Of a DNA stretch of 64,000 nt, positions 1 through 64,000 are shown piece after piece. The translations under genes and the position numbers were made by a program. The stretch is from Caulobacterales bacterium (lineage in GTDB: Bacteria; Pseudomonadota; Alphaproteobacteria; Caulobacterales; Caulobacteraceae): the NCBI GenBank assembly GCA_019510435.1, contig JAEKKJ010000006.1, positions 186,001 to 250,000 on the forward strand. The letters run 5' to 3'. The notes under the pieces were generated by a model. That model made no database searches. It was not told the origin of the DNA and worked only from the letters and a program-made list of their open reading frames with translations. Numbering within the stretch: the stretch's first letter is position 1; every line of letters starts with the position of its first letter.

Positions 1-2112
1 GAGATCGGCATCCCGGAGCTGGTCCGCAATGGCGACCTGTGCCCGCACCAGGACCATGTGATCCTGTCGGAGCCCACCGAGGACGCCCTGAAGCTGCTGG
101 ACCAGCGGCGGCGGGCGATTTCGCAGCTGCAGCGCGACCTTTGGGCCGACCTGGATCTGCTGGACCAGCTCGAAGCCCATCCCTGGCTCCAGCGGCCGGA
201 CGAGCACGTCGAGGCCATACTGGAAGCACCCGAGATGCTGTCTTCGGTGCTGGTGCTGCTCGCCTCGGCCGGGCGCACGCCGCCGTCGCGTCCGCTCAAG
301 CTCCTGGGCGTGCGGGCGCGCGACATTCCCAAGCCCTCGTTCCTGTGGCTGGAGCGGTTCGTCGACGGGGTGACCGCCACCCACACCGGCGTGTTCGACG
401 TCGGCGCGGAGCGGCGCAAGGCCCTGCGCGACCGGCTTCACCGCCAGGGCGTGATCGAGGGCGGACGGGTTCGGCTGCGGGAGACGCGTTCGATCTTCCA
501 GCTGATGGCCTCGAGCCTGGCCAAGCTGGAGAGCATCGCCGAGATCGTGCGGGCCGAGGACCGGTCGCTGGGCGAAGCCCTGCGCATGGTGATCCTCTCC
601 GACCATATCCGCGCCGCCGAGCTGCCCGCCCACCAGGACGCCGAATTCCGACCCTCCAAACCCGGCGTCGTCCCGATCTTCGAGCACCTGCGGCGGGCGG
701 GCGTGGGCTCGGATCGGCTCGGGGTCCTGTCCGGAACCCTCGTCATCGTGCCTCGGGCCGCCCTGGCAATGCTGGCCGAGCTGGCGACGGACCAGGGGCT
801 CAGTCCCGGCTCGCTGCGGGCCTTGGACCTGGCGGCCTGTCCGGGCTACGTGCGGATCGAACTCGTCGGATCCAGCGGCGCGCGCCTGGTGCAGCTCGTC
901 ACCGCGCTCTTCACCCGCGGCGCCATCCGCATCCTGGTCGGCACCCAGTCGCTGCTGGGCGAGGGCTGGGACGCACCGGTCCTGAACAGCCTCGTCCTGG
1001 CCAGCAACACCGCCTCCTACATGCTGTCCAACCAGATGCGCGGCCGGGCCATCCGGCTCGAGCCGGGCAACCCCGGCAAGGTCGCCAACATCTGGCATCT
1101 GGCCACGGTCGAACCACGTCCGCGCGGCTCTCTGGGCGATGCCGCCGAGCTGCTGAACTGGGGCGACCTGACGGACGAGGGCCCGCCGGGGCTGTGCGAC
1201 ATGGCGCTGCTGCAACGACGCTTCCTCGCCTTCGAAGGGATACCGAACGACGAGTCCGCCCTGATCGAGAGCGGGCTGGCCCGCCTGGACCTGGATCTGG
1301 GGCAAGACTTTCGCCTCGCGAACCAGCGCACCTTCGCCGCCGCGGCGAACCGCCCGGCGATCGCCCGCCGATGGATGGACTCCCTAGGCCTTGGCGGCGG
1401 CCACGCCCGGGTGCGCGAGACGGCGGCTCCCAACTATGCGCCGCGACAGCTCGCCTGGTCGGATACGCTCCACGCCCTGGGCTGGGCCGCCGCCAGCGCC
1501 GGAGCCTGCGCCGTGGGCGACGAACCTCTCGGCGTCGACGGGGTGCAGAACCTGGGCGGCCTTGCAATCACGCTGGGCGGCGCGGCGGCCCTCGCCAGCC
1601 TGCCCAAGCTCGCCAAGGCGGGACGCCTGATCTGGCGCAACGGCTCGCTGGAGGGCAGCCTGGAGCAGGTCGGGCGCGTGGTGCTCCAGGGCCTGGTCCA
1701 CGCGGGACTGGCCAGCGAGGCCGAGCTGGAACGGGCCCGGTTCGAGGTGCGCACCCGCCACGACGGGCGAAAGGACGTCCTGCTGCGGGGCGTCAGCCGC
1801 AGCGCCGAGCGGCAGGTGATGCAGGCGATCGGCGAGGTCCTTGGCCCCGTGCAGAACCCTCGCCACCTGCTGGTGCGGGAGAGCCGGCTGGGTTGGCGGA
1901 CGCGGACCGACTACCATGCCGTGCCGGCCGCCATCGGGGCGCGGAAGGAATGGGCCCAGCGGTTCGCCCGGCTCTGGCAGGCCCGCGTGGGATCCTCCCA
2001 ACTGGTCTACACCCGGACACCCGAGGGGCGGCGCGTGCTGCTGCGGGCGCGGGCGAAGTCGCTGGCGGCGGGCTTCCAGCGCTCGGTGGAGCGCCGCTCC
2101 GTCTGGCGCTAG
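1..2112 (+). CDS. SF2 (DEAD/DEAH-type) helicase, C-terminal part (5' truncated by window)
   Basis: The frame is open from base 1, so the start and the N-terminal ATPase motifs lie outside the window; 703 residues are visible. The second helicase lobe is recognisable. GTQSLLGEGWDAP (visible residues 314-326) resembles motif V, and QMRGRAIR (345-352) resembles motif VI with its arginine finger. These belong to superfamily 2 ATP-dependent helicases. The roughly 350 residues after motif VI match no domain I can name and may be a substrate-specific tail. The substrate is unknown, though such proteins often act in DNA repair or restriction-like systems. The stop overlaps the stop of the convergent acyltransferase gene by the four bases CTAG. 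The helicase call is confident; any specific role would be a guess. Confidence 0.75.
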   Translation, partial: EIGIPELVRNGDLCPHQDHVILSEPTEDALKLLDQRRRAISQLQRDLWADLDLLDQLEAHPWLQRPDEHVEAILEAPEMLSSVLVLLASAGRTPPSRPLKLLGVRARDIPKPSFLWLERFVDGVTATHTGVFDVGAERRKALRDRLHRQGVIEGGRVRLRETRSIFQLMASSLAKLESIAEIVRAEDRSLGEALRMVILSDHIRAAELPAHQDAEFRPSKPGVVPIFEHLRRAGVGSDRLGVLSGTLVIVPRAALAMLAELATDQGLSPGSLRALDLAACPGYVRIELVGSSGARLVQLVTALFTRGAIRILVGTQSLLGEGWDAPVLNSLVLASNTASYMLSNQMRGRAIRLEPGNPGKVANIWHLATVEPRPRGSLGDAAELLNWGDLTDEGPPGLCDMALLQRRFLAFEGIPNDESALIESGLARLDLDLGQDFRLANQRTFAAAANRPAIARRWMDSLGLGGGHARVRETAAPNYAPRQLAWSDTLHALGWAAASAGACAVGDEPLGVDGVQNLGGLAITLGGAAALASLPKLAKAGRLIWRNGSLEGSLEQVGRVVLQGLVHAGLASEAELERARFEVRTRHDGRKDVLLRGVSRSAERQVMQAIGEVLGPVQNPRHLLVRESRLGWRTRTDYHAVPAAIGARKEWAQRFARLWQARVGSSQLVYTRTPEGRRVLLRARAKSLAAGFQRSVERRSVWR

Positions 2113-3359
2113 CGGCCGGCCGCGGCGGGCTTCAGGCCCCACAGCGGGCGCAGCGGCGGCGCGCGGCGGACCGCTTCGTAGACCAGCAGGCTGCCCGCGA
2201 AGGTCACCGCCACCAGGAACAGGGCCTCGGCCGGGGCCGGCAGCTGGGCGGGGCGGATGAGCCAGACGGCCAGCACCAGCACGGTCTGGTGCGCCAGGTA
2301 GCAGGGGAAGACCGCCTCGTTGAGGTAACGGAGCCGGGAGCTGGACGCGTGGCGCAGGTGGCGGCTGGCGAAGCCGAGGATGGCCACGATCGCGGCCCAC
2401 TGGTCCAGCGCATAGACGCTGTTGCGCGGGATCTCGTGGAACGCGCCGCCGCCGGGATGCGCGCTCTGGAGCATGGCCAGCGGCAGGGCGACGGCCGCGA
2501 CGCCAAGCCCCACCCAGCGGAACCGCTCCAGGTCGCGCCACACCGGCTCGCGCCGGGCCAGCAGGAAGCCGAACAGGAAGGCCGCCAGGGACTGGGCGTG
2601 GTTGTACCAGTCCCCCACCAGGGCGTTGGTGAGGCCGCAATAGTAGTAGAGCCAGGCGCGGGCGACGATCAGGTAGAGGGCGGGCAGGACCATGAGCCGC
2701 CAGCCGCCGAGCGCCCGCTCCAGCCCCGCCTCCAGCCGCGCGGTCAGGGCCGGGCTGGCGAGGAGCGGCGCCGCCGCCAGGGTGTAGACGGCGATGTAGA
2801 CCACGAACCAGAGGTGGTTCACCGGCACGCCCTCGGCCAGACCCTGGGGGCTGAACTGCCGGGCCATCCAGCCGCCCAGGCCACCGGCCCAGGCGCCCTT
2901 GTCGGTGGCCTCGATCCAGGCCTGGACCGGCACCAGCGCCACGACGCCGAACAGCAGCGGCGGCCCCAGCCGCGCCACGCGCGCGCCCAGCACCGCGCCC
3001 GCGGCCTTGCCGGAGGCCATGAAGCGCAGGGCCGACCCCGACACCAGGAACAGGAGGGTGAGACGCCAGGGCTGGGTCACCAGCAGGGCCTCGCGCATCC
3101 AGCCGAAGGTGTAGGCGCTGTGGATGTGCCAGTCGAAGGGGCTGTAGACCAGGGCCACGTGGTAGAGGATCAGCAGGCCGAACGCGCAGACGCGGATCCA
3201 GTCGAGGTCCGCGCGGCGGGCGCCGGAGGGGCGCGGATCGGGCGAGCCGGCGACCGACACCGCGGCCGGGCGCCCGGCGTTCGCGGCTGCAGGCTGGGCG
3301 TCGCCGATGGGCAGGGCGCGGCGGGGCGAGGCGCCACGCTGCCACGTCAACAGGCTCAT
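2109..3359 (-). CDS. acyltransferase family 3 membrane protein (OpgC/MdoC-like)
   Basis: This 416-residue polytopic protein has about ten hydrophobic segments. The N-terminal stretch DLDWIRVCAFGLLILYHVA (about residues 52-70) is the typical family 3 opening, with arginine and histidine in the first membrane segment. Family members transfer acyl groups from the cytoplasm to extracytoplasmic sugars, glucans or lipids. OpgC is the succinyltransferase of periplasmic glucans, and the glucan synthase gene opgH lies 1.2 kb away on the opposite strand, so glucan decoration is a reasonable inference. The first 45 residues are Ala/Pro-rich and the start could be further in. Substrate and acyl donor cannot be read from sequence. 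Confidence 0.75.
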   Translation of the reverse strand: MSLLTWQRGASPRRALPIGDAQPAAANAGRPAAVSVAGSPDPRPSGARRADLDWIRVCAFGLLILYHVALVYSPFDWHIHSAYTFGWMREALLVTQPWRLTLLFLVSGSALRFMASGKAAGAVLGARVARLGPPLLFGVVALVPVQAWIEATDKGAWAGGLGGWMARQFSPQGLAEGVPVNHLWFVVYIAVYTLAAAPLLASPALTARLEAGLERALGGWRLMVLPALYLIVARAWLYYYCGLTNALVGDWYNHAQSLAAFLFGFLLARREPVWRDLERFRWVGLGVAAVALPLAMLQSAHPGGGAFHEIPRNSVYALDQWAAIVAILGFASRHLRHASSSRLRYLNEAVFPCYLAHQTVLVLAVWLIRPAQLPAPAEALFLVAVTFAGSLLVYEAVRRAPPLRPLWGLKPAAAGR

Positions 3360-3440
3360 GGGTTCGGCAGGCTCATATCGTCAGGCTCGTGTCGTCGGGG
3401 CCATGTGGTCGGGTCATGTCGTCAGGGTCATGTCGTCGCC
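3351..3440. repeat. imperfect tandem repeat, unit about 13-15 bp, in a 300-bp gene-free gap
   Basis: About six degenerate copies of a unit close to GTCAGGCTCATGTC follow one another, such as CAGGCTCATATCGT, CAGGCTCGTGTCGT and CAGGGTCATGTCGT. They begin over the start of the acyltransferase gene and run into the intergenic stretch. From 3441 to 3663 I see no gene, no clear terminator and no clear promoter. The copies are too diverged and too short for a CRISPR, and there are no uniform spacers. Confidence 0.5.
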
Positions 3441-3663
3441 GGGGCGACGGGGCGGGAGCCAAACCGCAAGAACCCCGGCGACGTCAAGGCCGCCGCTCCA
3501 GGGGAGCTTGAACTGGAGCAGCGGCCTCTCACGGCGGCGGGCTGCAGCTTCGCGACGACAGCCCGGCGGTGTGGCCCCATTGCGCCGAAGCCGGTGCTTC
3601 GCGCCAAGGCCAAGCTTGCGCAGGCGGCGCCTTGGCGGCGGACGCCCAGATCTTGGGCGCCGA

Positions 3664-4431
3664 ATGCCGCAGCGAGCCGCCGCGGCGCGCATCGCAGGCG
3701 TGACAACTGCGCAAAATCCGGCAAGCACATCGGCCGTGCGTCGAGTCACCGTCCCTCCACCGACCCTGTCACTGGCCACGCCCTCGGCGGCGCGTCGCCT
3801 GCTGGCCTGCGGCATGGCCGCGCCGTTGCTGGCGCTGGCCGCCACCCTGGCGGCCATGGCGGCCTATCCCGGCTTCAACCCGGCGCGGCAGTACCTCAGC
3901 GAGCTGGGCGGCGCCTCGGCGCAGCATCCGCTGATCTTCAACCTCGGGGTCCTGGCGGCGGGGATCATGGCCGCCCTGGCCGGCGGCGGGTTCGGCCTGG
4001 CGCTCGCGGTCCTGGCCAACGCCCGGCTTGCCGCCCTGGCGACCGCCCTCCTGTTCGCCCTGGCCGGCGAGGGGCTGGCCCAGGCGGCGATCTTCCCCTG
4101 GCCCGACCCGCGGCACCTGGCGATCAACCTGGCGCTCGGGATCCAGCTGGCCCCGCTGCTGCTGCTGTGGGGGCTGCGCGGCCATGCCGGCGCGCGCGGC
4201 CTGAAGCTGTTCCTGGCCCTGGTGTTCGTGGCCATGGGCGTGCTGACCGTCCTGACCAAGCATCTGGTGCTGCCCGGGCTGGTGAACGACGCCAACGTCG
4301 GCTGGTGGGAACGCGGCTACGCCATCGTGCTGGTCGGGTGGGTCGGCGTGGCGGCCTTCGCCCTCGATCGGCGGCTTCGTGGAGAGGCGGCGGGACCGCA
4401 AGCCGTGCAGAGCGTGCGCAGTTTCAGCTGA
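3664..4431 (+). CDS. DUF998 family membrane protein
   Basis: A hydrophobic protein of about 255 residues with roughly six membrane segments. Its first periplasmic turn reads YPGFNPARQYLSELGG, close to the hallmark of DUF998 proteins (PG-x-N-P...SELG). The family is widespread and has no established function. Start choice is uncertain: ATG 3664, GTG 3736 and ATG 3814 are all in frame and none has a clear Shine-Dalgarno. The homologous core begins only just before the motif, so a shorter protein is possible. It is probably monocistronic; a small palindrome follows at 4444. Confidence 0.65.
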   Translation: MPQRAAAARIAGVTTAQNPASTSAVRRVTVPPPTLSLATPSAARRLLACGMAAPLLALAATLAAMAAYPGFNPARQYLSELGGASAQHPLIFNLGVLAAGIMAALAGGGFGLALAVLANARLAALATALLFALAGEGLAQAAIFPWPDPRHLAINLALGIQLAPLLLLWGLRGHAGARGLKLFLALVFVAMGVLTVLTKHLVLPGLVNDANVGWWERGYAIVLVGWVGVAAFALDRRLRGEAAGPQAVQSVRSFS

Positions 4432-4443
4432 AACTTCCAGAAT

Positions 4444-4457
4444 TCACGATTTCGTGA
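4444..4457. promoter_or_regulatory. perfect 6-bp inverted repeat in AT-richer leader of opgH
   Basis: TCACGA-TT-TCGTGA forms a 14-bp palindrome within the only AT-rich stretch between the DUF998 gene and opgH. It lies about 90 bases upstream of the opgH start. Size and symmetry suit a dimeric repressor site, and it has no U-tract that would make it a terminator. No regulator gene is adjacent, so operator function is inference. Confidence 0.35.
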
Positions 4458-4543
4458 TTGATTGTCTGCAAATCACCTGAATGTTGCATTGCGGCGCCAA
4501 GCACGAGCCCTCGTGCCGCGCGCCGTCAAGGACGTGAGACGCG

Positions 4544-6475
4544 ATGATCGATCTGGCGCCGCGGTATGACGTGGCTGACCGCTGGACGGACGCCGGCGCC
4601 GGCCCGGCGTCGTGGCTGCCGCCCGAAGCCCCGCTGGCCATGCCGCGCCAGCCGCTGGACGACCTGTCCGCGACGGCCCGCCCCACGCCCGCAACCTCCC
4701 CGGCCGACATCCGCGCCCGGCGCGTGAAGGTGTTCGGCGGCGCCCTGGCCCTGACGGCCCTGCTGGCCATCGGCCCCTACGCCCTGCTGGGCCGCCAGGG
4801 GTTCGATCCGGTCGAGCTCGTGGGCTTCGCGATCTTCCTGGTGCTGGCCAGCGCCATCGCCTGCTGGTTCTGCACCGCCGTGGCCGGCCATTTCGTGCTG
4901 ACCGCCGGCCGCGAGCAGGACGACCTGGCCTTCGCCCCCCACCCCCCGCTGCCGACCGCGCGCACGGCGCTGCTGATGCCGCTCTACAACGAGGACGCCG
5001 AGGCCGCCTTCGCGCGGCTGGCGGCCCTGGACCTGTCCCTGGCGCGGCTGGGCGCCTCGGACGCCTTCGACATCTTCGTGCTGAGCGACTCCACGCGCGA
5101 GGACGCCGCCTTCGCCGAGCGGCTGGCCTTCCGCGCCCTGCAGCCCCAGGCGCACAGCCGCCTCTACCTGCGCCGCCGCGCCGACAACACCGAGCGCAAG
5201 GCCGGCAATATCGGCGAGTGGGTGCGCCGGTTCGGCGGCGCCTATGAATTCATGGTGGTGCTGGACGCCGACAGCACCATGGCCGGCGACACCCTGCTGC
5301 GCCTGGTGGACGCCATGGCGCGCCATCCGGGTGTGGGCCTGATCCAGACCGCCCCGACCATCACCAGCGCCAGCACCCTCTTCGCCCGCCTCTCGCAGTT
5401 CGGCGTGCGGATGTACGGCCGCGTCGCCGCGGCGGGCCTCGCCTGGTGGGCGGGCTCGGAGGCCAGCTACTGGGGCCACAACGCCATCGTGCGCACCCGC
5501 GCCTTCGCCGAGAGCGCAGGCCTGCCGATCCTGCCGGGCAAGAAGCCGTTCGGCGGCCACATCCTCAGCCACGACGTGGTCGAGGCCGCCCTGCTGCGCC
5601 GCGCCGGCTGGGCCGTGCACGTGACCGCCGCGCTCGACGGCAGCTGCGAGGAGACCCCGCCCACGCTGCTGGACTTCATCCAGCGCGACCACCGCTGGTG
5701 CCAGGGCAACCTGCAGCACCTGGGCCTGCTGCGCGCCAAGGGCCTGCATCCGCTCAGCCGGGCGCAGCTGGTCATGGGCGCCATGGCCTATCTGTCCTCG
5801 CCCCTGTGGTTCCTGGGCCTGGCCGTCGGCCTGGCCGGCCAGCTGCGCTATCCGATCGACTGGTGGTCGTTCTGGTACCTGCTGCATCCGGGCTTCTCGC
5901 CCTTCATGCTGACCTCGCTGATGTCGGGCCTGCTGCTGCTCGGCCCCAAGATCCTGGGCTGCGCCCTGGTGCTCAGCCGCCGCGGCGAGACGCGGGCGTT
6001 CGGCGGAACCGGCGCGGTGCTGAAGGGCATGGCGCTGGAGATCGCGCTCTCGATCCTGCTCGCGCCGATCCTGATGGTGGCCAACACCCGGGCCGTGCTG
6101 CAGACCGTGCTCGGCCGCGACGTCGGCTGGCGACCGCAGCGGCGCGACGCCTCGGGCCTGGCCTGGCGCGACGCCTTCCGGGCCATGGGTTGGCAGATGG
6201 CCACAGGTCTGGGGTTCGTGGCCGGGCTCTGGTTCCGGCCGGACCTGTCCCTGGCCTTCGCACCGATCGTCCTGCCGCTGCTGTTCGCCGCGCCCCTGGT
6301 GGTGCTGACCTCGCGACGGGGCCTCGGAGACGCCGCGGCCCGGGCCGGGTTCCTGGCCACGCCGGACGAGCATGGCGTCACCGCCACGCCGCTGGTGTTC
6401 GGCGCGACCGGCCGCTCGCCTGCCGCCGCTGTCCGGCCTGCTCGCCGCCGCCAGTCGCTCTCCCTGCCCGGCTGA
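4544..6475 (+). CDS. opgH: glucans biosynthesis glucosyltransferase H
   Basis: OpgH (MdoH) polymerises UDP-glucose into beta-1,2-linked backbones of osmoregulated periplasmic glucans at the inner membrane. The 643-residue protein has two N-terminal membrane segments (about 65-120), a GT2-type domain and further membrane segments (about 410-580). Catalytic motifs are present: LLMPLYNED near residue 145, VLDADST near 240 (DxD) and QRDHRWCQGN near 381 (the Q-x-x-R-W signature). The partner opgG, usually adjacent, is not in this window. The nearby acyltransferase-3 gene at 2109-3359 could modify the glucan. The extra Pro/Ala-rich N-terminus (first 60 residues) is typical of OpgH. Confidence 0.93.
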   Translation: MIDLAPRYDVADRWTDAGAGPASWLPPEAPLAMPRQPLDDLSATARPTPATSPADIRARRVKVFGGALALTALLAIGPYALLGRQGFDPVELVGFAIFLVLASAIACWFCTAVAGHFVLTAGREQDDLAFAPHPPLPTARTALLMPLYNEDAEAAFARLAALDLSLARLGASDAFDIFVLSDSTREDAAFAERLAFRALQPQAHSRLYLRRRADNTERKAGNIGEWVRRFGGAYEFMVVLDADSTMAGDTLLRLVDAMARHPGVGLIQTAPTITSASTLFARLSQFGVRMYGRVAAAGLAWWAGSEASYWGHNAIVRTRAFAESAGLPILPGKKPFGGHILSHDVVEAALLRRAGWAVHVTAALDGSCEETPPTLLDFIQRDHRWCQGNLQHLGLLRAKGLHPLSRAQLVMGAMAYLSSPLWFLGLAVGLAGQLRYPIDWWSFWYLLHPGFSPFMLTSLMSGLLLLGPKILGCALVLSRRGETRAFGGTGAVLKGMALEIALSILLAPILMVANTRAVLQTVLGRDVGWRPQRRDASGLAWRDAFRAMGWQMATGLGFVAGLWFRPDLSLAFAPIVLPLLFAAPLVVLTSRRGLGDAAARAGFLATPDEHGVTATPLVFGATGRSPAAAVRPARRRQSLSLPG

Positions 6476-6611
6476 TCAGGCCCGCGGCGCGTAGAGCCGG
6501 GGATTCGCCGGCCCCGATGGAAGAAACGGCCTTCGCTTCAGCTCGAAGAGAGGCCAAACATTCCATGCAATTACTGGGCGTTAGGCGATTTTCACCTTCC
6601 GCTGCGTTGCG

Positions 6612-6639
6612 TTGACATCATATCCGCTCGCTCTAAGAG
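6612..6639 (+). promoter_or_regulatory. candidate sigma-70 type promoter upstream of ETF-QO
   Basis: TTGACA at 6612-6617 is followed after 16 bp by TAAGAG at 6634-6639, about 75 bases upstream of the ETF-QO start. The -35 element is perfect and the -10 is weak, as is usual in GC-rich alphaproteobacteria. It lies in the 237-bp gap after opgH. The rest of that gap shows nothing convincing apart from a short GC-rich stem near 6505. Confidence 0.35.
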
Positions 6640-6712
6640 TGCCCCTGCGATCGGACGACCGGTCGCCGGCGGTCGGGCACGAGGATCGCCAGAAGGCTAG
6701 CGGGGGACGTGG

Positions 6713-8389
6713 ATGAGCGAGGCTGCCGAGCGCACCGACCGGGACGCGATGGAGTACGACGTCGTCATCGTCGGCGGCGGCCCGTCCGGCCTGTCGGCGG
6801 CGATCCGGCTGAAACAGCTGGCGGCCGCGGCCGGCCAGGAACTCACCGTCTGCCTCATCGAGAAGGGCTCGGAGGTCGGCGCCCACATCCTCTCCGGCGC
6901 CGTGGTCGACCCCTCGACGCTGAACGAGCTGATCCCCGACTGGAAGGCCAAGGGCGCGCCCATGGACCAGCCGGTCACCGCCGACGAGTTCTGGTACCTG
7001 GGGCCGCAGGGCGATCTGCCGATCCCCAACTTCCTGCTGCCGCCGCTGATGCACAACCACGGCAACTATATCGTCAGCCTGGGCAACGTCTGCCGCTGGC
7101 TGGCGCAGGAGGCCGAGGCCGCGGGCGTGGACATCTTCCCCGGCTTCGCGGCCGCCGAGGTGCTCTACAACGCCGACGGCAGCGTCAAGGGCGTGGCCAC
7201 GGGCGACATGGGCGTGACCCGCTCGGGCGAGCCTGGTCCCAATTTCGCGCCGGGCGCCGAGCTGCACGCCAAGTACACTCTGTTCGCCGAGGGCGCGCGC
7301 GGCTCGCTCACCAAGATCCTGACCGCCCGCTTTGGGCTGGACAAGGACAGCGACCCGCAGAAGTACGGCCTGGGGATCAAGGAGCTGTGGCAGGTGGACC
7401 CCGCCAAGCACCGACCCGGGTTCGTGGCCCACACCCTGGGCTTCCCCTTCGAGGACGCCACCGGCGGCGGCTGGATCTACCACATGGCCGGCGGCCTGGT
7501 GTCGATCGGCCTGGTCACCCACCTGAACTATTCGAACCCGTACCTGTCGCCCTTCGACGAGTTCCAGCGGTTCAAGAACCATCCGAAGGTGCGCCCCCTC
7601 CTGGAGGGCGGCCAGCGCATCGCCTATGGCGCGCGCACCATGACCAGCGGCGGCGTCCAGTCGATGCCCAAGCTCAGCTTCCCCGGCGGCGCCCTGATCG
7701 GCTGCGCAGCGGGCGTGGTGAACATGGCCCGGATCAAGGGCACCCATAACGCCATGCGCCTGGGCATGCTGGGCGCGGAGGCCGCGTTCGAGGCGATCGC
7801 CGGGGGCCGCGCCAACGACGAGCTGGTCGACCTCAACGACCGCTACAAGCGCTCCTCGATCTACAAGGACCTCTATCCGATCCGGAATCTGAAGCCGCTG
7901 CTCAGCCGCTACGGCATGATGCTGGGAACGGTGCTCGGCGGCATGGACATGTGGTTCAACACGCTGTTCCGCGTCTCGCCGTTCGGCACCCTGCGCCACA
8001 CCAAGGCCGACTACGCGACCCTGAAGCCGGCCAAGGACTGCAAGCCCAAGGTCTATCCCAAGCCCGACGGCGTGGTGACCTTCGACAAGCTCTCCAGCGT
8101 GTTCCTGTCGGCCACCAACCACGAGGAGGATCAGCCGATCCACCTCAAGCTGCGCGATCCCAGCGTGCCGATCGCCGAGAACCTGCCGCGTTACGCCGAG
8201 CCCGCCCGGCTCTACTGCCCGGCGGCCGTGTACGAGGTGCTGTACGACGAGGCCGGGTCCAATCCGCGCTTCCAGATCAACGCCCAGAACTGCGTCCACT
8301 GCAAAACCTGCGATATCAAGGACCCGGCGCAGAACATCGACTGGACCGTCCCGCAGGGCGGCGAAGGGCCCAACTACGGCAGCATGTAA
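6713..8389 (+). CDS. electron transfer flavoprotein-ubiquinone oxidoreductase (ETF-QO)
   Basis: ETF-QO takes electrons from reduced ETF, itself reduced by acyl-CoA dehydrogenases, and passes them to ubiquinone at the inner membrane. The 558-residue length is normal for bacterial ETF-QO. The N-terminal FAD-binding motif VVIVGGGPSGLSAA is at about residues 15-28. The C-terminal cluster motif CVHCKTCDIKDP (about 525-536), with an upstream Cys at CPAAVYE, ligates the [4Fe-4S] centre. The protein ends in the expected GEGPNY segment. It stands alone after a candidate promoter at 6612. It would serve the acyl-CoA dehydrogenase at 47595-48749 among others. Confidence 0.95.
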   Translation: MSEAAERTDRDAMEYDVVIVGGGPSGLSAAIRLKQLAAAAGQELTVCLIEKGSEVGAHILSGAVVDPSTLNELIPDWKAKGAPMDQPVTADEFWYLGPQGDLPIPNFLLPPLMHNHGNYIVSLGNVCRWLAQEAEAAGVDIFPGFAAAEVLYNADGSVKGVATGDMGVTRSGEPGPNFAPGAELHAKYTLFAEGARGSLTKILTARFGLDKDSDPQKYGLGIKELWQVDPAKHRPGFVAHTLGFPFEDATGGGWIYHMAGGLVSIGLVTHLNYSNPYLSPFDEFQRFKNHPKVRPLLEGGQRIAYGARTMTSGGVQSMPKLSFPGGALIGCAAGVVNMARIKGTHNAMRLGMLGAEAAFEAIAGGRANDELVDLNDRYKRSSIYKDLYPIRNLKPLLSRYGMMLGTVLGGMDMWFNTLFRVSPFGTLRHTKADYATLKPAKDCKPKVYPKPDGVVTFDKLSSVFLSATNHEEDQPIHLKLRDPSVPIAENLPRYAEPARLYCPAAVYEVLYDEAGSNPRFQINAQNCVHCKTCDIKDPAQNIDWTVPQGGEGPNYGSM

Positions 8390-8557
8390 GGCGATCTCCA
8401 GACTCGTCTTTCGAATAGATCCAGGCGCTCAGGCGTCGCGGCGTCTCAGCATGGAAATATTCGTACACACGGCTGCTGGAACAGCGCCGTATTCGGTCCG
8501 TTAGCGTGACGTCCGCCGGCTATTCGGTCGGGTCGGCGACACACCTGCGGAGGCGAG

Positions 8558-10582
8558 ATGGATCTGGGCGCGAGGGCCAAGGGCCTTTGGACGGACAGCG
8601 CGCGCCATCCGGGCCGCCGGATTCTCATCGCCGTCCTGGTGCTGGCCGCCCTTGCGCTGGTCATCTGGCTGGCCGTGGCCCTGGTGCACGGCGCGGGTAA
8701 GGGCGGCGGCGGCGCAGGCGGCGGCGGGTTCGGCGGGGGCGGTCGGCGCGGTCGGGGCGCGACCACGGTCGGCGTGGCCACCGCGACCCTGGCCGACGTG
8801 CCGGTCACCCTGGACGGCCTCGGCACGGTCACGCCCGCCGCGACGGTGACGGTCAGCCCGCAGGTCTCGGGCGTGATCACCGAGATCCTGTACAAGGAAG
8901 GCCAGACCGTGAAGAAGGGCCAGGCCCTGGCGGTCATCGATCCGCGCCCGCTGCGCATGCAGCTGCTGCAGGCCCAGGGCAACCTCACCCGCGACGAGGC
9001 CCAGCTGGCCAACGCCCGCCTGCTGCTCGAGCGCGACCGCACCCTGCTGGCCCAGGACTCCATCGCCCGCCAGGACGTCGACACCCAGGCCGCCCTGGTG
9101 AAGCAGCTGGAAGGCACGGTCACCACCGACAAGGCCGCCGTCGGCACGGCCCAGCTGAACCTGGGCTACAGCCGCGTGACCGCGCCGGTCTCCGGGCGCG
9201 TAGGCCTGCGCGTGGTGGACGTCGGCAACTTCATCAGCGCCGGCTCGTCGACCGGCATCGCGGTGATCACCGAGGTCAGCCCGATCGACGTGCAGTTCAC
9301 GGTCCCGCAGGACGACGTCCCGCGCCTGGAGGCCCAGGCGCGGCAGGCGACCCTAGCCGCCACCGCCTATGACCGCACCAAGACCACGGTGCTGGACCAG
9401 GGCCAGTTCTCCACCCTCGACAACCGTGTCGACGCCACCACCGGGACGGTGAAGGCCAAGGCGCGTTTCCCCAACACCCGCGGGACCTTGTTCCCCAGCC
9501 AGTTCGTCAATGTGCGCGTCGCGCTGCAGACCCTGCACAATGTGGTGGTGGTGCCGGTCACGGCGGTGCGCACCGGCCCCAGCGGCGACTTCGTCTGGAA
9601 GCTGAACGCCGACCGCACCGTGAGCCTGCGCAAGGTGACGCGCGGACCCGGCACGCCCACGGCCACCAGCATCGTCCAGGGGCTCTATGCCGGCGAGCGA
9701 GTGATCACCGAGGGCGGCGACCGCCTCACCGACGGCGCCAGCGTGCAGCTGCCGGGAGACCGCGGCGGCAACATGATGCAGGCCTGCGCGGCGGACCTGA
9801 AGAAGCTGTGCGGCGGCAAGCAGGGACGCGAGGCCTTCATGTGCCTGCGTCAGAACCAGGCTGGGGCCAGCGCTGGCTGTAAGGCGGCCATGGCGCAGCG
9901 CGGCGGCCGCGGTGGCGGCGGACCCGGGGGCGCCGGCGGCGGCCAGGCCGGCGGCTATGGCGCGGCGGGCGGCGGCAACGCGGCGGGCAGCGGCGGCGGT
10001 CAGGGCGGCTATGGCCAGGGCGGCGGCTACGGCCAAGGCGGCGGCGGCGGCTTCGCGCCCTCGCCCGAGATGCAGGCGGCCCGCCAGGCGGCGCGCCAGG
10101 CCTGTGCGGCCGACATGCAGAAGCTCTGCCCCGGCCAGGAGGGTCGCGAGGCCTTCATGTGCGTGCGCCAGAACGCGGCCAAGGCGGGCGCGGCGTGCAA
10201 GGCGGCGCTGGCCAAGCTGCCGGCCCGCGGGAACGGCGGTGGCGGCCCGCCCCAGGGCGGAGCCGGCACGACCGCCGCGCCACCGCCCCCGGCCGCCGCT
10301 GCAGGCGGCTTCCCGGCTGGAGGTCCAGCCCCCGCCGCGGCGGGCCAAGGCGGTGGCGGGGGCGGGGGTGGCTTCACCCCGTCGGCGGAGATGCAGGCCG
10401 CCCGCCAGGCGATGCGCGCCGCCTGCGCCGCCGACCTGCAGAAGCTGTGCCCGGGCCTCGAGGGGCGCGAGGCCATGATGTGCCTGCGCCAGAACGCCGA
10501 GAAGGCCGGCGGGGCTTGCAAGGACGCCCTGGCCAAGATGCCCCGCCGCCCGCCTGGCGGCGGCGGCGGGCCCGGCGCCTGA
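8558..10582 (+). CDS. mdtA: RND efflux periplasmic adaptor (MdtA/MuxA type) with three C-terminal Cys-rich GLG1-like repeats
   Basis: The first 400 residues are a standard membrane-fusion protein: one N-terminal membrane anchor (about 25-45), a Gly-rich linker, lipoyl halves around a coiled-coil hairpin, and beta-barrel and membrane-proximal domains. It links the inner-membrane permease to the outer-membrane channel. The remaining 270 residues are unusual. Three near-identical units begin near residues 409, 515 and 622, each with four cysteines in the pattern C-x6-C-x10-C-x12-C (for example CAADLQKLC). Long Gly/Ala-rich linkers separate them. The units resemble the cysteine-rich GLG1/FGFR repeat (PF00839). 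GGAG lies just before the start. It is the first gene of an operon with two permeases and an outer-membrane factor. Confidence 0.9.
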   Translation: MDLGARAKGLWTDSARHPGRRILIAVLVLAALALVIWLAVALVHGAGKGGGGAGGGGFGGGGRRGRGATTVGVATATLADVPVTLDGLGTVTPAATVTVSPQVSGVITEILYKEGQTVKKGQALAVIDPRPLRMQLLQAQGNLTRDEAQLANARLLLERDRTLLAQDSIARQDVDTQAALVKQLEGTVTTDKAAVGTAQLNLGYSRVTAPVSGRVGLRVVDVGNFISAGSSTGIAVITEVSPIDVQFTVPQDDVPRLEAQARQATLAATAYDRTKTTVLDQGQFSTLDNRVDATTGTVKAKARFPNTRGTLFPSQFVNVRVALQTLHNVVVVPVTAVRTGPSGDFVWKLNADRTVSLRKVTRGPGTPTATSIVQGLYAGERVITEGGDRLTDGASVQLPGDRGGNMMQACAADLKKLCGGKQGREAFMCLRQNQAGASAGCKAAMAQRGGRGGGGPGGAGGGQAGGYGAAGGGNAAGSGGGQGGYGQGGGYGQGGGGGFAPSPEMQAARQAARQACAADMQKLCPGQEGREAFMCVRQNAAKAGAACKAALAKLPARGNGGGGPPQGGAGTTAAPPPPAAAAGGFPAGGPAPAAAGQGGGGGGGGFTPSAEMQAARQAMRAACAADLQKLCPGLEGREAMMCLRQNAEKAGGACKDALAKMPRRPPGGGGGPGA

Positions 10583-10599
10583 CGCCCCGGACCTGACCC

Positions 10600-13500
10600 G
10601 TGGCCATGAGTCCCTCCCGCCCCTTCATCATGCGCCCGGTGGCGACCGCCCTCCTGATGGTGGCGATCGTCCTCGGCGGCCTGGTGGGCTTCCGCCTGCT
10701 GCCGCTCTCCGCCCTGCCCGAGGTGGACTACCCCACCATCCAGGTGCAGACGCTCTATCCGGGCGCCAGCCCCGAGGTGATGGCCCAGACGGTGACCGCG
10801 CCGCTGGAGCGCCAGTTCGGCCAGATGTCGGGCCTGGACCGCATGAGCTCGGTGAGCTCGGCCGGCGCCTCCATCGTCACCCTGCAGTTCAACCTCGGCG
10901 AAAGCCTGGACGTGGCCGAGCAGGAGGTGCAGGCCGCGATCAACGCCGGCGGCAACCTGCTGCCGGCCGACCTGCCGGCGCCCCCGGTCTATGCCAAGGT
11001 CAACCCGGCCGACGCGCCGATCCTGTCGCTGGCGATCACCTCCGACACCATGCCGCTGACCGAGGTGCAGAACCTGGTCAACACCCGCCTGGCGCAGAAG
11101 ATCAGCCAGGTCACCGGCGTCGGCCTGGTCACGCTCTCTGGCGGGCAGCGCCCCGCCACCCGCATCCAGGTGGACATCCGGTCCATGGCCTCGTTCGGCC
11201 TGACCCTCGACACCGTCCGCAACGCCGTCAGCGCCGCCAACGCCAACACCGCCAAGGGCACGATCGACGGGCCGACGCGGACCTATTCCATCAACGCCAA
11301 CGACCAGCTGCTGAGCGCCGACGACTATCGCAATCTGATCATCGCCACCCGCAACGGCGGCTCGGTGCGGCTCTCCGACATCGCCACCATCGTGGATGGG
11401 GCCGAGAACGTGAAGCTCGGCGCCTGGGCCGGTGGCAAGCCCGCGATCATCGTCAACGTCCAGCGCCAGCCCGGCGCCAACGTCATCAAGACGGTGGACG
11501 CCATCAAGAAGCAGCTGCCGGACCTGACCGCCTCGCTGCCGCCGGCGCTGAAGGTCACCGTGCTCTCCGACCGCACCACCGGCATCCGCGCCTCGGTGCA
11601 CGACGTGGAGGTGGAGCTGCTGATCGCCATCGGCCTGGTCGTGCTGGTGATCTTCCTCTTCCTGCACAGCCTGCGCGCCACGGTGATCGCGGGCCTCGCC
11701 GTGCCGATCTCGCTGATCGGCACCTGCGCGGTCACCTACCTGCTGGGCTTCAGCCTCAACAACCTCAGCCTGATGGCCCTGACCATCGCCACCGGCTTCG
11801 TGGTCGACGACGCCATCGTGATGATCGAGAACATCTCGCGCCACGTCGAGGAGGGCATGCCCCCCTTTGAGGCGGCAATGAGGGGCGCCGGCGAGATCGG
11901 CTTCACCATCATCTCCCTGACCGTGTCGCTGATCGCGGTGCTGATCCCGCTGCTGTTCATGGGCGACGTGGTGGGCCGCCTGTTCCGCGAGTTCGCGGTG
12001 ACCCTGGCCATCACCATCCTGATCTCGGCGGTGGTCTCCCTGACCCTGACGCCGATGATGTCGGCACGCTGGCTTCGCGCCGCGGACGCCCATCCGCGGG
12101 GCGGTTTCGCGGCGCGGGCGCAGTCGGCGTTCGACGGCGTCGTGGCCCGCTACGACCGCGCGCTGGTCTGGGTCCTGGACCGCCAGGGCCCCACCCTGGC
12201 CGTGGCCATCGGCACCTTCCTGCTGACCGTCGTCCTCTACCTGGTGATCCCCAAGGGCCTGTTCCCGACCCAGGACACCGGCCAGCTGCAGGGCCACACC
12301 CAGGCCGGAGAGGACGTCTCGTTCGACCGGATGAGCGAGCTGCAGCAGAAGGCCAGCGCGGCGATCGCCACCGACCCGGCCGTGGACAGCATAAGCTCCT
12401 ACGTGGGCGTCGACGCCGCCAACAACGCCATGGTCCACACCGGGACCATGCTCATCAACCTGAAGCCCAGCCACGGTTCCCAGGCCAAGGTGATCGACCG
12501 GCTGCAGAAGCGCGCGGCGCAGGTGGCGGGGATCCAGCTCTTCCTGCAGCCGACCCAGGACCTGACGGTGGACGCCGAGACCGGCCCCACCCAGTACCGG
12601 CTGTCGGTGGAGGGCTCCAATACCGCGGCGGTCAACGGCTGGGCCGACAAGCTGGCCGCCGCCCTGGCCGACAACGGCAAGGTGCGCAACGTCGTCACCG
12701 ACGGCAGCGAGCAGGGCCTGGCCGCCTTCGTGGACATCGACCGCGATACCGCCGCCCGCCTGTCGATCACGCCCTCGGCGGTGGACGACGCGCTCTACTC
12801 GGCGTTCGGCCAGCGGATCATCTCGACCATCTTCACCGAGACCAACCAGTACCGGGTGATCCTGGAGGCCAAGCCCGAGGACGCCACGCCCCAGAGCCTG
12901 GGCGGCGTGCAGCTGCAGGCGTCGGGCGGGCCCACGCCGCTCGCCGCCATCGCCCAGATCCGCGAGACCACCGCGCCGCTGCAGGTGCGCCACGCCTCGC
13001 AGTTCCCGGCCGCCAATGTGGGCTTCGACACCCAGCCGGGCGTCTCGCTGGGCGGGGCGGTGAACGAGATCCGCAAGACCGCGAACCGGATCGGTGTGCC
13101 CACCGGGATCTCGATGACCTTCCTCGGGGCGTCCGGCGCCTACGAGCGGTCGCTGACCAACCAGCTGTGGCTGATCCTGGCGGCCGTGGTCTGCGTCTAC
13201 ATCGTGCTGGGGGTGCTCTACGAGAGCTACATCCACCCGCTGACCATCCTCTCGACCCTGCCCTCGGCCGGCGTCGGGGCGCTCCTGGCCCTGCTCGTCA
13301 CCGGCAACGACCTGGGCGTGATCGGCATCATCGGCATCATCCTCCTCATCGGCATCGTGAAGAAGAACGCGATCATGATGATCGACTTCGCCCTCGACGC
13401 CGAACGGGTGGAGGGCAAGAGCCCGCGCGAGGCGATCCATCAGGCGGCGCTGCTGCGCTTCCGACCGATCCTGATGACCACCATGGCGGCCCTGTTCGCG

Positions 13501-13719
13501 GCCGTGCCGCTGATGCTGGGCATGGGGCAGGGGGCGGAGCTGCGCCGACCGCTGGGCCTGGCGATCTTCGGGGGCCTGATCCTCAGCCAGTTGCTGACCA
13601 TCTTCACGACGCCGGTGGTCTACCTGGCCTTCGACCGGCTGGCGCCGCGCAAGAAGCGGACAGGCGCGGTGAGCGGCGATGCGGCGCCTGACGCGCCGGC
13701 GCCGGAGCCGGCCGAATGA
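10600..13719 (+). CDS. mdtB: RND multidrug efflux permease, MdtB-like
   Basis: This 1039-residue inner-membrane proton/drug antiporter has the HAE1-type layout: 12 membrane helices and two large periplasmic loops. Family landmarks include [20 protein letters not shown] in the first porter loop and the TM4 segment [14 protein letters not shown], whose paired aspartates form the proton relay. Tandem MdtB/MdtC-type permeases assemble as a B2C heterotrimer, and the second permease follows immediately. Translation starts at GTG 10600 or ATG 10606. The stop overlaps the next start as ATGA. Substrates are not predictable; relatives export bile salts, novobiocin and similar compounds. Confidence 0.93.
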
Positions 13720-16700
13720 ACCTCTCCTCCCCCTTCATCCGCCGGCCGATCGCCACCGTCCTGCTCACGGTGGGCCTGGCGCTGGCGGGGATCGCGGCCT
13801 TCTTCGTGCTGCCGGTGGCGCCGCTGCCGCAGGTGGATTTCCCGGCGATCTCGGTGCAGGCCAACCTCGCCGGCGCCAGTCCCGAGACCATGGCCACCAG
13901 CGTCGCGACCCCGCTGGAGCGCCGGCTGGGCGTCATCCCGGGACTGAACGAGATCACCTCGTCCAGCTCCACGGGCTCCACCCGCATAAGCCTGCAGTTC
14001 GACCTGTCACGGAATATCGACGGGGCGGCCCGCGAGGTGCAGGCGGCGATCAACGCCGCGCGCAGCGACCTGCCCGCCTCGCTCCGCCAGAACCCCAGCT
14101 ACCGCAAGCGCAACCCGGCCGACCAGCCGGTGGTGATCCTGGCCCTGACCTCCGAGACCCGCACCCCCGGCGACATCTACGACGCCGTCTCGAACATCAT
14201 CCAGCAGCGGCTGTCCCAGGTGACCGGCGTGGGGGAGGTGGAGCTGGGCGGCGGCTCCCTGCCCGCCGTGCGCGTGGAGATGAACCCGTTCGCCCTCAAC
14301 CAGTACGGGGTCAGCCTGGAGGACGTGCGGGCGGCGATCGAGTCGGCCAACGCCAACCGCCCGAAGGGCACGGTGGAGGACGCGGGGCGCAGGCTGCAGA
14401 TCTACACCTCCGCCGGCGGGCGCAAGGCGGCCGACTACCGCGGCCTGATCGTCGCCTGGCGCGGCGGCGCCCCGATCCGCCTCAGCGACGTGGCCGAGGT
14501 CACCGACGGCGTGCAGGACACCCGCACCCTGGGCCTCTTCAACGGCAAGCCGGCGATCATCGTCCTGGTCACCCAGCAGCCGGGCGCCAACATCATCAAG
14601 ACCGTCAACAGCGTGCGCGCCGTGCTGCCGGACCTCCAGGCCCAGCTGCCCGCCGACGTGAAGCTGCAGGTCGCCTCCGACGCCACCAACTCCATCCGCG
14701 CCTCGCTGCACGAGATCGAGGTGACCCTGCTGATCGCCGTGATCCTGGTGGTGATCGTGGTCAGCGCCTTCCTGCGCAGCGCCCGCGCCACCGTGATCCC
14801 GGCGGTGGCCACGGTGGTCTCGCTGCTGGGGGCGCTGGGGGTGATGTACCTGCTGGGCTTCAGCCTCAACAACCTCAGCCTGATGGCGCTGACGGTGGCC
14901 TCGGGGTTCGTGGTCGACGACGCCATCGTGGTGCTGGAGAACACCACCCGCCACCTGGAGGCCGGCGTCGACCGGTTCTTCGCGGCCATGGCCGGCGCGC
15001 GCGAGGTCGGCTTCACCGTGCTCTCCATGAGCATCAGCCTGGTGGCGGTGTTCATCCCGCTGCTCTTCATGGGCGGTCAGGTGGGGCGGCTGTTCCGCGA
15101 GTTCGCCGTGACCCTGTCGGCGGCGGTGATGATCTCGCTGGTGATCTCGCTGACCACCACGCCGATGATGTGCGCCTACCTGCTGCGGCGCTCCAGCGCC
15201 GAGCGTCGGCCGGGCCGCATCAGCCGGGCCTTCGAGCGCGGCTTCGAGATCCTGCAGCGGACCTATGCCGCCTCGCTGGACTGGGCGCTGTCGATGAAGC
15301 CGCTGATCATGCTGATCCTGGCGGTGGTGATCGGGCTCAACGTCTACCTCTACATCGCCTCGCCCAAGGGCTTCTTCCCCACCCAGGATTCCGGGCGCCT
15401 GAACGGCGGGATGCGGGCCGACCAGAGCATCTCTTCGGAGGAGATGGGACGGAAGTTGCGGGCGCTGCAGGCCGTGGTGCTGAAGGACCCTGCGGTGTCC
15501 ACCGTTGTGGGCTTCACCGGCGGCGGGCGCGCCGGCGGCGGCTTCATGTCCGTCGACCTCAAGCCGCGTGCGGAGCGGACGGAGACCGGCCAGCAGGTGA
15601 TCGCCCGGCTGCGGCCGCAACTGGCCAAGGTCACCGGCGTCAGCCTGTTCCTGAATCCGCAGCAGGACGTGCGGATGGGCGGGCGCCAGTCCAACGCCAC
15701 CTACCAGTACACCCTGAAGAGCGACAACGCCGCCGATCTCAAGACCTGGGCCCAGAAGCTGTCGGACGCCCTGCAGGAGGACCAGTCCGTCCTCACCGAC
15801 GTCAACACCGACCAGCAGGACAACGGGGTGGAGACCTTCGTCAACGTCGACCACGACACCGCCGCGCGCCTGGGGGTGACCATGCGCGACGTCGACAACG
15901 CGCTGTACGACAACTTCGGCCAGCGCCAGGCCGCGACGATCTACGAGGACCTCAACCAGTACAGCGTCGTGCTGGAGGCCGCCCCGCCGTTCACCCGATC
16001 GCCCGACGCCCTGGCCCAGGTCTATGTGCCCGCCAACGGCGTCGGCGTCGGCAGCGCCGCAAGCCAGGCCGCGGGACGGGCCGCCACCGCCGCGGCGACC
16101 ACGGGCGCCGGCGCCACGACCTCCGGGGGCGCGACCCCTGGCGCGACGGCGGCCGCAGGCTCGACCGCCTCGACCGCCTCGACCGCCTCGACCGGCGCTG
16201 CGGCCACCACGGCCAATGCGACACCCGCCAACCCCGCGCTGCGCGACCCGTCCAGCGGCAACGCCATCAACACCGCAGTCCGCCGCATGGTCCCGCTCAC
16301 CGGCATCGCCACGTTCAGCCAGCGGGCCACGCCGGCGGCCGTGAACCACCAGGACACCGAGCTCGCCACCACGGTCTCGTTCAACCTCGCGGACGGCGTC
16401 AGCCTCTCCGACGCCCAGGCCGCCATCGCCGCAACGGAGGCGCGCATCGGCATGCCGATCAATGTGCGCGGCAGCTTCCAGGGCACGGCCAAGGCCTTCC
16501 AGGATTCCCTGAAGCAGGAGCCGGTGCTGATCCTGGCCGCGATCGTGGCGATCTACATCGTGCTCGGCGTGCTCTACGAGAGCCTGGTCCATCCGATCAC
16601 CGTGCTTTCCACCCTGCCGTCGGCGGGGGTCGGGGCCCTGCTGGCCCTGCTGATCTTCAAGATGGAGTTCTCGATCATCGCCCTGATCGGGATCTTCCTG

Positions 16701-17063
16701 CTGATCGGCCTGGTGAAGAAGAACGCCATCATGATCATCGACTTCGCGTTGGAGACCCAGCGCGCCCGCGGCGTCTCGGCCACCGAAGCCGTGCGCGAGG
16801 CCTGCTTGCTGCGCTTCCGGCCGATCCTGATGACCACCGTGGCCGCCGGCCTCGGGGCGCTGCCACTGGCCATCGGCTTCGGCGAGGGCTCGGAGCTGCG
16901 CCGTCCCCTGGGGGTGGCGATCATCGGCGGGCTGATCGCCAGCCAGCTGCTCACCCTGCTCACCACACCCGTCGTCTACGTCTACCTCGACAAGCTCCGG
17001 GGCCGGCGGGACGAGCGTTTCCTGAGCCGCGCCGCCGGCCAGGACGAGGTCCAAGCCGCATGA
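13716..17063 (+). CDS. mdtC: RND multidrug efflux permease, MdtC-like, with Ala/Thr-rich insert
   Basis: The second permease of the operon is homologous to, but distinct from, the one before it. It has the RND fold with the TM4 proton-relay segment [14 protein letters not shown]. At 1115 residues it is about 80 longer than usual. The excess is one low-complexity Ala/Thr/Gly/Ser-rich block (about residues 775-845, bases 16035-16260) in the second periplasmic loop, containing [11 protein letters not shown] encoded by a 9-bp tandem repeat. The sequence on both sides aligns with ordinary MdtC, so this is an insertion and not a frameshift. It overlaps the upstream gene and the downstream gene by ATGA, indicating coupled translation. 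Confidence 0.92.
16161..16196 (+). repeat. 9-bp in-frame tandem repeat (x4) inside the second RND permease gene
   Basis: TCGACCGCC occurs three times in tandem, followed by one copy with a single change (TCGACCGGC). It encodes repeated Ser-Thr-Ala in the low-complexity periplasmic insert. Because the unit is a multiple of three, copy-number change by slippage would keep the frame and alter only loop length. Confidence 0.8.
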
Positions 17064-18553
17064 ACGCCCGCCCCTCCGCTCCGCGCCTCATGGCCGTCCT
17101 GCTCGCCGGCGCCGCCCTCGGCGGCTGCGCGGTCGGACCGAACTACCAGCGGCCGTCCGCGCCGATCTCGCCGACCTACAAGGAGGCCGCCGGCTGGACC
17201 CCCGCCGCGCCGGCCGACCTCCTGGAGCGTGGCGACTGGTGGACGCTCTTTGGCGATCCCATGCTCAACGACCTGGCCGCGAAGGTGCAGGTCTCCAACC
17301 AGAACATCGTCGCCGCCGAGGCCGCCTATCGCCAGGCGCGGGCGGCGGTCTCGGAACAGCGCGCCGCGCTCTTCCCGACCGTCAGCCTGAACGCCAGCGC
17401 CACACGCTCCGGCACCGGCGCCGGCAGCGGCACGACCAGTGTCGTCGGCGGCGAGGTGGTCTCCGGCGGGGGCAGCCGCTCCACCTACCGCGCCAGCCTG
17501 GGCGGGACGTGGGAACCCGACGTCTGGGGTCGCATCCGCCGCTCCATCGAGGCGGCCAAGGACCAGGCGCAGGCCAGCGCCGCCGACCTCGCCGCGGCCC
17601 GTCTCGCGGCCCAGGGCGAGATGGCCGCCGACTACTTCGGCCTGCGCGCGGCCGACATCGAGCTGGCCCTCGACCAGGCGACGGTGGCCGCCTACCAGCG
17701 CGCGCTGACCATCACCCAGAACCGCTACAACGCGGGGATCGCCCCGCATTCCGACGTGCTGCAGGCCCAGACCCAGCTGGCCAACGCCCAGGCGGACTTT
17801 GCCGGCGTCCAGCAGACCCGCGCCACCTACGAACACGCGATCGCCGTCCTGACGGGCCAGGCGCCGGGCTCGTTCAGCCTCGCGCCCACCGCCAACTGGA
17901 CCGGCCGTGCGCCGGACATTCCCCCGGGCGTGCCGTCCACCCTGCTCCAGCGCCGCCCGGACATCGCCGCCGCCGAGCGCCGCGTCGCGGCCGCCAACGC
18001 CCAGATCGGCGTGCAGGTCTCGGCCTATTTCCCGGCCCTGACCCTGACCGGCTCCTACGGCTTCGCCGCCACCGAGCTCGGCAACCTGTTGAACTCGCCG
18101 AGCGCCGTCTGGAGCTATGGCGCCTCCGTGGCCGAGACCCTGCTGGACTTCGGCACCCGCCGCGCCCGGGTGCGTCAGGCGCGCGCCGCCCACGACCAGG
18201 CCGTGGCCCAGTACCGCCAGACGGTGCTGAGCGCGCTGGAGGACGTGGAGAACCAGCTGATCGCCACCCGGGTCCTGGCCCAGCAGGAGAGCCTGCGCCG
18301 CCAGGCCTCCGCCGCCGCCGACGCCACCGAGCAGATGATGGCCAACCGCTACCAGGCCGGCCAGGTCAGCTACACCGAGGTGGTCACCACCCAGACCGCC
18401 GCCTATTCCGCCCGCCGCGCCCTGGCCCAGGCCACGGCCCAGCGGCAATCCACGGCGGTGGCCCTGATCCAGGCGCTGGGCGGCGGCTGGACCGCCGGGC
18501 CCGGCGTCAGTGCGCCGGCCCGGTCGCCGTCGCCGGCATCACCGGCAGGATGA
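17060..18553 (+). CDS. NodT-family RND outer-membrane efflux lipoprotein
   Basis: This 497-residue channel protein completes the tripartite pump. The N-terminus is a lipoprotein signal ending in LGGC (Cys about residue 23), followed by VGPNYQRP, the classic NodT/OprM opening. Two repeated OEP domains follow, including QRRPDIAAAERR and the family's terminal helices. Start ATG 17060 overlaps the permease stop as ATGA. Its last 47 bases overlap the convergent hydrolase gene. Architecture (adaptor, two permeases, OM factor) matches MuxABC-OpmB of Pseudomonas. Confidence 0.93.
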   Translation: MNARPSAPRLMAVLLAGAALGGCAVGPNYQRPSAPISPTYKEAAGWTPAAPADLLERGDWWTLFGDPMLNDLAAKVQVSNQNIVAAEAAYRQARAAVSEQRAALFPTVSLNASATRSGTGAGSGTTSVVGGEVVSGGGSRSTYRASLGGTWEPDVWGRIRRSIEAAKDQAQASAADLAAARLAAQGEMAADYFGLRAADIELALDQATVAAYQRALTITQNRYNAGIAPHSDVLQAQTQLANAQADFAGVQQTRATYEHAIAVLTGQAPGSFSLAPTANWTGRAPDIPPGVPSTLLQRRPDIAAAERRVAAANAQIGVQVSAYFPALTLTGSYGFAATELGNLLNSPSAVWSYGASVAETLLDFGTRRARVRQARAAHDQAVAQYRQTVLSALEDVENQLIATRVLAQQESLRRQASAAADATEQMMANRYQAGQVSYTEVVTTQTAAYSARRALAQATAQRQSTAVALIQALGGGWTAGPGVSAPARSPSPASPAG

Positions 18554-20432
18554 TCCGCGAGGCCAGCTCCGGCGCGGCATAGACCTTCTGCGTCGCGGCC
18601 ACATAGTCGGCGGGCTTGGCCTTGTAGATGCTCGGCACGAACGTCTGCGGGTTGCGGTCGATCACCGGGAACCAGCTGGACTGGACCTGCACCATGATCC
18701 GGTGGCCGCGCTTGAAGACGTGGTCGCGGTCGCGCAGCGGCACGTCCCAGCGGATCGGCGTGTTCGGCGCCAGCGCCTTCGGGTGCTCGTTGCTCTCCAG
18801 GTAGCGCCCACGCCGCACCTCCATGGCGATGGCCAGTTCGTAGCCGTTGGGGCTCTGGGCGAAGGCGCCGGGACGCGGACCCGCATCGGCGTTCCAGTCC
18901 GGGGCCTGGGCGTCGTCGGGGAAGACGTCGATCAGCTTCACCACCATGTCGCCGTCCGTCCCGGTGGTGGCGGCGAAGAGCTCGGCGGCCACCGTGCCGC
19001 TCACCGTCAGGTCTTCGGTCAGGGGCGCGCTGACGAAGCTCAGCACGTCGGGCCGGTGGTCGACGAAGCGCTGGTCGGCGAACTCCCAGTAGCGCCAGTC
19101 GCCGCCCGGATAGGTCGGCGAGATCGGCCGCTGGCGATAGGGCACGGGGTTGGCCGGGTCGGAGACGTAGTCGCGGTGGGCGCCCTTCTCCGCGGGGCCC
19201 GGAGCCGTGAGGCTGAGCGTGCCGTCGGCATGGAAGTAGAGGCTGGTGGGCTTGGCCTCCTTCGGCGGCCAGGCGGCGTAGGTCTTCCAGCTGTTGGAGC
19301 CGGTCTCGAACATGGTGGCCGCCCAGCTCGGCTTGGTCCCCTTGTCGTGCAGCCAGTAGGCGAAGAACGGCGCCTCGACGGTCTCCCGGAAGGCCAGCCC
19401 CGTGTCCTGGCCAAGAGGGATTGGGCCGAGCGCGGTCATCGGCCGCCGCCAGCAGCCGTGGCACCAGGGGCCCGCCACCATCAGGTTGGTGCGGTCGGGA
19501 TCGTTCTCGGCGGCGTGGCGGAAGATCTGCCAGGGGCCCCAGGGGTCTTCCTGGTCCCAGAAGCCGGCGACGTTGAGGTTCGGCACGGTGGAGCGGTGCA
19601 GGCCCTGGAGCCAGGCCTGCCGCTTCCAGAAGTCGTCGTAGTCCGGATGGGCGATCGCCTCGTTCCAGTAACGGATCTTGCCGTTCAGATAGCGGTCGTT
19701 CAGCGCCTGGGCCGAGCCGCCGGCCAGGTACCACTCATAGGTGTCCCAGCGGTCGAAGGCGAAGTGGGTGTTGGCGTTCTTGTCCGCCTCCTCCAGCACC
19801 GCATATTCGAAGTCGTAGCTGAGCCGCAGCGCGCCATAGCGGTGGTCGTCGTCGTTCATCCACTGGTCGACCGGCGAGGCCTGCTCGCTCACCGCCTTCA
19901 GCGCGGGATGCGGAGCCAGCAGGGTCGCGGCGGCGGTGTAGCCGTCGTACGAGACGCCATAGATCCCGACGCGGCCATTGTTGTTGGGCACGTTCTTGAT
20001 CAGCCAGTCGACGGTGTCCCAGGCGTCGCGGGTCTCGATGGTGCCCTGCCCCGGCGTCGCCGTGACGTCGTCCGAGAGGCTGAAGGTCCCCTCCGACTTG
20101 AAGCGCCCGCGCAGGTTCTGGATCACGAAGATGTAGCCGTCCGCGGCCAGGGCGCGGATGTCCGGCGGGATCTCCGGTGGCGCACTGTCCGGCACGCCGT
20201 AGGGACTGCGGCGGAGCAGGATCGGCAGCGGACCCTTCTGCCCCACCGGCGCCAGGATCACGGTCTGCAGCTTCGCTCCATCCCGCATGGGGACCATCAC
20301 CTCCTGGTAGGTGAAGGGCGAGGCGACTGGCGGGGGCGTGATCACCGGCGGCGAAGGCTGTGGCCGCCCGAGGGCCGGGGCCGCCGCGAGCAAGGCGGCC
20401 GCCGCCGCGAACCACGCCGCACAAAGCCTCAT
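18507..20432 (-). CDS. CocE/NonD family (X-Pro dipeptidyl-peptidase-like) serine hydrolase, secreted
   Basis: An alpha/beta hydrolase of 641 residues with an N-terminal signal peptide (about 1-22), so probably periplasmic. The nucleophile elbow is GVSYDGY (Ser161). The likely acid and histidine are Asp293 in FWDQEDPWG and His325 in GPWCHG, as in cocaine esterase. The C-terminal jelly-roll domain (about 390-630) is typical. Family members cleave esters or amides such as beta-lactam and glutaryl side chains; the natural substrate here is unknown. It lies 68 bases downstream of the luciferase-like oxidoreductase gene on the same strand. Its 3' end overlaps the efflux lipoprotein gene convergently. 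Confidence 0.88.
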   Translation of the reverse strand: MRLCAAWFAAAAALLAAAPALGRPQPSPPVITPPPVASPFTYQEVMVPMRDGAKLQTVILAPVGQKGPLPILLRRSPYGVPDSAPPEIPPDIRALAADGYIFVIQNLRGRFKSEGTFSLSDDVTATPGQGTIETRDAWDTVDWLIKNVPNNNGRVGIYGVSYDGYTAAATLLAPHPALKAVSEQASPVDQWMNDDDHRYGALRLSYDFEYAVLEEADKNANTHFAFDRWDTYEWYLAGGSAQALNDRYLNGKIRYWNEAIAHPDYDDFWKRQAWLQGLHRSTVPNLNVAGFWDQEDPWGPWQIFRHAAENDPDRTNLMVAGPWCHGCWRRPMTALGPIPLGQDTGLAFRETVEAPFFAYWLHDKGTKPSWAATMFETGSNSWKTYAAWPPKEAKPTSLYFHADGTLSLTAPGPAEKGAHRDYVSDPANPVPYRQRPISPTYPGGDWRYWEFADQRFVDHRPDVLSFVSAPLTEDLTVSGTVAAELFAATTGTDGDMVVKLIDVFPDDAQAPDWNADAGPRPGAFAQSPNGYELAIAMEVRRGRYLESNEHPKALAPNTPIRWDVPLRDRDHVFKRGHRIMVQVQSSWFPVIDRNPQTFVPSIYKAKPADYVAATQKVYAAPELASRIILPVMPATATGPAH

Positions 20433-20500
20433 CGCCGCTCCCCCAAATCGCCGTGCTTCGACCTTAGGCCGACCCTCGGCGCGGCGGCAATCGGCGGGCT

Positions 20501-21742
20501 TCAGCGCGCGGTCTCGTTCACCTGGGCCTTGGCCCGGGAGGCCGGCACCAGCGGGATGTCCGCCTCGGCCAGAGGCGCCATCCAGCGCTTCCGCGCCATG
20601 GCGGCCTCGACATAGGGCGCGAGTTCGGCCTGCTTGCGGGCCTCGCGCGCCGCGGCCTTGGCCTTGAAGTCGGGCATCACCTCGGCGGCGAACAGCTCCA
20701 GGGATTCGCAGATGTGGTCATGCCGGTTGCGCCCGGCCTGCTGCATGAAGATCACCTGGTCGACCCCGGCGGCCTCGAAGCCCTGGATGTGCTCGCGGAT
20801 GTCCTGGGGCGTGCCGATGCCGCTGGCGTTGTGCTCGGCGGCCTTACGGGCGGCGATGATCTCCTCGTCGCTGGCGGCGCGGGATTTCTGGAAGTCGGCG
20901 AACAGGGTGGAACGGCCGGGCCACACGTCGTGCGCCACCAGGGCGTTGACCGCATAGGAGAAGAACTCGAACCCCTCCTGCCCGCGCCGGATCGCCTCGT
21001 CCCGGTCCGGGTGCACCGAGAAGTTGGAGACCATGGCCAGGTTGGCGTTCACCGCGTGGCCCAGCGGCACGCAGTCCTCCGAGCGGATGATGTCGTAGTA
21101 GATCTGCGACCAGGTCTTGGCCTCCTCCGGGTCGAGGAAGGAGAAGGCCAGCGCCCCCAGGCCGTTGGCGGCCGCCACCTTGATGGTGTCGCGGTTGGTG
21201 CAGGCCATCCACATCGGCGGATGCGGCTTCTGCACCGGCTTGGGCACGATGTTGCGGCAGGGGAAGGAGAAGCCGCGGCCCTCGTAGCCGGGGTAAGGGC
21301 TCATCACCATCATGTTGGCGATCTGCTCGCCGGCCTCCAGCGCCAGGGCCCGCTTCTCCTTGGCCGGAATGCCGAAGCCGCCCAGCTCCAGCCGCGTCGC
21401 CCCTTCGCCGATGCCGAAGTCGAGCCGGCCGCGGGAGATGATGTCCAGGGTCCCCAGCCCCTCGGCCGTGCGGGCCGGATGGTTGTAGTTGGGGATCACC
21501 TGGCGGATGCCGTGTCCCAGCCGGATGTTGCGGGTCAGGGCCGCGCAGGCCGCGAGGAACACCTCCGGCGCGGAGGAGTGCGAATACTCCTCCAGGAAAT
21601 GGTGCTCCACCTCCCAGGCGTAGTCGTAGCCCAGCCGGTCGGCCTGCTGCACCTGCTCCAGCGCCTGGTGAAACAGCCGCGCCTCGTCACCGTCGTTCCA
21701 GGGCCGGGGCAGCTGGTGCTCGTAGAAGATGCCGAAGCGCAT
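20501..21742 (-). CDS. LLM-class flavin-dependent oxidoreductase (bacterial luciferase-like)
   Basis: The product is 413 residues. The start chosen is ATG 21742, giving MRFGIFYEHQLPRPW; it has GGGAG upstream and matches where family members begin. The fold is the luciferase-like TIM barrel. Conserved pieces include a GHGIRQVIPNYNHPARTAEG-type strand/loop and the C-terminal VDQVIFMQQAGRN segment. Such enzymes use reduced FMN for monooxygenation of alkanes, sulfonates or other small molecules, or F420 in actinobacteria. Here FMNH2 is more likely, but no reductase is adjacent. It is divergent from the aminotransferase and co-directional with the CocE hydrolase. Confidence 0.85.
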   Translation of the reverse strand: MRFGIFYEHQLPRPWNDGDEARLFHQALEQVQQADRLGYDYAWEVEHHFLEEYSHSSAPEVFLAACAALTRNIRLGHGIRQVIPNYNHPARTAEGLGTLDIISRGRLDFGIGEGATRLELGGFGIPAKEKRALALEAGEQIANMMVMSPYPGYEGRGFSFPCRNIVPKPVQKPHPPMWMACTNRDTIKVAAANGLGALAFSFLDPEEAKTWSQIYYDIIRSEDCVPLGHAVNANLAMVSNFSVHPDRDEAIRRGQEGFEFFSYAVNALVAHDVWPGRSTLFADFQKSRAASDEEIIAARKAAEHNASGIGTPQDIREHIQGFEAAGVDQVIFMQQAGRNRHDHICESLELFAAEVMPDFKAKAAAREARKQAELAPYVEAAMARKRWMAPLAEADIPLVPASRAKAQVNETAR

Positions 21743-21853
21743 GGCGGGCTCCCTGTCTTGAGGGACCTTCCCGCCGCCGGCTCGGCCTTGGCAACCCCCG
21801 TTGGCGGTTGACGCCACGGCGCCTCGCGCCGGCTCTGAGCGGAGTAACCCCGA

Positions 21854-21874
21854 CCGCGCTATTGGGGAGCGCGG
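21854..21874. promoter_or_regulatory. inverted repeat in the divergent LLM oxidoreductase/aminotransferase intergenic region
   Basis: CCGCGCT-ATTGGGG-AGCGCGG has perfect 7-bp arms. It sits near the middle of the 295-bp gap between two divergent genes (starts at 21742 and 22038), a usual place for a shared operator. It could equally be an incidental stem. Nothing else in this gap stands out. Confidence 0.3.
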
Positions 21875-22037
21875 CCGGAGTCGCTCGACAAGCTGAGCGG
21901 GCCATCGGGTGAACGGCGCCGCTCGCTGGATAGACGCCGCGCCGCGGGCGCCACCTCAAACCCTCGATCCTGAAACCGGCGGAGGCTGGCGGGCGGCGCG
22001 GGAAGCTGGTTTCGTGGCCGCTCAGCCGGAGACCGCC

Positions 22038-23366
22038 ATGGACGACGCCGCCCACGACCTGAAGAACCGCACCGACCTCTCCGCCTACTGGATGCCGTTC
22101 ACCGCCAACCGGCAGTTCAAGGCCGCGCCGCGGATGCTGGTGGGCGCCAGCGGCATGTACTACCGCACTGACGACGGCCGCGAGATCCTGGACGGCACGG
22201 CGGGGCTGTGGTGCGTCAACGCCGGCCACGGCCGCGCCGAGATCGCCACGGCGATCCAACGCCAGGTCATGACGCTGGACTATGCCCCCTCGTTCCAGAT
22301 GGGCCACCCGCTGGCCTTCGACTTCGCCGCCGCCCTGGCGAAAATCGCCCCGCCGGGCCTGGACCGGATCTTCTTCACCAACTCCGGCTCGGAGTCGGTC
22401 GACACGGCGCTGAAGATGGCCATCGCCTATCACCGGGCCCGCGGCCAGGGGCAGCGCACCCGCCTGATCGGGCGCGAGCGGGCCTATCATGGCGTCGGCT
22501 TCGGCGGCATCTCGGTCGGTGGCCTGGTCAACAATCGCCGGACCTATCCGCTCCTGTCGTCCGACCACCTGCGGCACACGCACGACGCTCGCAACGCCTT
22601 CGCCCGCGGGTTGCCCGAGCACGGCGTCGAGCGCGCGGAGGACCTGGAACAGCTGGTGGCCCTGCACGGGGCCGAGACCATCGCGGCGGTGGTGGTCGAG
22701 CCGGTGGCCGGCGCCGGTGGGGTGCTGCCGCCGCCGAAGGGCTACCTGGAGCGCCTGCGCGCCATCTGCGACGCGCACGGAATCCTGCTGATCTTCGACG
22801 AGGTGATCACCGGGTTCGGCCGGCTGGGGACGCCCTTCGCGGCCCAGCACTTCGGCGTAACGCCCGATATCATGACCACCGCCAAGGGCATCACCAACGC
22901 CACCGTGCCCTGCGGCGCGGTGTTCGCGAGCCGGGCGGTGCACGACGCGGTGGTGGGCGGCGGCGCGGAGGGCGCGGTGGAGTTCTTCCACGGCTACACC
23001 TACTCCGGCCACCCGCTGGCCTGCGCCGCGGGCCTGGCCACCCTGGAGATCTACGAGCGCGAAGAGCTGTTCGCGAACGCCGCGCGCATGGCGCCGGTCT
23101 GGGAGGACGCGCTGCACAGCCTGCGCGACGCGCCGAACGTCACCGACATCCGCAACCTCGGCCTCATGGGCGCCATCGACCTCGCGCCACGGCCCGGGGC
23201 GCCCGGCGCCCGCGGCTATCAGGCGCTGGTGAAGGCGCTGGAGATGGGGCTGACCGTGCGCACCGCCGGCGACTTCATCGCCCTCTCGCCGCCGCTGATC
23301 GTCAATGCGGACCAGATCGGCCAGATCGCCGACATCCTGCGCCGGGTCATCGGCTCGCTCGACTGA
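22038..23366 (+). CDS. class III (omega-amino acid:pyruvate type) aminotransferase
   Basis: A PLP-dependent transaminase of 442 residues. ATG 22038 is preferred over upstream in-frame starts because GGAG precedes it and homologues begin with the YWMPFTANRQFK segment. The PLP lysine is Lys283 in TTAKGITN; the PLP-phosphate segment NSGSESVD and IFDEVITGFGR (the aspartate on the PLP pyridine nitrogen) are intact. Close relatives transfer the amino group of beta-alanine or other omega-amino acids to pyruvate. The crotonase gene follows 66 bases downstream, so the two may be co-transcribed. Confidence 0.9.
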   Translation: MDDAAHDLKNRTDLSAYWMPFTANRQFKAAPRMLVGASGMYYRTDDGREILDGTAGLWCVNAGHGRAEIATAIQRQVMTLDYAPSFQMGHPLAFDFAAALAKIAPPGLDRIFFTNSGSESVDTALKMAIAYHRARGQGQRTRLIGRERAYHGVGFGGISVGGLVNNRRTYPLLSSDHLRHTHDARNAFARGLPEHGVERAEDLEQLVALHGAETIAAVVVEPVAGAGGVLPPPKGYLERLRAICDAHGILLIFDEVITGFGRLGTPFAAQHFGVTPDIMTTAKGITNATVPCGAVFASRAVHDAVVGGGAEGAVEFFHGYTYSGHPLACAAGLATLEIYEREELFANAARMAPVWEDALHSLRDAPNVTDIRNLGLMGAIDLAPRPGAPGARGYQALVKALEMGLTVRTAGDFIALSPPLIVNADQIGQIADILRRVIGSLD

Positions 23367-23432
23367 CCGGCGCACCCCGTTGCCTGCCGCCTCGGAAAGC
23401 GCGCGTGATGGCGCGAAACGCCGGAGGACCCG

Positions 23433-24308
23433 ATGGGCTACGAGACCCTGCTCTACGACCTGGACGGTCCCGTCCTCACAGTCACCCTGAACCGGCCGGA
23501 CAAGCTGAACGCCTACACTGGCGTGATGGGGACCGAGCTGGCGGACGCCTTCCGCCGGGCCGACCAGGACGACGCGGTGCGGGTGGTGATCGTGACCGGG
23601 GCCGGGCGCGGCTTCTGCGCCGGCGCCGACATCTCCGGCGGCGCGGCGGCATTCGATCCCGCCTCGCCTGACTCGGTGGCCTTCCAGGCGGACGGCCAGC
23701 CGCGGCAGCCGGGCGGCGGGTTCGTCGAGGCGATCATGGCCTGCCGCAAGCCCTCGATCGCCGCGATCAATGGCGCGGCGGTAGGCATCGGGGCGACCCT
23801 GACCCTGCCCATGGACATCCGTATCGCCGCCGACGGCGCCAGGATCGGCTTCATCTTCGCCCGCCGCGGCCTGGTGCCGGAGGCCGGCAGCGCCTGGTTC
23901 CTGCCCCGGCTGGTGGGCCTTTCGACCGCCCTGCGCTGGTGCCTGACGGGCTCCTTGCTCTCCGCGGCGGAGGCCCGCGACGGGGGCCTCGTGAGCGAGG
24001 TCACCGCGCCGGAGCAGCTGCTGGCCCGCGCCCGCGCCATCGCCCTGGAGATCGCCGAGAACACCGCCCCGGTCTCGGTGGCCCTGACACGCCAGTTGCT
24101 GTGGCGCTTCTCGGGCGAGCCCGATCCCATCGGCCTGCTGGCGATAGACAGCGAACTCTCGACAACCCTGGGGGCTGGCCCCGACGTGCGCGAAGGCGTC
24201 AGCGCCTTCCTCGAGAAGCGCCCGCCCCGGTTCCCAGGGCGGGTCTCCACCGACATGCCCGACCTCTATCCCTGGTGGGACGAGGCCGGGCAGCCTAGGC
24301 CAGTCTAG
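23433..24308 (+). CDS. crotonase-superfamily protein (enoyl-CoA hydratase/isomerase)
   Basis: A 291-residue crotonase-fold enzyme with the acyl-CoA-binding GFCAGADI segment (about residues 66-73) and a GGAGG ribosome site. The two glutamates of true enoyl-CoA hydratases are not where expected. The GGGCE position reads GIGATL and the LPE position reads FAR, while a glutamate appears later in GLVPEAGSAW. This suggests an isomerase or another crotonase reaction and not simple hydration. Compare the canonical hydratase at 46651-47433. The stop overlaps the convergent TonB receptor stop by CTAG. Confidence 0.85.
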   Translation: MGYETLLYDLDGPVLTVTLNRPDKLNAYTGVMGTELADAFRRADQDDAVRVVIVTGAGRGFCAGADISGGAAAFDPASPDSVAFQADGQPRQPGGGFVEAIMACRKPSIAAINGAAVGIGATLTLPMDIRIAADGARIGFIFARRGLVPEAGSAWFLPRLVGLSTALRWCLTGSLLSAAEARDGGLVSEVTAPEQLLARARAIALEIAENTAPVSVALTRQLLWRFSGEPDPIGLLAIDSELSTTLGAGPDVREGVSAFLEKRPPRFPGRVSTDMPDLYPWWDEAGQPRPV

Positions 24309-26662
24309 AACGACTGCCCGAACTTGATCCCGATGGTGCGGGGCGTGATCACGTACCGGTAGGTCTCGGCGCCGCAGACCGAGGTCGCGCACTCGGCGAA
24401 GCGGCCGGTCTCGCCCAGCTTGTCGAAGAGGTTCTTCACATAGACCTCGGCCCGCCAGTTGGCGCGTTCCACGCCCGCAGCGAGATCGACGCTGGTGTAG
24501 GCCGGAACCTTGCCCTCGATATTGCGCTCGACGGTCCGCAGCTCCGGCCAGAAGGAGCCGTTGCGTTCGGCCGAGCCCTGCACGTGGGCCCGCATCTCGC
24601 CGAGGTCCCATTCATAGCGGGCGGTGATGTTGCCCTTGAACTTTGCGGTCAACGGCAGACGCTGGCCCTTCGGCGCGTCGACGTTGAGGCAGGTGGGGTC
24701 CACCAGGATGTCGTTGCAGTAGGGCTCGCTCAGCTTGGCGTCGGTGTAGGCCGCGGCCGCGGTGATGCTGAGGCCCTCGGTCACCCGCCAGTTCACGTCG
24801 GTCTCGACGCCCTTCATTTTCGCCGAGTTCGCGTTGCGGATCTCGGTGAGGCCGTTGGCGCCGAGGAACGAGAACTGGAAGTTGTTCCACTTCTCGGAAT
24901 AGACGTCGCCGTTCCAGCGCAGCCGGTTGTCCAGCCAGCTGGTCTTCCAGCCGAACTCCAGGTTCTTCAGGAAGTCGGACTTGTAGGGCGGCAGGGTGCC
25001 ACGGCGGTTGATGCCGCCCGGACGGAAGCCCGTGGAATAGGTCACATAGACCATCCGCTCGCGGTCGAACTTGTACTGGGCGTTCAGCCGGTAGGTGTGG
25101 CCGCTCTCGCTGGTGGACTTGTCGAGGTTGGTGCAGGGGCCTCCTTCGACAACCGCCGGCCCGAAGCATTTTGCGACGCCCGTGCTGCTGGAATAGCCCG
25201 GGCCGAAGCCGAAGAAGCCGACGAGCGAGTTCTTGGCCTTGAAGAATCGGATGCCGCCCGTGACCGTCAGCTTGCTGGTGACGTCGAAGGCCGCTTCCCC
25301 GAAGGCCGCATAGTCCTTGTCGGTCCGTAGCTGCTTGGTCAGCCACAGGGTGTCGGGCCACCCGGGCACCTCCAGGGAGCCGGCCAGGTTGTCGATCCTG
25401 TAGCGCTGCTGAATGTTGTGGGTCTGACGCTGGTAGAACAGCCCGGCGACCAGCCGCAGCTTCTGGTCCGCAGGGGTCGTGACGCGGAACTCGTGGCTCT
25501 GCTTGGTGAAGTAGTCCTTGCCCTGGATGTACTGGGACGAGTTGATGAAGTGTCCGGCGTCGTCGGTGATGTAGGCCCCGTAGCCGAACATGGTGTCGTA
25601 GAAGTAGCTGTAATCGGAGTAGTCCGACTGCGTGTCGATCCACCGCCGCAGGTAGGCCCCGGCATAGGTGAGATCGAGGTTCGACACCTTCCCCTGGATG
25701 GTCATGGTCGCCTGGGCCCACTTGTCGTCCGATTTCTCGGGATAGAAGTGGGTGACCTTCAGCTTGCCGACGGTGGGGTCGTAGGCGAAGAGGCCGTTCG
25801 CCTCCGTCCGCTGCGCCATGATCTGCGGCGTCACGGTCCAGTTGTCGTCGAGGTCGATCTTCAGCGCAGCGCGGGCGCCATAGGTGTCGACGTCGTTGTA
25901 GTTGTCTTCGGCCGCCTGGTTGTTGTTGATCGTGATGTTGCCCGTCGGAAAGGTCCGCGTGCCCTTCACGTTGTCGATGAAGCCGGCGTCATGCACGGCC
26001 CAGCCCACGATGCGGACCGCCATCTTGTCGGTCAGGGGCTGGTTGACGAAGCCCTCCGCCGAATAGCCCTGGTCGCCGTGCGCCACGGTGTTGAGCTGCA
26101 CGTCGTAGCCGGCCTTGAAGCCCGCCGTGCTGGGTTTGTTGGTGATGATGCGGATGGTGCCGGCTTGGGAACTGGCGCCGTACAGCGTGCCCTGTGGCCC
26201 GGCCAGGGCCTCGACGCGCTCGATATCGTAGATGTGGACCTCGAGCGGCCCCGTGATCGTGGTCACCGGCTGCTCGTCCAGATAGACGCCGACGCTGGGC
26301 AACGGGCCGGAGTGGTTGCCGTTCTCGCCCGAAGCGACGCCACGCATGTAGATGTTGGTGAAGCCCGGACCTGCGCGCTTGAACGACACGCTCGGCAGGA
26401 ACTTCATGAAGTCCTGGTAGTCGGAGATCTGGAGCTGATCCAGTTTCTGCGAGCCCAGGGCCACGATGCTGACGGGCACGTCCTGCAGGTTCTCCGAGCG
26501 CTTCTGCGCGGTGACCACCACCTCCTCGAGGCCGACCGCGGTCCCGGACCCCGCCGCCGAGGTCTGGGCTGCCGCGGGCGCGGCGATCCCCGTCAGCATG
26601 GTCGTGGCGAGCAGGCCCGCCGACCAGCGCAACCCGCGCCGCGGGATCTTCGGATCTTCCAT
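24305..26662 (-). CDS. TonB-dependent outer-membrane receptor
   Basis: The 785-residue protein has a signal peptide ending near AAPAAAQ (about 33), a plug domain and a 22-strand barrel ending in the outer-membrane terminal Phe (GIKFGQSF). The EEVVVTAQKR stretch after the signal is the usual TonB-box region, and GPQGTLYGASSQAGTIRI is the plug/barrel signature. It imports a scarce ligand using the proton-motive force through TonB. The AQKRSENLQDVPVS type is common in Caulobacteraceae and sphingomonads and is usually for organic substrates, not proven siderophores. The TPR-sulfotransferase gene lies 28 bases upstream, so they are probably one transcript. Confidence 0.93.
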   Translation of the reverse strand: MEDPKIPRRGLRWSAGLLATTMLTGIAAPAAAQTSAAGSGTAVGLEEVVVTAQKRSENLQDVPVSIVALGSQKLDQLQISDYQDFMKFLPSVSFKRAGPGFTNIYMRGVASGENGNHSGPLPSVGVYLDEQPVTTITGPLEVHIYDIERVEALAGPQGTLYGASSQAGTIRIITNKPSTAGFKAGYDVQLNTVAHGDQGYSAEGFVNQPLTDKMAVRIVGWAVHDAGFIDNVKGTRTFPTGNITINNNQAAEDNYNDVDTYGARAALKIDLDDNWTVTPQIMAQRTEANGLFAYDPTVGKLKVTHFYPEKSDDKWAQATMTIQGKVSNLDLTYAGAYLRRWIDTQSDYSDYSYFYDTMFGYGAYITDDAGHFINSSQYIQGKDYFTKQSHEFRVTTPADQKLRLVAGLFYQRQTHNIQQRYRIDNLAGSLEVPGWPDTLWLTKQLRTDKDYAAFGEAAFDVTSKLTVTGGIRFFKAKNSLVGFFGFGPGYSSSTGVAKCFGPAVVEGGPCTNLDKSTSESGHTYRLNAQYKFDRERMVYVTYSTGFRPGGINRRGTLPPYKSDFLKNLEFGWKTSWLDNRLRWNGDVYSEKWNNFQFSFLGANGLTEIRNANSAKMKGVETDVNWRVTEGLSITAAAAYTDAKLSEPYCNDILVDPTCLNVDAPKGQRLPLTAKFKGNITARYEWDLGEMRAHVQGSAERNGSFWPELRTVERNIEGKVPAYTSVDLAAGVERANWRAEVYVKNLFDKLGETGRFAECATSVCGAETYRYVITPRTIGIKFGQSF

Positions 26663-26690
26663 AGGTGTCTCCCCTCGAGTTCGTCGCGCC

Positions 26691-28508
26691 TCAGACAGCG
26701 GGCGCGTTCGGATAGGCGTCGAGCACAGGTCCCAGCGCGGCCTTGAGCGGGCCCAGCCAGGGGTCGTAGTTGCGCCAGTGGTCGGCGGCGTCGGTGAAGA
26801 TCGGGCGGCGCACCTGTTCGGAACTGGCGGTCCTCACGGCGCGGTCGTTCTCGTAGAAGCGCAAGCAGGCGTCTTCGAACGGCAGTCCGCACGCGGCGAG
26901 CAGCGCCCGCACCTCGGCTTCCGGGTCGGCGACCATGCGCTCGTAGATCACCCGGTGGACGCGCCCGGGCAGCACGGCGTCGAAGTGCGCCATCAGGGCC
27001 ACGTAGTCGGCGTAGTAGCGGCCGAGGTCGGTGAGGTCGTAGGTGAAGCCCTGGCCGCGGGCGAAGTGCTGCTTGAACGCCGAGAAACCGCAGCCCAGGG
27101 GATGGCGGCGCGCATCGATCACCCGGGCGTTCGGCAGGATCAGCTGGATCAGGCCCAGGTGCTGGAAATTGTTGGGCATCTTGTCGACCAGGAACGGCCG
27201 GCCCAGCTTGCGGTGCACCTCCACCCGCTCCAGGTACTCCTCGCCCAGCGCCTTGAGCTGGTCGGCCGTCAGCTCGGCCAGCGCTTCCGGATAGCGGCTC
27301 TGCGAGCCCTTTTCGGCCCGCCCCCCGATCCGGCGGGCCATTGCGATGATGTCGGGCAGCTCCTGCGACCCCTCGACCTGCGAATGGCTGGCCAGGATCT
27401 GCTCCACCAGGGTCGAGCCTGAGCGCGGCAGGCCGACGACGAAGATCGGGTCCGGCGCGGCGCACCCCTGCCCGGCGCGGGCGGCGAAGAACGCCGGCGT
27501 GAACAGGGCCTTGGCCCGGCGCAGGTGGTCGGAGGTCTCGTCGGCCTCGTAGTCCAGCTCGCGGCGGCGCAGGGCGTTGCCGCGGGCGTAGCTCTCGAAC
27601 GCGGCCGCATAGTCGCCGGCGTCCTCCCGCGCCTTGCCCAGGGCGAACTCCAGGTGGAAGCGGTCCTCGTCGGAGATGTCGGCGCGGGCCAGCTGGCGGG
27701 TCATCGCCGCGACGTCGGCCGGCGAGAACCGCACGGTCTTGAGGTTGGCCAGGCTCCACCAGGCCTCGCCCAGCCCCGGCGCCAGGGCGAGGGCGCGGCG
27801 GTAGGCGTCGACGCTGTCCGCCTGCCGCCCCACGGCCTTCAGCGCATGGCCCAGGCTCATCCAGACCTTCGGCTGGTCCGGGAAGTCCTTCAGCACGCCG
27901 GAATAGGCCTCGATGGCCGCCTCGGTCTCGCCGATCCGGGCCAGGGCCGCGGCGCGCAGGTTGCGGTAGCCGGGGTGGCGCGGGTCGTCCGCAAGCAGCC
28001 GCTCGGCCTCGGCGATCGCGGCCTGCGACTTGCCGCGGCGATAGAGGACGGTGGCGTAGTTGAAGCGCGCGCCGGTGAATGTGGGCGCCAGCTCCACGCA
28101 ACGCTCCAGCAGGTTCTCCGCCGCCTCCAGCCGCCCCAGGCGCACCGCCGTCTCGGCTAGCATGCGGATGGCGGCCACGTCGGTCGGCCGCGCCTTCAGG
28201 ATGGTGCGCAGGGCGTGCTCGGCCTCGGCCAGGCGGTTGGCGGCGAGCGCCTGGGCCGCGGCGATCAGCTCCGGATCCCGGGTCGAGGCCTCCAGCGAGC
28301 GCAGATAGGCCGCGTCGGCCTCCTCCACCCGCCCCTGCCGGCGCAGCGACGCGCCCAGCAGGCGCAGGGCCTGGGCGTGGTGAGGGGCGACCTTGAGGAT
28401 CTCGCGGACCTGTTCCTCGGCCGTCGACGGGCTCTGGTCCATCAGCCGCGTCGCCTGTTCGAGGGCGTGCTGCAGCGTTCCGAACGTCTCAGCCGCCGCG
28501 CCCGACAC
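26691..28508 (-). CDS. tetratricopeptide-repeat sulfotransferase
   Basis: A 605-residue fusion of an N-terminal TPR array (about 1-330) with a C-terminal PAPS-dependent sulfotransferase domain. The 5'-phosphosulfate loop is VGLPRSGSTLVEQ (about residue 357 on), and the 3'-phosphate-binding region is around VIDARRHPLGCGFS. The start is GTG 28508, with GGAG 7 bases upstream. It is the first gene of a probable two-gene operon with the TonB receptor, a pairing seen repeatedly in alphaproteobacteria. The acceptor is unknown; sulfation of a surface glycan, lipid or the receptor's ligand are all possible. Confidence 0.9.
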   Translation of the reverse strand: MSGAAAETFGTLQHALEQATRLMDQSPSTAEEQVREILKVAPHHAQALRLLGASLRRQGRVEEADAAYLRSLEASTRDPELIAAAQALAANRLAEAEHALRTILKARPTDVAAIRMLAETAVRLGRLEAAENLLERCVELAPTFTGARFNYATVLYRRGKSQAAIAEAERLLADDPRHPGYRNLRAAALARIGETEAAIEAYSGVLKDFPDQPKVWMSLGHALKAVGRQADSVDAYRRALALAPGLGEAWWSLANLKTVRFSPADVAAMTRQLARADISDEDRFHLEFALGKAREDAGDYAAAFESYARGNALRRRELDYEADETSDHLRRAKALFTPAFFAARAGQGCAAPDPIFVVGLPRSGSTLVEQILASHSQVEGSQELPDIIAMARRIGGRAEKGSQSRYPEALAELTADQLKALGEEYLERVEVHRKLGRPFLVDKMPNNFQHLGLIQLILPNARVIDARRHPLGCGFSAFKQHFARGQGFTYDLTDLGRYYADYVALMAHFDAVLPGRVHRVIYERMVADPEAEVRALLAACGLPFEDACLRFYENDRAVRTASSEQVRRPIFTDAADHWRNYDPWLGPLKAALGPVLDAYPNAPAV

Positions 28509-28570
28509 CGGGGACTCCGCCAGGGTTTTTGACAGCCCGATGAATTCGACGATGCGCGGGCCGTGTCAAC

Positions 28571-29572
28571 TTACGGTCGAGGTCCGGGCTCTCCCCAGAA
28601 GCCGGCCTGTGGCGGATAGATCACGCCGTTCTCGATCCGGCACCCGCCGGGCCGGTCCTCCGTCAGCCACCAGGGCCCGTCCAGATCGCAGGCGTCGGCC
28701 AGGGCGCCGATCCACAGCGCTGGAGCGATGGAGAGCGAGCTCGACACCATGCAGCCCGCCAGCACGCCCAGGCCCATGGCCTTGGCCGCCTGGGCCATGG
28801 CCAGCGCCTCGGTCAGGCCGCCGGCCTTGTCCAGCTTCACATTGACCATCTGGTAGCGCGCCGCGGCCGCTGGCAGGTCGGCGCGGGTGTGCACCGCCTC
28901 GTCGGCGCAGATCGGGGCGGGGAAGCTGAGTCCCTCCAGCGCCGCATCGTCATCGGCCGGCAGCGGCTGTTCCACCATGGCCACGTCCAGGCGCGAGACG
29001 GGGCCCGCCATCGCCCGCAGGATCTGCGGCGTCCAGCTCTCGTTGGGATCGAGGATCAGCCGCGCGCCCGGCGCGGCCTCGGCCACCGCCGCCAGCCGCT
29101 CGGCGGGATCGACCTCGTCCAGCTTGACCTTGAGCAGCGGCGAGCCGGCCGCATCCCGGGCCGCAGCCGCCATGGCTTCCGGGCTGTCCAGGCTGATGGT
29201 CACGGCCGTGGGCAGCGAGCGCAGGCGCTCGCGCCCCAGCCGCTCGGCCGCCGAGCGTCCGTCGCGCCGCGCCTCCAGGTCCCAGAGCGCGCAGTCGACG
29301 GCGTTGCGCGCCGCCCCGGGCGCCAGCCCGGCCACCACGCTCCGGGCCGGCTCGCCGCGCGCCAGCCGGACCGCCGCGGCCGCCAATTGCGCGGTGACGG
29401 ATTCCACCGTCTCGCCGTAGCGCGGATAGGGCACGCATTCGCCGCGCCCCAGCGCCCCGCCGTCCCCCAGCTCCGCCACCACCACCTCGGCATGGGTCTT
29501 CACGCCGCGCGAGATGCGGAACGGCGCCCGCAGCGGCAGGCGCTCGGCGCGAAAGGTCAGCTCCAGGCTCAC
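28571..29572 (-). CDS. dipeptide epimerase (L-Ala-D/L-Glu epimerase type, enolase superfamily)
   Basis: An enolase-superfamily enzyme of 333 residues. GTG 29572 is chosen because AGGGGG lies 9 bases upstream and homologues begin with SLELTFRAERLPL. The acid/base lysine pair is in LLKVKLDE (KxK) and VNVKLDKAGG. Metal ligands are in LDPNES (Asp), VEQPL (Glu) and CADEAVH (Asp). Family members epimerise the L-Ala-Glu released during murein recycling, though some prefer other dipeptides. It diverges from the membrane protein at 29672. Confidence 0.88.
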   Translation of the reverse strand: MSLELTFRAERLPLRAPFRISRGVKTHAEVVVAELGDGGALGRGECVPYPRYGETVESVTAQLAAAAVRLARGEPARSVVAGLAPGAARNAVDCALWDLEARRDGRSAAERLGRERLRSLPTAVTISLDSPEAMAAAARDAAGSPLLKVKLDEVDPAERLAAVAEAAPGARLILDPNESWTPQILRAMAGPVSRLDVAMVEQPLPADDDAALEGLSFPAPICADEAVHTRADLPAAAARYQMVNVKLDKAGGLTEALAMAQAAKAMGLGVLAGCMVSSSLSIAPALWIGALADACDLDGPWWLTEDRPGGCRIENGVIYPPQAGFWGEPGPRP

Positions 29573-29671
29573 GGCGTTGCGCCCCCTCCTCCGCGCCCGG
29601 CGCGTCGACAGCTTCTGCAACCCATGATTAGCATGACCTAGGGAGAACACAGTTCACGGGGGCCGATCCAG

Positions 29672-30475
29672 ATGACTGCAGACGTGATGGCCGAACGCGG
29701 CAGGCTCGATATAGGCCGCGTCATATCCGAAACCCTTCAGGTGCTGCGCCGCAACATCGTCACCTTCAGCATCCTCGGCCTGCTGCTCGCCGGCCTGCCG
29801 ATGGGGATCATAACCTTCATCCAGGCGCGGACGATGGGCGGGCTCGCCACTGGCAAGTTCAGCTTCTCCAGCGGCTATTTCGGAGCCATCGGCATCGGTG
29901 GCCTGACGGCGATGATCACCAACGCCATCCTCCAGGGCGCCCTGATCTATGCCACAGTGCAGGACCTCAACGGTCGCAAGGCCTCGGTGGGCGACAGCCT
30001 CGCCACGGGGCTGCGGAACTTCCTGCCGCTGCTGGGCGTGACCATCCTGTTCGCCGTGGCGTTCGTGCTCAGCTCCTTGCTGCTGATTTTCCCGGCGATC
30101 ATGCTGGCCTGCGCCTGGTGCGTGGTGGCGCCCAGCGTGGTGGCCGACCGCACGGGCGTCTTCGGGGCCTTCGGACGCTCGGCCGAGCTGACCCGTGGCA
30201 GCCGCTGGCCGATCTTCGGCCTCTTCGTCCTGCTGGCGGTGTTCTTCATCGTGCTGGGGACGGTCTTCAACGTCCTGTCGGGCGTCAGCATGATGGCCGC
30301 CAACCCGGCCGCCATCGTGGCCCAGATGACCAGCCCGCTGTTCGTGATCATGGGGGTGATCCGCCAGACCATCGGGGCGATGATCGGCTCGACGCTGGTG
30401 GCCGTGCTCTATGTCGAGCTGCGGCGGGCCCGAGAGGGCGCCGGGCCGCAGTGGCTGGCCGACATCTTCAGCTGA
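29672..30475 (+). CDS. six-helix membrane protein (YciC / glycerophosphodiesterase membrane-domain like)
   Basis: A 267-residue protein with about six membrane segments and no catalytic motif I recognise. An N-terminal cytoplasmic stretch RLDIGRVISETLQVLRRN precedes the first segment, and a conserved-looking WCVVAPSVV...AFGRSAELTRG turn occurs mid-protein; both resemble YciC/DUF7847-type membrane proteins. Function is unknown. Alternative start: ATG 29687. The last 8 bases overlap the convergent RDD gene. Confidence 0.6.
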   Translation: MTADVMAERGRLDIGRVISETLQVLRRNIVTFSILGLLLAGLPMGIITFIQARTMGGLATGKFSFSSGYFGAIGIGGLTAMITNAILQGALIYATVQDLNGRKASVGDSLATGLRNFLPLLGVTILFAVAFVLSSLLLIFPAIMLACAWCVVAPSVVADRTGVFGAFGRSAELTRGSRWPIFGLFVLLAVFFIVLGTVFNVLSGVSMMAANPAAIVAQMTSPLFVIMGVIRQTIGAMIGSTLVAVLYVELRRAREGAGPQWLADIFS

Positions 30476-31370
30476 CGTCGAACTTGTCCTTGCGGCGGTG
30501 GCCGAAGAGCATGCGGCTCTCCAGGCGACCCCGCAGGCCCGCGTAATAGGCGTTGAGGAAGGTCCGGTCGGCGATGTCGGTCGGACCCTCCCAGCCGATC
30601 TTGGCGCGGATGCGGGCCGCCACCTCGGCCTGCGCCTTGCGGTCGGCGGAGCGGATCACGTCCTCCAGCACGTGCAGCTCCTTGATGCCGTAGGCGTCGA
30701 GCTGGACATGGGTGAAGGTCAGGCCGCCGGACGCGGCCCGGTCGGTGTCGGCGAGGTCGGGCTGCAGCACCTTGCGCGGCGCCTTGACCACCATGGTCCC
30801 GGCGGCCAGGTCGCCCAGCCGGCGGCGGTCGCGGTTGAACAGCGGGAACAGCACGAAGACCCCGCTCCATAGCGTCCCCAGACCGATCAGCGCCGCGTCC
30901 ACCCCCTGACCGCGGGCGAAGAGGAAGGTCATCGGCAGGAACACCTCGATCTCGCGCATGGCGTTGCGCGCGAAGACCGCGTCGGCCGTCAGCCGCCCGC
31001 CGTCCGCGGCGATGACCCGAAGGCCCATGACCCGCTTGCCCGGCGTCGCGGCCTTGGGCTGGATCTCGAAGAACAGGAAATAGAAGTTGCGGAGCAGGAA
31101 CGCCCCCAGCAGCCAGATCACCCCCAGCACCTCGCCCACGCCCTGCAGTTTGGTGGCCGCGGCGACCGCGAGCACCCCCAGGGTTAAGCCGATCAGGGCG
31201 CCCATCAGAATCAGGAAGTCCAGCAGGAGGGCCACGAACCGGTCGCCGTAACTGCCGACCCGCAGCCGCAGGTCGACACCCTCGGGCGTCACCAGCTCGT
31301 GCGCGCCGCTCTCCAGCCGCCGGCGGACCTTGAGCCCCTTCACCCGGGTCGCGACGCCGCGGACGGTCAT
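30468..31370 (-). CDS. RDD family membrane protein
   Basis: A 300-residue protein with an RDD domain in the first half (YGDRFVALLLDFLIL holds the Arg-Asp pairing, and KAATPGKRVMGLRV is the second RDD motif). A charged cytoplasmic C-terminal half of about 130 residues follows. Some RDD proteins are small transporters, but members in MoxR clusters have no proven role. It is the last gene of the leftward cluster and its start overlaps the SpoIIM-family stop by ATGA. Confidence 0.82.
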   Translation of the reverse strand: MTVRGVATRVKGLKVRRRLESGAHELVTPEGVDLRLRVGSYGDRFVALLLDFLILMGALIGLTLGVLAVAAATKLQGVGEVLGVIWLLGAFLLRNFYFLFFEIQPKAATPGKRVMGLRVIAADGGRLTADAVFARNAMREIEVFLPMTFLFARGQGVDAALIGLGTLWSGVFVLFPLFNRDRRRLGDLAAGTMVVKAPRKVLQPDLADTDRAASGGLTFTHVQLDAYGIKELHVLEDVIRSADRKAQAEVAARIRAKIGWEGPTDIADRTFLNAYYAGLRGRLESRMLFGHRRKDKFDVS

Positions 31371-32362
31371 GGCTGCGCCCGCCGGGGCCAGTAGAAATAG
31401 GCCAGCCAGAGCGCGAGCATGCTCGCCGCCACCGCGTAGCGGACGAGGTCATCCTGCACGAGCTGGCGGGCGAAACCTTCGAGCAGCCCGGCGACGAGCA
31501 GCATAACCACCACCCCCACCATCACCGTGGCGGCGCGCCGCCCGGCGGCGGCCACCGCGTCCACCCGGGTCCGCGCGCCGGGGAAGGCCACCGACCAACC
31601 GATGGCGAAGCCCGAGGCGCCGGACAGGACCAGGGCGAAGAGCTCGGTGGTGCCGTGGATCATCAGCCAGCCCACCGCCTGCGGGCCCAGGCCGCGCGAG
31701 ACGAACAGCGCCAGGAAGGCGCCCAGCATCCCGCCGTTCTGCACCATCAGCGCCGCCGTCGGCAGGCCGAATGCAACGCCGAGCGCAAAGGAGAACAGGG
31801 CGATCTGGCTGTTGTGGGTGAAGAGGAAACTGGCCAGCAGCGACAGGCCCTCGCGCGCGTCGGGCTTGGCGTAGAGCGTGGCCTTCAGGGCCGCGGTGCT
31901 GGCCAGGGGGTCGCGCCCGGCGGCCAGGCCGGGATCCATGAAGCTGTAGAACCAGTCCGGGTCGCGCTGGACCAGCAGATAGCCGACCACCGTCGCCACC
32001 GCCGTGATCGCGAAGGCGACCAGAGTCTCCCGCCAGATCGAACGCACGGCCGCCGGCCAGTCGCGCAGGAAGAAGCGGGCGATCCGCTCCGGCAGGCGGG
32101 TACGCGCGCCGTAGACGATGAAATAGGCCCGCGTGCAGAGGCTCTCCAGATAGGCCGTCAGGCTCTGGTCCAGCGAGATCGAGCGCGCCACCGACAGGGA
32201 CGACAGCGCCTGGCGGTAGAGCAGCGGCAGCTCCAGGATCTCGTCGCGCCGCAGCCGCGCCGCGCCGCCGGCCTCGGCCTTGGCCAGCAAGGTCTCCAGC
32301 CGCCGCCAGTCGGCCTCCCGCTCGGCCCGGAACCGCCAGCTCTTCAGCTGCAGCTCGGCCAT
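31367..32362 (-). CDS. stage II sporulation protein M (SpoIIM) family membrane protein
   Basis: A 331-residue protein: a soluble N-terminal helical region (about 1-105) with LPLLYRQALSSLSVARS, then about six membrane helices of the SpoIIM domain (FTHNSQIALFSFALGVAFGL). The organism is not expected to sporulate; such proteins recur in MoxR-DUF58 clusters of Gram-negative bacteria with unknown function. ATG 32362 shares one base with the DUF58 stop (TGATG), and the stop overlaps the RDD start by four bases, so translation is coupled. Confidence 0.85.
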   Translation of the reverse strand: MAELQLKSWRFRAEREADWRRLETLLAKAEAGGAARLRRDEILELPLLYRQALSSLSVARSISLDQSLTAYLESLCTRAYFIVYGARTRLPERIARFFLRDWPAAVRSIWRETLVAFAITAVATVVGYLLVQRDPDWFYSFMDPGLAAGRDPLASTAALKATLYAKPDAREGLSLLASFLFTHNSQIALFSFALGVAFGLPTAALMVQNGGMLGAFLALFVSRGLGPQAVGWLMIHGTTELFALVLSGASGFAIGWSVAFPGARTRVDAVAAAGRRAATVMVGVVVMLLVAGLLEGFARQLVQDDLVRYAVAASMLALWLAYFYWPRRAQP

Positions 32363-33675
32363 CAGACCAGCCCCCGCCGCTTGACGTCGAAGTAGCTGTT
32401 GAGCAGCGCCGTGGGCAGGCTGTCCATGGGGGCATCCACGATCTGGGCGCCCAGCCGGCGCAGCCGCGCGGTCACCGCCTCGCGCTGTTTCAGGAGGCGC
32501 TCGGCGATCACGGCGCGGGAGACGTCGTCGGGCTCCTGCGGCGGCCTGTCCACCAGGCTCTCCAGTTCCTCGTCGCGGAACACCACGAACAGCACCAGGT
32601 GGGTGCGCATCAGCCGCGCCACGTTCTCCACCATCAGCTCGGCCGAGGTGGTGTCGGCGAAGTCGGTGAACACCACCACCACCGCGCGGCGGTCCAGCCG
32701 GCCCGCCAGGGCGGTGAGGCCCAGGGTGAAGTTGGTCTCCTCGGTGGAGTAGTCGATGCCCGCGGCCAGCTTCTGCAGCAGGGGGAACGCCGCAGGGCCC
32801 GACGCCAGCCCGCTCGCCAGGCGCGGCCGGGCGTCGAACGCGAAGAGGCCCACCCGATCGCCCATCCGCAGGCTCACGAAGGCCAGCAGCAGGGCCGCAT
32901 TGATCGCCCGGTCGATGCGCGGCAGGCCGACCACCGGCGTGCTCATCAGCCGCCCGGTGTCCAGGGCCAGCAGGACGTGGTGGTTGCGCTCGGTGCGGTA
33001 TTCCCGGCCGATCAGCTTGCCGTGCCGGGCGCTCTGCTTCCAGTCGATGTCGCCGAGATCCATCCCGGTCTGGAATTCCTTCAGCGCGTGGAAGTCCGAG
33101 CCTTCGCCGCGGTCCAGCAGCGGCTTGGCGCCCAGCGGCGCATCGCGGGCGAAGAGGCGCAGCGCCTGCTCCTTCACACCGGCGACGTCGGGGGTCACCG
33201 CCACCGGGCCGCTCGGCGGCGCCTGGCGCTGCAGCCAGACCAGGCCCAGCGGCCCGCGCCAACGGGCCCAGACGCCCTCCAGCCGGCTCTCGCCCCGGCG
33301 CTGCGGCGACAGCGTCACCTCGGCCTCGGCGCGGCCGCCGCGCACCGGCGCGGTCTGACGCTCCGGCGTCGCCGTCAGCCGCGCGTCCGAGCCCACCGCC
33401 AACTCGACCACGGCCGGCGGACGGCCTTCGAAGGCCGCCGTGATCCGACCGGTCTGCGGGCGGCCGACCCCGATCACCCGGGGCAGCTCCGCCACCAGGG
33501 TCACGGCCCGCGGCGGCGGCGCCGACAGCACATCCACCAGCATCAGCCCCGCCGCCAGCACGATCCAGGCCGCCGCCGCCGTCCACATGCCGGGCGCAGC
33601 CACCGCCACGGCCAGGGCGATCGGCGCCCCCGCCGCCATCAGGCCGATCGCCCGGCGAGTGGGATAGAGCCGCAC
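32362..33675 (-). CDS. DUF58 domain-containing protein (von Willebrand A-like)
   Basis: The product is 437 residues. Two N-terminal membrane helices (about 12-50) are followed by a beta-rich region and the DUF58 core [20 protein letters not shown] vWA-like fold follows whose metal site is degenerate ([10 protein letters not shown] instead of D-x-S-x-S). DUF58 proteins are thought to be MoxR ATPase partners. The GTG start at 33675 lies immediately next to repeat element 33681-33822, whose GTGGGGG end is the only ribosome-binding candidate. The frame also stays open back through the repeat to 33792, so a repeat-encoded N-terminus cannot be excluded. Confidence 0.85.
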
Positions 33676-33680
33676 TATCC

Positions 33681-33822
33681 GGCCCCCACTTCGGTTCCCC
33701 CGCTCGCGGGGGAAATGTCGCCAACGCCGCAGGCGGGCGACAATGGGGGAGGAAACAGGGCGACTTCCCCCATCAACCCTCGTGCTTCGCACCTCGGGCC
33801 ACTTCCCCCTGACAGGGGGAAG
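33681..33822 (-). repeat. dispersed double-hairpin intergenic repeat, copy A (between moxR-like gene and DUF58 gene)
   Basis: About 140 bp bounded by two strong stems: CTTCCCCCT-GAC-AGGGGGAAG (33802-33822) and TTCCCCCGC-TC-GCGGGGGAA (33695-33714). Read on the minus strand it is highly similar over its whole length to 39066-39206. Shared interior blocks include AAGTGGCCCGA, CACGAGGGT, GATGGGGGAAG and CTCCCCCATTGTCGCC. It fills the gap between two genes of one leftward cluster. It points in the same direction relative to the downstream gene as copy B. Confidence 0.85.
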
Positions 33823-33838
33823 GGCGGGACGGCGCGTC

Positions 33839-34781
<943 letters not shown>

Positions 34782-34795
<14 letters not shown>

Positions 34796-36020
34796 GCGTC
34801 ATCTCCCCTCGCCACTCGTAGATCTTCTGCGCCACGGCCAGGAGGTCGTCGCGGGATTTCGCCGCCTCGGCCTCGGCGGCCAGGTCGCTGGGCGCCATGG
34901 CGCCGCGGCGGCGGGCCAGCTCGTCCAGCCAGCCTTCCTCGGTGTGCGCGCCGGACTGGCGCACCACGCGCGCCCGGATCAAGGCGGCATAGGCGGGCGC
35001 CAGCTCGTGCTCCTTGCGGGCCATGCGCGCCAGGTCGGCGGCGTTGTCGACCAGGGCCCGCGCGCCCAGAGCGAAGGCGCGGCCGGCGCGCTGCGGCTGG
35101 CCGAAGCGGGCCAGGGCATGGGCGCCCATCAAGAGGCCGGCGGCCACGGCGATCAGGGTCGCCGCCAGCCACGGCGGCTCCAGCATCAGCCGCCCCAGGC
35201 CGCGGCCCCGCTCCAGGCCGTTCAGCGTGACGTCGAACGCCAGGGTGCGCGCGCCGCCGGCCGTGGCGGCGTCCAGCACCGTCACCCCGGCCCGGGCCGT
35301 GGCGAGATCCTTCAGACCCTGGTTGTTCAGGAGGTCCGCGTCGGCCAGCACCCAGATACTGGGCGAGCGCCGGGAATAGGCCAGCACGGCCTGCCCGTTC
35401 TCGTCGGCCAGGATCGGCGCCCAGCCGGCGCCGGACAGGGTCTTGAGGCTATCGATCCGCCCGAGCGGCAGCACCACGTCGGCGCCCAGCGGTCCGCCGG
35501 CGCCGTGCAGCACCGGCCGCGACCAGCCGCGGCGCAGGGCCACGTGGGTGTCCGGCGCATAGGAGGCCAGCAGGGCTTGGGCTTCGCGCGCGTCCTCCAG
35601 CGGCGCTACCTTGCGCACATAGCCCTGGCGCATCGGATCCGGTGTTGCCGCCCACTTGGGCAGGACGATCAGGGTGAGCGTCCCCTTCGGATAGGCCTGC
35701 AGGGCCTTGGCCCCCAGCATCGGCTCCGGGGTCAGCACCACCGTCGCCGCGGAGGGCCGCATCGGGCGCGTGCGGCTGACCACCACCGGCTGGCCCAGCG
35801 CCTTCATCAGCCGGGTGATCCCGGCGTAGCCGACGGCGGATTTGGAGAGCGCATGGGCCCGGGGGTCGTTGGCCGCGCGCAGGTCCGGCGCATAGGCCGA
35901 CAGCACCGCGAGGCCGGCGAGCGAGACGACGCCCACCGCCACCAGGGCCAGGATCGCCCGGGGCGAGAAGGCCTGGCTCGACCCCTGCGGCCCGCCCGCC
36001 GGAGCGTCCGAGGCGCTCAC
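34782..36020 (-). CDS. DUF4350 domain-containing membrane protein
   Basis: A 412-residue protein with one N-terminal membrane helix (about 22-42), a DUF4350 domain in the extracytoplasmic part (residues about 50-260), a second membrane helix (about 300-322) and a cytoplasmic helical C-terminus. GTG 36020 overlaps the upstream DUF4129 stop (GTGA), which supports this start. DUF4350 proteins occur almost only in MoxR clusters and are thought to belong to a membrane complex with them. No enzymatic motif is visible. Confidence 0.8.
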
Positions 36021-36664
36021 CGCCAGCCCTCCGCGAAGGCGAAGGCGCGATAGTCCTCGCGCGCCTGCTCGAACTCCGGCGGCCCGGCGGCCAGCCCGCC
36101 GAAGAACGTGCGCTCCACCGCCTGGGCCAGCCGCGCGAACGCCGCCCGCGCCTGGGGCGGCAGGACCTCGAGGCTGGCGATATCGCGGCTGGTCAGGGCC
36201 GGCTTCACCGCGCCCGGCCGCCGGCCGGAGAGGTCGTCGATGGACCGGAAGAGCAGCAGATGGATGGCGTCCTCGAAGCGGCCCTGGGCCGCCAGGCCCT
36301 CGGCGTCCTGCAGCAGGGCTTGGGCCGCCTCCGGTGCGGGCCGCCAGTCGGTGGCCGTGACGCCGCTGCGCCGGCGGAACCAGCGGTCCGGCACGATCTC
36401 GCGCAGGATGAACCAGAGCAGCATCGCCGCGCCGATGGCCAGGCCGGCCCAGAAGACATACTGCAGATAGGGCCCGACGGCCTTCAGGATGTCGCCCAGC
36501 ACCTTGAGCCAGCCGGGCGGCTTGGGTTGCGGGAACAGGGCGAAGTCGAACTGGAGGTCGCGGTCGCGCAACAGCGCCTGGTGCGCGAGGGCGAGCTTCT
36601 GCTGCGCCGTCCGGCCCGAAGCTTCCGCGACGCCCACCCCAGCCACGCACACCCCCAGTTGCAA
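36017..36664 (-). CDS. DUF4129 domain-containing protein
   Basis: First gene of the leftward MoxR cluster, about 210 residues. It has an N-terminal signal-like stretch (LQLGVCVAGVGVAEA), one membrane helix (about 75-97) and a C-terminal DUF4129 domain (DAIHLLLFRSIDDL, LTSRDIASLEV). No ATG fits: upstream ATGs lie inside the divergent deaminase gene. TTG 36664 or GTG 36652 are the candidates, and the start is therefore uncertain. The gap to the divergent deaminase start is only about 70 bases, so the two promoters must be close or overlapping. Confidence 0.7.
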   Translation of the reverse strand: MQLGVCVAGVGVAEASGRTAQQKLALAHQALLRDRDLQFDFALFPQPKPPGWLKVLGDILKAVGPYLQYVFWAGLAIGAAMLLWFILREIVPDRWFRRRSGVTATDWRPAPEAAQALLQDAEGLAAQGRFEDAIHLLLFRSIDDLSGRRPGAVKPALTSRDIASLEVLPPQARAAFARLAQAVERTFFGGLAAGPPEFEQAREDYRAFAFAEGWR

Positions 36665-36734
36665 CGCCAGCCTAGACGACCACGGGCGCGCCGCAAGCCT
36701 TGACCGATGCGCCCCGGGCGTGATGGTCGAGGGC

Positions 36735-37742
36735 ATGACCGACCTCTCCGACTTCATCCGCGGCCTGCCCAAGGCCGAGCTCCATCTGCACATCGAAGGC
36801 AGTCTCGAGCCCGAGCAGATGTTCGAATTCGCCCGCCGCAACCGCCTGGCCCTGCCGTTCAAGTCGGTGGAGGAGGTGCGCGCCGCCTACGCCTTTTCGA
36901 ACCTGCAGGACTTCCTGGACATCTACTACCAGGGCGCCGGCGTCCTGATGACCGAGGCCGACTTCCACGACCTGGCCATGGCCTATTTCCGCCGGGTGGC
37001 GGCGGACGGCTGCCGTCACGTGGAGCTGTTCTTCGATCCCCAGACCCACACCGACCGCGGCCTGCCGTTCCGGGTGGCGATCGAGGGGCTGCTCTCCGGC
37101 ATGGCGGAGGCGGAGCGCACCCTGGGCGTCAGCTCCAGCCTGATCCTCTGCTTCCTGCGCCACCTGGACGAGGACGCGGCCCTTGCGACACTCAAGGCGG
37201 CCGAGCCCTGGCTGGACCGCCTGCTGGGCGTGGGCCTGGATTCCTCTGAGGTCGGCCACCCGCCCTCCAAGTTCGCGAAGGTCTTCGCCGCGGCCCGCCA
37301 GCGCGGCCTGAAGCTGGTGGCTCACGCCGGCGAGGAGGGCCCGCCCGCCTATGTCTGGGAGGCGCTGGATCTGCTGAAGGTCGACCGCATCGACCACGGC
37401 AACCGGGCGCTGGAAGACCCCGCCCTGGTGCAGCGCCTGGCCGCCGAGGGCATGACCCTGACCGTCTGCCCGCTCTCCAACCTCAAACTCTGCGTGGTCG
37501 ACGACCTGGCGAACCACCCGCTGAAGCGCATGCTGGACCTGGGCCTGCGCGCCACGCTGAACTCCGACGACCCGGCCTATTTCGGCGGCTACCTCGGCGC
37601 CAACTGGACGGCGACCGCCCAGGCGCTGGCGCTCTCTCGGGACGACCTAGTCACCCTGGCGAAGAACAGCTTCACCGGCTCGTTCCTGCCGGCGGACCGG
37701 ATCGAGGCGCATCTCGCCGAGATCGATGCATACGCCCGCTAA
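36735..37742 (+). CDS. adenosine/adenine deaminase family enzyme, adenine deaminase (type 2)-like
   Basis: A 335-residue zinc hydrolase of the adenosine-deaminase family. Metal and substrate motifs are present: ELHLHIEGS (His17, His19), VAHAGEEG, RIDHGNRA and LNSDDPA. As I recall the subfamilies, DPQTHTDRG, LGVGLDSSEVGHPPSKF and HAGEEGPPAYVWEALDLLKV match the bacterial/yeast adenine deaminase branch better than true adenosine deaminases, so adenine to hypoxanthine is the likelier reaction. Start ATG 36735 with GAGG just upstream, or ATG 36723. It is probably a single gene, divergent from the DUF4129 gene. Confidence 0.88.
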   Translation: MTDLSDFIRGLPKAELHLHIEGSLEPEQMFEFARRNRLALPFKSVEEVRAAYAFSNLQDFLDIYYQGAGVLMTEADFHDLAMAYFRRVAADGCRHVELFFDPQTHTDRGLPFRVAIEGLLSGMAEAERTLGVSSSLILCFLRHLDEDAALATLKAAEPWLDRLLGVGLDSSEVGHPPSKFAKVFAAARQRGLKLVAHAGEEGPPAYVWEALDLLKVDRIDHGNRALEDPALVQRLAAEGMTLTVCPLSNLKLCVVDDLANHPLKRMLDLGLRATLNSDDPAYFGGYLGANWTATAQALALSRDDLVTLAKNSFTGSFLPADRIEAHLAEIDAYAR

Positions 37743-37820
37743 GCCGGGGGTTGCGTCGCCGCGCATCAGCCGCCACGCTCGAAGTTGAACGGCGCGTCAC
37801 GATGCCGGAAGGGAAGGATC

Positions 37821-39032
37821 ATGTTGAGGTTCGCCGCGGCCGTGCTGGCCGCCACGGCTTTCGCGGGGCTGGCTGAGGCCAAGACCCTGACCGTCAACCC
37901 CGGCGGCGATGCGCAGGAGAAGCTGCAGACCGCCCTGCTGGATGCGCGCCCTGGCGACACGGTGGAGCTGGCGGCGGGCCGCTATGAGCTGACCGACGGC
38001 CTGTCGCTGGACGTCGCCGACGTCACCGTCAAGGGCGCCGGGGCCGACAAGACGGTGCTCTCGTTCAAGGGCCAGAAGAGTTCCGGCGAGGGCCTGCTCG
38101 TCACCTCCGACCGCGTCACCCTGCGCGACTTCGCGGTGGAGGACACCAAGGGCGACGGCATCAAGGCCAAGGGGACCGACCAGATCAGCTTCATCGGCCT
38201 GCGCGTCGAATGGACCGGCGGGCCCAAGGCGACCAATGGGGCCTATGGCGTCTATCCGGTGGCCTCGACCAATGTCCTGATCCAGCGGGTCACCGTGAAG
38301 GGGGCCTCCGACGCCGGGATCTATGTCGGCCAGTCGAAGAACATCGTGGTCCGCGACTCCACCGCCGCCTTCAACGTGGCCGGAATCGAGATCGAGAACT
38401 CCATCGGCGCCGATGTCTTCGCCAACACCTCGACCCACAACGCGGGCGGCATCCTGGTCTTCGACCTGCCGAACCTGCCGCAGATGGGCGGCCACTCCAC
38501 CCGGGTGTTCGACAACCAGGTGGTGGACAACGACACCGCCAACTTCGCGCCCAAGGGCAATATCGTCGCCAATGTGCCCACCGGCACGGGCGTCATGGTG
38601 ATGGCCAACCGCGACGTCCACGTCTTCGCCAACCGCATCGACGGCAACCAGACCGCCGCGGTGATGCTGGTCAGCTACACCCAGAAGTTCGACGACAAGA
38701 CCTACAACCCCCTGCCGCGCGACATCGCCGTCCACGACAACCAGATCGGCCGCAACGGCTGGTCGCCGCAGTTCGAGGGCGGCGGGCTCCTGGCCATGCT
38801 CATGGGCGGGACGCTGCCGCCGGTGATGTGGGATGGCGTGACCACCTATGGCGACTCCGGCGAGGTGGCCCATGTGCGGCTGAGCGACGGGCCGGTGCTC
38901 AACCTGCACCTGGCGGCGCCCGGCCAGCTGAAGACCGCCAAGCCCACCAAGGCCGCCACCGAGGGCGACGCCCAACCGGCCGAGCCCCGGCCCGTCGAGC
39001 TGCCCAAACGCCAGGCCGACCTCGGGCGCTGA
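37821..39032 (+). CDS. secreted parallel beta-helix repeat protein
   Basis: A 403-residue protein with a signal peptide (MLRFAAAVLAATAFAGLAEA) and then right-handed beta-helix coils: repeated turns such as GIYVGQSKNIVVRDST, GIEIENSIGADVFANT and GVMVMANRDVHVFANR. AAGGA precedes ATG 37821. This protein type (TIGR03805-like) is usually encoded next to an SO_2930/HNE_0200-type di-haem cytochrome, which is the next gene here. Beta-helix proteins often bind or cleave polysaccharide, but no catalytic residues are evident. The C-terminus is charged and Pro-rich. A dispersed repeat separates the two genes. Confidence 0.87.
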   Translation: MLRFAAAVLAATAFAGLAEAKTLTVNPGGDAQEKLQTALLDARPGDTVELAAGRYELTDGLSLDVADVTVKGAGADKTVLSFKGQKSSGEGLLVTSDRVTLRDFAVEDTKGDGIKAKGTDQISFIGLRVEWTGGPKATNGAYGVYPVASTNVLIQRVTVKGASDAGIYVGQSKNIVVRDSTAAFNVAGIEIENSIGADVFANTSTHNAGGILVFDLPNLPQMGGHSTRVFDNQVVDNDTANFAPKGNIVANVPTGTGVMVMANRDVHVFANRIDGNQTAAVMLVSYTQKFDDKTYNPLPRDIAVHDNQIGRNGWSPQFEGGGLLAMLMGGTLPPVMWDGVTTYGDSGEVAHVRLSDGPVLNLHLAAPGQLKTAKPTKAATEGDAQPAEPRPVELPKRQADLGR

Positions 39033-39065
39033 GGTGCGACGGCTGACGCCTGTGCGCTCTGAGCT

Positions 39066-39206
39066 CTTCCCCCTGCAAGGGGGAAGTGGCCCGATGTGCG
39101 CTGCACGAGGGTCGATGGGGGAAGCTTCGCGGGCTACCTCCCCCATTGTCGCCGGCCCCTGCGGGGCCTTGGCGGCATTTCCCCCGCAAGCGGGGGAAGG
39201 TGGGGG
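39066..39206 (+). repeat. dispersed double-hairpin intergenic repeat, copy B (before the di-haem cytochrome gene)
   Basis: Same element as 33681-33822 on the other strand. It begins with stem CTTCCCCCT-GCA-AGGGGGAAG (39066-39086) and ends with stem TTCCCCCGC-AA-GCGGGGGAA (39179-39198). The tail AAGGTGGGGG (39197-39206) stops three bases before the ATG of the next gene and contains AAGGTGG, one mismatch from an ideal Shine-Dalgarno. Loop and interior bases differ between copies while the stems are kept. Confidence 0.87.
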
Positions 39207-39209
39207 CCG

Positions 39210-40286
39210 ATGAAGCAAGCGCTGTCAGTTCTCGCGGCTCTCCTTTGCCTCGGCGCGGCGCCGCAGACACCCGGGGTGGCTGAGGAGTTGCTGATGGCGG
39301 GGGCGCCGGCGCCGAGGCTCTCCGACTACCGGCTCTTCACCGACCCGGGCGCGCGCGCGCCCAACGCCGGGCTCACGCCCTATGCCCTGAACACGCCGCT
39401 GTTCAGCGACTACGCCCTGAAGTTCCGCTTCCTCTATCTGCCGCCGGGCGCCAAGGCCGCTTACCGCCCGGACGGCGTGCTGGACCTGCCGGTGGGCGCG
39501 GCGCTGGTGAAGACCTTCGCCTATCCGGCCGACTTCCGCCGGCCGGACGAGAAGGTGCGCTATCTGGAGACCCGGCTGCTGGTCCACCGTCCCGACGGCT
39601 GGGCCGCCTATGCCTACGTCTGGAACGAGGCCCAGACCGAGGCGGTGCTGAAGCGGGCCGGGGCGCGGATCGACGTTGGCTTCACCGATGCGCAGGGGCG
39701 GGCTCGGACCGTCGACTACCGCGTGCCGAACCAGAACCAGTGCAAGGAATGCCACCAGCTGGACAAGACGCTGACGCCCATCGGGCCCAAGGCCCGCAAC
39801 CTCAACGGCGACTACACCTATGCGGAGGGCCGCGAGAACCAGCTGGCCCACTGGAGCCGGCTGGGCCTGCTCACCGGCGCGCCGCCACCCGCCCAGGCGC
39901 CCCGCGCGCCGCGCTGGGACGATCCGGCCGAGCCGCTGGACGGGCGGGCCCGCGCCTACCTCGACGCCAACTGCGCCCACTGCCACAACCCCAAGGGCGC
40001 GGCGAGCAACTCCGGCCTCTTCCTGACCCTCGACGAGACCCGGCCCGCAGCCATCGGCATCGGCAAGGCGCCCGTCGCGGCCGGCCGCGGCTCGGGCGAC
40101 CTGAAGGTCGGGATCGAGCCGGGCCATCCCGAGCAGTCGATCCTGGCCTACCGCCTCGCCTCCGCCGAGCCCGGGGTGATGATGCCGGAGCTGGGCCGCT
40201 CCATCACCCACGAGGAGGGCCTGGCCCTGGTGCGCGCCTGGATCGCCGCCACGCCCTCCACCTCCAAGCCGCCCCAGAAACCCTGA
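39210..40286 (+). CDS. SO_2930/HNE_0200-family di-haem c-type cytochrome
   Basis: A secreted protein of 358 residues with two haem c sites, CKECH (about residue 182) and CAHCH (about 258). A signal peptide (KQALSVLAALLCLGAAP) directs it to the periplasm. Its middle part (SDYALKFRFLYLPPG, RLLVHRPDGWAAYAYVWNEA) matches the uncharacterised TIGR03806 family, found next to the beta-helix gene that precedes it. An electron-transfer role is implied by the haems; donor and acceptor are unknown. The start ATG 39210 takes its ribosome site from the dispersed repeat. The frame stays open upstream through the repeat to a GTG at 39096. Confidence 0.88.
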   Translation: MKQALSVLAALLCLGAAPQTPGVAEELLMAGAPAPRLSDYRLFTDPGARAPNAGLTPYALNTPLFSDYALKFRFLYLPPGAKAAYRPDGVLDLPVGAALVKTFAYPADFRRPDEKVRYLETRLLVHRPDGWAAYAYVWNEAQTEAVLKRAGARIDVGFTDAQGRARTVDYRVPNQNQCKECHQLDKTLTPIGPKARNLNGDYTYAEGRENQLAHWSRLGLLTGAPPPAQAPRAPRWDDPAEPLDGRARAYLDANCAHCHNPKGAASNSGLFLTLDETRPAAIGIGKAPVAAGRGSGDLKVGIEPGHPEQSILAYRLASAEPGVMMPELGRSITHEEGLALVRAWIAATPSTSKPPQKP

Positions 40287-40346
40287 TTTGCCGGCCGCCA
40301 CGGAAGGCGGATAGGTCTGCGCCCGACCCTGGTTCCGGAGGCCGCC

Positions 40347-41420
40347 TTGGCTGATCTGTTCGCGCCGCTCTCGTTCGCCCATGGCCCGGCCATGAAGAAC
40401 CGCTTCATGCTGGCCCCCCTCACCAACCTGCAGAGCCACCCGGACGGCACGCTGTCGGACGACGAGTTCAACTGGCTGACCCTGCGGGCCAAGGGTGGGT
40501 TCGGCCTGACCATGACCTGCGCGGCCCACGTCCAGGCGGTGGGCCAGGGCTTCCCCGGCCAACTGGGCGTGTTCGGCGACCAGCACCTGCCCGGCCTCAC
40601 CCGGCTGGCCGGCGCCATCAAGGCTGCCGGCAGCGTCGCGGCGCTGCAGATGCACCACGCCGGCAACCGCTCGCCCAAGGACCTGGTAGGCCAGCCCGTC
40701 TGCCCGTCAGACGATCCCGAGACCGGCGCGCGCGGCCTTTCCACGGGCGAGGTGGAGCAGCTGGTGGAGGACTTCGTGGCGGCCGCGGTCCGCTCGGAGA
40801 CCGCCGGCTTCGACGGTGTCGAGATCCACGGCGCCCATGGCTATGTGCTGGCCCAGTTCCTCTCCCCGGAGACCAATCGGCGCGAGGACCGCTACGGCGG
40901 CTCGGTGGAGAACCGGGCGCGGATCATCTTCGAGATCATCGACGGCGTGCGCACCCGCTGCCGGCCGGACTTCCAGCTGGGCCTGCGCCTGTCGCCCGAG
41001 CGGTTCGGCCTGAAGCTGGCGGAGATCGTCGAGGTCGCGGGCGCGATCCTCGGCGATGGCCGGATCGACTACCTGGACATGTCACTGTGGGATGTCTTCA
41101 AGGAGCCCACCGAGGAGGCCTTCAAGGGCCGCTCGCTGATGTCGTATTTCACCGCGCTCGAGCGCGGCGCGGTGCGGCTCGGCGTGGCGGGCAAGGTGAC
41201 CTCGCCGGCCATCGCCTCACAGATGCTGGATAGCGGCGCCGACTACGTGCTGATCGGGCGCGCCGCGATCCTGCACCACGACTTCCCGGAGCGGGCGCGC
41301 GATCCGCAGTTCACGCCGATCGCCCTGCCGGTGACCCGCGAGTATCTGGCGAACGAGGGCCTTGGCCCAGCCTTCGTCACCTACATGGGCACCTGGCCCG
41401 GCTTCGTCGAAGCCGCCTGA
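40347..41420 (+). CDS. NADH:flavin oxidoreductase, Old Yellow Enzyme family
   Basis: An FMN-dependent ene-reductase-like TIM barrel of 357 residues. The start is TTG 40347, with a perfect CGGAGG five bases upstream; no ATG fits as well. Active-site segments are GVEIHGAHGYVLAQFLSP (histidine pair region) and NRREDRYGGSVENR. The C-terminal FMN-phosphate loop is around YVLIGRAAILHHDFP. OYE members reduce activated C=C bonds using NAD(P)H; the substrate is not predictable. The gene ends convergently with glcF. Confidence 0.9.
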   Translation: MADLFAPLSFAHGPAMKNRFMLAPLTNLQSHPDGTLSDDEFNWLTLRAKGGFGLTMTCAAHVQAVGQGFPGQLGVFGDQHLPGLTRLAGAIKAAGSVAALQMHHAGNRSPKDLVGQPVCPSDDPETGARGLSTGEVEQLVEDFVAAAVRSETAGFDGVEIHGAHGYVLAQFLSPETNRREDRYGGSVENRARIIFEIIDGVRTRCRPDFQLGLRLSPERFGLKLAEIVEVAGAILGDGRIDYLDMSLWDVFKEPTEEAFKGRSLMSYFTALERGAVRLGVAGKVTSPAIASQMLDSGADYVLIGRAAILHHDFPERARDPQFTPIALPVTREYLANEGLGPAFVTYMGTWPGFVEAA

Positions 41421-41522
41421 GCGGCCGCGCCGCGCGTCCAGCCCCACGATCGCCGCCAGGATCGCGCCATAGACGGCCAGCGCGAACAGCAGGATCTCGA
41501 GTTCCATGGGCAGCTCTGGCAT
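41217..41522 (-). CDS. possible small membrane protein, antisense overlap with OYE gene
   Basis: An open frame of 101 codons starts at ATG 41522 with a strong GGGGAGG five bases upstream. It begins MPELPMELEILLFALAVYG and so encodes one clean membrane helix near its N-terminus. Only the first 34 codons lie outside the OYE gene; the rest is antisense to its 3' end and looks like shadow sequence. The ribosome site and helix are real observations, but coding status is doubtful. If not expressed, 41421-41596 holds no gene. Confidence 0.25.
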   Translation of the reverse strand: MPELPMELEILLFALAVYGAILAAIVGLDARRGRSGGFDEAGPGAHVGDEGWAKALVRQILAGHRQGDRRELRIARPLREVVVQDRGAPDQHVVGAAIQHL

Positions 41523-41596
41523 GGCCGCCTCCCCTTCCATCACTTCGAGGAGGAGAATGGCGCACGTCGAGCGGGCGGGAAATTCGGGGTCTTATC

Positions 41597-42874
41597 CTAA
41601 GTAGAGATACCGAGGCCGGCGCTTAACGGTCCGCTAAGGCCTGCCGGCTTCGGCCCGCCGGTCGCCCAGTCCAGCAGCTCGACGGGATGCACGACGGGCG
41701 CGTTGAGGGCGGGCGCGAGCTGGGCCATGCAGCCGACGTTGCCGGCGGCGATCACGGCCGCGCCGGTGGCGCTCAGGTTGGCCGCCTTGCGGTCGCGCAG
41801 CTGGGTCGCGAAGGCGGGTTGCAGGATGTTGTAGACGCCCGCCGAGCCGCAGCAGAGGTGGCCCTCCGCCGGAAGCCGGACCTCGAAGCCCGCCTCGGAC
41901 AGCAGCTGGGGCGGGGCGGCCTTCACCTGCTGGCCGTGCTGCAGCGAGCAGGCGGCGTGGTATGCGATCGGCAGGCGCGAGCGCAGGACCACCGGCGGCA
42001 GCCCCATCTCGGCGACGAACTCCAGGATGTCGCGGACCGGCGGACCCGCGCCATAGCCCTTCAGGCGCGTGCCGCAGCCGGCGGCGGTGGCGATCACCGC
42101 GTCCACCTGGCCCAGCGCCGCCCAGGCCCGGAGGTTGGCGGCCTCGAAGGCATGCGCCTCGGCCGCGCGGCCCAGATGCTCCGAGAGCGCGCCGCAGCAC
42201 TGCTCGCCCGGCGCGTCGACGATCTCGAAACCCATGCGCGCGAGGAGGCGCGCCGCCGCCGCGCGCACCTGCGGCGCCACCACCGGCTCGACGCAGCCCT
42301 GCAGCAGCACGACGCGGCCCTTGGCGCTGGAGGCGGGGCGGGCGTGCGCCTCGGCCCGGCCGGCCGACGTCCCGCGCCCCCGCGCCGGCACCAGCCCCAG
42401 CATCGCCGCCAGCGGCGTCAGTCCCACCCGTTCCAGCGCCGGCCGCAGCGGCCGGGTCAACCGCCCCAGGGTCAGCGCCGTACGCAGGCGGCGGGGATGC
42501 GGCAGGACCCAGGCCAGGGCGGCGCGCAGCAGCCGTTCCGGCCAGGGCCGCGCATAGTGCGCCTCGATATGGACCCGGGCGTGGTCGATCAGCTGGGCGT
42601 AGTCGACCCCCGACGGGCAGGTGGAGACGCAGGCCAGGCACGAGAGGCAGCGGTCGACGTGGGTCACGGTGCTGGCCGGCGGCGGGCCGCCGGCCTCCAG
42701 CATGGCGCGGATCAGCTCGATGCGGCCCCGCGGCCCGTCGCGCTCGTCGCCGGTGAGCACATAGGTGGGGCAGGTGGCGGTGCAGAACCCGCAGTGCACA
42801 CACTTGCGGATCGCGGCCTGGGAGGCGGCCGTCTGCGGATCCGCCAGCTGCTCGGCGGTGAAGGTGGTTCTCAT
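41597..42874 (-). CDS. glcF: glycolate oxidase iron-sulfur subunit
   Basis: A 425-residue protein with two [4Fe-4S] ferredoxin-type motifs, CVHCGFCTATCP and CLSCLACVSTCP, then two CCG domains (GEQCCGALSEH and GHLCCGSAGVYN). It carries electrons from the flavin subunits GlcD/GlcE towards the quinone pool at the inner membrane. ATG 42874 overlaps the glcE stop by ATGA. It is the last gene of glcDEF. The normal length and complete cysteine sets suggest a working subunit. Confidence 0.95.
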   Translation of the reverse strand: MRTTFTAEQLADPQTAASQAAIRKCVHCGFCTATCPTYVLTGDERDGPRGRIELIRAMLEAGGPPPASTVTHVDRCLSCLACVSTCPSGVDYAQLIDHARVHIEAHYARPWPERLLRAALAWVLPHPRRLRTALTLGRLTRPLRPALERVGLTPLAAMLGLVPARGRGTSAGRAEAHARPASSAKGRVVLLQGCVEPVVAPQVRAAAARLLARMGFEIVDAPGEQCCGALSEHLGRAAEAHAFEAANLRAWAALGQVDAVIATAAGCGTRLKGYGAGPPVRDILEFVAEMGLPPVVLRSRLPIAYHAACSLQHGQQVKAAPPQLLSEAGFEVRLPAEGHLCCGSAGVYNILQPAFATQLRDRKAANLSATGAAVIAAGNVGCMAQLAPALNAPVVHPVELLDWATGGPKPAGLSGPLSAGLGIST

Positions 42875-44043
42875 GCGCCCCCCTCCATCCGCCCGGGGTT
42901 GAGGACGCCCAGCGGGTCGAACGCGGCCTTGACCCTGCCCTGCAGCGCGCCCAGCGGCCCCTCGCGCGGCGCGAACGCCTCGGCTCCGCGCAGGCACAGG
43001 GCATGGCCGCCGAGGCCGCGCACCACCGCCCGCACCTTGGCCGCGGGCTCGTCGGTGGCCAGCCAGGCGAGGCCGCCGCCCCAGTCGTAGAGCGCATCCC
43101 CCGGCAGGGCGTGCGGGGCGCGCCAGCCCACCGCCGGCGGCAGCGACAGCCGCCACAGCGGCCGCGGATCACCGGCCAGGGCCTCGACCTCGCGCACCTG
43201 GACCCAGAACTGCCGGCTGAGGTCGCCCTCCACCGCCTCGATCCGCCCGAAGGCCTTCAGGGCCATCGCCAGTCCGTCGACCCGCGCGGCGACCGAGGCC
43301 TCGAAGCCCTCCAGCCGCAGCGCCGTCACCGGCATCTCCGCGCGCAGCGGCCGCGCCTGGGCGGCGTGGGCAGGCAGGTGCGCGGCGGCCGAGACGTCGA
43401 ACGGCCCGTTCAGCGCCGCGGTCATGGCCTCGCCGGCCCGCACGTCCGCCAGGCCGAACAGCATCAGGGTGGTCTCGGTCCGCGGCGCTGGCAGCACCTT
43501 GATCGTGAGCTCGGTCAGCACGGCCAGGGTGCCCCACGAGCCGGCCATCAGCTTCATCAGGTCGTAGCCGGTGACGTTCTTGACCACCTTGCCGCCGGCC
43601 TTGAAGGCCTCGCCACGTCCGCTGACCGCCGCGAACCCCAGCAGGTGGTCGCGCGCGGCGCCGGCCCGGATGCGGCGGGGCCCCGAGAGGTTGGCCGCCA
43701 CCACCCCGCCCAGGGTCGGCTCGCCCCGCGCGCCCAGCAGCCGCGTCCAGGCCGGCGGCTCGAACGCGAGCATCTGCCCTCGCGCGGCCACCAGCCGTTC
43801 CAGGTCCGCGACGCGGACGCCCGGCTGTGCCGTCAGCACCAGTTCCTCCGGCGCATAGTCGACGATGCGGTCCAACCGCGCGGTGGAGAGGACGAGGTCG
43901 GTGCGGTCCATGCGCCCGATCGCGCGCTTCGTCCCCCCGCCGGTCACCTCGATCCGCCGGCCTGCGGCGCCGGCCTCGGCCACGGCCGACAGCACCTCGT
44001 CCGGCGTGGTGGGCTTCAGGGTGCGGGTGGCCTCGTCCAGCAT
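42871..44043 (-). CDS. glcE: glycolate oxidase FAD-binding subunit
   Basis: A PCMH-type FAD-binding subunit of 390 residues, with RIEVTGGGTKRAIG at the N-terminus and EPTLGGVVAANLSGPRRIR plus VVKNVTGYDLMKLMAGSWG as the flavin-binding segments. It works with GlcD and GlcF to oxidise glycolate to glyoxylate. The start ATG shares one base with the glcD stop (TGATG), so the three genes form a translationally coupled operon. Confidence 0.94.
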   Translation of the reverse strand: MLDEATRTLKPTTPDEVLSAVAEAGAAGRRIEVTGGGTKRAIGRMDRTDLVLSTARLDRIVDYAPEELVLTAQPGVRVADLERLVAARGQMLAFEPPAWTRLLGARGEPTLGGVVAANLSGPRRIRAGAARDHLLGFAAVSGRGEAFKAGGKVVKNVTGYDLMKLMAGSWGTLAVLTELTIKVLPAPRTETTLMLFGLADVRAGEAMTAALNGPFDVSAAAHLPAHAAQARPLRAEMPVTALRLEGFEASVAARVDGLAMALKAFGRIEAVEGDLSRQFWVQVREVEALAGDPRPLWRLSLPPAVGWRAPHALPGDALYDWGGGLAWLATDEPAAKVRAVVRGLGGHALCLRGAEAFAPREGPLGALQGRVKAAFDPLGVLNPGRMEGGA

Positions 44044-45530
44044 CAGAACCGCGGCAGCTCGGGAAAGGCCAGCTTGCCGCGATGCACGTGTACGCGGCCC
44101 AGCTCGGCGCAGCGATGCAGGACCGGGAACACCTTGCCCGGGTTCAGCAGCAGGCCCGGGTCGAACGCGCACTTCACCCGCTGCTGGCAGGCCAGGTCCG
44201 TCGCGTCGAACATCTCGCCCATCAGGTCGCGCTTCTCCACCCCCACGCCGTGCTCGCCGGTCAGCACGCCGCCGACCGCCACGCAGAGCTTTAGGATGTC
44301 GGCGCCGAACGCCTCCGCCGCATCCAGCTGCCCGGGCTGGTCGGCGTCGTAGAGGATCAGCGGATGCAGGTTGCCGTCGCCGGCGTGGAAGACATTCACG
44401 ACGCCCAGGCCGTGCTCGCGCCCCAGCTCATAGATGCGGGCCAGCACCTGCGGCAGCTTCCCGCGCGGGATGGTGCCGTCCATGCAGAGGTAGTCGGTGG
44501 CGATCCGGCCCACCGCGGGGAAGGCCGCCTTGCGCCCGGACCAGAAGGCCAGCCGCTCGGCCTCGCTCTGCGAGGTCTTGACGAAGTCGGCGCCCCGCTG
44601 GGCGGCCAGCATCCGCACGTGGCCGGTCAGCTCGGCGCACTCCGCCTCCGGCCCGTCCAGCTCCACGATCAACAAGGCCTCCGCCTCGACGGGATAGCCC
44701 GCGTGGACGAAGGCCTCCGCCGCGCGGATCGCCGGTCCGTCCATCATCTCCAGGCCCGCCGGGATGATGCCGGCGGCGATGATATCGCCCACCGCCGCGC
44801 CAGCCGCCTCCACCGACGGGAAGCCCAGCAGCATCGCCCGCGCGGTCTGCGGCCGCGGCAGGATGCGCACCGTAACCTCGGTGACCACACCCAGCAGCCC
44901 CTCCGAGCCCGTTACCACGCCCAGCAGGTCGTAGCCCTCGGCGTCCATGGCCTTGCCGCCCAGGCGCACCACCTCGCCGTTCATCAGCACCAGTTCGCAG
45001 CCCAGGAGGTTGTTGGTGGTCAGGCCGTACTTCAGGCAGTGCACGCCGCCCGAGTTCTCGGCCACATTGCCCCCGATGGTGCAGGCGATCTGGCTGGACG
45101 GATCAGGCGCATAGTAGAAGCCCTGCGCCTCCACCGCCGCGGTGATGGCCAGGTTTGTCACCCCCGGCTGCACCACCGCGCAGCGGTTGGCGTAGTCCAC
45201 CTCCAGCACCCGGTTCAGCTTCGAAAGGCCCACCACCACGCTGTCCGCCAGCGGCAGGGCGCCGCCGGAGAGCGAAGTTCCGGCGCCGCGCGGCACCACC
45301 TTCACGCCATTGGCCTGGCACCAGGCCAGCACCGCGCTGACCTGCGCCGTGGTCTCCGGCAGGACCACCGCGATCGGCGCCTGGCGGTAGGCCGAAAGCC
45401 CGTCGCTCTCGAACGGCACGAGGTCGGCCGCCTCCGCGACCACCCCCTCGCCCGGCACGATCCGCCGCAGCGCCCGCACGATCTCGCCCTTGCGGGCGAT
45501 CAGCGCAGCGTCGGGCGCGGGCATCTTCAT
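44043..45530 (-). CDS. glcD: glycolate oxidase subunit GlcD
   Basis: The catalytic FAD subunit, 495 residues. The FAD-binding PCMH domain contains VVPRGAGTSLSGGALPL and CTIGGNVAENSGGVHCLKYG. The C-terminal FAD-oxidase domain contains VVNVFHAGDGNLHPL and GEHGVGVEKRDLM, the usual 2-hydroxyacid oxidase signatures. Glycolate is the expected substrate, but D-lactate or another 2-hydroxyacid cannot be excluded from sequence alone. ATG 45530 has no clear Shine-Dalgarno; ATG 45524 is the alternative. No GlcC-type regulator is in the window. The gene lies 59 bases downstream of the UDP-glucuronate decarboxylase gene. Confidence 0.94.
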   Translation of the reverse strand: MKMPAPDAALIARKGEIVRALRRIVPGEGVVAEAADLVPFESDGLSAYRQAPIAVVLPETTAQVSAVLAWCQANGVKVVPRGAGTSLSGGALPLADSVVVGLSKLNRVLEVDYANRCAVVQPGVTNLAITAAVEAQGFYYAPDPSSQIACTIGGNVAENSGGVHCLKYGLTTNNLLGCELVLMNGEVVRLGGKAMDAEGYDLLGVVTGSEGLLGVVTEVTVRILPRPQTARAMLLGFPSVEAAGAAVGDIIAAGIIPAGLEMMDGPAIRAAEAFVHAGYPVEAEALLIVELDGPEAECAELTGHVRMLAAQRGADFVKTSQSEAERLAFWSGRKAAFPAVGRIATDYLCMDGTIPRGKLPQVLARIYELGREHGLGVVNVFHAGDGNLHPLILYDADQPGQLDAAEAFGADILKLCVAVGGVLTGEHGVGVEKRDLMGEMFDATDLACQQRVKCAFDPGLLLNPGKVFPVLHRCAELGRVHVHRGKLAFPELPRF

Positions 45531-45589
45531 GGGGGGACGCTATCCGCCGACTCGCGCGAGCGCCATCCTTCGCCAGGAAACCCGCGCCC

Positions 45590-46558
45590 CTAGCCCACCG
45601 GCGGAAGGTCGGCGCCGGACAGCAGCGCCTCGAAATAGGCGATGGTCGGCACGAGGCCCTCGCGGAGCGCCGTGGACGGCGCCCATCCGAGCACGGCGCG
45701 CGCCCGGGAGATGTCGGGCTGCCTCTGCCGCGGATCGTCCTCCGGCAGCGGACGCTCGACCAGCCGCGAGCGGCTGCCGGTCATCTCCAGAATCAGGCCC
45801 GCCAGGTCCCGGATCGTGCATTCGCTGGGCGTCCCGAGGTTGATCGGGCCGGTCACCTCCGGCGGCGTCTCCATCAACCGCACCAGGCCATCGACGAGGT
45901 CGTCCACGTAGCAGAACGAGCGCGTCTGGAGCCCGTCGCCATAGATCGCGATCGGCTCGCCCTTCAGCGCCTGGACGATAAAGTTGGAGACCACGCGTCC
46001 GTCGTCGGGGCGCATGCGTGGACCGTAGGTGTTGAAGATCCGCGCGACCTTGATCTCCAGGCGGTGCTGACGCCAGTAGTCGAAGAACAGCGTCTCGGCG
46101 CAGCGCTTGCCCTCGTCATAGCAGGAGCGCGGGCCAATCGGATTGACGTTGCCCCAGTAGTCCTCGGTCTGCGGATGCACCGTCGGATCGCCATAGACCT
46201 CCGAGGTGGAGGCCTGGAGGATCCGCGCCTTCAGCCGCTTGGCCAGGCCCAGGAGGTTGATCGCCCCATGCACGCTGACCTTCGTCGTCTGCACCGGGTC
46301 GAGCTGGTAGTGCACGGGGCTCGCCGGGCAGGCCAGGTTGTAGATCTGGTCCACCTCCACGTAGAGCGGGAAGGTGATGTCGTGCCGCATCAGCTCGAAG
46401 CGGGGATGCGACAGGAGCGGCGCCACATTGCTGCGCCGGCCGCTGGAGAAGTTGTCGAGGCACAGCACCTCGTGGCCCTCGGCCAGCAGGCGCTCGCACA
46501 GGAACGAGCCGATGAAGCCGCCGCCGCCGGTGACCAGGACCCGCCGCCCCGCTTGCAT
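45590..46558 (-). CDS. UDP-glucuronic acid decarboxylase (UDP-xylose synthase), extended SDR
   Basis: A 322-residue NAD-dependent SDR enzyme with the Rossmann motif [11 protein letters not shown] (residues 10-20), the catalytic Tyr147/Lys151 pair in YDEGK, and [16 protein letters not shown], the signature of the UXS branch. It converts UDP-glucuronate to UDP-xylose for surface polysaccharide synthesis. ATG 46558 is preferred because GGAGG lies seven bases upstream; an in-frame ATG at 46606 adds a non-homologous 16 residues. No other polysaccharide gene is adjacent. Confidence 0.9.
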
Positions 46559-46650
46559 CCCGACCTCCCCCCGGGACTCGGCCCGACTCGGCATGGCGCC
46601 GGCCATACACGCGCGGTGACTTAGCCCGGGCGGGCGGCCGCTGTCAGGCC

Positions 46651-47433
46651 CTACTGCCCCCGGAAGGCCGGCGTCCGCTTCTCGTTGAAGCTGGCGACGC
46701 CCTCGCGGCGGTCCTCGGTGCGGAAGAGCTCATTGTAGACGGTGAGTTCCAGGTCCATGGCCTGCTTCAGGTCCAGGTCCAGGCCGCCATGCACCACGCG
46801 CTTCAGGCCGCGGACCGACAGGGGCGCGCGGCTGGCGATCTGGGCGGCGACGCCCAGCACCGTGTCCATCAGCGCCTCGGGCGGCGTGACCGCGCTGACT
46901 AGGCCCCAGTCCAGCGCCTGCTGGGCGGCGAACGGCGCAGCGGTGATCATGATCTCCAGGGCGCGGCGCGGGCCGACGGCGCGGGTCAGGAGCTGGGTGC
47001 CGCCGAGGCCGGGCATGATCCCCAGCCCCGCCTCGGGCAGGCCGAACCGCGCGCTCTCGGCGGCATAGGTGAAGTCGCAGGCCAGGCTCATCTCGCAGCC
47101 GCCGCCCATGGCCGCCCCCTGCACGGCGGCGATCACCGGGACCGGGCAGGCCAGCTGGGCGCGGATCATGGCCTCGAACAGGCGGTGCTGCTCGGCCCAG
47201 GCCTCGTCGGTCATGCCGTTGCGCTCCTTCAGGTCCGCTCCGGCCTGGAAGTGCTTGCCGGCGCCCGCCAGGATCACACAGCGCAGCGCCTCGTCCGCCC
47301 GCAGCCGGCTCCACGCGTCCAAGAGGTCGCGGCCCATCTGCGAAGAGAGCGCATTGGCGACCTCCGGCCGGTTGAAGGTGATGACCACCAGGCCCGGGTG
47401 GGCCTCGGCCACGATGATCGTCTCGTAGGTCAT
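46651..47433 (-). CDS. enoyl-CoA hydratase (canonical crotonase)
   Basis: A 260-residue crotonase with both hydratase glutamates in place: [13 protein letters not shown] and [18 protein letters not shown]. It hydrates trans-2-enoyl-CoA in beta-oxidation or branched-chain acid breakdown. AAGGGA precedes ATG 47433. The acyl-CoA dehydrogenase gene lies upstream on the same strand, and the two steps are consecutive, so they probably share a transcript. A 98-bp perfect inverted-repeat unit sits between them (47472-47569) and would form a strong hairpin in that mRNA. Confidence 0.93.
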
Positions 47434-47471
47434 CTCGTCCCTTCCCTGCGCGCCGCAGGCGCCCTTTAAGA

Positions 47472-47569
47472 TGTCCACGAACCACACGAACCACACGAAC
47501 ACCCAAGCCACGAGGGCGGAGCGCCGCAGCCCTTTTCTTCGTTCGTGTGGTTCGTGTGGTTCGTGGACA
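47472..47569. repeat. perfect 29-bp inverted repeat pair (solo, gene-less relative of 48843-49275 element)
   Basis: Arms at 47472-47500 and 47541-47569 are exact reverse complements, with 40 bases between. Each arm is itself built of direct repeats of CACACGAAC. Eighteen bases, GTCCACGAACCACACGAA, are identical to the terminal repeats of the GxxExxY element at 48843-49275, and the remaining arm bases differ at three positions. The 40-bp interior has no trace of that gene. It lies between the acyl-CoA dehydrogenase stop and the crotonase start. A translation of this region (VHEPHEPHE, FVWFVWFVD) is an artefact of the repeat. Confidence 0.92.
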
Positions 47570-47594
47570 AATTCTCCTGGCGCTGCGCGCCGGG

Positions 47595-48749
47595 TCAGAA
47601 GCTCTTCGGCTGGCCCAGCACGTGGGTGGCCACGTGGCTGAGGATCAGATTCGTGGAGATGGGAGCCACCTGGTAGAGCCGCGTCTCGCGGAACTTGCGC
47701 TCGATGTCGTACTCCTCGGCGAAGCCGAAGCCGCCGTGGGTCTGCAGGCACATGTCGGCGGCGAACCAGCTGGCCTCGGAGGCCACCAGCTTGGCCATGT
47801 TGGCCTCGGTCCCGCAGGGCTCCCCCGCCTCGAACAGCGCCGCGGCCCTGTCCACCATCAGGCTGGCCGACGTCATCTGCACATAGGCCCGGGCCAGCGG
47901 GAACTGCACGCCCTGGTTCTCGCCGATGGGCCGGCCGAACACCACGCGGTCCTTGGCGTACTGGCTGGCGCGGTCGATGAAGAACCTGGCGTCGCCGATG
48001 CACTCCGACGCGATCAGGATCCGCTCGGCGTTCATCCCATCCAGGATGTATTTGAAGCCCTTGCCTTCCTCGCCGACCAGGTTCTCCGCCGGGACCTCCA
48101 GGTCCTCGAACAGCAGCTCGGTGGTGGCGTGGTTCAGCATGGTGCGGACGGGCGTGATCGTCAGGCCGTTCCCGCGCGCGGCGCGCATGTCCACCAGCAG
48201 CACGCTCATCCCCGCCGAGCTCTTCGCCTCGTCCCGCGGCGAGGTGCGGCAGAGCAGGACCATCAGGTCGGAGTGCTCGGCGCGGCTGATCCACAGCTTG
48301 CGGCCGTTGACGACATATTTGTCGCCGACCTTCCGGGCGAAGGTGGTGATCCGGGTGGTGTCGGTGCCGGCGTCCGGCTCGGTGACCCCGAAAGCCTGCA
48401 GCCGCAGCTCGCCGCTCGCCACCTTCGGCAGATAGGCCGCCTTCTGCGCCGGCGTGCCGTGCCGCAGCACCGTGCCCATGGTGTACATCTGGGCGTGGCA
48501 GGCGCCGCCGTTGCAGCCCGAGCGGTGGATCTCCTCCAGCACCGCGGTCGCCGCCCCGAGCCCCAGGCCTGAGCCCCCGAACTCCTCCGGGATCAGCACC
48601 GACAGGAACCCGGCCTCGGTCAGCGCCTGGACGAACGCCGTCGGATAGGCCCGCTCGCGGTCCAGCTCGCGCCAGTATTGGCCAGGAAACCGCGCGCACA
48701 GCTTGCGCACCGCCTCGCGGATCTCGGGAAAGCTCTCTTGGGTCACCAC
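47595..48749 (-). CDS. acyl-CoA dehydrogenase
   Basis: A flavoprotein of 384 residues with the acyl-CoA dehydrogenase three-domain layout: FGVTEPDAGTDTTRITT (FAD/substrate loop) and LQTHGGFGFAEEYDIERKFR, whose glutamate is the C-terminal catalytic base type. It oxidises acyl-CoA to enoyl-CoA and passes electrons to ETF and then ETF-QO (encoded at 6713-8389). Chain-length or branching preference cannot be read. Start GTG 48749 or GTG 48746, with AGAGAGG upstream. A small palindrome lies just upstream at 48767. Confidence 0.93.
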   Translation of the reverse strand: MVTQESFPEIREAVRKLCARFPGQYWRELDRERAYPTAFVQALTEAGFLSVLIPEEFGGSGLGLGAATAVLEEIHRSGCNGGACHAQMYTMGTVLRHGTPAQKAAYLPKVASGELRLQAFGVTEPDAGTDTTRITTFARKVGDKYVVNGRKLWISRAEHSDLMVLLCRTSPRDEAKSSAGMSVLLVDMRAARGNGLTITPVRTMLNHATTELLFEDLEVPAENLVGEEGKGFKYILDGMNAERILIASECIGDARFFIDRASQYAKDRVVFGRPIGENQGVQFPLARAYVQMTSASLMVDRAAALFEAGEPCGTEANMAKLVASEASWFAADMCLQTHGGFGFAEEYDIERKFRETRLYQVAPISTNLILSHVATHVLGQPKSF

Positions 48750-48766
48750 CCCTCTCTGCCACGCCG

Positions 48767-48781
48767 ACCCTGGGTCAGGGT
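48767..48781. promoter_or_regulatory. ACCCTG-GGT-CAGGGT palindrome upstream of acyl-CoA dehydrogenase gene
   Basis: Perfect 6-bp arms with a 3-bp centre, 18-32 bases before the GTG start. Next to it (48790-48820) is the only AT-rich stretch nearby, a plausible promoter for the leftward dehydrogenase-hydratase transcript. This would place the palindrome in the early transcript or promoter, where a TetR/GntR-type repressor could act. No regulator gene is adjacent. Confidence 0.35.
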
Positions 48782-48841
48782 AGACCGACGTCTATGTTCA
48801 TGTATTGTTCTGTTCTCTGAGGCGCGGCGAGGCCCTTCGAA

Positions 48842-49243
48842 ATGGTCCACGAACCACACGAAAAGCACGAACGGTTCCTGCACGGGGAGGAGGTCTTCCG
48901 CATTCAAGGGGCGGTGTTCGAGGTGAATCGGATACTCGGCGCCGGCTTTTTGGAAGCGATCTACCAGGAGAGCCTGGCGCTAGAGTTTAGGGCCCGCGGG
49001 ATTGAATTCGTCGAACAGCCGACACTCGCCGTCGACTATAAGGGGACACGGCTGCAACATGCCTATGTCCCGGATTTCATCTGCTTCGGCCGCGTGCTGG
49101 TGGAGCTGAAAGCGCTTGTCGCCCTCGCGCCCGAGCATCGGGCGCAAGTCCTCAACTACCTCAAGGCGGCCAAGCTGCGGGTCGGCCTGCTCGTGAACTT
49201 CGGATGCGCGCCCAAGGCGCGGGTCGAGCGGCTCATGATGTGA
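48842..49243 (+). CDS. GxxExxY family protein (PD-(D/E)xK nuclease-like)
   Basis: A 133-residue protein. GFLEAIY (Gly35, Glu38, Tyr41) is the family's name-giving motif. VPDFI (Asp78) followed by VELKAL (Glu88, Lys90) forms a PD...ExK pattern as in PD-(D/E)xK nucleases. The C-terminal part, QVLNYLKAAKLRVGLLVNFG, is the usual conserved end of the family. The first ten residues (MVHEPHEKHE) are encoded by the terminal inverted repeat, so the repeat provides the start codon; the conserved domain begins near residue 16. The family is widespread, often multi-copy, and as far as I know has no demonstrated function. Nuclease activity is inference from the motif only. Confidence 0.85.
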   Translation: MVHEPHEKHERFLHGEEVFRIQGAVFEVNRILGAGFLEAIYQESLALEFRARGIEFVEQPTLAVDYKGTRLQHAYVPDFICFGRVLVELKALVALAPEHRAQVLNYLKAAKLRVGLLVNFGCAPKARVERLMM

Positions 49244-49275
49244 TTGTTCGTGCTTTTCGTGTGGTTCGTGGACCA
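48843..49275. mobile_element. 433-bp element: GxxExxY gene bounded by perfect 30-bp terminal inverted repeats
   Basis: Left arm 48843-48872 and right arm 49246-49275 are exact 30-bp reverse complements. The gene between them nearly fills the unit: its ATG uses the first bases of the left arm and its stop lies two bases before the right arm. The arms share an 18-bp core with the solo pair at 47472-47569. I see no target-site duplication (flanks read CGAAA and GTTTT) and no transposase. The unit sits between divergent genes. The mobile nature is inferred from the flanking repeats and the second copy. Confidence 0.7.
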
Positions 49276-49366
49276 GTTTTCAAGGACGACTGAGCCAGGG
49301 TGCGGACTGGCCGGTGACACACGATGTGCAAGCCGCCATCCTCTCGCAAAATGAGGGAGGCTGACG

Positions 49367-51022
49367 ATGTCCGCGCTCAGCTATGTCCACGGGGCCAGTG
49401 ACAAGCCGCTGATCGGCAAGACGATCGGGGCCATGTTCGACGAGGCCTGCGCGGCCCATCCGGACGCGCTGGCGCTGGTGTCGCGTCACCAGGGCATCCG
49501 CTGGACCTACGGCGAGCTGAAGGCGCGGGTGGACGCCTTCGCCGCAGGGCTGCTGGCGCTGGGCCTGGAGCCGGGGGACCGGGTGGGCGTGTGGTCGCCG
49601 AACTGCGCGGAGTGGGTGATCACCCAGTACGCCACCGCCAAGGCCGGCCTGATCCTCGTGAACGTCAATCCGGCCTATCGCCTGAGCGAGGTGGAATACG
49701 CCCTGAACAAGGTGGGCTGCCGCGCGCTGGTGACCGCCGTTCGGTACAAGACCAGCGACTACCTCGGCATGGTGCGCGAGCTGCGCGAGGCCGGCCGGCT
49801 GCCGACGCTGGAGGCGGTGATCACGATCGGCGACGACCCGCACCGCGGCTGCCTCGCCTTCCCTCACGTCCTGGCCACCGCCAGCCGCGCCGACCGCGCC
49901 CGCCTCGCCGAGATCGGGCCGCAGCTGCAGTTCGACGATGCGATCAACATCCAGTTCACCAGCGGCACCACCGGCTTTCCCAAGGGCGCGACGCTCTCGC
50001 ACCACAACATCCTCAACAACGGCTTCTTCACGGGCGAAGCCATGGGCCTGAAGGCCGGCGACCGGGTGTGCATTCCGGTGCCGCTCTATCACTGCTTCGG
50101 CATGGTCATCGGCAATCTCGGTTGCCTCACCCACCTCGCCACGGTCGTCTACCCCAGCGAGGGGTTCGAACCGGTCAGCGCGCTGGAGGCCGTCGAGGCG
50201 GAGCGCTGCGTGGCCCTGTTCGGCGTGCCGACCATGTTCATCGCCATGCTGGGCCATCCCGAGTTCTCCCGCTTCGACCTGACGTCCCTGCGCACCGGCG
50301 CCATGGGGGGCTCGCCCTGCCCCATCGAGGTGATGCGCCAGGTGGTGGACCGGATGCACATGCCCGAGGTGACCAATGTCTATGGCATGACCGAGACCTC
50401 GCCCGTCAGCTTCCAGACCAGCACGGCGGACACGCTGGAACGGCGCGTGTCGACGGTTGGCCGCGTCCATCCGCACCTGGAGGCCAAGATCGTCGACGCC
50501 GACGGCCGGATCGTCCCCCGCGGGCAATCCGGCGAGATCTGCACCCGCGGCTATTCGGTGATGACCGGCTACTGGGGGGACCCCGAACGAACCGCCGAGG
50601 CGATCGACCCGGGCGGCTGGATGCACACCGGCGACCTGGGCGTCATCGACGCGGACGGCTACGGCAACGTCGTCGGCCGCATCAAGGACCTGGTGATCCG
50701 CGGTGGCGAGAACATCTATCCGCGGGAAGTGGAGGAGTTCCTCTACCGGCATCTCGCCATCCAGGACGTGCAGGTGATCGGCGTGCCCGACCGGAAGTTC
50801 GGCGAGGAGCTGTGCGCCTGGATCGTGCTCAAGCCCGGCGCGGCGCTCACGGAGGACGAGGTGAGATCGTTCTGCCAGGGGCAGATTGCGCACTACAAGA
50901 TTCCAAGGCACATCCGCTTCGTGGAAGGCTTCCCCACCACCGTCACGGGGAAGGTGCAGAAGTTTGCCATGCGCGAAGCCATGATCGCCGAACTTGACCT
51001 GATGCTGGAAAGAACGGCGTAG
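49367..51022 (+). CDS. AMP-binding acyl-CoA synthetase (medium/long-chain fatty-acyl-CoA ligase type)
   Basis: An ANL-superfamily ligase of 551 residues. The AMP-binding P-loop is [15 protein letters not shown] (about residue 202 on), the A5 motif is [10 protein letters not shown]7 is MHTGDLG, and the A10 catalytic lysine is in [11 protein letters not shown] near the C-terminus. It activates a carboxylic acid to its CoA thioester with ATP. The sequence is close to ACSF2/AtuH-type ligases. GAGGGAGG precedes the ATG. The carboxylase beta-subunit gene starts nine bases after its stop, so the activated acid may be a branched or terpenoid acid that is then carboxylated. Confidence 0.93.
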
Positions 51023-51031
51023 GCAGGCCGC

Positions 51032-52624
51032 ATGAGGAAGCTCGTCTCCGCCGTCGATCCGGGATCGGCCGCCTTTTCCGCCAACGCCGAGGTCAACCGC
51101 GGCCTGGTGGAGGACCTGCGCAGCTACGTCGGCCAGGCCGCGCTGGGCGGGCCGGGCGAGAGCCGCAAGCGGCACACCGCGCGCGGCAAGCTCCTGCCGC
51201 GCGATCGGGTGATGCGCCTGCTGGACCCCGGCGCGCCGTTCCTGGAGATCGGCCAGCTGGCGGCCTTCGACCTCTACAACGGCGAGGCGCCGGCGGCGGG
51301 CCTGATCGCCGGCGTGGGGATGGTCAGTGGCCGCGAGGTGATGATCCTCGCTAACGACGCCACGGTGAAGGGCGGCGCCTATTTCCCGCTGACGGTGAAG
51401 AAGCATCTCCGCGCCCAGGAGATCGCCCTGCAGAACCGCCTGCCGTGCGTCTATCTGGTGGATAGCGGCGGCGCGAACCTGCCGCACCAGGCCGAGGTCT
51501 TCCCCGACCGCGAGCACTTCGGGCGCATCTTCTTCAACCAGGCGCGGATGAGCGGCGAGGGGATCGCCCAGATCGCCTGCGTCATGGGCTCGTGCACCGC
51601 CGGCGGCGCCTATGTGCCGGCCATGAGCGACGAGACGGTGATCGTCCGCAACCAGGGGACCATCTTCCTGGGCGGCCCGCCGCTGGTGAAGGCCGCCACC
51701 GGCGAGGTGATCAGCGCCGAGGAGCTGGGCGGGGCCGAGACCCACGGCCGCCGCTCCGGCGTGGTCGACCACGTGGCCGAGAACGACGAGCATGCGCTCT
51801 CGATCGTGCGCCGCATCGTCGCCAACCTGAACGGGGCCAAGACCCACGATCAGGTGCTCGCCGAGCCGGAGCCGCCGGCCTACGACCCGCAGGAGCTGTA
51901 CGGCGTCGTGCCCACCGACGTCCGCGCGCCCTATGACGTGCGCGAGGTGATCGCCCGCATCGTCGACGGCAGCCGGTTCGACGAGTTCAAGGCGCTCTAC
52001 GGCACGACGCTCGTCACCGGCTTCGCCCGCATCTGGGGCTACCCGGTGGCCATCCTGGCCAACAACGGCGTGCTGTTCTCGGAGAGCGCGCTGAAGGGCG
52101 CCCACTTCATCGAGCTGGCCTGCCAGCGGAAGATCCCGCTGGTCTTCCTGCAGAACATCTCGGGCTTCATGGTCGGCGGCAAGTATGAGGCCGGCGGCAT
52201 CGCCAAGGACGGGGCCAAGCTGGTCACGGCCGTGGCCTCGGCCGAGGTCCCCAAGTTCACGGTGCTGATCGGCGGCTCGTTCGGGGCCGGCAACTACGGC
52301 ATGTGCGGCCGGGCCTATTCGCCGCGGTTCCTGTGGACCTGGCCCAACAGCCGCATCAGCGTCATGGGCGGCGAGCAGGCGGCCGCCGTCCTGGCCACCG
52401 TCCACCGCGACGCCGACAAGTGGACGCCGGCCGAGGAAGAGGCCTTCAAGGCCCCGATCCGCCAGCGCTACGAGGACGAAGGCAACCCCTACTACGCCAC
52501 CGCCCGCCTCTGGGACGACGGCGTCATCGACCCGGCCCAGACCCGCGACGTCCTGGGCCTCTCCATCTCCGCCTCGCTGAATGCGCCCATCCCGCAGACG
52601 CGCTTCGGCGTGTTCCGGATGTGA
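51032..52624 (+). CDS. mccB: methylcrotonyl-CoA carboxylase-type carboxyltransferase beta subunit
   Basis: A biotin-dependent carboxyltransferase of 530 residues. [38 protein letters not shown] and [12 protein letters not shown] are characteristic of 3-methylcrotonyl-CoA carboxylase rather than acetyl- or propionyl-CoA carboxylases. It transfers the carboxyl group from biotin to a branched enoyl-CoA. Geranyl-CoA carboxylase is a close relative and cannot be excluded. The alpha subunit gene follows 166 bases downstream, across an inverted repeat. Confidence 0.9.
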
Positions 52625-52669
52625 GGGTCGAGATGGCGAAATTCCCGGCGCGCCAGCGCCATCAAGATT

Positions 52670-52754
52670 CAACCGCGGAAAACGCAGAAAACGCGGAAGG
52701 TCCTGCCCGACGGCGCAGCCTTCTCCTTCCGCGTCTTTCTGCGTTTTCCGCGGT
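52670..52754. repeat. long inverted repeat (30/31-bp arms) between carboxylase beta and alpha genes
   Basis: The left arm 52670-52699 begins AACCGCGGAAAACGCAGAAA; the right arm 52724-52754 is its reverse complement except for one inserted base. A 24-bp interior separates them. The sequence family is distinct from the CACGAACCACACGAA repeats but has the same build, and it sits inside an operon in the same way as 47472-47569. The 167-bp gap contains nothing else except the GGAGG ribosome site of the next gene. Confidence 0.85.
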
Positions 52755-52790
52755 TCAAACGACAGCGCCTATGGCGCGCGGAGGCGCTTG

Positions 52791-54668
52791 ATGTTCCGCT
52801 CCGTCCTGGTCGCCAATCGGGGTGAGATCGCCCGGCGCGTGTTCGCCACCGCCCGGCGGATGGGGATCGCCACCGTGGCGGTGTTCTCGGAGGCCGACGC
52901 GAACGCCGCCCATGTGCGCGACGCCGACCACGCCGTCCTCATCGGGCCGGCGGCGGCCCGCGAGAGCTACCTGGTTCCGGAGCGGATCATTGCCGCGGCC
53001 AAGGCCTCCGGCGCCGAGGCGATCCACCCTGGCTATGGCTTCCTCTCCGAGAACGCCGACTTCGCGGAAGCCGTGACGGCGGCCGGCCTGATCTGGATCG
53101 GCCCGCCACCCTCGGCGATCCGGGCCATGGGCCTGAAGGACGCGGCCAAGGACCTGATGGCCAAGGCCGGCGTGCCGGTGACGCCCGGCTATCTGGGCGC
53201 CGACCAGTCGCAGAAGACCCTGGCGCAGGAAGCCGCGCGCATCGGCTTCCCGGTGCTGATCAAGGCCGTGGCCGGCGGCGGCGGCAAGGGGATGCGGCTG
53301 GTGGAGTCCGCTGGCGATTTCGAGGCCGCCCTCGCCTCCTGCAAACGCGAGGCGGCGGCCAGCTTCGGCGACGACCGCGTCCTGCTGGAAACCTACGTCA
53401 CCCGCCCGCGGCACATCGAGGTGCAGGTGTTCGGCGACACGCACGGCGCCGTCGTCCACCTCTACGAGCGCGACTGTTCCCTGCAACGCCGCCACCAGAA
53501 GGTGATCGAGGAAGCGCCCGCCCCGGGGATGAGCGCCTCGGCCCGCGAGGCGGTCACCCAGGCCGCAGTGAAGGCCGCCCAGGCCGTGGGCTATGTCGGC
53601 GCGGGCACCGTGGAGTTCATCGCCGACGCCAGTGAGGGTCTGCGCGGCGACCGCATCTGGTTCATGGAGATGAACACCCGCCTGCAGGTCGAGCATCCGG
53701 TCACCGAGATGGTCACCGGCCTGGACCTGGTGGAATGGCAGTTCCGCGTCGCCGCCGGCGAGCCGCTGCCGCTGGCCCAGGACCAGATCGGCCTCACCGG
53801 CCATGCGGTGGAGGCCCGGCTCTATGCGGAGAACGCCGCCGCCGGCTTCCTGCCGTCGATCGGGACGCTGGAGGCCTTCAGCCTGCCCGACAATGTCCGC
53901 GTCGACACCGGCGTCGAGGAGGGTGACGCCATCACCCCCTTCTACGATCCGATGATCGCCAAGCTGATCGCCCATGCCGAGACCCGCGAGCAGGCGATTG
54001 CCGACCTGGCCGAGGCGTGCGCCGAGGCAGCGGTCTATCCGGTGAAGACCAACGCCGCCTTCCTGGTGCGCTGCCTGGAGAGCCCGGGCTTCATCGCCGG
54101 CGCCGTCGACACCGGCCTGATCGCCCGCGAGCTGGACGAGCTTACCGCCCCGCCCGAGCCCTCCGCCGAGGCCCTGGCCACGGCCGGTTGGGCGTTCCGC
54201 GAGGGCGTGGAGCGCCAGGCCGCCGGACCCTCGCCCGGGACGGACCTGAAGGGCTTCCGCCTCAACGCCCCACCGCAGGCCGCCACCCGGGTCTTCCTGG
54301 GCGCGACGGCCCTGGAGGCCCCGCTGGCCGACGAGCCCACCCGCATGCTCCACCTGCCCGACCCCGAGACCGTGGTGGTCTTCGAGATGGGCGAGGCCTT
54401 CGTCTTCCGCGACCATCCTCCGGCGGCCGACGAACAGGGCGGCGCCGGCGACGGCCACATCCGCGCCCCCATGCCGGGCAAGGTCACCCAGCTCTCGGTC
54501 AAGGCCGGGGACAAGGTGGCCAAGGGCCAGCCCCTCCTGGTCCTCGAGGCCATGAAGATGGAGCACGCCATGACCGCCCCCTTCGACGGCGTGGTCGAGG
54601 AAGCGCCCGTCGAGCTGGGCGCCCAGGTCAGCGAGGGCGCGCTGCTGGTAAGGCTCTCTGCAAGCTAG
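52791..54668 (+). CDS. mccA: methylcrotonyl-CoA carboxylase-type biotin carboxylase/BCCP alpha subunit
   Basis: A 625-residue protein with an N-terminal biotin carboxylase (ANRGEIARRV; ATP-grasp loop GGGGKGMRLV; biotin carboxylase motif MEMNTRLQVEHPVTE) and a C-terminal biotinyl domain whose acceptor is Lys589 in EAMKMEH. It carboxylates its own biotin using ATP and bicarbonate and feeds the beta subunit encoded upstream. ATG 52791 follows GCGCGGAGGCGCTTG. The stop overlaps the convergent thiolase stop by CTAG. Confidence 0.93.
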   Translation: MFRSVLVANRGEIARRVFATARRMGIATVAVFSEADANAAHVRDADHAVLIGPAAARESYLVPERIIAAAKASGAEAIHPGYGFLSENADFAEAVTAAGLIWIGPPPSAIRAMGLKDAAKDLMAKAGVPVTPGYLGADQSQKTLAQEAARIGFPVLIKAVAGGGGKGMRLVESAGDFEAALASCKREAAASFGDDRVLLETYVTRPRHIEVQVFGDTHGAVVHLYERDCSLQRRHQKVIEEAPAPGMSASAREAVTQAAVKAAQAVGYVGAGTVEFIADASEGLRGDRIWFMEMNTRLQVEHPVTEMVTGLDLVEWQFRVAAGEPLPLAQDQIGLTGHAVEARLYAENAAAGFLPSIGTLEAFSLPDNVRVDTGVEEGDAITPFYDPMIAKLIAHAETREQAIADLAEACAEAAVYPVKTNAAFLVRCLESPGFIAGAVDTGLIARELDELTAPPEPSAEALATAGWAFREGVERQAAGPSPGTDLKGFRLNAPPQAATRVFLGATALEAPLADEPTRMLHLPDPETVVVFEMGEAFVFRDHPPAADEQGGAGDGHIRAPMPGKVTQLSVKAGDKVAKGQPLLVLEAMKMEHAMTAPFDGVVEEAPVELGAQVSEGALLVRLSAS

Positions 54669-55966
54669 CCGTTGCGCAACAGCGCCATGGTCCCCTGACC
54701 GCCGTCGGCGCAGATGGAGACCAGGCCCCACGCGCCCGCCGGCATCGCTGCCAGTTCCTTCACGGCCATGGAGAGGATCCGCGCGCCCGTGGCGCCGAAC
54801 GGATGGCCCAGCGCCGTCGAGCCGCCGTTGGGGTTCATCCGCTCGATCGGGAGTCGGCCGAGGTCGGCGGCGACCCCCGCCTTCTCCCGCAGGAACGCCT
54901 CGTCCTGCAGCGCCTTGATGTGGCTGGCCACCTGGGCGGCGAAGGCCTCGTGGATCTCCCACAGCGCCACGTCCTCGTAGCGCAGGCCATGCCGCGCCAG
55001 CAGCCGCGGGATGCCGTAGGCCGGCGCCATCAGGAGGTACTCATGGCGCAGGTCGATGGCGTTGATCTCGTAGTCCACCAGGCGCACGCGCGGCGTCGCG
55101 GCCGGCAGGCGGGACAGGCCCTGTTCGGTGGCCACCCACAGCCCCGCCGCGCCGTCCGTGAGCGGGCTGGAGTTGCCGGCCGTCAGCGTGCCCTGGCCGC
55201 TGGTGCGGTCGAACACCGGCGAGAGCTTGGCCAGGCGCTCCAGGCTGGTGTCCGCGCGCACGGTGGTGTCGTGTCCGGTCTCGGCCATGCGGATGACCAG
55301 GTCGTCGAAGAAGCCGGCCTTCCAGGCGGCCGCCGCCGTCTGGTGGCTACGCAGCGCGATCTCGTCCTGCTCGGCACGGCTGATGGACCAGCCCTTGGCC
55401 ATCTCCTCGGTGTGCTCGCCCATGCTCTTGCCGGTGACCCGGTTCTGGATCTTCGGGATGTGCAGGCGCACGTCCGAAAGCCGCGTCTGGCCCAGGGCCT
55501 TCAGCCGGTCGCCGAAGCTGCGCGCGGCCATCACCCGCTGCAGGTCGTCGGAGAGGTTCTGCGTCAGGCCGATCTGCACCCGGCTCATGCTCTCCGCGCC
55601 GCCCACCAGCGCCAGGCTGCGGCCGCGGTCGTCCAGCATCCCGGCCGCCTGGAACGCGGCGGCCATGCTGGTGGAGCAGGCCATGACCGTCGAGAAGGCC
55701 GGGATCGACGGGTCGGCGCCGGCGTCCAGCAGCACCTCCCGCGCCAGGTTGCTCCACATCAGGCTTGGGATCACCGCGCCCCAGATGGCCAGGTCCGGCC
55801 CCCCGGCCTCGGCCAGCATCGCCTTCACCACCGGGACCGACAGCTGCAGGGCGTCGAGGCCGGCCAGGGCGCCGCCCGCCTTGGCGAAGGGCGTGCGCTT
55901 GCCCGCCGCCAGCCAGATCGGCCTGCCCCCCGCCACAGCCTCTGCCGCCTTCACCGCCCGCGCCAT
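54665..55966 (-). CDS. thiolase (acetyl-CoA acetyltransferase, FadI/FadA-like)
   Basis: A thiolase of 433 residues. The nucleophile is Cys97 in VMACSTSM; IHEAFAAQ and GHPFGATG supply the active-site histidines, and SICADGGQG the second cysteine. It cleaves 3-ketoacyl-CoA, the last step of beta-oxidation. ATG 55966 is chosen because AGGAGG lies seven bases upstream. The CoA-transferase gene lies 50 bases upstream on the same strand, and the two probably form one transcript. Confidence 0.93.
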   Translation of the reverse strand: MARAVKAAEAVAGGRPIWLAAGKRTPFAKAGGALAGLDALQLSVPVVKAMLAEAGGPDLAIWGAVIPSLMWSNLAREVLLDAGADPSIPAFSTVMACSTSMAAAFQAAGMLDDRGRSLALVGGAESMSRVQIGLTQNLSDDLQRVMAARSFGDRLKALGQTRLSDVRLHIPKIQNRVTGKSMGEHTEEMAKGWSISRAEQDEIALRSHQTAAAAWKAGFFDDLVIRMAETGHDTTVRADTSLERLAKLSPVFDRTSGQGTLTAGNSSPLTDGAAGLWVATEQGLSRLPAATPRVRLVDYEINAIDLRHEYLLMAPAYGIPRLLARHGLRYEDVALWEIHEAFAAQVASHIKALQDEAFLREKAGVAADLGRLPIERMNPNGGSTALGHPFGATGARILSMAVKELAAMPAGAWGLVSICADGGQGTMALLRNG

Positions 55967-56016
55967 CGCCTGCCTCCTGTCGCCCGCCAAGAGATGGGCC
56001 GTGAACGGCGCCGTGG

Positions 56017-57237
56017 CTAGGTGGCGGGCCCGGCCACCACGCCCTGGTCATGCAGCCGCGCGATCTCCGCCCCGCCCAGGCCCAGCACCTGCGCCAGCAC
56101 CTCGTCGGTGTGCTGGCCCAGCTTCGGCGCCGGCCGCGCTTCGCCGCGGACGTCCTGCGGGATCGTCGCCATCGCGCCGGGCGCAGGATAGGTGAGGCCG
56201 CTGGGGTGGCGGATCGCCTGGAACACCGGGTTGTCCTTGAACAGCCGCGGATCCTCCAGCGCCGCCTCCAGGGTCTGGTAGGCGCCCCAGGTGACGCCGC
56301 CGGCGTCGAAGGCGGGCGTCAGCTGCGCGGCGGTCCGGGCGGCGAAGGCCCTCTCGAACAGCGGATAGAGCCGCACGCGGTGGGTGAAGCGCAGGCCCTC
56401 GTCGCTGGCGAACGAGACGCCCAGCTCGGCCTCCACGGCGGCGACCGCGCCAGCCAGGTCCAGGACCTCCAGCGCCTTGCTCCACTGCTTGGGGGTGATC
56501 GCCAGCAGCATCAGCTTCTGCCCGTCACGGGTCTCGAAGTCGCGGCCGAAGGCGCCGAAGATGTCGTTGCCCATCCGGGGCCGCTGGCGGCCGCTGAGCA
56601 GGGTCTCGGCCGTAAAGCCCAGGTTGGCCATGGTCGCCGCCCCGATGTCGGAGAGCGGCGCGCGGATCTCGCGCCCGCCCTGCCCGCGCGTCCGCGCCAG
56701 CAGCGCCGAGACCAGGGCGAAGGCGCAATAGGCGCCGGTCAGGAGGTCCCAGGCCGCCAGCACGTGGTTCACCGGCCGCGCGTCGTCGGCCGGCCCGGTC
56801 ATCAGCGGCAGGCCCAGCGCCGAGTTGATCGTATAGTCCATGCCCTGGGACCCGTCGGCCCAGCCCATCACCCGCACGCAGATCAGGTCGTCGCGCAGCT
56901 TGCGCAGGGTCTCGTAGGCCAGGAAACCTTCGGCCGGGAAGTTGGTGACGAAGAGCCCGCCGTCCTCGCCCGGCGCGGCCGCCAGCCGCTGGGCGATCTC
57001 GCGCCCCGCCGGGCGAGTGAGATCGATGGCCACGGACTTCTTGGCCTTGTTGAGCCCCTCCCAGTAGAGGCTGGCGCCGTTCCCGGCGAGCGGCCAGCGC
57101 CGGAAGTCCGGCCCCCCGCCGATGTTGTCGAACCGGATCACCTCCGCCCCGAACTGGGCCAGGTACAGTCCGCAGGTGGGCGCGGCCACGAACGCCGACC
57201 CCTCCACCACGCGCAGGCCCTTCAGCAGGTCGTACAT
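56017..57237 (-). CDS. CaiB/BaiF family (class III) CoA-transferase
   Basis: A family III CoA-transferase of 406 residues. The catalytic aspartate is probably Asp164 in AAWDLLTGAYCAFAL, and the N-terminal LRVVEGSAFVAAPTCGLYLAQFGAEV segment is typical of the fold, here with a slightly atypical VVEGS in place of VLD. It moves CoA between acyl-CoA and a free acid without ATP. Its substrate may be the acid degraded by the neighbouring thiolase and carboxylase block. A hairpin-rich repeat (57248-57389) lies just upstream of its ATG. Confidence 0.9.
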   Translation of the reverse strand: MYDLLKGLRVVEGSAFVAAPTCGLYLAQFGAEVIRFDNIGGGPDFRRWPLAGNGASLYWEGLNKAKKSVAIDLTRPAGREIAQRLAAAPGEDGGLFVTNFPAEGFLAYETLRKLRDDLICVRVMGWADGSQGMDYTINSALGLPLMTGPADDARPVNHVLAAWDLLTGAYCAFALVSALLARTRGQGGREIRAPLSDIGAATMANLGFTAETLLSGRQRPRMGNDIFGAFGRDFETRDGQKLMLLAITPKQWSKALEVLDLAGAVAAVEAELGVSFASDEGLRFTHRVRLYPLFERAFAARTAAQLTPAFDAGGVTWGAYQTLEAALEDPRLFKDNPVFQAIRHPSGLTYPAPGAMATIPQDVRGEARPAPKLGQHTDEVLAQVLGLGGAEIARLHDQGVVAGPAT

Positions 57238-57247
57238 CTATCCTCGC

Positions 57248-57389
57248 TTCCCTCCCTTAATGGGGAGGGACAGCTCGCCGGAGGCGAGCAGGGTGGGGAA
57301 GTCTCGGCCAGTCCGGAAGGGCGGAGACCGGCCCCCACTCCCCCACCCTGGCCGCTTCGCGGTCTTTCCCTCCCCATTAAGGGAGGGAA
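57248..57389. repeat. hairpin-rich dispersed-type repeat with perfect 23-bp terminal inverted repeats
   Basis: Arms at 57248-57270 and 57367-57389 are exact reverse complements (TTCCCTCCCTTAATGGGGAG at the left), and each arm is itself nearly palindromic. Nested inside are GCTCGCC-GGA-GGCGAGC (57273-57289) and the pair CAGGGTGGGG/CCCCACCCTG (57289-57298/57341-57350). It is built like the repeats at 33681 and 39066 but is a different sequence family. The TAA stop and the last codons (ISLP) of the aldo/keto reductase lie inside its right arm. Confidence 0.85.
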
Positions 57390-58312
57390 ATCAAGCCACC
57401 CACCTCCGCGACCTCGTCCGGCGACAGGGCCCAGGCGGCCGTGGCCACATTGGCCTGCACCTGGTCGGGCGAGGTGGCGCCGGCGATCACCGACGAGACC
57501 ACCGGATGGCCCAGGAGCCAGGCGAAGGCCAGCTCCAGCAGGGTGTGGCCGCGCGCCTCCGCCCAGGCGGTCAGGGCCTCGACCTTGTCGAAGTTGGCGT
57601 CGCTCATCACCTGCTGGCCCCGCGCGCCCCAGCCCGCCAGCCGCGTGCCCTCCGGCGGCGGCGCACCCCGCCGGTACTTGCCCGACAGCAGCCCCGAGGC
57701 CAGTGGGAAGAACGGCAGGAAGCCCAGGCCGAAGTGCTCGCAGGCGGGCAGCACCTCGGCCTCCATCCCGCGCTCCAGCAGCGAATAGAGGTTCTGGGCG
57801 GAGGTGAAGCGGCTCTGGCCGGCCGCCGTCCAGTCGGCGTCGGCGATCTGCCAGCCGGTGTAGTTCGAGTTGCCAAGGTAGCGGACCTTGCCCTGGGTGA
57901 CGAGGTCGTCCAGCGCCCGCAGCGTCTCCTCGACCGGCGTGTCCCGGTCGGGCTGGTGGTGCTGGTAGAGGTCGATGTAGTCGGTCCCCAGCCGGCGCAG
58001 GCTGTCCTCCACCGCCCGCATGATCCACTTGCGCGAGCCGCCGCGCTTCTTCGGATCGCCGCCCAGCGGCATGCCGAACTTGGTGGCCAGCACGACCTCG
58101 TGACGGCGCTTGCCCAGCGCCTTGCCCAGGAATTGCTCCGACTTGGTCCCGCCATAGACGTCGGCGGTGTCGAAGAGGGTGATCCCGGCGTCCAGGGCGG
58201 CGTCCACGACCGTCTGAGTCTGGGCGGCGTCGAGCCGCGCGCCGAAGTTGTTGCAGCCCAGGCCCACCACGCTGACCTTGAGGCCGGAGTTCCCCAATCT
58301 TCTGACTTTCAT
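57377..58312 (-). CDS. aldo/keto reductase
   Basis: A 311-residue NADPH-dependent TIM-barrel reductase. The catalytic tetrad is visible: Asp and Tyr in FDTADVYGG, Lys in LATKFG and His in DLYQHHQPD. The GLGCNNFG start is typical of the YajO/Tas-like branch. ATG 58312 is preceded by AGAGGA. The last four residues and the stop codon come from the intergenic repeat 57248-57389, so the C-terminus was probably altered by that repeat. The gene begins within a short duplication (58301-58329). Confidence 0.92.
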   Translation of the reverse strand: MKVRRLGNSGLKVSVVGLGCNNFGARLDAAQTQTVVDAALDAGITLFDTADVYGGTKSEQFLGKALGKRRHEVVLATKFGMPLGGDPKKRGGSRKWIMRAVEDSLRRLGTDYIDLYQHHQPDRDTPVEETLRALDDLVTQGKVRYLGNSNYTGWQIADADWTAAGQSRFTSAQNLYSLLERGMEAEVLPACEHFGLGFLPFFPLASGLLSGKYRRGAPPPEGTRLAGWGARGQQVMSDANFDKVEALTAWAEARGHTLLELAFAWLLGHPVVSSVIAGATSPDQVQANVATAAWALSPDEVAEVGGLISLP

Positions 58313-58329
58313 GGTCCTCTGACTTTCAT
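58301..58329 (-). repeat. 17-bp-period duplication of the aldo/keto reductase start, creating a 6-codon leader frame
   Basis: ATGAAAGTCAGA occurs at 58329-58318 and again at 58312-58301 on the minus strand. The first copy opens a mini-frame of six codons (MKVRGP) whose TGA overlaps the real start as ATGA. The AGAGGA Shine-Dalgarno of the reductase is part of the duplicate. This could couple translation or simply be a recent slip duplication. Confidence 0.6.
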
Positions 58330-58527
58330 CGGCCTCCCCGCCCTCGTCGGCCGCGCCCGTCGCTATGTCGCGCAAGAGCCTACCGAACCTTCCGCGGCGG
58401 AGGCCAGCGCATAGCGCGGGTATTCAAGATGGTTCCCACGCCGTTCACCTTCCTTATTCGCGATATCGCAAGAGCGTCGTCGTTAACGTGCCGGCATAAC
58501 AAAAGAATTGTTGGTCGGGTCACCCGC
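58330..58527. promoter_or_regulatory. divergent regulatory region upstream of the Flp/Tad pilus genes
   Basis: The gap between the leftward reductase and rightward cpaB holds a perfect 10-bp palindrome GCGATATCGC (58460-58469), a GTTAAC site (58482-58487) and a locally AT-richer run CATAACAAAAGAATTG (58495-58510). A promoter for the pilus operon is expected here, but I cannot assign -35/-10 elements with confidence. Confidence 0.35.
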
Positions 58528-59487
58528 ATGCGCGTTGCAACCATTGTCAGTCTGGCGGCCTCCGCCGTCCTTGGTCTCGGCGCTCTGTTCGTGGCCAAGG
58601 TGATGCTGCCCAGCGCAGCCCAGGCCAAGCTGCCCGTCATCCAGCGCCCCGTGGAGGGCACGCCGGTCGTCGTCGCGGCGCACGCCATCAAGTATGGCGA
58701 GAAGCTGGACGCCGGGGCGCTCACCATCGTGAAGGCGCCGGCGGACGCGATCCCGCAGGGGGCCTTCACCGAGATCAGCCAGGTGCTGTCGGCCGACCAC
58801 GGCGGCGCGCCGGTGGCTCTGGTGCCGCTGGCGCCGCACGAAGCGGTGCTCGGCGCCAAGCTCTCCGGTCCGGGCGCGCGCCCGTCGGTGGCCGCCGAGG
58901 TGGCCGAGGGCATGCGCGCCTATACGATCAAGGTCAGCGACGTCACCGGCGTCGGCGGCCACGCCCTGCCGGGCGACCGGGTGGACGTGGTGCTGATGCG
59001 CGATCTGACGCCCCAGGGGCCGGAGCGCAGCTTCATCTCCTATGTGGTGCTGCAGAACGTGCGCGTCCTGGGCATCGACCTGAACGCCGACCTCGCCTCC
59101 GAAAAGCCGGCCACGCCCAACACGGCGACCCTGGAGGTGTCGGTGGCCGACTCCCAGAAGCTGTCCATGGCCTCCACCCTCGGCACCCTGTCGCTGGCCC
59201 TGCGCCGCACGGGCGAGGCGGTGGCCGCCGACGCGCACCCGCTGCGCACCGCCGACTTCCTCTCCGGCGGCGCCCGCGCGCCTACCCGGGCCATCTACCG
59301 TGGGCCACGGACCGTCGCGATCTCGACCATCCTGATCGTCGAGGGCCAGCCGTCCAAACAGAACCGCAGCCCCAAGAAGGCGCCGCCCGCCCCGGCGCCC
59401 ATTCCCGGGCTCACCCTCACGCCCGCAGCCAACCCGGCTGCCGGGGGCGCCCACGCTGGCGCTGCCGGCGCGAACGCGATCGGCTAG
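58528..59487 (+). CDS. cpaB: Flp pilus assembly protein CpaB
   Basis: A periplasmic pilus assembly protein (RcpC/CpaB) of 319 residues: one N-terminal membrane helix (about 7-27), then an SAF domain (TPVVVAAHAIKYGEKLDAGAL...) and a beta-rich domain with LPGDRVDVVLM. It is thought to support the secretin of the Flp/Tad pilus. ATG 58528 is preferred because the helix then sits at the N-terminus; the frame stays open upstream. The C-terminal 50 residues are Ala/Pro-rich. The cpaC start follows two bases after the stop. Confidence 0.92.
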   Translation: MRVATIVSLAASAVLGLGALFVAKVMLPSAAQAKLPVIQRPVEGTPVVVAAHAIKYGEKLDAGALTIVKAPADAIPQGAFTEISQVLSADHGGAPVALVPLAPHEAVLGAKLSGPGARPSVAAEVAEGMRAYTIKVSDVTGVGGHALPGDRVDVVLMRDLTPQGPERSFISYVVLQNVRVLGIDLNADLASEKPATPNTATLEVSVADSQKLSMASTLGTLSLALRRTGEAVAADAHPLRTADFLSGGARAPTRAIYRGPRTVAISTILIVEGQPSKQNRSPKKAPPAPAPIPGLTLTPAANPAAGGAHAGAAGANAIG

Positions 59488-59489
59488 TC

Positions 59490-60836
59490 ATGCAAACCGC
59501 TTCCAAGCTTGCCCGCGCCGCCCTGGCGGCCGCCCTGATCCTGGCCGCGGCGCCGGCGGTGGTGACCCCGGCTTTCGGCCAGACCCTCGCCAGCGAGCCG
59601 ACCCTGCGCCGCACGATCCACGTGCCGCGCGACAAGTCGCTGTCGTTCCGCCTGTCGAGCCCCGCCTCGCGGATCGTCGTGGCCCAGCCGGACATCGCCA
59701 AGGTCACCGGCACCTCGGACACCACCTTCTACGTCCAGGGCATCGACTTCGGCGGCACCAACCTGCTCGTCTACGGCAAGGGCGGCCAGCTCGCCGAGGT
59801 CATCGACGTGCGCGTCGGCTACGACGCCGATGGCCTGCAGCAGGAACTGGACGCCATCCTCCCCGGCGAGAAGATCCATGTGCGCGCCGTGGGCGACCGC
59901 CTCCTGCTGGAGGGCGAGGTCTCCAACGCCGGCGTGGTCAAGGACGCCATGGCCGTCGCCCAGCAATATGCCGAGGCCACCGCCGTGACCTCCAACCTCA
60001 AGGCGCGGGCGACCCAGGTGATCCTGCAGGTCCGCGTGCTGGAGACCACGCGCTCGCACTCCCAGGACCTGGGCGCCAGCGCCAACATCCGCGGCACCTT
60101 CCAGGACCGCCCGTTCAGCTTCATCTCGGGCAGCGGGCTGATCGGCAACGATCCGCCCAACGGGATCCTCAACATCCAGGGCCGCTTCGGCAACACCCTG
60201 ATCGACGCCCAGCTGCAGGCGCTGGAGGCCAAGGGCCAGGTGCGCACCCTGGCGCGTCCGAACCTGGTGGCCCTGTCGGGCGAGAAGGCGACCTTCCTCG
60301 CCGGCGGCGAGTTCCCCTACCCGATCCCGAACGGCGGCGTGAACGCCCAGGTGACCATCGAATTCAAGACCTATGGCGTGAAGCTGGACTTCGTGCCGGA
60401 GATGCTGGCCGACGGCCGGATCCGCCTGGCCGTGGCGCCCGAGGTCAGCCAGCTCGACCCCGGCAACTCGCTGCGGCTGAGCGGCTTCACCGTTCCGGCC
60501 CTGACCACCCGTCGCGCCAACACCACCGTGGAGCTCAAGCCCGGCGAGTCGCTGGCCATCGGCGGGCTCCTGGAGAACGACTACCTCAACTCCATCAAGC
60601 AGTTCCCGGTCCTCGGCGACATCCCCGTGCTCAGCGCCCTGTTCCGCTCCAGCCGCTGGAAGCGCAACGACAGCGAGCTGGTCATCCTGGTGACTCCGAT
60701 GGTCGTGACCGACGCCGACAAGGCCGAGGCCGCCAAGACGCTGTACCCGGTGGGCAGCGTGCCCAGCGACGCCGCGCTCCAGCTGCTCGGCAAGGCGAAC
60801 CCCGAGCCTCTGATCGCGCCCGGGGCGAAGAAGTAA
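59490..60836 (+). CDS. cpaC: Flp pilus secretin CpaC (RcpA)
   Basis: The outer-membrane secretin of the Tad secretion system, 448 residues. A signal peptide (about 1-30) is followed by the pilus-assembly N-terminal domain (IVVAQPDIAKVTGTSDTTFY), a BON-like region (LLLEGEVSNAGVVKDAM) and the secretin domain (ALEAKGQVRTLARPNLVALS ... VPALTTRRANTTVELKPGES). It forms the pore for the Flp pilus. It is co-directional with cpaB and the ATPase genes at 2-4 base spacing. Confidence 0.95.
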   Translation: MQTASKLARAALAAALILAAAPAVVTPAFGQTLASEPTLRRTIHVPRDKSLSFRLSSPASRIVVAQPDIAKVTGTSDTTFYVQGIDFGGTNLLVYGKGGQLAEVIDVRVGYDADGLQQELDAILPGEKIHVRAVGDRLLLEGEVSNAGVVKDAMAVAQQYAEATAVTSNLKARATQVILQVRVLETTRSHSQDLGASANIRGTFQDRPFSFISGSGLIGNDPPNGILNIQGRFGNTLIDAQLQALEAKGQVRTLARPNLVALSGEKATFLAGGEFPYPIPNGGVNAQVTIEFKTYGVKLDFVPEMLADGRIRLAVAPEVSQLDPGNSLRLSGFTVPALTTRRANTTVELKPGESLAIGGLLENDYLNSIKQFPVLGDIPVLSALFRSSRWKRNDSELVILVTPMVVTDADKAEAAKTLYPVGSVPSDAALQLLGKANPEPLIAPGAKK

Positions 60837-60840
60837 GGCC

Positions 60841-62031
60841 ATGCTGCGTCCCAAGTCCTCAACCCCTGCCGCCCAGCTGATCGCCGGCCGCCGCATCCTG
60901 GCGCTGGGGGCGAAGCTTGCAGCCCTGGGCGAAGGGCCGCTGGCTGGCGCGATCATCGAGACGGCCCAGGCCTCGCAGCTGGAGACCCTGGGCGTCGGGG
61001 GCCATGACCTGGTGCTGATCGACGCCGACGCATGGGACGCCGGCGCCCTGGCCAGCGCGGTGAAGGCCCTATCCGCCCTGCGCGCCTGTCCGCCCGTCCT
61101 GATGGTGGGCGCGACCCTGCCCGCCGGCCTGGTGCGCAACGTACTGCGCCTCGACGCCGCCGATATCCTTGAGGCCCCGTTCACCGACGACCAGGTGCAG
61201 AGCGCGGTGGCCGGCCTCCTGGCCGACGCCCAGCCGGCCGTCATGCCCAGCGGGGCGACCGCCCGTTGCTGGGCGGTCTCCGGCGCGGTGGGCGGGTCCG
61301 GCGCGACCACGGTCGCCATCGAGATCGCCAATGCCCTGGCCGCCCAGTCCGGCAAGGACCGCGCGGTCTGTTTCGTGGACCTCAACCTCGCCGACGGCGC
61401 CGCAGCCGCCTACCTGGGCGCGGCCCCCACCGTGCGCCTGGCCGACTTCGGAGCCGCCGCCGACCGCATCGACGCGGCCATGCTGCAGGCCATCGTGACG
61501 CCGGTGGCCAAGGGTCTCGACCTGATGGCCGGCGTGCGCGATCCCAGCGCCTTCGACACCATGGGCCGCGAGGCGGTGCTGCGCCTCCTGGAGGTGGCCT
61601 GCGAATGCTATGAGTGGGTGATCCTGGACATGCCCCGCCATCGGCGGTCCTGGACCCTGGAGGCGTTGGCCGGCTGCGACGAGGTGCTGGTCATCTCCGA
61701 GCTGACCGTGCCCGCCCTGCTGGCGGCCCGGGCCCATTCCGACGAGATCGAGGACGGCCTGGGCACCGGCCTGCGCCCGCGCATCGTGCTGAACCGCCTG
61801 GCCAGCCGCATGTTCGGGCCCGCCCCCTCCATGGCCGAGGCCGAGAAGGCGCTGCAGCGCAAGGCCGAGGCCGGGATCAGCTCGGACTGGGAAGCGGCTG
61901 CCGCCTCGGCGAACCTGGGCGGCCCCATCGCCCAGCACCGGCCCAAGTCCAAGATCGTCAAGGACGTCCAGGCCCTGGTCGAGCGCCTCGCCGCCCAGCC
62001 GCCGCGGCGTGAAGCTTCGAAAGCCGCCTAA
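60841..62031 (+). CDS. cpaE: CpaE-like MinD/ParA-family protein of the Tad system
   Basis: A 396-residue protein: an N-terminal receiver-like region (about 1-130) and a MinD/ParA-type fold (about 140-370). CpaE localises the pilus machinery to the cell pole. The deviant Walker A site reads AVGGSGATT (about residues 149-157), lacking both lysines of the KGGxGKT type, so ATP turnover is doubtful; loss of these lysines is seen in some CpaE proteins. The ILDMPRHRRSW segment is the Walker B-like region. It directly follows cpaC, so the cpaD usually found between them is absent. Confidence 0.88.
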   Translation: MLRPKSSTPAAQLIAGRRILALGAKLAALGEGPLAGAIIETAQASQLETLGVGGHDLVLIDADAWDAGALASAVKALSALRACPPVLMVGATLPAGLVRNVLRLDAADILEAPFTDDQVQSAVAGLLADAQPAVMPSGATARCWAVSGAVGGSGATTVAIEIANALAAQSGKDRAVCFVDLNLADGAAAAYLGAAPTVRLADFGAAADRIDAAMLQAIVTPVAKGLDLMAGVRDPSAFDTMGREAVLRLLEVACECYEWVILDMPRHRRSWTLEALAGCDEVLVISELTVPALLAARAHSDEIEDGLGTGLRPRIVLNRLASRMFGPAPSMAEAEKALQRKAEAGISSDWEAAAASANLGGPIAQHRPKSKIVKDVQALVERLAAQPPRREASKAA

Positions 62032-63440
62032 TGTCCCGCTTCAGTCTTGCCCGCGCCGCGCCCAAGCCCCAGGCCCCGCCGCCCGCAGCCGCTGTCGCCG
62101 CGCCCGCCGTCGCGCCTGCCCCCGTCCCGGAGCCCAAGGCCGAACCCAAGGCCAAGGTCCAGACCCGCGACCCGGCCCTCGACCTGCGCCTGCGCCTGCA
62201 CTCGCGGCTGATCGACGAGCTGGACCTCTCCAAGCTGGACAAGCTGGACGAGGCCGAGCTGCGCCGCCAGGTGCTGGGCCAGGTGACCGAATTCGCCCGC
62301 GCCGAGCGGATGGCGCTGAACGCCAAGGAACTCGAGGTGCTGGGCGCCTCGATCTACGACGAGATGGTGGGCCTCGGCCCCATCGAGCCGCTGCTCAAGG
62401 ACGAGTCGATCAACGACATCCTGATCAACGGCCCCTTCCAGGTCTATGTGGAGCGGCGCGGCGAGCTGGAGCTCACGCCCATCCACTTCCGCGACAACGA
62501 CCACCTGCTGCGTATCGTCCAGCGCATCGTCGCCGGCGTGGGCCGCCGGATCGACGAGAGCCAGCCGATGGTCGACGCCCGCCTGCCCGACGGCAGCCGG
62601 GTGAACGCCGCCATTCCGCCGATCGCCATCGACGGCTGCTCGGTCTCGATCCGGAAGTTCTCGAAGAAACCGCTGACCCTGGAGAAGCTGGTCGACTTCG
62701 GAGCCATGCCGCAGTGCGTGGCCGACTTCCTCTATGGCGCGGTGCGCAGCCGGACCTCCACCGTCATCTCCGGCGGCACGGGCTCGGGCAAGACCACCCT
62801 GTTGAACGCGCTCTCGGCCGGCATCCCCACCGGCGAGCGCCTGATCACCATCGAAGACGCCGCCGAGCTGCAGCTGCAACAGCCGCACGTGGTGCGCATG
62901 GAGACCCGGCCGCCCAACATCGAGGGCAAGGGCGAGATCCGCCAGCGCGAGCTGGTCAAGAACGCCCTGCGGATGCGACCCGACCGGGTGATTCTGGGCG
63001 AAGTCCGTTCCGAAGAAGCCTTCGACATGCTGCAGGCCATGAACACGGGCCACGAAGGCTCCATGGCGACGATCCACTCCAACAATCCGCGCGAGGCCAT
63101 CAGCCGCCTGGAGCAGATGGTGGCCATGGGTGGCATGGCGCTCAGCCCCGATGCGGTGCGCAGCCAGATCGCCTCGGCCGTCGGCCTGGTGGTCCAGGTG
63201 ATGCGCCTGTCGGACGGCAAGCGGAAGGTGACCCACGTCACTGAGATCGTCGGCATGGAGGGCCATGTCGTGCAGATGCAGGACATCTTCCTGTTCCAGC
63301 GCACCCACACCGAGGCCGACGGCACGGTGCACGGCGAGTTCCGCGCCACGGGCCTGCGCCCGCGCTGCCTGGACGAGATGCAGCGCCGCGGCATCCCGTA
63401 CGACACCTCCAACTTCGATCCGTCCAAGGCGCTCGGCTGA
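62031..63440 (+). CDS. cpaF: Flp pilus assembly ATPase CpaF (TadA)
   Basis: A secretion ATPase of the PilT/VirB11 family, 469 residues. Walker A is [14 protein letters not shown] (about 246-259), with the Asp-box [13 protein letters not shown], Walker [19 protein letters not shown] and the His-box [14 protein letters not shown]. It powers pilin assembly from the inner membrane. The N-terminal 55 residues are Ala/Pro-rich and variable. Its ATG shares a base with the cpaE stop (TAATG), and its stop shares one with the next start (TGATG). Confidence 0.96.
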
Positions 63441-64000
63441 TGGCGGTGGACGCCAAGCTCATCGTGATGGTGCTGGTCTTCGCGGCGGTGTTCGCCGGGG
63501 TCCAGGGCATGGCGGGCCTGTTCTCGGTCGCCACCCAGAAGCGCCAGGTGAACCGGCGGCTGAAGGTCGCCGAGCGGGTGGAGGGCATCTCCGCCCTGGT
63601 GGTGGAACTGCGCAAGCAGCGGGGCCTCAGCGCCAGCGGCGGGCGGGCCGAGCGGCTGCGCTGGCTCTCGGACCTGATCATCGCCTCGGGCCTGCCCTAC
63701 GACCAGCGCAAGTGGCTGACCTATGTGGGCGCGGCCGCCCTGATCGGCGCCGGCGGCGGCTGGGTCGGGCTGCACAGCCTGCTGGGCGTGCTCGGCGGTC
63801 TCGTCGGGGGCGGCGTGCTCGCGCCCCTCGCGGTGCTGAAGGTGCAGGCGGGCAAGCGATCCAAGGCGCTGGGCTTCCAGCTGCCGCAAGCCCTGGACAT
63901 CATCGTGCGCAGCCTCGAGGCCGGTCACCCGGTGCCGGCCGCGGTCGCCCTCGTCGGCCGCGAGATGGCCGATCCGATCGGCTCGGAGTTCGGCATGGCC
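63440..64000 (+). CDS. tadB: Flp pilus inner-membrane platform protein TadB (3' truncated by window)
   Basis: 187 codons are visible and the frame runs off the right edge. An N-terminal membrane helix ([20 protein letters not shown]) is followed by a cytoplasmic stretch, two more helices, and the start of the GspF/T2SSF domain ([20 protein letters not shown]), which is diagnostic of TadB. It forms the assembly platform with TadC for the CpaF ATPase. Translation is coupled to cpaF through TGATG. The tadC and pilin genes must lie outside the window. Confidence 0.93.

Follow-up and report, generated by a model that had tools for sequence, protein, structure and literature searches.

A GxxExxY gene framed by genome-private arms of a dispersed hairpin family, with gene-palindrome pairing recurring across bacterial phyla

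Bacterial genomes very commonly contain dispersed palindromes. MITEs and insertion sequences have terminal inverted repeats and gene-less derivatives. A homing endonuclease gene is a nuclease gene that sits inside its own target, one conserved gene. In REP-RAYT systems, which are chromosomal, a gene lies between inverted copies of palindromes dispersed in the genome (PMC3733652). In the part of that 2013 survey consulted, GTAG-type REPs come with RAYT enzymes; the CGTC-tagged REPs, i.e., dRS3, RPE-4, and RPE-6, are presented without a dedicated transposase (PMC3733652). One published mention of the GxxExxY family places such a gene near a reverse transcriptase. A literature search for GxxExxY, PF13366/TIGR04256, GIY-YIG, or DUF559 together with palindromes, which left most subscription journals and preprints outside its scope, did not find the pairing described.

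In this study, we describe a GxxExxY gene in a 64-kb window, i.e., the whole stretch of DNA analysed (G000:C1:186001-250000), of a host genome (G000) assembled in 58 contigs. By its best protein matches with a name, the host is probably a Phenylobacterium. An earlier note on the window had reported one GxxExxY gene between perfect 30-bp inverted repeats. The repeats are identical as inverted copies at 30 of 30 positions and hold the open reading frame (ORF) as reported (Table 1).

Table 1. Features of the window, and further nuclease loci of the host genome for which a contig is given
Feature	Location	Strand	Description
GxxExxY gene	48842..49243	+	ORF with ATG start, 133 aa; profile matches
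Left arm	48843..48872	+	Three CACGAA cores, 9-bp spacing
Right arm	49246..49275	-	Inverted copy of left arm
LexA-type box GTTC-N7-GTTC	48796..48810	+	Pattern scan; upstream of GxxExxY gene
Gene-less hairpin, same family as unit	47472..47569	.	29-bp arms; fold z -9.65
Gene-less hairpin, different dialect (CCGCGGAAAACGCAGAAA)	52671..52755	.	20-bp exact arms; fold z -9.91
GIY-YIG unit L291	G000:C1, about 503.7 kb		496 bp; LexA-type box inside unit
GIY-YIG unit L299	G000:C8, about 355.6 kb		495 bp; LexA-type box inside unit
DUF559 genes L290 and L294	G000:C1, about 307.8 kb; G000:C8, about 58.5 kb		LexA-type box

The unit, its predicted product, and the upstream box

Widened to 33 nt (48840-48872 / 49246-49278), the arms are 97% complementary. 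The A of the ATG lies one base ahead of the perfect left arm, and the stop codon ends two bases short of the right arm. Use of the arm as the start codon, which had been suggested from this copy, holds for some copies of the gene; others start downstream of the arm. A palindrome scan of the window (12-bp exact seed, 600-bp limit) gave exact arms of 12-14 bp apart from four palindromes, namely the unit (30 bp), 47472-47569 (29 bp), 52671-52755 (20 bp), and 57248-57389 (23 bp). The two hairpins in Table 1 are built on the same grammar as the unit arms. The arms of 57248-57389 (TTCCCTCCCTTAATGGGGAGGGA) are similar to the repeats that frame DUF559 genes. No known RNA family reached its gathering score in 47000-50000.

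The window protein matched TIGR04256 with 128 bits (cut-off 35) and PF13366 PDDEXK_3 with 130 bits (cut-off 22). GxxExxY lies at residues 35-41, followed by D78, E88-x-K90, and Q102xxxY106. In an alignment of 63 sequences, K90, Q102, and Y106 are invariant, and D78 and E88 are conserved at 90% or more. The predicted structure has a pLDDT of 91.4, and its top fold matches among those listed are nucleases of the Cas4 / RecB / lambda-exonuclease type, including Cas4 SSO0001. A profile search of solved chains for sequence relatives gave no match at an E value of 1 or less. The conserved D, E-x-K, and QxxxY and the fold place the protein in the PD-(D/E)XK superfamily as a predicted nuclease, in line with the PD...ExK pattern that had been noticed. 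PDDEXK_3 was the sole domain detected by profile search, and the description of a unit that encodes no transposase stands.

The box upstream of the gene reads GTTCATGTATTGTTC. The window has one more GTTC-N7-GTTC box, and we take this pattern to be the alphaproteobacterial LexA consensus. The pattern GTTC-N7-GTTCT occurred 34 times in the genome versus 4 times for the control. Among the 30 of these 34 loci that were read, one box lies upstream of recA, and more lie upstream of imuA-, dnaE-, dnaQ-, and comM-like genes (names judged from translations). Within the genus, 16 of 25 GxxExxY loci have the exact box upstream, compared with none of the 25 downstream windows, a few of which were incomplete. 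The counts are not independent because several of the loci are orthologous. By its box, the gene would belong to the LexA (SOS) regulon and may be induced by DNA damage. None of the 80 GxxExxY loci of the broader survey described below had the box, and six LexA-type patterns tried there gave no excess; damage control would therefore be a feature of this clade at most.

Dispersed hairpins and turnover at their sites

A 25-bp core of the arm was searched in the host genome with up to 3 mismatches. It gave 40 forward and 38 reverse matches, versus 0 and 0 for a reversed-pattern control, and nearly all matches in the fetched loci pair into hairpins. From 44 loci, 39 arm pairs were tabulated; as one hairpin was doubled, they represent 38 elements, i.e., 37 gene-less hairpins of 75-136 bp and the gene-bearing unit. 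The exact core is private to this genome within the sample of 60 genus genomes drawn from a larger group: it has 15 copies here and none in the other 59. Two copies are the unit arms and 13 lie at nine further places, every one a hairpin; 48843-49275 is the only gene-bearing copy. A chance palindrome is ruled out by the dispersed core matches, the arm lengths compared with other palindromes of the window, and the genome-private core.

Single-strand folding of the two gene-less hairpins in Table 1 was far better than that of shuffled sequences. Hairpin loops are mostly unrelated, also between copies with identical arms; a class with longer loops shares small inner hairpins. The arms of one element change jointly. 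Their third spacer is equal on both arms in 28 of 38 elements, and shuffles gave a mean of 16.1 and a maximum of 26 of 39 rows. Element-specific matching ends one base outside the arm (first base outside, 0.86 versus 0.49; next ten, no excess). Arm matching alone could be explained by hairpin-templated correction without the GxxExxY enzyme.

Target-site duplication was sought around the 37 hairpins, and flanking direct repeats showed no clear excess over shuffles. Repeats of 5 bp numbered 12 (shuffle mean 7.1, maximum 14), and those of other lengths were at or below the shuffle mean or close to it. In view of this result, and of the sites that related species often share, the autonomous movement of a mobile element suggested in the earlier note is not supported. 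The gene-less hairpins could also have arisen from the gene by deletion, but a short likeness past the arm, seen by eye in one long-loop class, was too weak to support this. In the genus, small G+C-rich hairpins, with TGTC often following them, border the periodic hairpins. Those outside 47472-47569 and 52671-52755 are likewise gone wherever the periodic hairpin is gone.

The unit site was compared in 30 genus loci. The gene is present in four (G000, G031, G044, and G011, the last cut by a contig end). Twelve have both flanks without the gene, one was partly read, and in 13 the far side did not align. Of the 12 gene-less sites, three carry such sequence: a half arm in one, a gene-less hairpin in another, and nested hairpins in a third (G019). 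A fixed position in all relatives, which the earlier note had named as a refuting result, was thus not seen. A hairpin occurs at the 47472 site in six of 30 loci and in four dialects; 15 loci are empty, and nine could not be judged. At the 52671 site, six of 12 genomes have a hairpin (mostly in differing dialects), three are empty, and three are missing. Orthologous sites can therefore have a hairpin, lack it, or have it with both arms rewritten together. The 25 GxxExxY loci read in the genus occupy six or more places, of which five are common to at least two species.

G025 and G054 form the closest pair. Their flanks, compared over about 700 bp, have identities of 97.6 and 98.6%, and the gene is 71% identical. 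At third codon positions, the values are 48% in the GxxExxY gene versus 95% in a flanking gene, and identity drops at a break no more than about 60 bp beyond the arms. This contrast points to an old, selected allele that was swapped as a unit, or to flanks that were swapped around it. The flanks (~98%) exceed the 89-94% identity of another region of this pair, so they may also have been exchanged recently around an old unit. Exchange of the unit inside unchanged flanks, as in homing, was seen in this one pair, where reverse flow is possible. Fifty orthologous pairs could be read into the downstream flank, and in every one of them the flank is more conserved than the gene (means 87 versus 67%), which faster evolution alone could explain. 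The site of the intact genes of G025 and G054 is occupied in G030:C17 by a GxxExxY pseudogene (L280) with one stop and a different repeat type at its 5' end.

Pairing of nuclease genes and palindromes in other genomes

The GxxExxY family was found over the cut-off in 40 of 348 Pseudomonadota genomes. At least five strict arm matches occurred in 16 of the 40 gene-bearing genomes versus 7 of the other 308 (Fisher p 6e-12; counts tallied by hand from the gene and arm tables); kinship is a confounder of this association. In three of the seven arm-rich genomes without the gene, the matches resemble coding tandem repeats or the control is equally high, and the same holds for 12 of the 18 arm matches of G088. 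In the best represented family, the median was 6.5 arm matches in 22 genomes with the gene versus 1 in 17 without it (p 6e-4). Fewer than five strict matches were found in 24 of the 40 gene-bearing genomes. G361 and G167 have 14 and 9 strict matches, and a GxxExxY gene was not found in them; it may have been lost, missed, or replaced by a different family.

For a broader survey, the best 80 GxxExxY loci from a scan of named genomes were used, and a frame was defined as an inverted repeat that spans the gene with a score of 14 or more. Frames were present at 57 of 80 loci versus 0 of 58 displaced control windows. Cross-pairs of arms also reached this score in 101 of 800 cases, as the arms follow a common grammar from genome to genome (approximately ACCRCNRA cores spaced 8-10 bp apart). 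The remaining 23 loci score under 14. GxxExxY genes elsewhere thus do have flanking repeats; their absence was the other refuting result named in the earlier note. The view of gene and arms as one evolutionary unit is supported. By record titles, the framed loci belong to Planctomycetes, Acidobacteria, Proteobacteria, Chloroflexota, Omnitrophota, Armatimonadetes, Verrucomicrobia, Bacteroidota, Hydrogenedentota, Nitrospinota, Sumerlaeota, and TA06, together with two contigs labelled Methanosarcinales; most of these records are metagenome bins and may be contaminated. In a phylum sample of 30 loci, drawn with no control, 24 of 28 readable loci scored at least 14. In 20 genomes picked from the 80 for their CAC dialect, the arm pattern had 2 to 112 matches each and the control none.

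In the genus, the gene lies outside any frame scoring at least 14 in 9 of 22 rows, and in seven of these nine a forward arm follows straight after the stop codon (judged by eye). A second layout, with a hairpin beside the GxxExxY gene and a forward arm directly 3' of it, was noted at L269, L271, L273, L274, L275, L276, and L099. The family was present in 7 of 72,556 plasmid records and in 0 of 50,697 phage records, and these counts rule out phage or plasmid cargo. Four viral contigs carry a relative.

The same layout was found with two other nuclease families. In the host genome, two GIY-YIG genes are bounded exactly by inverted repeats of the TGTCATCCCGG type, 47 bp long in L291 and 40 bp in L299. 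The DUF559 genes L290 and L294 are framed by palindromic repeats of the CTCCTCTCCC and CCTTCTCCC types. In a class-wide sample, frames were counted for 27 of 30 GIY-YIG loci and, after loci that were weak or incomplete had been set aside, for 20 of 30 DUF559 loci. GIY-YIG genes were framed in 14 of 27 cases versus 0 of 24 displaced windows and 16 of 400 cross-pairs, and DUF559 genes in 13 of 20 cases versus 0 of 20 displaced windows and 63 of 400 cross-pairs. Without the host genome rows, the counts are 13/26 and 12/19, respectively. The LexA-type box is rare in this sample (3 of 26 GIY-YIG and 2 of 20 DUF559 loci, host genome included). Because the host genome loci of both families were first picked up by the LexA scan, the boxes at these loci do not count as independent evidence. 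The TGTC/CGTC...CCA repeats that frame GIY-YIG genes resemble CGTC-tagged REPs.

Proposed reading and comparison with known systems

We propose, with a probability of about one half, that this unit is the one copy with a gene in a palindrome family dispersed through the genome, and that its predicted nuclease likely cuts or trims the arms, which break repair would then copy. The gene lies between two halves of a repeat that this genome has at dozens of other sites without it, and such pairing is found again in many bacterial phyla; the protein therefore probably acts on the repeats and would help to copy or rewrite them. After DNA damage, LexA repression would be lifted in this clade, and the GxxExxY nuclease would cut or trim extruded palindromes. 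A second palindrome or an incoming allele would serve as the template of break repair, so that the arms and, at a gene site, the gene too would be copied. Fold-back synthesis at the break would keep arms matched and loops unrelated. As in REP-RAYT, a single enzyme would serve both the arms around its gene and the copies that lack a gene, but a nuclease of the Cas4/RecB type and homing-like repair would take the place of a tyrosine transposase.

Transposition-like spread, in which MITE-like hairpins move whole and the nuclease is a minimal transposase, is unlikely. TnpA-REP and TnsA of Tn7 are partly comparable to a nuclease in that role. Inverted copies of a dispersed element on either side of the gene, filled and empty sites, and the nested hairpins of G019 agree with such movement. 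It is less favoured because target-site duplication is lacking around the 37 hairpins and copies with identical arms mostly have no common loops; the protein, moreover, has a PD-(D/E)XK domain only.

We consider it quite improbable that the protein is a host repair enzyme that processes palindromes or broken ends after damage, with the hairpins as tolerated substrates or as regulatory or terminator structures and no selfish spread. The LexA-type box, the near absence from plasmids and phages, and the old alleles under selection fit this explanation, but the patchy distribution (40/348 genomes) does not, and it predicts neither an arm private to one genome and common to its hairpins nor dialect changes at fixed sites. 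That intergenic hairpins enclose a short gene by chance or at hot spots, with quasi-palindrome correction keeping the arms alike, would agree with the end of matching one base beyond the arm, which is expected of templated correction, but this explanation is already disfavoured and very improbable in view of the frames (57/80 versus 0/58 displaced windows), the genome-level association, and two more nuclease families each framed by a different palindrome type.

The proposed cutting and copying of palindromes may extend further. We suggest tentatively that at least three unrelated nuclease families (GxxExxY, GIY-YIG, and DUF559), each in its own palindrome family, cut, spread, and rewrite palindromes by break repair in genome-private dialects. 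Such palindromes would make up a second world of repeats, served by nucleases and not by transposases. This would supply the missing enzyme for CGTC REPs and periodic hairpins. The layout predicts an enzyme-substrate pair for the GIY-YIG and DUF559 families as well. A nuclease gene in a palindrome, with genome-private arms and a damage-response box, is a concrete enzyme-substrate candidate. If the proposed reading is true, the origin of many intergenic hairpins would be explained, and the GxxExxY family would gain a function.

Among known systems, MITEs and insertion sequences have terminal inverted repeats and gene-less derivatives in common with the unit; unlike them, the unit is without a transposase, and no target-site duplication was seen at its 37 related hairpins. 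Cas4, RecB, and lambda-exonuclease share the fold and the D, ExK, QxxxY pattern with the GxxExxY protein, which, unlike them, stands alone with about 115 residues; the unit encodes neither a cas nor a recombination partner for it. As in homing endonuclease genes, the gene lies inside its possible own target, and a unit is replaced in place at one site; the target, however, would be a dispersed palindrome, not a single conserved gene. CGTC-tagged REPs, as far as the survey's consulted part describes them, are short dispersed palindromes too, but the GxxExxY arms form a different, periodic family. By the same partial source, REP-RAYT systems (REPtrons, TnpA-REP) are like the unit in that a gene is flanked by inverted copies of a dispersed palindrome. 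Their enzyme is an HUH tyrosine (Y1) transposase and that of the unit a predicted PD-(D/E)XK nuclease; their palindromes carry the GTAG tag, whereas the unit has arms of ~30 bp with an 8-10-bp period and no GTAG tag in the arms read.
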